Below, piece after piece: positions 1 to 36,749 of a DNA stretch of 36,749 nucleotides. The notes beneath the pieces are model-generated. The model ran no database searches. It was not told the origin of the DNA and saw only the letters and a list, made by a program, of their open reading frames with translations. The DNA comes from Acidobacteriaceae bacterium. Its GTDB lineage: Bacteria > Acidobacteriota > Terriglobia > Terriglobales > Acidobacteriaceae. The stretch's first letter is position 1, and each line of letters begins with the position of its first letter. A program made the position numbers and the translations under genes. The DNA lies in the NCBI GenBank assembly GCA_025361625.1, contig JANYKL010000120.1:1-36749 (forward strand), in the 5' to 3' direction.

Positions 1-499
1 GTCGGCCAGCCGGACAATCGATATCGGCTTTCCCGGATATGCAATTGGCGGGTTAAGCGTTGGCGAGCCCCGCAATTTGACGCGCGAGGTAGTTGAATCG
101 ACACTCGAGCATTTACCTTCGAATCAGCCCCGCTATCTGATGGGTGTCGGGACACCAGATGAGATTGCGCAATACGCGCAGGCTGGCGTCGACATGATGG
201 ATTGCGTGCTGCCGACGCGAGCGGCGCGACATGGATTGCTGTTCACTTCCGAAGGGAAAGTCTCGATCAAGCAGGCCCGCTATGCGCAGGATGAAAGCGC
301 TCTAGATCCAGCCTGCGACTGCCGCGTTTGCCAGCGATATTCGCGGGCGTATCTGCGGCACCTTTATGCCGCAAACGAGTTGCTGGCGCAGGTTTTGAAC
401 ACCATCCACAATCTTTATTATTATCTGGCCACGATGCGCACGGTGCGGGCCTGGATTCGTGCAGGGCAAACTTCCAGAATCGTGGCTACAAAAATGTAA
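1..499 (+). CDS. tgt: Queuine/preQ1 tRNA-guanine transglycosylase, 3' part
   Basis: C-terminal portion of tRNA-guanine transglycosylase, which exchanges guanine-34 of GUN-anticodon tRNAs for preQ1 on the way to queuosine. The gene enters from the left edge in frame 2 and the first visible residues include GGLSVGEP, the substrate-pocket loop of the family. Downstream are the nucleophile region (MDCVLPTR, Asp) and the zinc site CDCRVC followed 26 residues later by a His in NTIHN. The segment after the nucleophile reads TRAARHG where many homologues have TRNxRxG. The 5' end is outside the window. tgt directly upstream of yajC-secD-secF is a widely conserved order, which supports the call. Confidence 0.96.
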   Translation, partial: SASRTIDIGFPGYAIGGLSVGEPRNLTREVVESTLEHLPSNQPRYLMGVGTPDEIAQYAQAGVDMMDCVLPTRAARHGLLFTSEGKVSIKQARYAQDESALDPACDCRVCQRYSRAYLRHLYAANELLAQVLNTIHNLYYYLATMRTVRAWIRAGQTSRIVATKM

Positions 500-527
500 A
501 TTCCTACCTAAAAGCGCGCTCGCCGCC

Positions 528-557
528 TTGACACGTCACGAACCGTACGGCATTCTA
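528..557 (+). promoter_or_regulatory. Possible sigma-70 promoter upstream of yajC
   Basis: A perfect TTGACA (528-533) is followed at 17-19 bp by CATTCT/TTCTAT, a weak -10. It sits at the start of the ~300-bp gap between tgt and yajC and could drive yajC-secDF independently. A second AT-rich box, TATAAA at 775-780, lies close to the yajC start without a clear -35. Nothing else is recognisable in 500-796. Confidence 0.3.
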
Positions 558-796
558 TTGAGCTTGGGGATAAGGTGCGTTTCTTTTCTGTGTCCCAGTC
601 GTAGCTGAGGCGCGGCATCGCCGGTTCTAACCCGCAAGAAAGTGAAGTTAGGAACCTCCGGCTTGAGAAGACAGATCCCGCAACTGGAAGAAAATTAAAA
701 GCCAGCCTGAGATGAAGCGAAATTGCGCCGCCTCGCGTCCGGGTTTGCAAAAAGGCTTGTTATCTACTTGCTCGTATAAACAGGATTGAGACTGGA

Positions 797-1141
797 ATGA
801 TAGTGGCAGAACCGATGTTGGGGATGGGGCGAAGTTTAGCGGTCTGGCTGCAATTTCCGGGTGGGTCAAGCCTGCTTAGTCTCGCTCCTTTGCTTTTTAT
901 TTTCGCTATTTTTTATTTTCTTCTGATCATGCCGCAGCAGAAAAAACAGAAGAAATGGCAGGCGATGCTCAGCGAATTGAAGAACGGCGACAAGATCGTA
1001 ACGAGCGGCGGCTTGCGGGGCACGATCATCAGCCTCAAGGAGGATGCGGTGGTCTTGCGCGTCCCGCCGGATAATTTGAAAATGGAAGTCAGCCGCGCAT
1101 CGGTTGTATCGGTGACAACGGCGGACGAATTGAAATCCTAA
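797..1141 (+). CDS. yajC: Sec translocase accessory subunit YajC
   Basis: Small inner-membrane protein that associates with SecDF and SecYEG. 114 residues: a short N-terminal segment, one hydrophobic helix at about 28-46 (LAPLLFIFAIFYFLLIMPQQ), then the typical basic run QQKKQKKW and a cytosolic domain with GDKIVTSGGLRGTI, the YajC signature. Length is usual for the family. It lies between tgt and secD as in many bacteria. A second in-frame ATG a few codons downstream cannot be excluded as the start. Confidence 0.95.
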   Translation: MIVAEPMLGMGRSLAVWLQFPGGSSLLSLAPLLFIFAIFYFLLIMPQQKKQKKWQAMLSELKNGDKIVTSGGLRGTIISLKEDAVVLRVPPDNLKMEVSRASVVSVTTADELKS

Positions 1142-1210
1142 GTTCGGTTTGAGCTCATAAATCCGAGCTCTCGGCGGTAGCTCTACAAAGCGTCTTTGGT
1201 GCAGTTATTC

Positions 1211-2827
1211 ATGAATAAAAATTTAGGCTGGAAGTTAACCGTTATCGTCGCGATTCTGCTCGTTTTTCTGTTCGGCATCTTCGGCGTTCCGAAGGATTGG
1301 TCGGGCAAGGGGATGATTGCGGCGATCACCGACCGCATTCACTTAGGGCTTGATCTTCGCGGCGGAACTCACCTTATTCTGCAAGTACAGGTCAACGATG
1401 CAGTGAATGTAGACTCCGACAACGCCATCGCGCGGCTGAAGGAAGACATGCGGACGCGCAAGATCAACTACGCGGACATCACGAAGCCCGATCCCGTGAA
1501 TCATCCTGACATGATCGTGATTAAGGGAGTTACGCCCGACCAGTCTGCCGACTTCAAAAACATCGTGGCCGACCGGCTGCCGGATTATTCGGCCAATTCC
1601 GGGACAGAGAACTCCTTCACCGTGGCGATGAAGGGGCAGAATCTCGCCGACCTAAAAAACCGCGCCGTCGCGCAGGCGATTGAGACCATCCGCAATCGCA
1701 TCGACGCGCTCGGCGTCAGTGAACCGGTGATCCAGGAGCACGGTCTCGGGCAGTATCAAATTCTCGTACAACTCCCAGGCGTCGACGATCCAGGTCGAGT
1801 TAAAGAGATCATGCAATCGACTGCCATGCTGGAAATCAAGCAGTCTTTGGGCGGACCCTACGCGAGTGAGCAGGCTGCGCTGCAGGAGAAGGGTGGAGTT
1901 CTGCCTCCCGATGCCGTGCTGATGCAGGGCAAGAGCATCGGATCCCGCAACGGGGAAAGCGGGGAGGAATGGTTTTTGATTTCTCGGGCTTCAGCGGTGA
2001 CGGGTCGTGATCTGCGCACCGCTGACCCGACGACCGATGAAAACGGGCAGCCAGCGGTCAGATTCATCCTGACGAGCGAAGGCGGCCGGAAGTTCTACAC
2101 CTTTACCAGCGCACATGTTGGCGACAACCTCGCAGTCGTTCTCGACAATCGGGTGCAGGAAGTTGCGGTGATCAAGGAAGCGATCCGCGATACCGGCACG
2201 ATCAATGGACGATTTACGCAACAGGCGACCCAGGATCTCTCGATGACTCTTCGCTCGGGCGCCCTTCCAGCGGGCATCAAGTATTTGGAAGAACGCACCG
2301 TCGGGCCATCGCTCGGTGCAGATTCGATTCGTTCCGGTGTTCGAGCGGCTATGGTCGGAATGCTGGCCGTCCTTATCTTCATGCTGGTCTACTATCGCTG
2401 GGCGGGCGTCAATGCCGATATTGCGCTGATCCTGAATCTGGTCATCTTGCTCGGCTTTATGGGCTATTTCGGGGCTGTACTGACTTTGCCCGGAATCGCT
2501 GGCGTGATTCTTACGGTCGGTATGGGCGTCGATTCCAACGTGCTTATCTTTGAGCGCATTCGGGAAGAGTTAAGGAATGGTAAGACACCGCCGTCTGCAG
2601 TCGACCAGGGCTTCAGCCATGCGTGGATCACGATCGTCGATACTCACGTCACCACCATCGTGTCGGCCGCTATTTTATTTTTGTTCGGTACCGGTCCGGT
2701 AAAAGGTTTCGCTACAACGCTGGTTTTCGGCCTGGCGGCCAACCTCTTCACCGCCGTCTTCGTTTCACGCGTGATCTTCGATTGGGTGTTAAGCCGGAAG
2801 CAGCGCGGCGAAGCATTGAGCATTTAG
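1211..2827 (+). CDS. secD: Protein translocase subunit SecD
   Basis: RND-family subunit that uses the proton gradient to help pull exported proteins through SecYEG. One N-terminal membrane helix (about residues 7-25) precedes the D1 motif LGLDLRGGTHL, a large periplasmic domain, and a C-terminal block of about five helices containing GVDSNVLIFERIREE and the segment FGTGPVKGFATTL. I chose the ATG at 1211 (MNKNLGWKL) because family members start at this point; a TTG at 1196 and a GTG at 1199 are in frame but add only a few residues. It is separated from secF by an 82-bp gap that holds a strong hairpin. Confidence 0.96.
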   Translation: MNKNLGWKLTVIVAILLVFLFGIFGVPKDWSGKGMIAAITDRIHLGLDLRGGTHLILQVQVNDAVNVDSDNAIARLKEDMRTRKINYADITKPDPVNHPDMIVIKGVTPDQSADFKNIVADRLPDYSANSGTENSFTVAMKGQNLADLKNRAVAQAIETIRNRIDALGVSEPVIQEHGLGQYQILVQLPGVDDPGRVKEIMQSTAMLEIKQSLGGPYASEQAALQEKGGVLPPDAVLMQGKSIGSRNGESGEEWFLISRASAVTGRDLRTADPTTDENGQPAVRFILTSEGGRKFYTFTSAHVGDNLAVVLDNRVQEVAVIKEAIRDTGTINGRFTQQATQDLSMTLRSGALPAGIKYLEERTVGPSLGADSIRSGVRAAMVGMLAVLIFMLVYYRWAGVNADIALILNLVILLGFMGYFGAVLTLPGIAGVILTVGMGVDSNVLIFERIREELRNGKTPPSAVDQGFSHAWITIVDTHVTTIVSAAILFLFGTGPVKGFATTLVFGLAANLFTAVFVSRVIFDWVLSRKQRGEALSI

Positions 2828-2842
2828 TAGTCATCATGGTGT

Positions 2843-2866
2843 AGAGACGCGGCTGGCCGCGTCTCT
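2843..2866. repeat. Perfect palindrome, dispersed element copy A
   Basis: 10-bp perfect inverted repeat AGAGACGCGG/CCGCGTCTCT around a CTGG loop, between secD and secF. There is no T-run after it, so it is not a classical terminator. The same GAGACG...CGTCTC design recurs at 8234-8264 and, degenerated, at 17176-17199. Confidence 0.8.
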
Positions 2867-2909
2867 CAGCAAGAGGAGACCGGATCAAGTAAGTCTCCAC
2901 GGGGTTTGA

Positions 2910-4130
2910 ATGGAATTTTTTCGCAATACAAATATCGATTTTCTCGGGAAGAAGTGGTACTTCCTGGTTTTCTCGCTGGTCTTCAGCGTCGCGGGATTGC
3001 TTTCGATGGCGTTCTGGCACGGCATCCCGCTTGGCGTCGACTTCCGCGGCGGCACGTTGGTTTACGTGAAGTACGCGCACACGCCTGATCCTTCCGCGAT
3101 TCATGATGAGATCGAACGCGCCGGGTTGAAGAATGCACGCGTGCAGCGCTATGGGCAGGTCGGAAACAATGAAGTCCTGATTGCGCTCGATATTCAGGAG
3201 ACGAGCGAGCAGGCTCTCGATAACGGCAAGACGAAGATCATTCAAGCGCTTGAGACGCGTGCCGTCGGTGGAAAGCAAGACCTGAACAATTCCAGTTCCC
3301 TGGGCATCAAGAAGTGGCTGGTGGAGAAGGACCCGCTTCACGTCGGGTCGAGCCCTGAGGCTAACAATCGCTACACTGCTGCTGCGCAATCCGTGGTTGA
3401 TTATCGAGACAAAAACAAGGGCGGAGTTCTCAGTTCGGTTGATGACCTCAACGGCGCCGCCGATCCGGCGGTCGTGGGTTCGCTGAAAGAGAATTACTTC
3501 ACCAGCGATTTCGGAATTCGGAACGTTGAGATCGTTGGACCGCAAGTCGGCCAGCAACTGCGCAAGCAGGCCGTGCTCGCGACCCTCTATTCGCTTTTAG
3601 GCATGCTGATCTACCTGGCGCTCCGCTTCGAATGGATTTACGGCGTTGCCGCGGTCTTGACGGTGTTCCACGATACTCTCATTACTGTAGGCGCATTCTC
3701 TCTGTTGAATTGGGAGATTTCGCTTACGGTCATCGCCGCCATCCTGACGCTGATCGGCTATTCGAACAACGATACGATCGTGGTCTTCGACCGCATCCGC
3801 GAAAATATCAAATTGCTACGCCGCGATAGCCTTGCCGACATCGTTAATCGCAGTATTAATCAAACTCTTAGTCGAACTATCTTGACAGCGGGCCTGACTT
3901 TCCTTACCGTGCTTGCTCTGTTTCTTTTCGGTGGCGAGGTGCTTCATGGTTTCAGTTTCGCTCTCGTCATTGGAATTTTGATCGGAACGTATTCTTCGAT
4001 CGCCATCGCAGCGCCGATTCTGGTTGCATATCAGCAATGGCGCGGCGAAAAGGGAAAAGCGCCGCTGGCCATGCCACTGAGACCTGGAACAGGATTAAAG
4101 CCGAAGGCAAAAGAGAAGGTGAAAGCCTAA
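2910..4130 (+). CDS. secF: Protein translocase subunit SecF with enlarged periplasmic domain
   Basis: Partner of SecD in the RND-type Sec motor. 406 residues against roughly 300-320 for common SecF. An N-terminal helix (about 15-35) precedes the motif GVDFRGGTLV; a C-terminal block of about five helices carries YSNNDTIVVFDRIRENIK and NQTLSRTILTAG. The extra length is a periplasmic insertion at about residues 125-200, containing GGVLSSVDDLNGAADPAVV, which loosely resembles a helix-hairpin-helix. The family residues flanking it (ALETR before, NVEIVGPQVG after) are intact, so the insertion does not look like a frameshift. The start at 2910 is supported by MEFFRNTNIDFLGK, a usual SecF N-terminus. 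Confidence 0.95.
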   Translation: MEFFRNTNIDFLGKKWYFLVFSLVFSVAGLLSMAFWHGIPLGVDFRGGTLVYVKYAHTPDPSAIHDEIERAGLKNARVQRYGQVGNNEVLIALDIQETSEQALDNGKTKIIQALETRAVGGKQDLNNSSSLGIKKWLVEKDPLHVGSSPEANNRYTAAAQSVVDYRDKNKGGVLSSVDDLNGAADPAVVGSLKENYFTSDFGIRNVEIVGPQVGQQLRKQAVLATLYSLLGMLIYLALRFEWIYGVAAVLTVFHDTLITVGAFSLLNWEISLTVIAAILTLIGYSNNDTIVVFDRIRENIKLLRRDSLADIVNRSINQTLSRTILTAGLTFLTVLALFLFGGEVLHGFSFALVIGILIGTYSSIAIAAPILVAYQQWRGEKGKAPLAMPLRPGTGLKPKAKEKVKA

Positions 4131-4273
4131 TCTGAGGCTTGCTGCGCAAAATAATTCACTGCCCGTCAAAGACAAGCAAAATGCTTATACGGCTGGAGGC
4201 ATCAAACACTGGGAGCAAAGCCGATGTTCCCGGTGTCTAAGGTTTCGTAAGGGTCTTGTGTTGGGAGAAGCCC

Positions 4274-5008
4274 ATGTTTGAAGACAGCCTGATTGAATCC
4301 GGCAATAAACTGAAGACTAAGCGATTGAGCACAACCATCCTGTCGTTCTTATTACAGGTGGGGCTAATCGGAGTCTTAATTCTAATTCCGCTAATTTACA
4401 CAGACGCGCTGCCGAAGACGCAGCTGATGACATTCCTGGTTGCGCCCCCGCCACCGCCTCCGCCCCCGCCGCCTCCCGCAGCTGCTCCCGTCAAGGTTGT
4501 GAAGGTGCAAAGCGAAGTTATCAACGGCCAACTGCGGACGCCGACCAAGATTCCACAAAAAGTTCAGATGATTAAAGAAGAAGAGGCTCCGCCTGATCTC
4601 GGAGCGGGCGTCCCCGGCGGCGTTCCGGGAGGCATCCCCGGCGGTTCAACTGGCGGCGTCATGGGCGGCATCCTGAGTTCGACTCCAGTCGCTGTTCCAA
4701 AGGTAGCCACTCCGCAGCGCGTGCGGGTATCCACCGGCGTCGCAACTGGACTTCTATTGAAGAAAGTTCAGCCGAATTATCCGCCGCTCGCAAAATCGGC
4801 GCGCATTCAGGGCCACGTTCTGTTGACGGCTGAAATCAGTAAAGACGGCACGATTCAGGGCTTAAAGCTGGTCAGCGGCCATCCCATGCTGGCTCCGGCA
4901 GCAATTGAAGCGGTGAAGCAGTGGCGCTACAAGCCATATTTGCTGAATGGCGAACCCGTGGCAGTAGAAACGCAAGTTGACGTGATCTTCAGCTTGTCCG
5001 GAGGCTAG
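4274..5008 (+). CDS. tonB: TonB-family energy transducer
   Basis: Links the ExbB/ExbD proton motor to outer-membrane TonB-dependent receptors. 244 residues: short cytosolic N-terminus, one membrane helix at about 20-42, then an 11-residue proline run, a Gly-rich stretch with VPGGVPGGIPGG repeats at about 117-128, and a C-terminal TonB domain (about 150-244) containing PNYPPLAKSARIQGHV and AAIEAVKQWRYKPY. The ATG at 4274 has GGGAGAAG just upstream; an in-frame TTG at 4256 would lie before this ribosome site and is less likely. It heads the exbB-exbD-exbD genes, so the set can act as one system. Confidence 0.93.
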   Translation: MFEDSLIESGNKLKTKRLSTTILSFLLQVGLIGVLILIPLIYTDALPKTQLMTFLVAPPPPPPPPPPPAAAPVKVVKVQSEVINGQLRTPTKIPQKVQMIKEEEAPPDLGAGVPGGVPGGIPGGSTGGVMGGILSSTPVAVPKVATPQRVRVSTGVATGLLLKKVQPNYPPLAKSARIQGHVLLTAEISKDGTIQGLKLVSGHPMLAPAAIEAVKQWRYKPYLLNGEPVAVETQVDVIFSLSGG

Positions 5009-5021
5009 ACTCTTCGGCGAC

Positions 5022-5052
5022 TTCGATTCCGAATGACGATGTTGGAATCGAA
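5022..5052. repeat. Inverted repeat after tonB
   Basis: Perfect 9-bp arms TTCGATTCC / GGAATCGAA with a 13-nt loop, starting 14 bp after the tonB stop. It could end or attenuate transcription, but no T-run follows. Confidence 0.55.
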
Positions 5053-5379
5053 TGCGGATGTTGTTGTGAGGCTAGTCGCGTCGAACCTTTGGCCGGGAAC
5101 GCGAACACAAAAGCATTTCTGAAAGTTTCGGGCTGTCTGCTTACTTGGCTTTTCTTGCATCAAACGTTGTGCTACCTTCCACGATTCGGTGCTTGGGAGG
5201 TCGTAAAAGGCAAAAGGTTAGTCCGGTGAGAGATGCCGAACCGACCGCCTTAGATTTGCTAAGACGCGCAAAGTAGCATGTGTTGAGCCAGTTGTGGTAG
5301 ATGCAAGACCGCGCCACTTGGCCGGCGTCGGCTAAAACTTCTAATTTTTTGAAACGGTTCTGAGGAGGAGAAGCAACTC
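5053..5379. other. Long untranslated leader before exbB
   Basis: No plausible gene on either strand. On the plus strand it can form a bulged stem GGTT-CGG/CCG-AACC (about 5217-5242) and a hairpin CTTAG-ATTTG-CTAAG at 5249-5263, followed by GACGCGCAAAG. The leader ends in a strong AGGAGGAG ribosome site just before the exbB ATG. It may be a structured leader RNA, but it fits no riboswitch class that I can recognise. Confidence 0.4.
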
Positions 5380-6138
5380 ATGGTAGTTAATCTGGCAGCA
5401 ATCGCATTTAGCAATTTACACATTCTCAACACCTGGCTCCTGCAAGATCAGGGTTCGGTTGGTTGGGATCCGATTTCGCTATGGAAGCAGATGGGCCTTC
5501 TGGCGAAAGCCGTCGTTATCATTCTATTCATCATGTCCGGGTGGTCGATCGGCGTGATGATCGACCGGTGGATGGCTTTCAACGCCGCGCGCAGTCAGTC
5601 CCGTTCTTTCGCTCCGGCAGTCGCTGGCGCGTTGCGCGAAGGTAAAATTGACGAAGCGATCAAGGTCGCCGAGCGCAACAAGAAAAGCCATTTGGCGAAA
5701 GTTGTCACCGCTGGCCTGATGGAGTTCAAAGCTCACCAGGATAGCCCTGGCGAAATTCCCGGAGAAACCATCGAGGCATCGAAACGCGCTCTCGAGCGTA
5801 CCGAAGCCATTGTTCATGCCGAACTGAAGCGTGGGTTGGGTGGACTGGCCACGATTGGTTCGACCGCTCCCTTCGTCGGACTGTTCGGAACCGTGGTTGG
5901 TATTTTGAACGCCTTCAACGGCATCGCGAAAGAAAAGGCAACCGGATTGGCCGCTGTAGCTGGCGGTATTTCGGAAGCGCTCGTGACCACCGCAGTCGGA
6001 CTGTTCGTCGCCATTCCGGCCGTCATGATGTTCAACTACTTAACCGGGCGCGTGGAAGCGTTTGACGTCGAAATGGATAACTCATCGAGCGAATTGATTG
6101 ACTATTTCCTGAAGCGCCGCAGCATGCGTCGCTCCTAG
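5380..6138 (+). CDS. exbB: ExbB/TolQ-family proton channel protein
   Basis: MotA/TolQ/ExbB-family inner-membrane protein that forms the proton-driven motor with ExbD and TonB. 252 residues: a helix at about 45-65 (AVVIILFIMSGWSIGVMID), a cytoplasmic loop, then two further helices in the conserved block GGLATIGSTAPFVGLFGTVV and AAVAGGISEALVTTAVGL. The ATG at 5380 is preceded by AGGAGGAG. The N-terminus is slightly longer than in E. coli ExbB. It follows tonB and precedes two exbD genes. Confidence 0.95.
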   Translation: MVVNLAAIAFSNLHILNTWLLQDQGSVGWDPISLWKQMGLLAKAVVIILFIMSGWSIGVMIDRWMAFNAARSQSRSFAPAVAGALREGKIDEAIKVAERNKKSHLAKVVTAGLMEFKAHQDSPGEIPGETIEASKRALERTEAIVHAELKRGLGGLATIGSTAPFVGLFGTVVGILNAFNGIAKEKATGLAAVAGGISEALVTTAVGLFVAIPAVMMFNYLTGRVEAFDVEMDNSSSELIDYFLKRRSMRRS

Positions 6139-6209
6139 TTTGTGGTCGTCCTTCGCAGTCGATGGTTTGTAGTTGCGGGTAGTTTGCGGTAAGAGTCAAC
6201 CCATGAGTT

Positions 6210-6278
6210 GCTTTCCAGGAGGGACGGGCGTCACGCTCGTCGAAGCCGGGCCGGATGGCCCGGCAAACTCCAGAAAGC
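6210..6278. repeat. Palindromic element folding as a three-way junction
   Basis: Outer arms GCTTTC-CA-GGAG (6210-6221) and CTCC-A-GAAAGC (6268-6278) pair with only a small internal mismatch. Between them lie two adjacent hairpins: GACGGGCG-TCA-CGCTCGTC (6223-6241, one G-T pair) and GCCGGGCC-GGAT-GGCCCGGC (6245-6264, perfect). The whole forms a compact three-way junction between exbB and exbD, like REP/MITE-type intergenic elements. It lies before the exbD ribosome site and so may be transcribed within the operon. Confidence 0.7.
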
Positions 6279-6342
6279 GATTGCGGGAGAGCGATCTGGC
6301 AGTTTTGCGGCAGCAGCTAACGCCGCAGGAGACACAAATTCA

Positions 6343-6810
6343 ATGGCATTAGCAAAGCGAAACGAAGCAGCCAACGTTAGTTCCGACATCAACGTCACCC
6401 CGATGGTCGACGTGATGCTCGTGCTCCTGATTATCTTCATGGTTGTGACCCCGATGTTGCAGCACGGGCATCAAGTGGATATGGCGCAGGTCAACAACCC
6501 TACGGACATGCATGACGCCGATAAGGAAGACGCGTTGCAGGTCGCGATCACTCGCGATAACCACGTCTTTTTTGGCACCGATCCGATCAATCCGGACGAT
6601 CTTACACAGAAGATTAAAGATAAACTGGCCAACCGCACCGACAAACGAGTTTTCCTCAAGGCCGATGCGCGCGCAAAGTTTGGCTGGGTAGTCGAAGTCG
6701 TCGATAACGTTCGAGCCGCTGGCGTCGATCAGCTCGGCCTGCTGACCGACCAGAAAAAGACTGGCGCTCCGCCGCCCACGACTCCGCCACCTCCGACGGG
6801 CGGGCAATAA
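6343..6810 (+). CDS. exbD: ExbD/TolR-family biopolymer transport protein (first copy)
   Basis: 155-residue partner of ExbB with one membrane helix. The N-terminal motif INVTPMVDVMLVLLIIFMVV holds the proton-path Asp, followed by a periplasmic domain of normal length and a Pro-rich tail. The open frame extends upstream to 6208, but that region is the palindromic element. The ATG at 6343 has a good CAGGAG site 10 nt upstream and matches the family start, so I use it. A second exbD follows 27 bp later; paired non-identical ExbD proteins are common in bacteria with many TonB-dependent receptors. Confidence 0.93.
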   Translation: MALAKRNEAANVSSDINVTPMVDVMLVLLIIFMVVTPMLQHGHQVDMAQVNNPTDMHDADKEDALQVAITRDNHVFFGTDPINPDDLTQKIKDKLANRTDKRVFLKADARAKFGWVVEVVDNVRAAGVDQLGLLTDQKKTGAPPPTTPPPPTGGQ

Positions 6811-6837
6811 AAGTTTAGAAGTTACTGGAGATCGATT

Positions 6838-7281
6838 ATGGCTATGGCAGTCGGCCCCAAAGGGGGCCAAAACGCAAGCATGAACGTTACGCCGTTGATT
6901 GACGTTCTGCTCGTCCTTCTCATTATTTTCATGGTGATCACGCCTCTGACTCCGAAGGGGTTGGACGCGCTCGTGCCGCAGCCCCCACCGAAAGATCAAC
7001 AGAAGCAACCACCTCCGCCTGATCGCACGATTGTTGTTCAGCTGATCGATCATGGAGCCGGAAATCCTCCCGGCATCAAGATCAACCAGGATGACGCCAC
7101 TTGGGAGACGCTGCAAGGCCGGTTGGAAGATATCTTCAAGACTCGCGCCGAGAAGGTGATGTTCGTAAAGGGAGATGACAACGTTCCGTTTGCGGACGTC
7201 GCCAGCGTCATCGATATTGCGCATTCCGCGGGTGTGGATAAGGTTGGACTGATCACCGCAAAGATTGAGGCCGGCGGTTAG
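6838..7281 (+). CDS. exbD: ExbD/TolR-family biopolymer transport protein (second copy)
   Basis: 147 residues with one membrane helix. It carries NVTPLIDVLLVLLIIFMVIT with the conserved Asp, then a Pro/Gln-rich linker (PPPKDQQKQPPPPD) and a C-terminal periplasmic domain ending VDKVGLITAKIE. It resembles the preceding gene across the helix but differs in the linker and length. The tight spacing suggests co-translation with the first exbD. A strong hairpin follows the stop codon, so this is probably the last gene of the tonB operon. Confidence 0.93.
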   Translation: MAMAVGPKGGQNASMNVTPLIDVLLVLLIIFMVITPLTPKGLDALVPQPPPKDQQKQPPPPDRTIVVQLIDHGAGNPPGIKINQDDATWETLQGRLEDIFKTRAEKVMFVKGDDNVPFADVASVIDIAHSAGVDKVGLITAKIEAGG

Positions 7282-7329
7282 TCGATTCGGATTGCAAACT
7301 GGCAGCGACCTAAAGAAGCCTGCATTTCA

Positions 7330-7358
7330 AGCGCGGGAGGTGTATCACCTCTCGCGCT
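7330..7358 (+). terminator. Hairpin terminator candidate after exbD
   Basis: 13-bp stem AGCGCGGGAGGTG / CACCTCTCGCGCT (one G-T pair) with a three-base loop, then ATTTCG. It lies 48 bp after the second exbD stop and before the TPR gene. The T-run is weak, so termination may be partial. Confidence 0.55.
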
Positions 7359-7416
7359 ATTTCGCTGAGATGGTTCAGAGATACTTCAACCCGTTTCAAG
7401 GGAGATTCAGATAGCG

Positions 7417-8229
7417 ATGAAAACAAGTCAACGGATTATTGTGGTGCTCGCCGCCATGATGGTGATACTCGCCGGCACAAGTTGCAGCAAGCTGCAGGCA
7501 CGCGATCACCTCAACAAGGGCGTGCAGGCGTATAAGAACTCAAAGTTCGAGCAGGCGATTGGTCATTTCCAGCAAGCCGTTGCGCTCGATCCGACGCTCG
7601 TCAACGCGCGCCTTTACCTCGCGACTGCTTACGCTCAACAATACATTCCCGGAGCCGACACTCCTGAAAACAACCGCTTCGCCGAGCAGGCAATCGAAGC
7701 GTACAAGCAGGTTCTAGAAAAAGATCCCAAGAACATTAACAGCATCAAGGGAATTGCTTATCTCTACCTGCAGATGAAGAAATTTGATCTCGCCAAAGAT
7801 TTTTACAAGCGAGCTTCCGAAGCGGACCCGAACGATCCCGAGCCCTATTATTCGGTGGCCGTGATTGACTGGACGAAAACGTACGTCCCTCGCCAGGAAG
7901 AGCGCGCAAAACTGGCCATGAAACCGGATGATGCTCTGCCGGCTAAAGATAAGAAAGTTTGCGCGATGCTAAAAGACAAGAACACCCCGGAAGTTCAAGA
8001 AGGAATCGACAATCTGACCAAGGCCCTGCAGCTTCGTCCCGATTATGACGATGCCATGGCTTATCTCAACTTGATGTACCGCGAACGCGCTGACATTCAA
8101 TGCACAGACCCCGCAGCGCGCGCCGCTGACCTGAAGACGGCCGACGAGTGGGTAGACAAAACCATGGCGACCAAGAAAGCCAAGGCAGAAAAACAGCCGG
8201 GAGGCGCCATCGTAGTCGAGCAAAAATAG
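7417..8229 (+). CDS. TPR-repeat lipoprotein
   Basis: 270 residues. The N-terminus MKTSQRIIVV plus a hydrophobic run ends in LAGTSC, a slightly unusual lipobox with Cys23, suggesting a lipoprotein. Four or so tetratricopeptide repeats follow: NKGVQAYKNSKFEQAIGHFQ, then a pair around AIEAYKQVLEKDPKNINSIK and DLAKDFYKRASEADPNDPEP, and a C-terminal one around GIDNLTKALQLRPDYDDAM. TPRs mediate protein binding; no enzyme motif is present. Its place behind the tonB-exb cluster suggests a role in envelope transport or assembly, but this is context only. Confidence 0.82.
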   Translation: MKTSQRIIVVLAAMMVILAGTSCSKLQARDHLNKGVQAYKNSKFEQAIGHFQQAVALDPTLVNARLYLATAYAQQYIPGADTPENNRFAEQAIEAYKQVLEKDPKNINSIKGIAYLYLQMKKFDLAKDFYKRASEADPNDPEPYYSVAVIDWTKTYVPRQEERAKLAMKPDDALPAKDKKVCAMLKDKNTPEVQEGIDNLTKALQLRPDYDDAMAYLNLMYRERADIQCTDPAARAADLKTADEWVDKTMATKKAKAEKQPGGAIVVEQK

Positions 8230-8233
8230 GCGC

Positions 8234-8264
8234 TGCAGAGACGGGGGCCTGCCCCGTCTCTGCA
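8234..8264. repeat. Perfect palindrome, dispersed element copy B
   Basis: 13-bp perfect inverted repeat TGCAGAGACGGGG / CCCCGTCTCTGCA with loop GCCTG, five bases after the TPR gene stop. It is built like the copy between secD and secF. No T-run follows. Confidence 0.8.
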
Positions 8265-8402
8265 ATAAGTCCCCGCTCAAGTTGTTCACTCCTCGCATTG
8301 TTCGTTCCTATTAATTCTTAATTCCGCTACATTTGCTTGCGGCACGCCATTTGTTAACTTGTAGGGTTGTCGCAGGCACGATTTCTAGTCGTCCCTATCA
8401 AC

Positions 8403-9941
8403 ATGTTTAAGAAAATTCTCATTGCCAACCGGGGAGAAATCGCTGTACGCATCATTCGCGCCTGCCGCGAGCTTGGCATCGCCACCGTCGCCCTTTACTC
8501 CGAGGTCGATCGTGCCGCTTTGCATGTCCGCAATGCGGACGAAGCTTATGCAATTGGCCCTGCGCCAGCGACTGAATCTTATCTGCGCATCGATAAGGTA
8601 CTCGAGGTTGCTAAGCGCTCGGGTGCCGATGCTATTCATCCTGGCTACGGGTTTCTGTCCGAGAATTCAATGTTTGCGCAGGCATGTACCGACGCTGGAA
8701 CCAAATTTGTCGGTCCAACCGCGAAGAGCATGAACATAATGGGGTCGAAGACGAGGGCGCGACAGCAGATGGAAAAGGTTGGGGTTCCCTTTGTTCCGGG
8801 AACATCCAGAGGAATCGTTTCCGCGGAAGAGGGGGAGGAGGTTTCCGAGCGCGTCGGGTACCCGGTGATGCTCAAAGCCGCAGCTGGCGGCGGAGGCAAG
8901 GGCATGCGCCTCGTGCACAGCCGCGATGAACTCCGCTCTGCGATCGAGTCGGCACAGAGCGAGGCCGAACGGTCATTTGGGGACCGTGAAGTCTACATAG
9001 AGAAGGCGATTCTCAATCCGCGCCATATCGAGATGCAAGTACTGGCCGATGAGTGCGGCAACACGGTCTGGCTCGGCGAGCGCGAGTGCTCCATTCAACG
9101 CAGGCATCAGAAGGTATTGGAAGAAGCTCCCTCGCCGATCGTCGATCCCGACATGCGGCGGCGCATGGGCGAGGTCGCGGTCAAGGTCGCCCAGGCATCG
9201 AACTACACGAATGCCGGCACCATCGAATTTTTGGTTGATGAAAAAAAGAATTTTTATTTTCTGGAGATGAACACTCGGCTTCAGGTGGAACATCCGGTGA
9301 CCGAACTAGTCACCGGCCTCGATCTCGTGCATCTGCAGATCCGGATCGCCGCGGGAGAGAAATTGCCGTTCACGCAAGCTGACGTCGGAATTCGCGGGCA
9401 TGCTATCGAGTGCCGCATATATGCTGAAGATCCCGACAATAATTATTTCCCAAGTCCCGGCAAGATCAACGTACTGGTGCAGCCATCAGGTCCAGGCATT
9501 CGCGAAGATGGGGGCGTGTATGAAGGATGGACAGTTCCCATCGACTACGATCCCCTGCTCTCGAAATTAATCGGCTACGGCGCGGATCGAGCCCAGGCCA
9601 TCATGCACTTGGAACGCGCTTTGGGAGAATATTTCGTCGGCGGGATCAAAACCAACCTATCGCTTTTCACTCGCATTTTGAAAGACGCCGACTTTCGCGA
9701 TGGCAAACTCGACACTGGCTTTCTGGATCGCCTGACGCAAAAAGAAGACGCGGGGGCTTCAGGATTGGCAAGCGCGAAGAATTCCGAGCTTGAAACGGTC
9801 GCAGCAATCTCTGCCGGTGTGTTTGCAGCGCTCGACCGTAATGTCTCTGCGTCAGAAAACGCTTCGGTTAACGGCGGCACAAACGCAGCTTCTGACAGCC
9901 AATGGAAGCGAGAGGCGCGCAAAGAGTCGTTGCGTTTCTAG
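8403..9941 (+). CDS. accC: Biotin carboxylase (acetyl/acyl-CoA carboxylase subunit)
   Basis: ATP-grasp enzyme that carboxylates biotin on its carrier protein. 512 residues. The N-terminus MFKKILIANRGEIAVRIIRA is the classical family start, so I use the ATG at 8403 rather than the upstream in-frame TTG at 8367. Visible motifs include the glycine-rich AAAGGGGKGMRLV loop and the catalytic EMNTRLQVEHPVTE. E. coli AccC is about 450 residues; the extra C-terminus is low in conservation and ends WKREARKESLRF, like the end of the biotin-carboxylase part of propionyl/methylcrotonyl-CoA carboxylase alpha chains. The enzyme may therefore serve an acyl-CoA carboxylase other than AccABCD. The carrier gene follows 30 bp later; no carboxyltransferase gene is present. 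Confidence 0.93.
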   Translation: MFKKILIANRGEIAVRIIRACRELGIATVALYSEVDRAALHVRNADEAYAIGPAPATESYLRIDKVLEVAKRSGADAIHPGYGFLSENSMFAQACTDAGTKFVGPTAKSMNIMGSKTRARQQMEKVGVPFVPGTSRGIVSAEEGEEVSERVGYPVMLKAAAGGGGKGMRLVHSRDELRSAIESAQSEAERSFGDREVYIEKAILNPRHIEMQVLADECGNTVWLGERECSIQRRHQKVLEEAPSPIVDPDMRRRMGEVAVKVAQASNYTNAGTIEFLVDEKKNFYFLEMNTRLQVEHPVTELVTGLDLVHLQIRIAAGEKLPFTQADVGIRGHAIECRIYAEDPDNNYFPSPGKINVLVQPSGPGIREDGGVYEGWTVPIDYDPLLSKLIGYGADRAQAIMHLERALGEYFVGGIKTNLSLFTRILKDADFRDGKLDTGFLDRLTQKEDAGASGLASAKNSELETVAAISAGVFAALDRNVSASENASVNGGTNAASDSQWKREARKESLRF

Positions 9942-9971
9942 CTAAGCAGTTTTATCCCAAGCGCAATTTTT

Positions 9972-10475
9972 ATGATTTTTGAAGTGATGGTGGGCGGGAA
10001 AGACAAAGCGCATCGCCTGGAAATCGAAAAATCCGGTTCCGGCTGGAAATGCCGGCTAGGCGGTAGTGCGATCGCGATTGATGCGATATCGCCTCGACCA
10101 GATGTTTTATCCCTTATCATCGCTGGCCGCTCGTATGAAATCAGGCGTGAGCATACCGGCACCAATCTCAAAATCTGGATCGGGAGCACGTGCTTGCCAG
10201 TCGAGTTGCGCGATCCGCGTTCCTTGCGCTCGCGGTTGAAGGCGGCGGGCGACAAAAAAGGTCCGGCAAAAATTGTTGCGCCCATGCCCGGCCGCGTTGT
10301 CCGTGTGCTTGTTGGGGAAGATCAGGAGGTCGAAGCGGGTCAGGGAATTCTCGTGGTCGAAGCAATGAAAATGCAGAACGAGATCAAGTCACCTAAAAAA
10401 GGTCTGGTCAGGAAAATCTCGACCACCGCGGGCGCGGCGGTCAATCCGGGAGATGTACTGGCCACGATTGAATGA
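9972..10475 (+). CDS. Biotin carboxyl carrier protein
   Basis: 167-residue biotinyl protein that carries carboxy-biotin from the carboxylase to a carboxyltransferase. The C-terminal lipoyl/biotin fold (about 98-167) begins KIVAPMPGRVVRVLVGEDQEV and carries EAMKMQNEI, with Lys133 as the expected biotin site. The N-terminal ~95 residues resemble the linker region of acyl-CoA carboxylase alpha chains rather than E. coli AccB, and the 'AMKMQNE' context is of the propionyl/pyruvate carboxylase type. Together with accC it looks like an alpha chain split into two genes. Confidence 0.9.
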   Translation: MIFEVMVGGKDKAHRLEIEKSGSGWKCRLGGSAIAIDAISPRPDVLSLIIAGRSYEIRREHTGTNLKIWIGSTCLPVELRDPRSLRSRLKAAGDKKGPAKIVAPMPGRVVRVLVGEDQEVEAGQGILVVEAMKMQNEIKSPKKGLVRKISTTAGAAVNPGDVLATIE

Positions 10476-10699
10476 CTTCGAGCGTATTCGGCGTTTTCGC
10501 GATTTAAATCTTGCTTGTCCATGTTGCAAGCCCTGGGACAAAAGACTTTTTTGAGCAGGGGCAAAAAATGCAGCCTGCGGTGGACGGAATTATTTGTAAA
10601 GCAGAATTTGCCGCTAAAGTCACACTATAGTTTCCCTCCCTATGAAGTTTCTAATCTTCATCTAATCCAGTTCTAATTGCCACTAATTCAAATGGGCGG

Positions 10700-12028
10700 A
10701 TGACGAGCTATCCCATTCCGCAAAGCGAAGTATTACCACCATTCTCTGGAGGCCATGTCCTCATAGCCAGTTCAAATATTCTGATGCGTAAGCGCGTGCT
10801 CGAAAGCCTGGTTGTGCCAGTCCAGAGGTGCGAGCAGGCAAATGGAGGGGCGGAGGCGCTGCTGCGACTGGAAAGCGGTTCGTGGCAGACATTATTTCTC
10901 GATCGCTGCTTGCCCGACCTTGACGCGATAGAGTTGAGCCAGACCGTGCGAAGGCTGTATCCCACAGTTGAAGTGGTGCTGCTCGATCCGGAACCACTTG
11001 CGGAGCAAGCGACGGATCGGGCTGTGGACGGGGCACCCTTCTCATCGGGTAGTGTGATCCCTCATACTTCGCCAGTTGCGTTTGCGCAAAAATCGGCGGA
11101 GGCGATTCCGCGTTCCTATGCTCCGCTCGATAAGGCATCAACTTCGTTCGATCCGCCCACGGAATCATACGGCTTCCGCCCGGGGGCGGATACTAAACGC
11201 GGAGATACGTTAGACGGTCTGAGGGACCCGCTTCCTGCCCCCGACCCGCTTCCCGGCATGATCGGTAATTCCGCCGTCATGCAACCCGTCTACCGGATGG
11301 TTCGCCTGCTGGCGAAAAGAAATACGGCGGTGCTCATCACCGGACCGACGGGCTGCGGTAAAGAATTGGTCGCTCGCGCCCTCCATCAATTAAGTCCGCG
11401 CTCCGAGCGAGGTTTTGCGGTAGTGAATTGTGCCGCCATCCCGGAGACCTTGCTCGAGGCCGAACTCTTCGGATACGCTCGCGGCGCGTTTACCGGCGCA
11501 ATGCAGGCTTATGCGGGCAGAATTCAGGCGGCCCATGGAGGCACACTCTTTCTCGACGAGGTCGGTGAAATGCCGCTGAGCCTGCAACCGAAACTGTTGC
11601 GCTTTCTGGAACAGAAAGAAGTGCAGCGCCTCGGCTCGAGTGAGGTAATTCGGGTTGATGCCCGCATCGTGTCTGCCACCAACGCGCATCTTTTAAGTTT
11701 GGTGAGAGAGGGCAAATTTCGCGAGGATTTGTATTACCGGCTTTGCGGATTTCCCATCGACATCCCGGCGCTGCGCGACCGAGGCGAAGATGTGACGCTG
11801 CTTGCGGAGCATTTTCTCCAGAAATTTTCCCAGGGACCGGGGCTGCGCCCGAATCCAGCGCAGCTATCGATCGCTGCGCGGCAATTGCTCGAAGCGCAAC
11901 CGTGGCCCGGCAACATTCGCGAATTGCAGAACGTGATGGAGCGAGCTTTAATACTCGCCGAGAACCGCAGCGTGATCCGTCCCGAGCACCTGATGCTCAA
12001 TCCTGCGCATGCGCATAACTTCAACTGA
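10700..12028 (+). CDS. Sigma-54-dependent activator, FleQ/FlgR-like, lacking a DNA-binding domain
   Basis: 442 residues. A divergent receiver domain at 18-100 keeps an Asp (D68, LFLDRCLPD); a poorly conserved linker follows; the AAA+ domain spans about 187-415 with Walker A GPTGCGKE (215-222), the sigma-54 contact loop GAFTGA (262-267), Walker B GGTLFLDE and the arginine region REDLYYRL. The protein stops at LMLNPAHAHNFN, about where the C-terminal Fis-type helix-turn-helix would start, so no DNA-binding domain is visible. Helicobacter FlgR is a known activator of this shape. The following gene, a histidine kinase, has a sigma-54 promoter. Position at the head of flagellar genes suggests flagellar control; the exact orthology is not certain. 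Confidence 0.85.
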   Translation: MTSYPIPQSEVLPPFSGGHVLIASSNILMRKRVLESLVVPVQRCEQANGGAEALLRLESGSWQTLFLDRCLPDLDAIELSQTVRRLYPTVEVVLLDPEPLAEQATDRAVDGAPFSSGSVIPHTSPVAFAQKSAEAIPRSYAPLDKASTSFDPPTESYGFRPGADTKRGDTLDGLRDPLPAPDPLPGMIGNSAVMQPVYRMVRLLAKRNTAVLITGPTGCGKELVARALHQLSPRSERGFAVVNCAAIPETLLEAELFGYARGAFTGAMQAYAGRIQAAHGGTLFLDEVGEMPLSLQPKLLRFLEQKEVQRLGSSEVIRVDARIVSATNAHLLSLVREGKFREDLYYRLCGFPIDIPALRDRGEDVTLLAEHFLQKFSQGPGLRPNPAQLSIAARQLLEAQPWPGNIRELQNVMERALILAENRSVIRPEHLMLNPAHAHNFN

Positions 12029-12097
12029 GTGCTCCGGAAAAGGGACACCTCCGTCCGGGCAACACATGAGACGGTTCTAAGGCAAATTATGCCGCAC

Positions 12098-12114
12098 TGG
12101 CATCCTCCTTGCTT
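12098..12114 (+). promoter_or_regulatory. Sigma-54 (-24/-12) promoter before the histidine kinase
   Basis: TGGCATCCTCCTTGCTT matches the consensus TGGCACG-N4-TTGCW, with GG at 12099-12100 and GC at 12111-12112, i.e. exactly the required 12-bp spacing. Transcription would start near 12124. The match fits the two sigma-54 activator genes that flank it. Confidence 0.8.
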
Positions 12115-12150
12115 CCATTCGATGCATGTCAAGTACTTCTGCCATACCGC

Positions 12151-13506
12151 GTGAGGCCGCACGAATCGCAACATCCTCTGGCGCGCGCCTTTGCCTCCTT
12201 CACCGAGGCGGCGGGTTCGCTCGAGCGCGCTTACGGGCAGTTGCAGAGTCAGGTCGCACAACTGCGTCAGGAACTAGCAATGACAAATAGCAATCTAACG
12301 TCGAGTCTCGAAGAAAACCGCCGCATGCGGGAACGCCTGAGGCGCATTCTTGAGAGCTTGCCGTGTGGCGTGCTGGTTGTCGAGGCGAGTGATGCCCATG
12401 GACTGGGAGGGCCGATTTCAGAGCTTAATCCGGAAGCGGTTCGACTCCTCGGTCGCAATATCTCCTCATTCGAAGAGTTGCCTGGCGGTTGGCAGACAGC
12501 CCTTGCTAGCGTGTGCGGTCGAACGGAAGAAATCGAGTTGCCTCAGGTGGGGTTGATTCCGACGGCGGACGAAGGCGTTGATCCGGCAAACTGGGTGGCG
12601 ATCCGGCACGCTTGGCTCGAACACGCGGAAAGTATGCCAACATCCGTTTTCATCTTGCGCGATATCAGTGACGCAAAACGCATGGAGCGCGAGCGGGAGA
12701 GTTTGCGCCGGCAGCAGGCACTGGTCGAGGTTTCAGCGTTGCTTGCCCACGAGATCCGCAATCCGCTGGGCAGCCTCGAGCTTTTCGCCGGGCTGCTGGC
12801 GGAGGCGAATCTTGAAGGCGAGAGCCAGCGCTGGATCGAGCACGTGCAGGCCGGACTTCGCACCCTCTCCTCGACCGTGAATAACGTGCTCCATCTACAC
12901 AGCTCGCCCCCGCCAAATTTTACCGGCTTCGACGTCGGGGAATTGCTGAAATGGGCTTACGATTTTCTGCTTCCACTGGCAAAGCAAGCGAAGGTGGAAA
13001 TGCAGATTGTAAACGGTCTCGATCGCGTTTTTATCGCTGCCGACCGGCATCGCCTAGAGCAGGTTCTGCTCAATCTTGCGCTTAACGCCTTTCACTTCAT
13101 GCCAAATGGAGGGTGGCTCTCATTTCACGCTCGGGCTGATGCGGACAATGCCAACGCCATTTTTATCGAGGTGCGGGATAGCGGGCGTGGCATTCCCATG
13201 TCCGACCTGCTGCGTATATTTGACGCCGGGTTCAGCACTCGCCCGGGCAGTTCTGGACTTGGCCTGGCCGTGTGCCGCCGGATTCTTGAACAGCATGGCG
13301 GAACGATTCAAGTCCAGAGCAAGTTCATGAGCGGCTCGACATTCCTGCTCAAGCTTCCCCGCCAGCAAGTCACTCCGCAGGTTTTGTCCGCGGCGCCTTC
13401 GCAAGACCTCAAAAGCGTGTCGTTGAGGGATGCAGCATACCGCGCGCCCGTCCGCGCCAATATCTTAGGTTCGGTTTCTCAAAACGCAGAAGCGGCGGGT
13501 TTATGA
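12151..13506 (+). CDS. Sensor histidine kinase, FleS/FlgS-like
   Basis: Soluble two-component kinase, about 451 residues from the start chosen here. An N-terminal helical segment (AYGQLQSQVAQLRQELAM) is followed by a PAS-like region, an H-box LLAHEIRNPLGSLELF (His codon at 12748) and an HATPase domain with N-box LNLALNAFHFMPNGG, G1 DSGRGIP and G2 SSGLGLAVCRR. The open frame reaches back to a TTG at 12109, but that codon lies inside the sigma-54 promoter, so translation must begin later; the GTG at 12151 is the first likely start, without a strong ribosome site. There is no membrane helix. It overlaps the next gene by 4 bp (ATGA), so kinase and regulator are probably translated together. The likely partners are the flanking regulators. 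Confidence 0.88.
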   Translation: MRPHESQHPLARAFASFTEAAGSLERAYGQLQSQVAQLRQELAMTNSNLTSSLEENRRMRERLRRILESLPCGVLVVEASDAHGLGGPISELNPEAVRLLGRNISSFEELPGGWQTALASVCGRTEEIELPQVGLIPTADEGVDPANWVAIRHAWLEHAESMPTSVFILRDISDAKRMERERESLRRQQALVEVSALLAHEIRNPLGSLELFAGLLAEANLEGESQRWIEHVQAGLRTLSSTVNNVLHLHSSPPPNFTGFDVGELLKWAYDFLLPLAKQAKVEMQIVNGLDRVFIAADRHRLEQVLLNLALNAFHFMPNGGWLSFHARADADNANAIFIEVRDSGRGIPMSDLLRIFDAGFSTRPGSSGLGLAVCRRILEQHGGTIQVQSKFMSGSTFLLKLPRQQVTPQVLSAAPSQDLKSVSLRDAAYRAPVRANILGSVSQNAEAAGL

Positions 13507-14852
13507 AGCGCTTGCTGATCGCCGATGACGATGCGGGAATGCGTGCCGCGCTCGAAGCGCGCTTCAGCCGCCGCGGGTGGTTAGTGAATGTTGCGTCGAA
13601 CGGTACAGAGGCTTTGGAGAAATTTCGCTCCGGCTTGCATTCGCTCCTTATTACGGACGTGCGCATGCCCGGACGCGATGGCTTTCAGTTGCTCCGCGAG
13701 GTGCAGAGTTGCGCTTCCCGCACGGCGGTGATTCTTTTGACGGCCTACGCGTGCGTGCCCGACGCGGTCGATGCCATGCGTAATGGGGCTTGCGATTATC
13801 TCGTCAAGCCGGTCTGCTTCGAGAAGCTCGAACTGGCGGTCGAAGCGGTCATGCGGCGGGCCGATCAATTCGGCAAGGCCACGGAAAGCATGGTCGGAAG
13901 TTCGATTGGCTGGCGGCAGGCGCTCGAGCGCGCCCGGCAGGCATCCGCCACCGACGCCGATGTTTTGCTTGAAGCCGAGAGCGGCACCGGGAAAGAACTC
14001 GTGGCGCGCCTGATCCATCGCCTCAGCGCGCGAAAAGCCGGGCCGTTCGTTGCCCTTAACTGTACGGCCTTCCCGGAAAGCCTGCTGGAGAGCGAACTGT
14101 TCGGCCATGCTCGCGGCGCTTTTACCGGCGCGACCGAAGCGCGTCCGGGAAAATTCGAAACCGCTAACGGCGGCACGCTGCTACTCGACGAGGTTGGCGA
14201 GATGCCGCTTGCGCTGCAGCCGAAGCTGTTGCGCGCCCTGCAGGAGCGCGAGTTTGATCGCCTGGGATCGAACCACACCGTGCATGTCGACATACGCGTC
14301 ATTGCCACAAGTAACCGTCCGCTCGAAGCGGCGGTCGCCGAGGGCCGCTTCAGGGCGGATCTTTATTATCGTTTGAATGTCATCCCCCTTTGCCTACCGC
14401 CGCTGCGCGGACGCGCCGGCGATATACGCGAACTGGCGGAACATTTTGTTGGGCTTTATGCTTCTCCCGGAACCACACCGCGTTTTTCGCGAGCGCTCAT
14501 GGATGAACTGGAGAGCTCTGCCTGGCCCGGTAACGTTCGCGAGTTGGCAAATTTCGTGCGGCGCGCAGTGGCCCTATCCCCCGGTGGCGAGATCGGGCGG
14601 GAGGCGCTCGATCACGGCAGACGACCTTCGGAAAAGGCTGCGAAGTCTGTCCCCGACCAGCGCCCACCGGTGCTGCGCTTCGAGCCCGGGCACCCCGACG
14701 CCGACGCTAAAGGGTACGTGGCTTATCCGCAGGTTGATCCCATCGAAGAGATGACGGACCTGCTCGGAGCGGTGCGGGCCTATGAGATGAATGCCTCCGC
14801 CGTGCAGGCGACCAAAAACATGATCACGCAATCGCTTAGCCTGCTGCAGTAA
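13503..14852 (+). CDS. Chimera: NtrC-type response regulator fused to the C-terminus of rod protein FlgC
   Basis: 449 residues. Residues 1-118 are a receiver with phospho-Asp52 (LLITDVRMPGRDG) and Lys102 (YLVKP). Residues about 130-368 are a sigma-54 AAA+ domain with Walker A ESGTGKE, GAFTGA at 205-210, GGTLLLDEVGEMP and the closing WPGNVRELANFVRRA. Where a Fis-type helix-turn-helix should follow, residues about 383-449 instead match the end of the flagellar proximal rod protein FlgC: RFEPGHPDADAKGYVAYPQV, DPIEEMTDLLGAVRAYEMNA and TKNMITQSLSLL, comparable to YEPGNPLADANGYV and [20 protein letters not shown] in E. coli FlgC. The junction is near 14640-14650 and in frame. The simplest origin is a deletion from the end of a fleR-like gene into flgC, removing flgB. 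fliE follows, as it follows flgC elsewhere. Domain calls are strong; whether the fusion works is unknown. Confidence 0.9.
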   Translation: MKRLLIADDDAGMRAALEARFSRRGWLVNVASNGTEALEKFRSGLHSLLITDVRMPGRDGFQLLREVQSCASRTAVILLTAYACVPDAVDAMRNGACDYLVKPVCFEKLELAVEAVMRRADQFGKATESMVGSSIGWRQALERARQASATDADVLLEAESGTGKELVARLIHRLSARKAGPFVALNCTAFPESLLESELFGHARGAFTGATEARPGKFETANGGTLLLDEVGEMPLALQPKLLRALQEREFDRLGSNHTVHVDIRVIATSNRPLEAAVAEGRFRADLYYRLNVIPLCLPPLRGRAGDIRELAEHFVGLYASPGTTPRFSRALMDELESSAWPGNVRELANFVRRAVALSPGGEIGREALDHGRRPSEKAAKSVPDQRPPVLRFEPGHPDADAKGYVAYPQVDPIEEMTDLLGAVRAYEMNASAVQATKNMITQSLSLLQ

Positions 14853-14917
14853 GCGGACGAAATAGGCTGCGCTGAGAGGACTAAGGGCATTACGAGGTTC
14901 GACTCGAGGTTCAATTT

Positions 14918-15211
14918 ATGAATAACGTCATTTCAGCGCTTAGGATTCTGCCGGTGGAAGCGGCCTCCGCTTCTAACGCACTCCCCGAAGAGGGCAAGTT
15001 TCTGGAGGCGCTGCAAAATAGCATCAGTCAGGCGGAGGGAGCGCAAGGCCACGCTGCGAGCCAGGTATCGGCGATGCTCGACGGGCAGGGCACCGATGTG
15101 CACAGCGCCATGATCGCGGTTGAAAAAGCGGACCTCTCGTTCCAGCTGATGATGCAGGTACGAAACAAAATTGTGCAGGCCTACCAGCAGATTTCCAGCA
15201 TGCAATTCTAG
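14918..15211 (+). CDS. fliE: Flagellar hook-basal body protein FliE
   Basis: 97-residue adapter that joins the MS ring to the proximal rod. The C-terminal half carries the FliE signature: MIAVEKADLSFQLMMQVRNK and IVQAYQQISSMQF, ending in the invariant M(Q)F. The N-terminus includes EGKFLEALQNSISQAE. Length is normal and no damage is seen. It comes 65 bp after the regulator/FlgC chimera and before fliF, preserving the common flgC-fliE-fliF order even though flgB and most of flgC are gone. Confidence 0.95.
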   Translation: MNNVISALRILPVEAASASNALPEEGKFLEALQNSISQAEGAQGHAASQVSAMLDGQGTDVHSAMIAVEKADLSFQLMMQVRNKIVQAYQQISSMQF

Positions 15212-15313
15212 AAGCCGGAACTCCTGTGTGAGCCCGCTTAGAAAGCGCGACAATTTTATGATCTCTACCACGTTGCAGGATTTTCCAAGCCGGGGTTCCG
15301 GGGAGTTCTAGAA
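15206..15313. repeat. Possible 92-bp insertion flanked by 8-bp direct repeats
   Basis: The octamer TTCTAGAA occurs at 15206-15213 (spanning the fliE stop) and again at 15306-15313 just before fliF. The intervening 92 bp begins GCCGGAACTCC and ends CCGGGGTTCCGGGGAG, giving short imperfect inverted ends (CCGGAAC/GTTCCGG). Removing one repeat and the insert would leave fliE and fliF almost adjacent, as is usual. It could be a small mobile element with a target duplication; TTCTAGAA is itself a palindrome, which weakens the argument. Confidence 0.4.
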
Positions 15314-15326
15314 TCTGAATCGCACT

Positions 15327-16715
15327 TTGCAGCAAATTCAGGACTTCCTGCACGGTCTAACCCTCGGGCAGAAAGCTTTACTTGGAGGGGGAGCCGCAGC
15401 CGTCGTGCTCACATTGTGGCTCTTTGTCGGCCTGATCGATCACGGTAAAAATGTGGTTCTCTACAGCGGCCTCAAGCCGCAGGACGCGCAGGCGATGGGG
15501 GCGCGGCTCGCGGCAAAGGCCATTCCCTACGAGATTTCTGCGGATGGAACAAGCCTTCTAGTACCGGCGGAAAAACTGGACGCGGCGCGGCTCGAAACCG
15601 CCTCGCAAGGACTGCCGCGCAATGCACGCCTCGGCTTTGAACTGTTTGACACGCCAAACTGGGCGGGATCCGACTTCAGCGAACGAGTCAACTACCAGCG
15701 CGCTCTCGAAGGCGAACTGGAGCGCACGCTGCAGACTCTCGCAGAGGTCGAAGCGGTACGAGTGCACCTGGTTTTGCCGCGCGAATCACTCTTCACCGAG
15801 CAGGAGCGCGATTCGAAGGCGGCGGTCATTATCAAGACCCGCGGGGGGTCGTTGTCGAAGGAAGCGCAACACGCGATCCCGCAACTGGTGGCGAGCGCGG
15901 TTGACGGATTGAAGCCCGAAAACGTCACTGTGGTTGACGCGGAGACGGCGACGCCGTTTCTCTCGCGACGCGGACTCTCCGGCCGGGGCTCGTTCGATGC
16001 CGATGACGAACTCGCCGCAGCGGCAGTCCACGCCATCGAACCGGTTGTCGGCGCTGACCACGTGCGCGCCAGCGTGCATGTTGACTATGATCTCAGCAGC
16101 AGCGAAGACACATCTGAAATTTACGATCCGAAAGCGGCAGCAACGTTAATGCAGCAGCACAGCGAAGAACTCGCTGGCGGCGGCAGCCCGGCTGGGGTTC
16201 CCGGAGTTGCGAGTAACGTTCCCGCAAGCACCACTGCGGTTCCTCTTATTCCATCGGTGATCGATAACCAAAGCTCAAAAAACGAGAGCACCACATTCGC
16301 GGTGAGCAAGAACACGCGGCACACGACCAACCCCGCAGGCCGGGTGCGCCGTATCACGGCATCGGTGCTCATCGATGACGCCTTCGACCAGCCGGACGCG
16401 GCTACCGATAAGAAGACCGGATCTAAAACTACATCCAAGGCCGAATCCAACGCCGCATCTACGGCCGAATCCAAAACTGAAAATCAAGGAGGGCTGGGTC
16501 GGGCGCGGCCTGTCCGCAGGAAGCGCACGCCTGAGGAACTGGCGGCCATTGAGAAGCTCGCGCGTGCGGCCATCGGAGTCGACGAGCAACGCGGCGACCT
16601 GCTCGTAGTCGAAAATCTTTCCTTCCAGTCGCTCCCGATCGAAACCGTACCGCTCCCGGGATGGGTTGAACGCTGGCGCCTGCTTCTTCAGCCTTGGCTT
16701 GGCGCACTGCGCTAG
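15327..16715 (+). CDS. fliF: Flagellar MS-ring protein FliF, C-terminally truncated
   Basis: 462 residues against about 530-570 for complete FliF. It has LTLGQKALLG, the first membrane helix at about 18-38, ring-building YscJ/FliF domains (VVLYSGLKPQDAQAMGARL; PRNARLGFELFDTPNWAGSDF; QRALEGELERTLQTL; VRVHLVLPRESLFTEQERDS; VDYDLSSSEDTSEIYDP) and a low-complexity linker rich in K, T, S, E. The protein stops at LLLQPWLGALR, where the second membrane helix should begin, so that helix and the FliG-binding end are absent. None of the three plus-strand frames downstream contains the missing part. The start shown is TTG at 15327; a CTG at 15315 would give NRTLQQIQDF, closer to FliF N-termini. No fliG or other flagellar gene follows. 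Confidence 0.92.
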   Translation: MQQIQDFLHGLTLGQKALLGGGAAAVVLTLWLFVGLIDHGKNVVLYSGLKPQDAQAMGARLAAKAIPYEISADGTSLLVPAEKLDAARLETASQGLPRNARLGFELFDTPNWAGSDFSERVNYQRALEGELERTLQTLAEVEAVRVHLVLPRESLFTEQERDSKAAVIIKTRGGSLSKEAQHAIPQLVASAVDGLKPENVTVVDAETATPFLSRRGLSGRGSFDADDELAAAAVHAIEPVVGADHVRASVHVDYDLSSSEDTSEIYDPKAAATLMQQHSEELAGGGSPAGVPGVASNVPASTTAVPLIPSVIDNQSSKNESTTFAVSKNTRHTTNPAGRVRRITASVLIDDAFDQPDAATDKKTGSKTTSKAESNAASTAESKTENQGGLGRARPVRRKRTPEELAAIEKLARAAIGVDEQRGDLLVVENLSFQSLPIETVPLPGWVERWRLLLQPWLGALR

Positions 16716-16756
16716 CCTCGAGCTACACGTCTCGGCTAAGTCCAAGGCAGGTACGT

Positions 16757-16987
16757 ATGAGCCGCGTGGGCCGCTTCATATGGTTGCGGTTTGACCGCGA
16801 GTTCAAGCCGAACACGAACAAGTCCAGCGAAGACAGTTCAGAAGCAAAGAAGAAAAGGAGGCCGAATGAACTGGTTAACCGCCGACCAACTCAGACTGCC
16901 ACGAATCTTGTTTTTCGGCTGCCGCACGAAATCGCGAAGGCTGTTCCAATGACCCGTTCGATCCGCGATCTCTATTTTGCAAATTAA
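16757..16987 (+). CDS. Small hypothetical protein after truncated fliF
   Basis: Possible 76-residue basic product starting at an ATG (MSRVGRFIWLRFDREF) and rich in Lys, Arg, Ser and Glu, ending SIRDLYFAN. I recognise no family. A very good AAGGAGG site at 16855-16861 serves neither this start nor its frame; it precedes an ATG at 16866 in another frame that gives only 28 residues (MNWLTADQLRLPRILFFG...). Either could be debris of lost flagellar genes. It may not be a gene. Confidence 0.25.
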   Translation: MSRVGRFIWLRFDREFKPNTNKSSEDSSEAKKKRRPNELVNRRPTQTATNLVFRLPHEIAKAVPMTRSIRDLYFAN

Positions 16988-17175
16988 GAACAGAGAGTCT
17001 CGTGAAACTCGTTAAGGTTGGCGGCGGAGCAGGTCACGCGCGGCCGGAAGCCAGCCGGCGCAATGCGCTTGGAATTTGGACGGTGATGCTCATAAGATCT
17101 TCGGACCTCTATCCCTATCTATCTTCTACCCTTCGCGTTCGAGCGGACGTGTAATTACCACTAAACCCTTGGCTT
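16988..17175. other. Intergenic region between flagellar remnant and thrC
   Basis: No coding frame, RNA gene or terminator recognised. The nearby stretch up to 17209 contains the degenerate palindrome copy C. Confidence 0.5.
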
Positions 17176-17199
17176 GGAGACGTGGCTGTCCGCGTCCCT
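17176..17199. repeat. Degenerate palindrome, dispersed element copy C
   Basis: GGAGACGTGG-CTGT-CCGCGTCCCT: the same layout as the palindromes at 2843 and 8234, with one mismatch and two wobble pairs in ten. It lies just past the stop codon of thrC (minus strand). Confidence 0.6.
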
Positions 17200-17209
17200 A
17201 CATCGAGTT

Positions 17210-18526
17210 TTAGCCGGCTACGGCAACCTCTTCAAGTGCAGCGGGCGCGTTTGCCGCTTTGGCTGAAAAGTATGCTTCGAACTCGACCAGCTTTGGAGCG
17301 ATTGGAACTTCTGCCTGATATTTATCGGACAGAACGTCAGTCGTCTTCAATCCGTTGCCGGTGATGCAGAGCACGGTTGTTTCATCGGGGAGGATGCGAT
17401 CTTGCGCGATGAGCTTGCGCGCACATCCGACGGTCACGCCGCCTGCGGTTTCAGTGAAGATACCTTCGGTCTCGGCGAGCAGCTGAATGTGGTTTATGAC
17501 TTCGGCGTCCGACCCATCTTCCGACCAGCCGCCGCTCTGCGCAATGGCCCGGATCGCGTAATGGCCGTCGGCCGGATTTCCAATTGCGAGGGAGCGCGCA
17601 ATTGTATTCGGACGTTGGGGCTCGATTTCAGAAGCGCATTGTTTTACGGCGGTCGAAATCGGGGAGCATCCGGCCGCTTGCGCGCCAAAAAATCTCACTG
17701 CTTTCGGATCGACCAGGCCAAGCAAAATCAATTCATCGAATGCCTTCTTGATTTTCGTGATTAACGAACCGCCCGCCATTGGCACAACGACGTTATCGGG
17801 CAAAGTCCAGCCCAATTGCTCGGCGATTTCGTAGCCCACCGTCTTCGAGCCTTCCGCGTAGTAAGGACGCAGATTTACGTTTACGAAGCCCCAACGATGT
17901 TCATCAGCGATCTGGGAGCACAGGCGATTCACGTGATCGTAGCTGCCGTTGATGCGCACGAGTTCGGCTCCAAACACCTGCGTGCCGAGAATTTTTGCCG
18001 GCTCTAAATCGGACGGAATAAAGATCCAAGCCTTCAATCCGGCGCGAGCCGCTTGCGCCGCCACGGAGTTTGCCAGGTTTCCGGTAGAGGAGCAGGCGAC
18101 AGTGTCGAATCCAAAACTGCGCGCATTCGCCAAGGCAACTGCGACCACGCGGTCTTTGAAGCTCAAAGTCGGCAAACACACAGCGTCGTTCTTCAGGAGC
18201 AGCTTGCGCGACCCTATTCTCGCCCCTAGTCGCGGAGCGTGAAGCAGCGGAGTGAACCCTACCGGCAGAGTAGGCTCGAATCCCGCTGGAAGCGGCAAAA
18301 GCTCGCGGTAGCGCCACATATTCGGCGCGCGTGACGCGAATAAATCGCGCGAAATGAGCGGCCGAATGGACTCGTAATCAAAATTGACTTCCAGGGGAGA
18401 GAAACAATCTTCGCAGATGCTGCGCGGCTGGTTGCCCCAGGCTTTGCCGCATTCGCGGCACCGGAGCTCGTAGGTGCTAGTCGTATTTAAATGCGAGGCA
18501 TTTTGCCCGCTGCTCGGCGTAGTCAT
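17210..18526 (-). CDS. thrC: Threonine synthase
   Basis: PLP enzyme that converts O-phosphohomoserine to threonine. 438 residues. A zinc-ribbon-like N-terminus (Cys23, Cys26, Cys38, Cys41) precedes the fold-type II core, with Lys124 in LSFKDR as the PLP Schiff-base Lys, and the motif ACSSTGNLANSVAAQAARAG. The substrate region GFTPLLHAPRLG and the ending TVLCITGNGLKTTD also fit. The start at 18526 is preceded by a weak GAAGG site. The leader contains a SAM riboswitch and a terminator, so expression should respond to S-adenosylmethionine. Because such control is more usual for methionine genes, a related PLP enzyme acting on O-phosphohomoserine is an alternative, but the sequence reads as ThrC. 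Confidence 0.92.
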   Translation of the reverse strand: MTTPSSGQNASHLNTTSTYELRCRECGKAWGNQPRSICEDCFSPLEVNFDYESIRPLISRDLFASRAPNMWRYRELLPLPAGFEPTLPVGFTPLLHAPRLGARIGSRKLLLKNDAVCLPTLSFKDRVVAVALANARSFGFDTVACSSTGNLANSVAAQAARAGLKAWIFIPSDLEPAKILGTQVFGAELVRINGSYDHVNRLCSQIADEHRWGFVNVNLRPYYAEGSKTVGYEIAEQLGWTLPDNVVVPMAGGSLITKIKKAFDELILLGLVDPKAVRFFGAQAAGCSPISTAVKQCASEIEPQRPNTIARSLAIGNPADGHYAIRAIAQSGGWSEDGSDAEVINHIQLLAETEGIFTETAGGVTVGCARKLIAQDRILPDETTVLCITGNGLKTTDVLSDKYQAEVPIAPKLVEFEAYFSAKAANAPAALEEVAVAG

Positions 18527-18581
18527 ATATCTGCCTTCTGTGACTGACGGGACGAGCCGGGAGAAAATACCCCAGTTAACA

Positions 18582-18613
18582 CAAAACCCCTTTTCCTGAA
18601 ATGGGAAAAGAGG
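18582..18613 (-). terminator. Rho-independent terminator in the thrC leader
   Basis: On the minus strand CCTCTTTTCC pairs with GGAAAAGGGG (one T-G pair) around a short loop and is followed by TTTTGTG. It sits between the riboswitch aptamer and the thrC start, so it is the likely expression platform, with termination when SAM is bound. Confidence 0.7.
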
Positions 18614-18646
18614 CTCGGGAAGTGCGAATCAAATTTTCGCGTACCC

Positions 18647-18763
18647 GAATCTCATGGTCCCCGTTACCGGGCGAGAGTTGGCACCTGCGATGGAGATATA
18701 TGATCCCGATCCGGTTGCCGTGGCGTCCTAGGGCTCGTCCCTCAGCCACTCTGCATGAAATTC
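18647..18763 (-). promoter_or_regulatory. SAM-I-type riboswitch aptamer controlling thrC
   Basis: Read on the minus strand, a 10-bp P1 stem (GAATTTCATG at 18754-18763 with CATGAGATTC at 18647-18656, one wobble) closes the region. Inside are the conserved SAM-I blocks in order: CAGAGTGGCTGAGGGACGAG, GCCCTAGGACGCCACGGCAA directly followed by CC, a variable P3, AGGTGCCAACTC, and a P4 hairpin CCCGGTAACGGG. This arrangement and spacing are specific to the SAM-I clan (SAM-I or SAM-IV variants). A terminator and thrC follow. Confidence 0.85.
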
Positions 18764-18800
18764 TAAGCTTGCCCGATTGAGGAGCAAACTTGAGCAAAGC

Positions 18801-18827
18801 TTAATACCGATCCCTGCGGCATGTCAA
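18801..18827 (-). promoter_or_regulatory. Promoter for the SAM riboswitch-thrC transcript
   Basis: On the minus strand TTGACA (18822-18827) and TATTAA (18801-18806) with a short 15-bp spacer. A start near 18793 would lie about 30 nt before the aptamer. Confidence 0.45.
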
Positions 18828-18829
18828 GA

Positions 18830-19127
18830 GGACCGCATAGTATGGCCTCTTCCATCGTTACTTTAGATGGTCTACAACGGTTCTATGTCTTCGATAAGTC
18901 TACGAGCTTTTTCACCTGCTACTAAAGGCTTCTCCTGATCACAGATATTGCCGAACTATGGCTTGATAGAGAAACATATACACATGTGAATTAGAGCATT
19001 ACAAGTTTGCGCAATTCTTAGCGCACTCCGGTATGAACCGAGGTGTGTTTTTCGAGTCTCAGAGGACTCCTTTTCAAGGCGACGTTCAACGCCTTCAATT
19101 TCCCGCAAAGCCTCGCAGGAGGGCAAG
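18830..19127. other. Upstream region of the OmpA-domain gene
   Basis: About 300 bp of comparatively AT-rich sequence between the divergent thrC and OmpA-like promoters. No gene is evident. No -10/-35 pair with good spacing was found for the plus strand. Confidence 0.4.
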
Positions 19128-20801
19128 ATGCTTAAAAAACAATTCTTTTCACTTTGTGGCGGTTGGCTACTGTGCGTCCCCTTGATCGCGTTGCACGCTC
19201 AGAACGATCAGCCACAGTCGAATGACGCGCCGCCTCCTACAGAACAAATGGGTCAGACGCCGGTGTTCCGCACCGAGGTCGTCTCGAGCACTACAAAGGC
19301 GGTCGACTACCGGCACCGCGGAGGTTCCACAGAAGTTGATATAGCTGGAACCGACCTGATGCCTGAGGTTCGTGGCGAAGCCAAGGTCGACAGCAAGAGC
19401 GGACGCCTCGAAATCAAAGTAAAAGCGAACGGCTTGGAACCGGCTGACAAGTTTGGACTTGAATATCTGACGTATGTGTTATGGGCGATCACTCCAGAAG
19501 GGCGCGCTAACAATCTTGCGGAAATTATCCTTGATCACGGCAAGGCTGACGTCCACGCCACGACCGATCTGCAGGCCTTCGGCTTAATCATTACAGCGGA
19601 ACCTTACTTCGCAGTGACGCAACCGAGCGAGCTTGTGGTCGCACAAAACGTCATTCGCACCGACACCAAAGGTCGCGAGGAGTTCATCAACGTCAAGTAT
19701 GAACTACTTCCTAAAGGACTCTACGCATCACAGGTGGAACCGATTGGCGATGTTATTTATGGAAAGGATCGCAAGGCTCCTTTGGATTTGTTCGAAGCTC
19801 GCAACGCGGTCAGAATCGCACGTGCTTCGAGGTCGGAGCAGTATGCGGCCAGCATATTCGCCAAGGCCGAGGCCGACCTTAAGCAGGCGGAAGATTACTA
19901 CCGCAGGAAGCAGGGAAGAACTCCGATCGGTACGGTTGCCCGCGAAGCGATACAGACCGCGGAAGAAGCCAGAGTGATGTCGCTCAAGCGTCAGGAAGAC
20001 GAGCGAGCTCAACAAGACAGGGATGCAGCCGCGGCGCGCGAAGCCCAGGCGAACGCGCAAGCAGAAGATGAGAGTCGTCGTCGAAGCCAGGCGGAAAGCG
20101 ACCGGAGCGCCGCAGAGCAGGCCCGCGATGATGCAGATCGAGCGCGCAAGGAAGCAGAGCTAGCGGCGCAAAAGGCCTCGCAAGAAAAGCAGGAGGCCCA
20201 GGCTGCGCAAGCTGCGGCGCTTGCACAGCAGCAGGCGTTGCAGGCTGAGAACGAAAAGGCCCGTGCCCTGGCCGATGAAGCACAACGCGGGCGTCAGCAG
20301 GCAGAATCGGATAAAGCTGCCATGAGAGCCCGGTTGTTGCAGCAACTTAACGCTGTTCTGGTTACACGAGATACCGCGCGTGGTTTGATTTCGACAATGC
20401 CCGACGTTCTCTTTGAAAATGCCAGATATACGTTACGGCCGGCAGCGCGAGAGAGCTTGGCTAGGGTTGCGGGAATCCTGTTGGCCTATCCCGATCTACG
20501 ACTCGAAGTCGACGGCCACACCGATAGCGTGGGTTCAGATGCCTACAATCAGGAACTCTCTGAAAAGCGCGCCGCCGCAACGCGGGATTATCTCGTGCAG
20601 CAAGGCCTTCCGCTGGCTTCCGTCACGACTATGGGTTTCGGTAAGACGCAGCCCATCGCGTCAAATTCGACTGCTGCCGGGCGGCAGCAGAATCGCAGGG
20701 TAGAAGTGGTGGTTTCGGGCGAGGTTATCGGTGGCCAGATTGGTGGAGGCACAGCTACGGACTCAGACTCAACGCAAGGCCCTGCTCAGAATCCTCAGTA
20801 G
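19128..20801 (+). CDS. OmpA-domain peptidoglycan-binding envelope protein with coiled coil
   Basis: 557 residues. A signal peptide ends near ALHAQ (residue 25). Residues about 45-220 form a conserved globular domain that I cannot name. Residues about 245-400 are a long Ala/Glu/Gln/Arg-rich coiled coil. The C-terminal OmpA/MotB domain (about 420-530) includes MPDVLFENARYTLRPAARES, LRLEVDGHTDSVGSDAYNQE and NRRVEVVVSG, the expected peptidoglycan-binding motifs. An N-terminal domain on a rod, anchored to the wall by OmpA, fits an envelope spacer or Pal-like role. The ATG at 19128 has CAGGAGGG upstream. It has its own terminator and appears monocistronic. Confidence 0.88.
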   Translation: MLKKQFFSLCGGWLLCVPLIALHAQNDQPQSNDAPPPTEQMGQTPVFRTEVVSSTTKAVDYRHRGGSTEVDIAGTDLMPEVRGEAKVDSKSGRLEIKVKANGLEPADKFGLEYLTYVLWAITPEGRANNLAEIILDHGKADVHATTDLQAFGLIITAEPYFAVTQPSELVVAQNVIRTDTKGREEFINVKYELLPKGLYASQVEPIGDVIYGKDRKAPLDLFEARNAVRIARASRSEQYAASIFAKAEADLKQAEDYYRRKQGRTPIGTVAREAIQTAEEARVMSLKRQEDERAQQDRDAAAAREAQANAQAEDESRRRSQAESDRSAAEQARDDADRARKEAELAAQKASQEKQEAQAAQAAALAQQQALQAENEKARALADEAQRGRQQAESDKAAMRARLLQQLNAVLVTRDTARGLISTMPDVLFENARYTLRPAARESLARVAGILLAYPDLRLEVDGHTDSVGSDAYNQELSEKRAAATRDYLVQQGLPLASVTTMGFGKTQPIASNSTAAGRQQNRRVEVVVSGEVIGGQIGGGTATDSDSTQGPAQNPQ

Positions 20802-20832
20802 TGCAGATTTGGATTTGAAACTCTCAGAGTCG

Positions 20833-20869
20833 TCGCAGGGAACCGAATGTGGCTTTCCTGCGATTTTTT
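20833..20869 (+). terminator. Rho-independent terminator after the OmpA-domain gene
   Basis: TCGCAGGGAA (20833-20842) pairs with TTTCCTGCGA (20854-20863), with one G-T pair, followed by six T. This is a textbook terminator 31 bp past the stop. Confidence 0.88.
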
Positions 20870-20941
20870 ATCTGACCAGCGTTTGAGCAATCTTCTTCTC
20901 GGCGAGCCGGGCCATGATTTAGGTCGTGACCGCGAACGCAG

Positions 20942-21070
20942 TGGAACAAAGTCGAAATTAATCCGGACGTTCTGCTTCTTGCCTTCGGCAATCATCTGGT
21001 CAAAGTCAGCCAGCGTTCCGTACATCGGATCGATATATTCTTAGTCGGAAACGTAATAGCTGAAGTCGAC
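20942..21070 (-). pseudogene. Fragment of a GH13 alpha-glucosidase/trehalose-synthase-like gene
   Basis: On the minus strand the frame reads VDFSYYVSD-stop-EYIDPMYGTLADFDQMIAEGKKQNVRI-NFDFVP. IDPMYGTLADFD...IAEGKKxNVRI is the region of GH13 family enzymes just before the first conserved (DxxxNH) strand. There is a stop codon (21041-21043) inside the motif, nothing recognisable upstream, and after FDFVP the frame loses all similarity, with no NHTS. It follows the trehalase gene on the same strand, so a trehalose/maltose cluster may have been broken here. Confidence 0.75.
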
Positions 21071-21146
21071 TTGACGACTTGAGGCGAGGGGAAGCGTGGA
21101 GCAACTTCGTGCCAGGCAAGATGCTCGCCCCTAGCGTTTGCAAAAT

Positions 21147-22889
21147 TTACTTCGATGGCAAGGGAGGTGGGGACTCTGCTGACTGAGCCAGTCGCTCAAC
21201 TTCTGCCTTGGGCAGCGCTTGTAACAGCTCAAGAAAAGCGCCGTTGGTCCAGCCAAAACCGATCACATTAGCCTGATATCCGACTCGAACAGGCGATTCG
21301 GACGACCGGGTCACGACGTTATATTTCTCGCGAATCGTGCCGTCGCGCTTGAAATTCTCGAGCACTGTCGAAAGAAACTTGGATGACACGCGGTCAGCAT
21401 CATCGTTAAAACCATAGCGTCGCAAACCTTGAATGGATAGCATTTCGACCGGCGGCCATCCGTAGGGATAATCCCACTGCGCACCAGACTCTTCAGGACT
21501 CATATCCAAGCCGCCCGGCTGTTCAAACACATGAAGATTTTTCTCCAGCGCCTTCGCTTGTTCCGGAGTAGCCAACCCCGCCCACAGCGGGTAGTAAGTG
21601 GTCACATAGCGGTAGTCAGAACGCTTTCCGGAGGTGAAGTCGTAGTCGAAGAAGAAGCCACGCTCGCCGTCCCAGAGATATTGCTGCATATTCTTACTGC
21701 GCGTTTCGCCGCGCGCCTTCCATGCCGCCGCCTCAGACTTTTTCGCAAGCAACTCGCTAATTTCTGCCATGTCTTTTTCAGTCTTGTAGAGCAAGCTGTT
21801 CAAACAGACCGGAGCGTAGTGATGGGTAGCCGCCCCATAGGCTCCAAAGCGAAACGAGATGTCGAACCCCGACTCACGCATAGATCGGTCGCCCTTGTAA
21901 TAACCTTCGCTGAGGCCAACCTCATGCGCGGGTTCGCACTTGCCGTCCGCCATAGTGTTGGATAGATCGCAGACGGTAATGGCGTAGTTCGACCCGAGCG
22001 TGGACGGGGCTTTGCCGGCTTCGTGCTCCACCAGGTAATGATCGGCCTGCTCCGGGTGAACCATAAAATAGCTCACTACCTTGCGGTAGAAACCGCTCTC
22101 ATCTTGCAGGCCTTCGGGCGGGGGACCTTCCCCGAAATCGTAGTAGCGAGCGAGGCCAGTTGAGCCCGCAAGATGCGGCTCGCGAGTCCACATCGAATAA
22201 TCTTTTTCAAGAAATGGGTAAGCGTTCGCCAACCACTTGGTGTCGGAGTGGCCCGCGCGCTTTTCTGCTTCGTAAACTGCCAAGACCATTGAGCTCAGAA
22301 AAGGCGGTTGTGCACGCGTCAAGTAGTAGGTGCGATTGGCGTTGAGGACGGACCCGTAGTTCTCAATCTCAAAAAAGAAATTCTCAACCATGCCGCGCGC
22401 TAAATCAGTGCGTCCATCGCGCAACAGACCGACGATGATGAAATAGCTGTCCCAACCATACATTTCGTTGAAGCGGCCGCCAGGGACGACGTATTTGTTT
22501 GGAAGATAAAGCAATCCATGTCGCTGAATTGACTTGAAGTCGAACTCACCGACCTGATGAATTGAGGCAGGCAGGTGCTCGACGGCCACATTGCACGCAG
22601 TGTGGAGTTTCTCGACCGCCGCGGGGATGATAAATCCGGCTGGCACATACAACACCGGAGCGTCTTTCATCTTGGGGTCAACCACGGACGCGCAGTCCGC
22701 CATAGAGCGGGTGAGATTGTCCCATCCAGCCGCGATGTAATGACGAATTGGGGCGAGGCCGGTTGCGGGGGACTGTGCCGCCGCGACGATGGTACAACAC
22801 TGCATGGCCGTCAGAAGGGCGATAAGCCGCAACCAACGAGAGCCGAGGCCGAAGGCGGGACGTAGCATTCTGCTCACTTGCAGTTTCAC
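21147..22889 (-). CDS. treA: Secreted trehalase (GH37)
   Basis: Hydrolyses alpha,alpha-trehalose to two glucose molecules. 580 residues with a signal peptide (hydrophobic LIALLTAMQCCTIV, likely cut after AAA). Both GH37 signatures are present: PGGRFNEMYGWDSYF (136-150) and QWDYPYGWPP (471-480). The acid Asp343 (ESGFDISFR) and base Glu521 (REKYN) occupy the positions of E. coli Asp312 and Glu496. An in-frame ATG at 22868 (MLRPAFGLG) gives a shorter signal peptide and is an equally likely start to the GTG at 22889. Periplasmic location is inferred from the signal. Confidence 0.94.
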   Translation of the reverse strand: MKLQVSRMLRPAFGLGSRWLRLIALLTAMQCCTIVAAAQSPATGLAPIRHYIAAGWDNLTRSMADCASVVDPKMKDAPVLYVPAGFIIPAAVEKLHTACNVAVEHLPASIHQVGEFDFKSIQRHGLLYLPNKYVVPGGRFNEMYGWDSYFIIVGLLRDGRTDLARGMVENFFFEIENYGSVLNANRTYYLTRAQPPFLSSMVLAVYEAEKRAGHSDTKWLANAYPFLEKDYSMWTREPHLAGSTGLARYYDFGEGPPPEGLQDESGFYRKVVSYFMVHPEQADHYLVEHEAGKAPSTLGSNYAITVCDLSNTMADGKCEPAHEVGLSEGYYKGDRSMRESGFDISFRFGAYGAATHHYAPVCLNSLLYKTEKDMAEISELLAKKSEAAAWKARGETRSKNMQQYLWDGERGFFFDYDFTSGKRSDYRYVTTYYPLWAGLATPEQAKALEKNLHVFEQPGGLDMSPEESGAQWDYPYGWPPVEMLSIQGLRRYGFNDDADRVSSKFLSTVLENFKRDGTIREKYNVVTRSSESPVRVGYQANVIGFGWTNGAFLELLQALPKAEVERLAQSAESPPPLPSK

Positions 22890-22991
22890 TCGGAGATATC
22901 ACTGAATGCAGCGGGGAAATTACAGAGTTAACTTCGCGGGTCGTCGCCAAAAACTGCGCAACCGAGAAAAGCCGCGCGAACCACTGTCGCG

Positions 22992-23111
22992 TTACTTCTT
23001 TTCCGCTGCTTCGCGTTTTCGCAATGCCGCCATGGTTTTTGCAGCGACATTTTTACGCTTGCCGCTTTTGGGGCGCCTCTTGGCTTTACTGACGTAATGA
23101 TTTTGAGCCAT
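22992..23111 (-). CDS. Small basic protein (39 residues)
   Basis: Reads MAQNHYVSKAKRRPKSGKRK followed by NVAAKTMAALRKREAAEKK. Fourteen of 39 residues are Lys or Arg. A good GAGGAG ribosome site lies 6-7 nt before the ATG. The composition suggests nucleic acid binding. It lies between the dNK gene and trehalase on the same strand. The open frame is short, but ribosome site, strong bias and end at the gene boundary favour a real gene. I know no family for it. Confidence 0.6.
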   Translation of the reverse strand: MAQNHYVSKAKRRPKSGKRKNVAAKTMAALRKREAAEKK

Positions 23112-23193
23112 ATTGCTCCTCGACGAATCGGCGGTTCGGGACGCCTGCCCTGAATTCGTAAATTCAAGAAATGCTCAGCGCTGGTCGTTTGCT

Positions 23194-23210
23194 GCGCTGG
23201 TTGCCAGCGC
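23194..23210. repeat. Small hairpin between dNK gene and the small basic protein
   Basis: GCGCTGG-TTG-CCAGCGC, a perfect 7-bp stem, just after the dNK stop on the minus strand. No T-run. Confidence 0.5.
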
Positions 23211-23222
23211 CAGTAGCTGATG

Positions 23223-23888
23223 CTACGCGGTTGCCGCGTTTTCGCCACCGAGCGGCAAGAAGTACTGCGTACCCTTGATCGGGGCGGAAACTTTTTTCAG
23301 CAGCTCCTGCAAGTCTTCATTGCGATCGACAAAATCGATCTCAGAAGTATTCACGATCAACAGGTCCGACTGCGTGTAGTGAAAGAAAAAGTGTTCGTAA
23401 GCCTTCACAACTTCCATCAAGTAATCTTCGCTGATCGCCTTTTCCCCGGCGGCGTTTTTCTTCTTCAACCTTTTCTTCAGTACCTCCGGCGTCGCCTGCA
23501 AATAAATCACAAGGTCGGGCGTCGGCACCTGCTCGCGAAAGTAGTTGAAGTATCGATTATAGATGTCCAACTCCTGATCGTTGAGGTTCAGGCAGGCAAA
23601 TAATTTATCTTTTTCGAATATATAGTCCGAAACCACGGTTTTATTTGAAGTTGCGCCCAGATCGAGCGCGCGCAACTGCTCGAACCGTCGAATCAGGAAG
23701 GCCAATTGCGTCTGAAACCCGGCGCCCCGCTCGCCCTCATAAAATGATTGCAAGAACGGATTATCTTCAGGTTCGATGACGCGCTGCGCCGCAAGTCGCT
23801 CGCCTAGAACCCGCGCCAGCGTGCTCTTTCCCACTCGTATGGGGCCTTCAACCGCAATGTAACGGGGAAGTTCGAAAAGCTTGGCCAT
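23223..23888 (-). CDS. Deoxynucleoside kinase (dGK/dAK-like)
   Basis: Phosphorylates deoxynucleosides for dNTP salvage. 221 residues. The P-loop EGPIRVGKST (14-23) has Arg where most members have Gly, but keeps GKS. VSDYIFEKDKLFA carries the substrate-binding Asp-Tyr region, and LIYLQATPEVLKKRLKKKN is the lid segment with Lys/Arg. Length is normal. This family in bacteria covers deoxyguanosine and deoxyadenosine kinases; the substrate cannot be told from sequence alone. ATG at 23888. Confidence 0.9.
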   Translation of the reverse strand: MAKLFELPRYIAVEGPIRVGKSTLARVLGERLAAQRVIEPEDNPFLQSFYEGERGAGFQTQLAFLIRRFEQLRALDLGATSNKTVVSDYIFEKDKLFACLNLNDQELDIYNRYFNYFREQVPTPDLVIYLQATPEVLKKRLKKKNAAGEKAISEDYLMEVVKAYEHFFFHYTQSDLLIVNTSEIDFVDRNEDLQELLKKVSAPIKGTQYFLPLGGENAATA

Positions 23889-24097
23889 GGGATAGTAGTG
23901 ATCAGTTTGTCGAGAAGAAACTGGGAAGCAGAATATATGGGTTCAGCCGAACACGCAACGTCGCAAAACTGTAGGTTGCCGCTTCAGCATAGTCCGGCCA
24001 GCCTCTCACAAGCCGCCGGCGCTGCAAAAAGCGAGCTTTTACAGTTGCAAGTTCGACGTCCGCAGCGGTTCAGTTACCCTGCATTTACAATCTCCGA

Positions 24098-24841
24098 ATG
24101 TTTGCAAGACTTGCCGGACTGACCGCCGCGGTCGCTGCGACGGCAGGCTATCAATCGATGTCGCCCACAGGACGATGGTACGGTCCGACCTTCGCTCGGG
24201 GCATTCGAGGCAGTAAGCAAGTCGCGCTCACTTACGACGACGGTCCCAACGACCCGCACACGCTCCACCTGCTCGACGTTCTGGCCAAAAATAATGTTCG
24301 CGCGACCTTCTTTATGATCGGACGCTTCGTGCACGAGCGCCCCGACATTGCCCTCGCCGTGGCGCAAGCCGGCCACACCGTCGGCAATCACACTTTCAAT
24401 CATCCTCTGCTCACCTTCAAATCCGCGGCCGAGACGCGCGCTCAACTTCTCGACTGTCAGCAGGCTTTGCAAGATGCGATCGGCGACCATTCGAATCTCT
24501 TTCGTCCTCCATTCGGAGGAAGGCGCCCGGCAACATTGCGGGTCGCCCGCCAGCTTGGTTTGCAAACCGTAATGTGGAACGTTACTGGATACGACTGGAA
24601 CGCGCGGCCCGCCGGCGTGATCGCGCAAAGGGTCGCGGGTCAAATGCGCGGCGGTGATGTCATCTTGCTGCACGATGGCGGACATCGCGACCAGGGCGCC
24701 GATCGCGCTCAAACAGTGGTTGCGACGGAGAACCTGATTCACCGCTATCTCGATCAGGGATCAAACTTCGTGACGATCGATGAAATGATTTTAGCTTCCA
24801 GAAAAAAACAGAAAGTTGAACGCGCAAAAGCGCGACGTTAG
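24098..24841 (+). CDS. Polysaccharide deacetylase (NodB/CE4 family)
   Basis: Metal-dependent N-deacetylase of cell-wall or exopolysaccharide sugars. 247 residues. NodB motifs in order: LTYDDGPND (Asp47-Asp48), HTFNHP (His98, His102), RPPFGGRRP, YDWNARP and ILLHDGG. A short N-terminal hydrophobic stretch (residues 4-18) could be a signal or anchor. The C-terminus is Lys/Arg rich. It is convergent with hemL, whose stop is only 25 bp away. Confidence 0.93.
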   Translation: MFARLAGLTAAVAATAGYQSMSPTGRWYGPTFARGIRGSKQVALTYDDGPNDPHTLHLLDVLAKNNVRATFFMIGRFVHERPDIALAVAQAGHTVGNHTFNHPLLTFKSAAETRAQLLDCQQALQDAIGDHSNLFRPPFGGRRPATLRVARQLGLQTVMWNVTGYDWNARPAGVIAQRVAGQMRGGDVILLHDGGHRDQGADRAQTVVATENLIHRYLDQGSNFVTIDEMILASRKKQKVERAKARR

Positions 24842-24866
24842 CGTAGGGCGCCCCTCAAGTTTTTTA

Positions 24867-26165
24867 CTACACAGCCGCCACAGCGAACGCCTGCTTCGCC
24901 GCCGCAATTGTCTGCTGCACATCGTGCTCGGTGTGCGCCGCTCCTATGAATGCCGCTTCAAATTGTGATGGCGGCAGATATACGCCACCGTCCAACATCG
25001 CGCGGAAGAAACGTCCAAAGGCTTGTGTGTCGCACTTGGCTGCGGAATCCCAATCAGTGACCGGACCTTGGGTGAAGAACCAGGTAAACATCGAGCTGAC
25101 ACGGTTGTGGCAGATGGTGACGCCGGCATCTTTCGCAGCGGCTGCGACTCCGGCGACCACTTCGCCCGCCAGTTTGTCGAGATTCGCATAAATTCCTTTA
25201 TGCTCGCGGAGGTAGCTCAGCGTCGCGCATCCGGCAGCCATTGCTAACGGGTTTCCGGATAGTGTGCCAGCCTGATAGACGGGGCCGAGTGGGGCGATCA
25301 GGTCCATGATTTCCGTCGGACCGCCATACCCGCCGACGGGCAGGCCTCCGCCAATAATTTTGCCCATGGTGGTGAGGTCGGGCTCTATGCCGTAGAGTTC
25401 CTGCGCTCCGCCATAGGCGAGCCGGAATCCGGTCATAACCTCGTCGAAAATCAGCAGGGTTTTTTCATTCTTCGTAATGGCGCGCAGGGCTTCAAGATAT
25501 CCGCGAGCGGGAGGCACGCATCCCATGTTGCCGACGACCGGCTCGACGATCACGCATGCAATCTGGTGCTTGAATCTTTCAAATGCCGCGTCGAGGGCGC
25601 AGATGTCGTTGTAGGGAAGCGCAAGCGTCAACTGCGTAAATTCCTCGGGAACTCCCGCCGAGCCGGGGATGCCCAGCGTCGCAACGCCCGAGCCCGCCTT
25701 CACCAGCAGTGCATCGGAGTGTCCGTGGTAGCAGCCCTCGAACTTCACAATGTACTTGCGCTTCGTGTAACCACGAGCGAGACGGATGGCCGACATGGTC
25801 GCTTCCGTGCCCGAACTGACGAAGCGTATTTTTTCCATGTGCGGGAAAGCGGAGATGACCAGTTCGGCCAGATCTGCTTCGGCGGGGATGGAGGCTCCGA
25901 AGCTCGTCCCCTTGCGGGCCGCTTCGATGATTGCGTCGATTACTGTAGAAGCGGCGTGCCCTAAGATAAGCGGCCCCCACGAGCCGATGTAGTCGATATA
26001 TTCGTTGCCGTCGGCGTCCCAGATATGGGAGCCTTGGCCGTGGGCGATGTAAAGCGGATCCGCTCCAACGCTGCGGAAGGCGCGAACGGGAGAGTTGACA
26101 CCCCCGGGGATTAATTTTTCAGCGCGTTGTTGAAGCTTGCGGGATTGTTCAATGCTTCGCGACAT
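24867..26165 (-). CDS. hemL: Glutamate-1-semialdehyde 2,1-aminomutase
   Basis: PLP enzyme of the C5 route to 5-aminolevulinate, the first committed haem precursor. 432 residues, standard length. N-terminal [14 protein letters not shown]-phosphate loop [26 protein letters not shown] and the PLP Lys269 in [18 protein letters not shown] are all present. No other haem gene is in the window. The neighbouring deacetylase is convergent and unrelated. Confidence 0.97.
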
Positions 26166-26358
26166 TAATTTCCATTTCTACGAAAGTTAACCTCGTCGAC
26201 CGATCGCAACCGCGGCTTAAAATTGTAGCGCGGTATCTCTTCGGCAATCAGAGCAATTTCGGTGACGCGATTTCGCATCATTACTCTTTAGACAGATTAA
26301 AAATCCATTGTTCTGCGCGGTGCGCTTCGCGCCGGCGGCCCGCCCGGCCTACCTGTGC

Positions 26359-27159
26359 CTAATAAATGTGGTAATAGCCGCCGCGCTTTCCTAGTTCAAG
26401 ATTCAAGCCAAACAGGTCGCTCAGTCGCCTCGTTTGCAAAACCTCTTCTTTCTTGCCGTCGGCTATGATTCGGCCCCTCGACATCAGCACGACGCGTTCG
26501 ATCTCAGGCACGATGTCCTGGAGTTCGTGGGTAACGAGGACGATGCCGATTCCTGAGTTTGCCAAATTGCGCATGGTCTCGCGAAGTTCATGCTGGGCGC
26601 GGATATCAAGAGAGTTACTGGGCTCATCAAAAAGCAGCGCCTTCGGCGTGTGCACGAGCGCTCGCGCGATTAAGACGCGCTTGGCTTCTCCCGACGACAT
26701 GGCTTCTACCGGGCGCCCTGCCAAATGAGATACACCCAAACCGGATAGCGCTCGCTCCGCCAATTCTTTAAGCTCCGGATCAATTGTGTGGTTGGGGAAA
26801 ATTCGGGTGCTGCTGAAGAAACCAGAAAGCACCACATCGAGTCCGCTGGCCTCGCCTGTGCATGAGGCCATCAGGTCGTTCGACACAATTCCCATGAGCG
26901 AACGTAGTTCGAAGACGTTCCAGTTATTCTGGCCAAGGATTTCCATGCTCGATCCGTCTTGCACCAGCGGATAACATTCACGGGTAATGGTTTTTATAAG
27001 CGTAGATTTCCCGCAACCATTCGGACCGAGGACCGCGACGTGTTCGTGGAGATTGATTCGAAGATCTATCTGGTCGAGGACAATTGTTTCTCCGCGCATA
27101 ACGCGGATCTTTTTTAAATTCAGCAGAGGCAACGGGTTTCGGAGGCAATTCGAATTCAT
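26359..27159 (-). CDS. ABC transporter ATP-binding protein, ModF/YlmA-like
   Basis: 266 residues. Walker A GPNGCGKST (45-53), signature MSSGEAKRVLIARAL in place of LSGGQ, Walker B ALLFDEPSNSLD, switch VTHE. No permease or binding protein gene is adjacent, and no transmembrane segment is present. The Ser-Gly-Glu variant of the signature occurs in ModF/YlmA-type ATPases. The substrate is unknown. Confidence 0.85.
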   Translation of the reverse strand: MNSNCLRNPLPLLNLKKIRVMRGETIVLDQIDLRINLHEHVAVLGPNGCGKSTLIKTITRECYPLVQDGSSMEILGQNNWNVFELRSLMGIVSNDLMASCTGEASGLDVVLSGFFSSTRIFPNHTIDPELKELAERALSGLGVSHLAGRPVEAMSSGEAKRVLIARALVHTPKALLFDEPSNSLDIRAQHELRETMRNLANSGIGIVLVTHELQDIVPEIERVVLMSRGRIIADGKKEEVLQTRRLSDLFGLNLELGKRGGYYHIY

Positions 27160-27294
27160 CCGACATTTACCGGGTTACAACAATTCTGCAGCCTCATGCG
27201 CTTATCTTAGCAATAGTAACCTTCGTACTGGGAAGGTCTGTCGGGGATCGCCAGGGGGGGCTCCGTGACCGTCCTTTTTTTGTGTCGGCCTCTT

Positions 27295-27567
27295 TTACTT
27301 GAGATAGGATCGCACGATTTCGACCAATTCATCGGTGGCCAAGGCTTGCTCGGAATTTAAACGTTTGGGATTCACGACGTGAAAACGAATGTGACCTTCG
27401 AGCAATTCAGCCATTAATCCATTCATCGCGCCGCGCGCCGCGGTGATCAGTTGCAAAACGTCGGAGCAGTCCTGGTCCGCTTCGAGCGCTCGCTCGATGG
27501 CGGCGATTTGCCCTCTTATCCGCTTGATCCGAAGAATAAGTTTGGGTTTTTCTTCGACGGTATGCAT
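27295..27567 (-). CDS. RcnR/FrmR-type (CsoR family) metal- or formaldehyde-sensing repressor
   Basis: 90-residue all-helical DUF156/CsoR-family repressor. The core IRGQIAAIERALEADQDCSD and AARGAMNGLMAELLEGHIRF is typical. Likely ligand residues are His2, Cys34, His59 and His63, matching the His-Cys-His-His set (3, 35, 60, 64) of nickel/cobalt sensor RcnR; the related FrmR senses formaldehyde with Cys35. CsoR copper sensors have Cys-His-Cys instead. The open frame extends upstream to 27861, but the real start is the ATG at 27567 (MHTVEEKPK), just downstream of the operator. Divergent to a porin gene. Confidence 0.88.
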   Translation of the reverse strand: MHTVEEKPKLILRIKRIRGQIAAIERALEADQDCSDVLQLITAARGAMNGLMAELLEGHIRFHVVNPKRLNSEQALATDELVEIVRSYLK

Positions 27568-27583
27568 GCGTTCTCCGAAACGG

Positions 27584-27605
27584 ATAGTATACCCCCCTAT
27601 AGTAT
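27584..27605. promoter_or_regulatory. CsoR/RcnR-type operator between repressor and porin
   Basis: Six consecutive C (27592-27597; G on the other strand) are flanked by ATAGTAT at 27584-27590 and again at 27599-27605. An A/T-flanked G6 tract is what RcnR-class repressors bind. It lies 17 bp upstream of the repressor ATG and about 40 bp before the porin gene, so it could regulate both. Confidence 0.65.
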
Positions 27606-27642
27606 GTACCCTATAGAATAAGCCGAGGAGCAATTCAGCGTA

Positions 27643-29115
27643 ATGTGTTCGCCGGGGTCCAAGCCCGTGAGAAGACAAACCCAGATGTCGGCTGCACGCG
27701 GGCCCCTCTTTTTCGCGACTTTTCTGCTGCTCTTCGTGGCGTCGCAAACTGATTTGATTTGGGCACAAGCGCCTGGTGACCCTGCCACGAAAACCGCAGC
27801 GGGTTCGGAGAATGAACCCGAGGAAAGTGGCGCGGCCGACCCGGAGACGATGTTTCCGCACTTCAAGAACTTGCGCTACTGGCTTTCAGGCCAGGCAAAC
27901 TTCGTCTTTCAGATTCATCCTGGTTTTCACGCGGATTACAGTGGGCCGCATAGCCTCAGCCCGAATTACGAGAAAGCCACCTCGCGAGTACTCACGCTCT
28001 ACACGGGCGTGCGATTGAATGCCTCCACCGAGTTGTTGGTCGATATCGAAGAGGCTGGAGGCGCAGCTCTAACCGAGGGCTTCGGGCTTGCGGGCAATAC
28101 GGATCTCGATATTGTTCGCAATCCTTCGCTCAGCAAGGCGCCGTATCTTGGTCGTGGCATGATCCACAAAGTTTTTGCGCTCAGCAAAGACAGAGTCGAA
28201 AATCACCGCAGCTATGTCTCCCTTTTTGATGATTTGCCGCGACGCCGCCTTGAAATTCGTTTCGGAAAGTTCAGCATGCCTGATTTTTTTGACGCCAGCT
28301 CCGTTGGCACTGACACCCATTTTCAATTTTTGAACTGGACGGTCGACGACAACGGCGCGTGGGATTACCCTGCCGACACGCGCGGCTATACCGTCGGTCT
28401 TGTAGCTGACTACGAAGATCGCAACTGGGGACTCCGCTTCGCCGAAGGGCTCATGCCGAAAGTGGCGAACGGGACGGACCTCGTCTGGCGGCCGTGGCAA
28501 GTTCATTCTGAAAACTGGGAGTATGAGTTGCGCCACGGGTTGCTGCCCAAGAAATCCGGTGTCATCCGGCTACTGGCATACATCAATCACGCAAACATGG
28601 GTGTGTACCGCCACGCGAACACGCAAGTCGCAGCGGGAATTCGTCCGATTCCGGATATCACGAATCATCCGTGGCAGATCACGCGTAAGTATGGATTTGG
28701 AGTTAACGTCGAACAAAATCTTTCACGTAACTTCACTGCTTTTGCGCGATGGGGCTGGGATGACGGCAAAACAGAATCGTTCGCTTATACGGAAGTCGAT
28801 TCGACCTTCGACGAAGGCGTCGGGGTGAACGGCGCGCTGTGGCATCGCAAAAGAGACCGAGCCGGAACGGCTTTCGTGTCGAATGGCATTAAGAGAGACC
28901 ATCAGGTCTATCTGGCTTTGGGAGGGCAAGGTTTTCTACTCGGCGACTCGGGACTAAGTTACCGGCGAGAAAATATCGTGGAGGCTTATTACACGGCTCA
29001 CATCTGGCGCGGAATTTATCTCGCGCCCGGCGTGCAGCACATCAACAATCCGGGCTATAACCGAGATCGCGGGCCTATCGTCGTGCCGACGTTTCGAGTG
29101 CATGTGGAGTTCTAG
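27643..29115 (+). CDS. OprB-like carbohydrate/solute porin
   Basis: 490-residue outer-membrane beta-barrel. A signal peptide follows a short basic N-terminus (hydrophobic LFFATFLLLFVAS, probable cut after WAQA). The barrel includes RLEIRFGKFSMPDFFD, WDYPADTRGYTVGLVADY and the closing VPTFRVHVEF, ending in an aromatic residue as OMPs do. The pattern QHINNPGYNRDRGP is an OprB-family feature. ATG at 27643 has a GAGGAG site upstream; ATG at 27685 is an alternative that would shorten the signal. Divergent to the RcnR-like repressor with a shared operator, so probably metal-responsive; substrate unknown. Confidence 0.85.
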   Translation: MCSPGSKPVRRQTQMSAARGPLFFATFLLLFVASQTDLIWAQAPGDPATKTAAGSENEPEESGAADPETMFPHFKNLRYWLSGQANFVFQIHPGFHADYSGPHSLSPNYEKATSRVLTLYTGVRLNASTELLVDIEEAGGAALTEGFGLAGNTDLDIVRNPSLSKAPYLGRGMIHKVFALSKDRVENHRSYVSLFDDLPRRRLEIRFGKFSMPDFFDASSVGTDTHFQFLNWTVDDNGAWDYPADTRGYTVGLVADYEDRNWGLRFAEGLMPKVANGTDLVWRPWQVHSENWEYELRHGLLPKKSGVIRLLAYINHANMGVYRHANTQVAAGIRPIPDITNHPWQITRKYGFGVNVEQNLSRNFTAFARWGWDDGKTESFAYTEVDSTFDEGVGVNGALWHRKRDRAGTAFVSNGIKRDHQVYLALGGQGFLLGDSGLSYRRENIVEAYYTAHIWRGIYLAPGVQHINNPGYNRDRGPIVVPTFRVHVEF

Positions 29116-29163
29116 AAATTCTCCTTCGGCGACGGCGTAAAATCCGATACTGAAGGGAAAGAC

Positions 29164-30105
29164 TTATTTCACATCGCGCTGGATTCCGGCTTCCTGCTTT
29201 CCCGATGTCTGAATCGCCCAAGCCATGCGCGGCGTGTTGTGGGCGATTCCGAAGCGCCCTTTGGCGTCGAGCAGAATGATTCCACCGTTGCCGTCGAGCC
29301 TTTGCTTCAAATAATTCATCGCTTCTTGCGCGATCCACTCTGGCAGGCTGCCGGACTGCACACGGTCGGCAGCCCATTTTGCGAGCACTAATTTCATGAT
29401 CGGTTCGCCCCATCCGGTGGTGGAAGCGGCTGCGCTTAGGTTATCCGCATAGCATCCACAACCGATGAGGGACGAATCTCCGAGTCGCCCTGGAGCTTTG
29501 TTGAGCGTGCCCCCGGTCGAGGTTGAAGCGGCAATGTTGCCCTGGCTATCGAGAGCAACCGCGCCGACGGTGTCGTGCGAGAGCATTTCACGCGACCCCG
29601 AGGGAGCGAACAGATCCTTACCGTTGCCGTCCCCCGCATATTGAGCCTGGTACGCCTTCAGCCGTTCGATTTCTTTCGGCGTCACCAAATCTTCATTGCG
29701 ACATAGAGTTATGCCGTGAGCCTCGGCAAATCGCTCCGCCCCTTCAGCGACAAAATACACATGAGGACTATCGCTGAGAATTTTGCGCGCCGCCCTGACG
29801 GGATTCCGTAAACGCTCGACACAGCCAACTCCACCGCCGCGCAAGGTTGCGCCGTCCATGATGAAAGCGTCGAGCTGAACTTTGCCATCGCGGTTAAGAA
29901 AACTACCGCGCCCGGCGTCGAACGTTTCGTCGTCTTCGAGCACGACTACAGCTTCTTCGACAGCATCGAGCGCTGAGCCTCCGCGTCCAAGTACGCGCCA
30001 CCCGGAAGTCGCGGCATTGCGAACGCCCTTAAGATGTGCCTCGACCATGTCGTCGGGAATGTCCCAGGCGCCGCCATGAACGACCAGCACGGGGTTGATT
30101 GGCAC
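29164..30105 (-). CDS. iaaA: Isoaspartyl peptidase/L-asparaginase (Ntn hydrolase)
   Basis: 313 residues, self-cleaving N-terminal nucleophile hydrolase that removes isoaspartyl residues and hydrolyses asparagine. The nucleophile Thr179 lies in SHDTVGAVALD, where the chain cleaves into alpha and beta subunits. GGTLNKAPGRLGDSSLIGCG and CYADNLSAAASTTGWGE are the beta-subunit substrate motifs. N-terminal VVHGGAW is the usual family start. No signal peptide, so cytoplasmic. Confidence 0.95.
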   Translation of the reverse strand: MPINPVLVVHGGAWDIPDDMVEAHLKGVRNAATSGWRVLGRGGSALDAVEEAVVVLEDDETFDAGRGSFLNRDGKVQLDAFIMDGATLRGGGVGCVERLRNPVRAARKILSDSPHVYFVAEGAERFAEAHGITLCRNEDLVTPKEIERLKAYQAQYAGDGNGKDLFAPSGSREMLSHDTVGAVALDSQGNIAASTSTGGTLNKAPGRLGDSSLIGCGCYADNLSAAASTTGWGEPIMKLVLAKWAADRVQSGSLPEWIAQEAMNYLKQRLDGNGGIILLDAKGRFGIAHNTPRMAWAIQTSGKQEAGIQRDVK

Positions 30106-30147
30106 TTGTGATCCTTGGGTGAAGTTGCGGATTTAGTCTAGCAGGGT

Positions 30148-30185
30148 GGGACGGACTCACCCCGCCCCGCAGTGAGCCGAGTCCC
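30148..30185. repeat. Interrupted hairpin between peptidase and phosphatidyltransferase genes
   Basis: GGGAC-GGA-CTCAC at 30148-30160 against GTGAG-CCGA-GTCCC at 30172-30185: two 5-bp stems around an internal loop. It lies 3' of the phosphatidyltransferase gene on the minus strand. No T-run. Confidence 0.4.
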
Positions 30186-30204
30186 GATCCCTGACAAGAC
30201 GAAA

Positions 30205-30849
30205 CTAGGCGGCCCTGGCGCGCACATCCAACTCAGAAGTGCGCTGCCAGGTATAAATGATGCGATGGATGACGGTGATCGTTGACAAGACTGCGATCAC
30301 CCAAAGTGCCGGAGCCATTACGTTGAACAGGGCTCCGATAATGAGTAGAACCAGGCGTTCCGGGCGTTCCATGAATCCCACGCGGCACGTTCCTATGAGC
30401 GACTCAGCACGCGCACGGGCATAACTTACCATGATGGTGCTGATCATGACGAGCGCGGTCAGCACAACATAGAAGAAACGGTTGCCGCGCGAGTAATAGA
30501 CAAGCAACCCAAAAAAGAGCGACGCGTCGCTGTAGCGGTCAACGACCGAATCAAAGAACCCTCCGAAACGCGTTACTTGGTTTGAAAGGCGGGCCACTCG
30601 CCCGTCAACGAGATCGAAAAATCCTGAGCCGATAATGACGAGTCCGGCGTAGAAGAACATGCGGCGCTGGTTCTCGCCGTTCGCGTAACCAAATAAGAAG
30701 GCGGCGTAGGTGTTAACGACCAATCCCATCACGGTAAGAACATTGGGATTGATGTGCGAAAGCGCAAGCAGGCGGACGATTGCATCCAGCAATACTCCGC
30801 AGGCCCGCCCCACCCCCCTCGTCCAACTTATTTTTTTGTGATCAGTCAC
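30205..30849 (-). CDS. CDP-alcohol phosphatidyltransferase
   Basis: Integral membrane enzyme that transfers a phosphatidyl group from CDP-diacylglycerol to an alcohol. 214 residues and about six membrane helices. The catalytic motif is complete: Asp79, Asp82-Gly83, Ala86-Arg87, Gly96, Asp100, Asp104 (DLVDGRVARLSNQVTRFGGF...D). Substrate (glycerol phosphate, inositol phosphate, or other) cannot be read from the sequence. The GTG start overlaps the greA stop (GTGA), so the two are translationally coupled. RNA-polymerase and phospholipid genes sharing an operon is unexpected but the overlap is clear. Confidence 0.92.
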   Translation of the reverse strand: MTDHKKISWTRGVGRACGVLLDAIVRLLALSHINPNVLTVMGLVVNTYAAFLFGYANGENQRRMFFYAGLVIIGSGFFDLVDGRVARLSNQVTRFGGFFDSVVDRYSDASLFFGLLVYYSRGNRFFYVVLTALVMISTIMVSYARARAESLIGTCRVGFMERPERLVLLIIGALFNVMAPALWVIAVLSTITVIHRIIYTWQRTSELDVRARAA

Positions 30850-31382
30850 TTTGCGTTTGATTTGAGTTGCACTGCTGATTTTAGCTGCAATGCGGACTCG
30901 GCTTTGGCCTCTTCGGCAATGTCATGCATAGTGGTAAGTTTCAAAATCTCCATCTCCCGGCTGCCCCCCGGAGTCACTACGGTAGCGGCGTCGCCAACCT
31001 TTTTATTGAGTAAGGCGCGACCGATCGGCGAGGTGGTCGAGATTCTTCCCGCGGCTACGTCCGACTGGTCGCTTGCCACGAGTTCATATTTCATCTCTTC
31101 ATTTTTCGTGGAGTCGAAAACCGTGACGAACGAACCCAAGCCGACCTTATCCTTGGGAATATTATTCATGTTTACAAGGGAAAGATCGGCAAGCCGCTGG
31201 CCGAGTTGACGCACGCGAGCCTTAAGATATTCCTGCCGCTGCTTGGCGGTGTGATATTCGGCGTTTTCGCTGAGGTCGCCCAGAGCAGCTGCCTTTTTTA
31301 GTTCTCGAGGAATATCGAAGGCCAGTTCGTGTTCCAGCGTGTTCAATTCGTCCCGCAGCTTCTTTTTGATTTCTTCCGTCAT
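30846..31382 (-). CDS. greA: Transcript cleavage factor GreA
   Basis: 178 residues. N-terminal coiled coil with the tip acidic residues in GDLSENAEYHTAK (Asp36, Glu39; E. coli Asp41, Glu44) that help RNA polymerase cleave backtracked transcript; C-terminal domain with ISTTSPIGRALLNKKVGD, typical for GreA. The C-terminus runs ~20 residues beyond the usual end, with Ala/Glu/Lys-rich sequence. A possible -10 TATAAT (31391-31396) with a weak -35 TTATCC at 17 bp lies directly before the ATG. Confidence 0.96.
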   Translation of the reverse strand: MTEEIKKKLRDELNTLEHELAFDIPRELKKAAALGDLSENAEYHTAKQRQEYLKARVRQLGQRLADLSLVNMNNIPKDKVGLGSFVTVFDSTKNEEMKYELVASDQSDVAAGRISTTSPIGRALLNKKVGDAATVVTPGGSREMEILKLTTMHDIAEEAKAESALQLKSAVQLKSNAK

Positions 31383-31390
31383 GCGTCTGA

Positions 31391-31419
31391 ATTATAACTC
31401 CCTCTGGCGACCCGGATAA
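31391..31419 (-). promoter_or_regulatory. Possible greA promoter
   Basis: On the minus strand TATAAT (31391-31396) with TTATCC at 17 bp upstream. The transcript would begin almost at the greA start codon. Confidence 0.35.
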
Positions 31420-31513
31420 TGCTGCCCGGCCAATCTTGTTTCATGCCTCGCCAACCGCTTTGACCAGAAAGACTTAAGTGCAGTTGCAGTCGCTCAGCCT
31501 CCCTTGTTTCTCG

Positions 31514-31542
31514 TTGCCTTTGGCACCAGGGTCCAGTAGACT
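31514..31542 (+). promoter_or_regulatory. Likely promoter of the CarD-like gene
   Basis: TTGCCT (31514-31519), 17-bp spacer, TAGACT (31537-31542). Start near 31549, 35 nt before the ATG, with a small CCCTC-GGGC-GAGGG hairpin in the leader. Confidence 0.4.
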
Positions 31543-31583
31543 AAGAATGGATTCCTGCACCCTCGGGCGAGGGCCCTCACTTC

Positions 31584-32117
31584 ATGAACGGCAGCCAAGT
31601 TTTCCACATCGGTGACAAGGTCGTTTACCCTAATCACGGCGTCGGCATTATTGAACAGATCAGCAGCCGCACGACCGGGACTACGGTCGAAAGGTTTTAC
31701 CTGCTCAAAATTGCGGCGAGCAGCCTCAAAGTGATGATTCCATTCGCCAACGCCGAAAACGTGGGCATGCGCCCCGTGGTTCGCAACGGCGAGATTCAGA
31801 AAATCGTGGAGTATCTATCTTCGGGGGAGTGCATCAATTCCGCGGATTGGAAGGACCGTTTTAAGGAAAACTCCGACCGCATGCGCAGCGGTTCACTTTC
31901 GGATGTGGCGGCTGTACTGAAGGGCCTCTTAGTCTTGGCGCAGGAAAAATCGCTTTCTTTCCGCGAAAAAAAGATGCTGGAGCGCGCCCGCTACTTACTG
32001 GTGAGCGAGATTGCGATTTCGCGCAACTCCCCCGAAAGTGAAATTGAAGAGTCTTTGGACAAGGCTCTGATCAAGGCCAATCTTCGTTTTCCGGAACTGA
32101 CAGAACTCGCTTCCTAG
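31584..32117 (+). CDS. CarD/CdnL-family RNA polymerase-binding regulator
   Basis: 177 residues. The N-terminal Tudor-like RNAP-interaction domain begins FHIGDKVVYPNHGVGIIEQI, followed by KVMIPFANAENVGMR; the C-terminal helical domain includes the DNA-binding part (WKDRFKENSDRMRSGSLSDV; LSFREKKMLERARYLLVSEI). CdnL-type proteins stabilise open promoter complexes at rRNA and other promoters. No ribosome site is evident before the ATG at 31584; HIGDKVVYP sets the start. It is divergent from greA. Confidence 0.93.
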   Translation: MNGSQVFHIGDKVVYPNHGVGIIEQISSRTTGTTVERFYLLKIAASSLKVMIPFANAENVGMRPVVRNGEIQKIVEYLSSGECINSADWKDRFKENSDRMRSGSLSDVAAVLKGLLVLAQEKSLSFREKKMLERARYLLVSEIAISRNSPESEIEESLDKALIKANLRFPELTELAS

Positions 32118-32160
32118 GCAACCATCTCTTCAAAGGTCCTGGTTCTCGTGGCTGGTTGCT

Positions 32161-32661
32161 TCATCCAGGCTTGCCGCTCCATGGCGTGCCTGCATCCAGG
32201 ATTGCCGCTCCATGGCGTGCCTGCATCCAGGATTGCAAAATTAAGATCGCCGCCATCCGGTCTACAGCCTGTCCTCGCTTCTTTATAGAAAGATCCGTTT
32301 CCCGCAACAGCCGGTTTGCTTCGGTCGAAGTCCAGCGCTCGTCCCAGAGATGAACGGGTAGCTTGAAATAAGATTTTATTTCCGCGGCAAAGGACCGCAT
32401 TTTCTCGGACTGTGTACCTTCTTCACCGCTGAGCCGCAGGGGCAGCCCAACCACAATTTCTTTTACTTCATATTGCTTCAAGACCGCAGCCAGAGCAGCC
32501 AGATCGCGACGCTTGTTCTGGCGTTGGATCGTGTCCAGCCCTTGAGCAGTGATGCCGAGTGGGTCCGAAACCGCCACGCCAATGCGCCTCGATCCCACGT
32601 CAAGAGCAAGAATCCGGGGATGAGCGGGATAGGGATGAGCGGGATTTCCAAGCGCCGGCAT
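32161..32661 (-). CDS. ruvX: Putative pre-16S rRNA nuclease/Holliday-junction resolvase-like RuvX (YqgF)
   Basis: 166 residues; typical family members are about 140. The RNase-H-like core is intact: ILALDVGSRRIGVAVSDPLG, EIVVGLPLRLSGEEG, HLWDERWTSTEANRLLRE and DRMAAILILQSW, with acidic residues on the expected strands. Both termini are extended by repeats: the N-terminus holds NPAHPYPAHP from a 15-bp tandem repeat, and the last ~20 residues (QARHGAAILDAGTPWSGKPG) are encoded by a 31-bp tandem repeat. The core is probably functional. mltG lies downstream on the opposite strand, and these two genes are often neighbours. Confidence 0.93.
   Translation of the reverse strand: MPALGNPAHPYPAHPRILALDVGSRRIGVAVSDPLGITAQGLDTIQRQNKRRDLAALAAVLKQYEVKEIVVGLPLRLSGEEGTQSEKMRSFAAEIKSYFKLPVHLWDERWTSTEANRLLRETDLSIKKRGQAVDRMAAILILQSWMQARHGAAILDAGTPWSGKPG
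32162..32235. repeat. 31-bp tandem repeat at the 3' end of ruvX
   Basis: CATCCAGG starts at 32162, 32193 and 32224, each 31 bp apart; two full units and a partial third share CCGCTCCATGGCGTGCCTG. The unit is not a multiple of three, so the ruvX tail reads it in two frames before meeting a stop. Confidence 0.85.
32617..32646. repeat. 15-bp tandem repeat near the ruvX start
   Basis: GGGATGAGCGGGATA followed by GGGATGAGCGGGATT. In frame with ruvX on the minus strand, giving the pentapeptide PAHP repeated. Confidence 0.8.
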
Positions 32662-32744
32662 CGTTTAATTATAGACGGCTCTATCGAGGTAGGGCAGAAT
32701 TGTTGCCCAGCCCGGTGGGAGGAGACTTCCGCTGCGGCCGAATT

Positions 32745-33791
32745 ATGGAACCGGCGACACAAACCCGAATCGAACATCATTGGTCCCTGACCTTGCTCGG
32801 CGTCGGCCTGATCGCAATGTTCGCCTACTACGGCGAGCCTGTGCTCGCGGTACTGTTCTTTGCCGTGCTTCTCAGCTTCACACTTTCTCCTGTAGTAGAG
32901 GCGCTCGAATACATAAACGTTCCGCGGGCAGCGGCCGCACTGGTTGCGGTGGTGGCGCTGCTTGCGTTGGTATACGGGATCAGCGTCGCCTCCTACAAGC
33001 AGGCTGTTGTCTTTGCCGATAATCTCCCGAAGTATTCTCAAAAGATTCGTTCCCTCATTCAGCCCTTCGAGCAGGACGCGGAAAAGATTCAAAAGACGCG
33101 AGACGTCGTCGCCGAGCCCGAGTCGTCAAACGTGATTCAGGTCCGGCAGGTGCAAAGTTGGTCTGACTTTCTAACCCACGGAGCGGGCACCTTCACGGAC
33201 GGTGTTTTGGCCGCGTCTTTCATCCCTTTCCTGGCCTATTTTCTGCTGACGTGGCAAAGCCATGCGCGCTCAGCGACAGTCATGCTTTTCCCGCTGGAAC
33301 ATCGTCATACCGCTTTCGTCACCCTGGGGTTGATTGGCAAGATGCTGCAGAGCTTTATCGTGGGCAATATCCTCATCGGGCTACTGATCTCTGCTCTAAG
33401 CGTCGGGATTTTCGGACTGCTGCACGTCCCATTTTTTTATTTCGTAGGATTTTTGAGTGGCTTCCTCAGCCTCGTTCCCTATCTCGGAATCGTTCTGGCG
33501 ATGGGTCCGCCGATCCTCGTTGGTTTTGGACAACTCGAAACCGGAGACCTGCTCATCGTCGTAATTTGCGTAGTGGGCATGCACCTTCTCGCGTTGAACG
33601 TCCTGTACCCAAAGCTGCTGGGCAGCCGGTTGCGGATCAATCCGCTGGCGGTCACGATAGCGCTGCTTTTCTGGGGAGCGGTCTGGGGTACAATTGGATT
33701 GGTTTTGGCCATCCCGATTACCGGGGCAATCAAAATTATCTTCGACCATGTCGACTCGATGAAGCCTTACGCGGATTGGCTTGGCGAATAA
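32745..33791 (+). CDS. AI-2E family transporter (putative permease, PerM/TqsA type)
   Basis: 348 residues with seven or eight membrane helices. Conserved segments: VLAVLFFAVLLSFTLSPVV, the loop FVGNILIGLL, FLSLVPYLGIVLAMGPP and NVLYPKLLGSRLRINPLAVT. Members include exporters of various small molecules; 'AI-2' is only a family name. I take the ATG at 32745 (MEPATQTRIEHHWSL). The longer open frame overlaps ruvX on the other strand. A GGAGGAG run at 32719-32725 is too far upstream to be its ribosome site. No obvious link to ruvX or mltG. Confidence 0.85.
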   Translation: MEPATQTRIEHHWSLTLLGVGLIAMFAYYGEPVLAVLFFAVLLSFTLSPVVEALEYINVPRAAAALVAVVALLALVYGISVASYKQAVVFADNLPKYSQKIRSLIQPFEQDAEKIQKTRDVVAEPESSNVIQVRQVQSWSDFLTHGAGTFTDGVLAASFIPFLAYFLLTWQSHARSATVMLFPLEHRHTAFVTLGLIGKMLQSFIVGNILIGLLISALSVGIFGLLHVPFFYFVGFLSGFLSLVPYLGIVLAMGPPILVGFGQLETGDLLIVVICVVGMHLLALNVLYPKLLGSRLRINPLAVTIALLFWGAVWGTIGLVLAIPITGAIKIIFDHVDSMKPYADWLGE

Positions 33792-33879
33792 ACGCCCGAG
33801 CCTAAATAAGCAATAGAGCGCACCAAGCTTTGCTCCTCGGTCACTTTCTGGCGATTCGAAAACCCTCTACACTAGAAGC

Positions 33880-34875
33880 TTGCGCACTTTGTTTACGTTA
33901 TTCTTAGTCGCTCTTCTCGCGGTCGGCGGCTGGGTTGCCTGGCAACTCTACGTTCCGGTCACGCCTCCAGCAGACACATCTTTACTTTTGCGTCCCGGAT
34001 TTTCTACTCACCGCATTGCGCTAGAACTTAAGAAGGCTGGAGTTATCCGCAGCGCGCTGGCATTTCGTGTTTTTCAGGCGGTTCATCCAAAACTTACGCT
34101 CAAGGCGGGAGAATACCGCTTTGACCACGAAGCCCGCATGCCGCAGGTTTACCGTCGCATTGCGCGGGGGGACATCTATTTTCATGTCGTCACTATTCCC
34201 GAGGGTTACACCATGTTCGACATCGCCAAGGCGATGGAGGACGCAGGACTGGGATCGAGACTGGACTTTTTGAAAATTTTTCAAACGCAGCTACAACTCA
34301 TTTCAGACTTGGCACCGCAACCGAAATCGCTCGAGGGCTATCTCTTCCCGAATACTTACGAATTCACCCGGACTCAAACGCGGATTGAGATGGCGGCGGC
34401 GATGGTTCATCAGTTCCGCCTGACTGCTCAGCAAATTGGCTTAGTGTCGACTCCCGACTCAGACCTCAATAAAGTCGTGACCATGGCATCGATCGTGGAG
34501 AAAGAAACAGCGGCGCCGGAAGAACGGCCGCTAGTAGCTGGAGTCTACTTCAATCGCCTGGCTCACCACATCCCGCTGCAGGCTGACCCGAGCGTGATCT
34601 ACGCCGAGGAACTTGAAGGGCGCTACCAGGGCGGGATTCATCACAACGATTTGGAGTACAACTCTCCTTACAATACCTACCGCTTCCCTGGATTGCCTCC
34701 CGGCCCTATCGGTAATCCGGGGAAATCCGCGTTGGAAGCGGCGCTTCATCCACAAACCACGGATTATCTATACTTCGTGGCGGATGGCAGCACCGGCCAC
34801 CACCGCTTCGCGCGCAACCTGGAAGAGCACAACAAAAATGTCGTAGCCTACCGCCACGCCATGGGTGTCCGCTAA
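33880..34875 (+). CDS. mltG: Endolytic peptidoglycan transglycosylase MltG
   Basis: 331 residues. One N-terminal membrane helix (LFTLFLVALLAVGGWVAW), a LysM-like region, then the catalytic YceG domain with ASIVEKET (Glu207, E. coli Glu218), QADPSVIYA and SPYNTYRFPGLPPGPIGNPG. It cleaves glycan strands near the site of synthesis and sets chain length. The start is TTG at 33880, directly at the family N-terminus; no strong ribosome site is seen. The 88-bp gap before it carries only a weak -10 (TACACT at 33870-33875). Confidence 0.95.
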   Translation: MRTLFTLFLVALLAVGGWVAWQLYVPVTPPADTSLLLRPGFSTHRIALELKKAGVIRSALAFRVFQAVHPKLTLKAGEYRFDHEARMPQVYRRIARGDIYFHVVTIPEGYTMFDIAKAMEDAGLGSRLDFLKIFQTQLQLISDLAPQPKSLEGYLFPNTYEFTRTQTRIEMAAAMVHQFRLTAQQIGLVSTPDSDLNKVVTMASIVEKETAAPEERPLVAGVYFNRLAHHIPLQADPSVIYAEELEGRYQGGIHHNDLEYNSPYNTYRFPGLPPGPIGNPGKSALEAALHPQTTDYLYFVADGSTGHHRFARNLEEHNKNVVAYRHAMGVR

Positions 34876-34953
34876 GGAACCAAGGCAATGGCGGCGGCGT
34901 CGGGCGAAGTCTGAGGAAGTGCGCCCGCCCTTACCCGTTCTAGCGCAATGGAG

Positions 34954-36606
34954 CTACTTCAAACACTTCTGCATGAAATCCACTAAGTCCTTCTTCATCT
35001 TGTCGTGTTCCGCGCGGTCGACATAAACCATGTGCCCCGATTTATACGTCGCATACGAAACGTTCTGCCGAAGCTGCTCTCCAAGATTCAAATGATCCAT
35101 GGTCCAATTCGCTGCCGCGAACGGAGTGGCGAGGTCATAGTAGCCCTCCATGACGAGCACTTTCATATATGGATTCTTCACCATCGCCGAACGCAATCCA
35201 CCGGCGGTCGAAGGGAACCCCTGCTCGGCGTTGCCCCACTCCCAGTTCTGGAAGCCGGGTTCGTCATAAGCGAAGACTCGGTACGGCATATCTGATTTGT
35301 AGTTGAGTTCGGTGCGCAGGTAGTTGTTGAAGGCAGACGTGTATGGCGGCAAAATCGCCGAACTAGTCGGATCGTAAAAATTATCCTCGCCGGGACTAGG
35401 GCTGCTGAAGCGGCCGTCCAGTCGTCCAACTACTAATTTTTGGTCGAGCAGCAATTCCTTCGTGAAAGTCGGAACATCGATGCGCAGATCGTTCGCTTCA
35501 ATAACCTCGGGGCGCAATCCCAAATAACGTGAGAGCTGTTCAACGATTTTCTTACGCTCGTCGGGCGTAAGAGCGTCCCCCTTGCCGAGAGCCATCGCGT
35601 AATCGTTTAGCGACCAGCGCACGACTTCGTCACGGGTCTTATCCATATTCTGCGAGACATCTGACGCGAGTTTGTGATGGTAGGCGGCAATCATGTTGAA
35701 GGTCGGCACCAGCAGGAAGTACGGTTGGTCGTTCGAATGGCTCCATTCGAGCGTCTGAAAATCCACTGCCATCGATAGCAGCGTGATTCCGTTGAACGCG
35801 ATTCCGTGATCCGCCAAATACCCCGCGATGCCTGCTGCGCGTGTCGTACCATAACTTTCTCCGAGCAGAAAAAGAGGAGAACCCCAGCGATCGTAGCGTG
35901 AGAGATACAGCCGGATGAATTCTCCGAATGCCTGGACATCCCCTTTCAATCCTAAAAACTTCTTGGTGAGTTCGGCGTTTGCGGCGCGTGAGTAGCCGGT
36001 CGCCATAGCGTCCACCATGACGATGTCGCTGCGATCGAGCAGAGAGTCTGGATTTTCTTCCAAGCGGTAGGGGGCAGCAGGCATGAATCCGTTCGCCTGC
36101 ATCACAACGCGCTTCGGCCCGAGTGCTCCCATGTGTAACCAGACCGATGCCGAACCGGGGCCTCCGTTGAAGGCGAAGGTCAGGGGACGGCGGGCGCTAT
36201 CCTGTCCGTCGGCGGTATAGGCGACGAAGAACATTTCCGCCTCGATCTTTCCATCGCCTCGCTTGATGGGCAGTCTACCCGTAGTGGCGGTATAGCTCAT
36301 CGTCTTACCGTTCAGCGCGAGCTGATGATGCGTCACGATTGGAGCGATCTCAGAGATGTCGAAGTGTTCGTCCTTATTTTCTTTGTCGGAGGCGTCAAGC
36401 GATGGGGACTTGGGTGGCTCGCTCGGCTTCTCGGTCTCGGCGAACGGCTTGTCTGGGGTGGAAGATGAAGATTCTTTTCGGTTCTTTTCTTTCTTGGTAG
36501 AAGCGGGCTTTGTATTATCGGGCGATTTCTCCTGAGATTGCTCCTGCTGGGCCACCGCAAATGAAATCATCAAGCTTGCGAGTAAAAGCACTACGAAAAT
36601 TCTCAT
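34954..36606 (-). CDS. Secreted serine carboxypeptidase-like protein (peptidase S10)
   Basis: 550 residues. Signal peptide (MRIFVVLLLASLMISFAVAQ), then a Lys/Ser/Pro/Glu-rich linker (21-80) and an alpha/beta-hydrolase domain. S10 motifs: FNGGPGSASVWLHMG, nucleophile Ser251 in LLGESYGTTRAAG, Asp491 in MEGYYDLATPF and His525 in SGHMVYVD. It releases C-terminal residues from peptides, presumably in the periplasm. TGGAGAA lies before the ATG at 36606. The neighbours are unrelated. Confidence 0.92.
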   Translation of the reverse strand: MRIFVVLLLASLMISFAVAQQEQSQEKSPDNTKPASTKKEKNRKESSSSTPDKPFAETEKPSEPPKSPSLDASDKENKDEHFDISEIAPIVTHHQLALNGKTMSYTATTGRLPIKRGDGKIEAEMFFVAYTADGQDSARRPLTFAFNGGPGSASVWLHMGALGPKRVVMQANGFMPAAPYRLEENPDSLLDRSDIVMVDAMATGYSRAANAELTKKFLGLKGDVQAFGEFIRLYLSRYDRWGSPLFLLGESYGTTRAAGIAGYLADHGIAFNGITLLSMAVDFQTLEWSHSNDQPYFLLVPTFNMIAAYHHKLASDVSQNMDKTRDEVVRWSLNDYAMALGKGDALTPDERKKIVEQLSRYLGLRPEVIEANDLRIDVPTFTKELLLDQKLVVGRLDGRFSSPSPGEDNFYDPTSSAILPPYTSAFNNYLRTELNYKSDMPYRVFAYDEPGFQNWEWGNAEQGFPSTAGGLRSAMVKNPYMKVLVMEGYYDLATPFAAANWTMDHLNLGEQLRQNVSYATYKSGHMVYVDRAEHDKMKKDLVDFMQKCLK

Positions 36607-36639
36607 CTAGTTTCTCCAAAAGAAAAGAAGTGGGCAAGA

Positions 36640-36670
36640 ATTATATCGGGTCTGTCTCGTAACCTTACAA
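36640..36670 (-). promoter_or_regulatory. Possible promoter of the S10 peptidase gene
   Basis: On the minus strand TATAAT (36640-36645) with TTGTAA (36665-36670), spacing 19 bp, which is longer than optimal. It lies 34 bp before the start codon. Sequence beyond it, to the end of the window, holds no complete gene; a GTG at 36703 could begin one. Confidence 0.4.
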
Positions 36671-36749
36671 CATTACACGGGGCGAAATAGGGGAGGCTGG
36701 ACGTGTTAAAATTTGTTGCGCTTAGAACAGCCCCTGCTCAGCGACAGTG

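Follow-up and report, generated by a model that had tools for sequence, protein, structure and literature searches.

A SAM riboswitch preceding a metM gene is a known arrangement, to which the DNA analysed here (the window, a stretch of 36,749 nucleotides from contig JANYKL010000120.1 of the Acidobacteriaceae bacterium assembly GCA_025361625.1) adds a probable case from the Acidobacteriaceae, with a gene that is probably misnamed. In Streptomyces, metM is reportedly followed by metO, whose product is said to donate sulfur as a thiocarboxylate. According to PMC12172450, Hasebe et al. (2024, Appl Environ Microbiol 90:e01247-24) identified the Streptomyces MetM as a homocysteine synthase acting on O-phosphohomoserine, and a SAM riboswitch lies upstream of the S. 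albulus metM gene. The same source describes threonine synthase and deaminase activities for a Microcystis homologue, whose gene adjoins one that resembles S. albulus metO and carries a sulfur-carrier annotation. In this line, the data tabulated for S. lividans TK24 place an RF00162 motif before a two-gene ‘threonine biosynthesis’ operon, SLIV_16930-SLIV_16925 (PMC8079986, Table 3), which we infer to be the metM operon. The pattern described for S. albulus, that is, a threonine synthase (ThrC) homologue with an upstream SAM riboswitch and a MetO partner, is also the one found in the family of the window protein, whereas the window itself comes from another phylum, carries a broken metO and encodes a putative MetM. 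In the openly licensed literature, we found no paper linking a SAM riboswitch with threonine synthase, or with methionine biosynthesis, in Acidobacteria.

When the complete window was compared by cmscan with the 4227 families of Rfam, a single match reached its gathering threshold, the SAM-I (S-box) riboswitch RF00162 on the minus strand (18649..18761). The match covers the complete model (positions 1-108) with 68.7 bits against a gathering cut-off of 44.4 (E 3.6e-14), so both its score and its length place it within the family, and it is the only RF00162 match in the entire source genome, which is 95.7% complete. Its P1 stem, formed by AUUUCAUG and CAUGAGAU, comprises 8 pairs, one of them G-U. 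This complete match bears out the SAM-I aptamer and the intact P1 stem that the original prediction had read in the minus-strand leader. The full-length model match, the P1 stem and a terminator-like hairpin downstream are all shared with known SAM-I riboswitches; no essential difference was found, the target gene being odd by its database name only. Judged by its sequence, the window leader is a real and well-formed SAM-I riboswitch, which would be expected to bind SAM.

Beyond the aptamer, a putative intrinsic terminator (18580..18613, minus) is composed of the arms 18613-18604 and 18596-18587 followed by UUUUGUG. This hairpin has a 10-pair core, the segment 18575-18616 folds at -16.4 kcal/mol, and our own hairpin scan recovered it as a 13-pair form. 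A generic consensus scan of positions 18400-19400 reported neither this hairpin nor a sigma-70-type promoter, and for this reason the terminator call rests on the fold together with the similar CCTCTTTTCC...GGAAAAG hairpins present in near relatives of the window. The terminator of the original prediction is thereby present as a terminator-like hairpin followed by a U-run. Among 94 loci, a set that contains repeats, 54 had a terminator-like hairpin within 130 bases after the aptamer, compared with 28% of mononucleotide shuffles, which are a weak control. A possible antiterminator (18610..18653, minus) would result from the pairing of 18653-18644 (GAGAUUCGGG) with 18619-18610 (CCCGAGCCUC). The first of these strands overlaps the 3′ strand of P1, and the pairing is incompatible with P1 as well as with the lower terminator stem. 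When the alternative folds were imposed, P1 plus terminator reached -68.3 kcal/mol versus -60.8 kcal/mol for the antiterminator, and the free optimum fold (-69.3 kcal/mol) kept the terminator without keeping the full P1. As modelled, these folds permit a switch, with no clear ON state emerging from the folds alone.

The gene that follows this leader (17210..18526, minus) encodes a PLP-dependent ThrC homologue of 438 aa with a PF00291 domain. The protein scores 255.9 bits with the equivalog model TIGR00260 (thrC), above its cut-off of 167.1, and consequently the gene would be named thrC; with PRK08197, another ThrC model, it scores 276.4 bits, below the cut-off of 303. The TIGR00260 score, together with the threonine synthase and deaminase activity given for the Microcystis relative in PMC12172450, would fit a true threonine synthase, in which case high SAM would lower threonine synthesis along with that of methionine. 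We consider this quite improbable. Two further ThrC homologues were found in the source genome, with 34% and 32% identity to the window protein. One of them, on contig C150, adjoins thrB near ilvE, scores 268.9 bits with TIGR00260, shares 40-46% identity with solved ThrCs and keeps the motifs SVNPxRxEGQKT and GNxGN, as read from the alignment of the tree sequences; the other, on C162, reaches 567 bits with PRK08197. The window protein shows NVNLRPYYAEGSKT and AGGSL in place of those two motifs. It shares with the solved ThrCs (PDB 6cgq, 2zsj, 1uim, 2d1f and 1e5x) the PF00291 domain, the SFKD lysine motif and 29-36% identity, but neither groups with them in the tree nor keeps their motifs. Moreover, a true threonine synthase would not account for the anti-correlation with metX or for the sulfur-carrier gene next door in relatives, both described below.

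The tree, built with FastTree from 132 rows and 403 columns, places the window protein with 124 further rows in one clade (SH-like support 0.887) that has no intruder among the 7 other rows and is separate from both paralogues of the genome and from the five solved ThrCs. Those 124 rows are 43 from the family sample, 80 from named loci and one from Nonomuraea gerenzanensis, with at least five rows repeating others. The nearest actinomycete orthologue in this tree is that of N. gerenzanensis, and the window gene is connected with S. albulus MetM indirectly, by the family pattern, this orthologue and PMC12172450, which cites the discovery; this indirectness counts against the MetM assignment. 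Altogether, the gene predicted to be a threonine synthase is indeed a ThrC homologue, but its clade, its motifs and the thrB-linked ThrC on C150 indicate that this genome probably has another protein as its threonine synthase. The contrast that had been drawn with the SAM-activated threonine synthase of plants turns out to be beside the point, as the plant enzyme (1e5x) is a distant homologue with 29% identity, aligned only from residue 90 of the window protein, and itself departs from the SVNPxRxEGQKT motif. As a minor observation on this protein family, several Cys residues of an N-terminal zinc-ribbon-like motif are replaced by Ser or other residues in two of the MetM orthologues (L018 and L019).

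The association between riboswitch and gene was followed in a sample of 100 genomes of the same family as the source, searched with strict filters by which weak matches can be lost. RF00162 matches appeared in 46 of these genomes, 44 of them over the curated cut-off, with 48 matches in total. As many as 44 of the 48, the window included, stand on the same strand as a gene orthologous to that of the window protein (65-85% identity) and 46-221 bases upstream of it. Two of the remaining matches (L051 and L053) lie at a contig end, and the other two precede a NifS/IscS-like cysteine desulfurase, each being a second SAM-I riboswitch directly before that gene (L036, 5163-6571, minus; L050, 2644-4034, plus). 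In this regard, S. lividans TK24 resembles the window relatives not only by RF00162 before a threonine-labelled operon but also by having a cysteine desulfurase gene preceded by a SAM riboswitch; according to PMC8079986 that leader is SAM-IV, whereas it is SAM-I in these two relatives.

Two counts weigh against the reading of a MetM gene under SAM-I control. The first is that 7 of the 51 family genomes with a MetM gene gave no RF00162 match (G004, G005, G011, G018, G022, G050 and G068); in G022 and G068 the gene lies less than 200 bases from a contig edge, which is not so in the other five. The second comes from a set of named loci formed by the best 80 of 578 confirmed relatives, where Acidobacteria are over-represented because the most similar relatives were taken: RF00162 was present in 48 of them (18, 9, 8 and 13 in successive batches of 20), which speaks for this reading, but 32 lacked a match, four of these having less than 210 bases upstream. 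The named loci overlap the family sample, with at least 8 of the 80 on contigs equal in length to one of that sample; five MetM stretches are identical, so the tree rows and the 94 loci scanned for hairpins contain repeats. Going by record titles, the riboswitch-bearing ones include Acidobacteria, Planctomycetota/Gemmata, Verrucomicrobiota, Kiritimatiellae, Deltaproteobacteria and Egibacter. The N. gerenzanensis orthologue (52-53% identity) also has an RF00162 motif before the gene (68.7 bits), as well as a MetO-like gene.

A sulfur-carrier neighbour is the usual companion of metM among the relatives. Leaving the window aside, 14 family loci extend for over 300 bases beyond the gene, and in all of them the next gene is MetO-like, its product having roughly 92 aa and an AGG that ends the protein or lies close to its C-terminus; the one such protein that was tested belongs to the ThiS family, and in L047 metO is followed in turn by a homoserine dehydrogenase gene (hom). 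A MetO-like ORF was found somewhere within 74 of the 80 named loci, although a few lie more than 1 kb from the gene and several of the matches are stop-to-stop stretches overlapping metM; the six loci without one are L073, L094, L114, L119, L121 and L130. At the genome level, strong MetO matches (at least 125 bits) occurred in 48 of the 100 family genomes, 47 of which are among the 51 with a MetM gene. Some peculiar forms were seen as well. The MetO-like proteins of L048, L077 and L082 carry, after the GG, Cys-rich tails of 18-42 residues with 8-9 Cys and a SYCGQE motif, which would need removal or serve another purpose. In L069 (4173-4582), metO seems split over two overlapping frames, possibly a second broken copy or a sequencing error. 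An apparent MetM-MetO fusion in L118 was discarded after comparing the frames by hand.

In the window, metO is reduced to a remnant (17015..17093, minus) that corresponds approximately to codons 1-28 and is interrupted by an in-frame stop after codon 19; the remainder of the gene is not recognisable. Aligned with the metO of three relatives, 17093-17015 scored 46, 78 and 66, with shuffle maxima of 35, 34 and 38. Elsewhere the source genome gave no strong MetO, its single match, of 88.7 bits on contig C80, corresponding to a ThiS-family protein that adjoins a MoeB-rhodanese protein. A similar protein in another family genome (G093) is accompanied by cysM-like, JAMM (desampylase-like) and MoeB-like genes, and on this basis we label the C80 protein CysO-like. 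The broken metO weighs against a MetM function for the window gene, with an assembly error as an alternative. Two more of the 51 MetM genomes, G011 and G013, are without a strong MetO (G086 is truncated at a contig end), so that the neighbouring metO looks to have been lost repeatedly (G000, G011 and G013 among the 51, plus the six named loci). We tentatively suggest that MetM might work here independently of MetO, with sulfur coming from the CysO-like carrier of C80 or from sulfide, while control by the SAM riboswitch was kept; this possibility seems to us somewhat less probable than its opposite.

The retention of metM after the loss of metO would also suit an enzyme of dual function, in which MetM-like homocysteine synthesis is accompanied by residual threonine synthesis or deamination and SAM would trim both branches, such activities being those described for the cyanobacterial homologue in PMC12172450. 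We regard this as unlikely, since the two other ThrC homologues make a second activity unnecessary, without excluding it. The window metM retains every one of the 166 residues that do not vary among 43 orthologues, and its pairwise dN/dS values against six relatives are 0.05-0.09, with dS saturated; they reveal no relaxation, although they do not separate the two activities. Read from these comparisons, metM is intact and under purifying selection.

The gene content of the methionine pathway points in the same direction as the neighbouring genes. With a limit of at least 589 bits, and adding a partial gene from a contig edge (G068), a MetM gene is present in 51 of the 100 family genomes; a strong metX is present in 31, with both in only 4 (Fisher p 2.6e-7, a value that overstates independence and is indicative only, as the test treats genomes with shared ancestry as independent). 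The limit for a strong metX is our own: scores are bimodal, with 31 genomes reaching at least 282 bits, and matches of up to 156 bits were treated as unrelated; the curated cut-off of 500 was reached in none of the 100 genomes. A metA-like PF04204 protein occurs in 9 of the 100 genomes, 7 of them with a MetM gene, and these seven, like the four MetM genomes with metX, count against the MetM assignment. The location of metX and hom had been proposed as informative: in the source genome we found no metX match at E 0.001 and no metA (PF04204), whereas hom is present, in two pieces (C115, 10169-10426, and C173, 6-257), along with thrB, metH and metK. Two PF01053 proteins, one of them cut by a contig start, are nearest to cystathionine gamma-lyase/synthase models and fall below all the cut-offs shown, so a transsulfuration route through them is possible. 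Such a route, or uptake, would provide methionine if the riboswitch were a relic that persists passively next to a dead metO reduced to its first third. This is very improbable in our opinion, as the aptamer fits its model over the full length, metM retains its invariant residues under purifying selection, and both metX and metA were missing from the searches of the source genome.

Of the two readings of the target offered originally, that of an enzyme closer to methionine synthesis is favoured by the sulfur-carrier neighbour in relatives, the metX anti-correlation and the separate thrB-linked ThrC, over that of a threonine supply cut together with methionine. It is highly probable, in our view, that the SAM-I riboswitch acts by terminating transcription and that the gene under its control encodes a homocysteine synthase of the MetM type, in an ordinary case of end-product feedback. 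When SAM is scarce, the leader would be read through and MetM made; by homology with the Streptomyces enzyme, MetM would take the O-phosphohomoserine produced by Hom and ThrB and exchange its phosphate for sulfur, and the resulting homocysteine would be converted by MetH and MetK into methionine and SAM. With MetO broken, the sulfur may come from the other carrier on C80 or from sulfide. When SAM is abundant, the aptamer would close P1 and free the terminator, and transcription would stop before metM. Control would act at the branch point at which O-phosphohomoserine is diverted from threonine synthesis. Since the gene is identified as metM-like, the paradox of a SAM switch acting on threonine synthesis fades, and the regulation would have its usual sign, with high SAM switching off methionine synthesis. 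As TIGR00260 labels this protein a threonine synthase, the methionine route of bacteria that have it could be read as missing, and a ‘thrC’ preceded by a SAM riboswitch is a helpful pointer to MetM. The broken metO provides a natural experiment on whether MetM depends on a dedicated sulfur carrier.

Elsewhere in the window, near fliF (15327-16715), a gene on the plus strand (13503-14852) encodes a response regulator with a sigma-54 AAA+ domain, whose C-terminus matches the C-terminal domain of the FlgE/F/G rod proteins, PF06429 (41 bits, residues 403-446), an unusual combination of domains.
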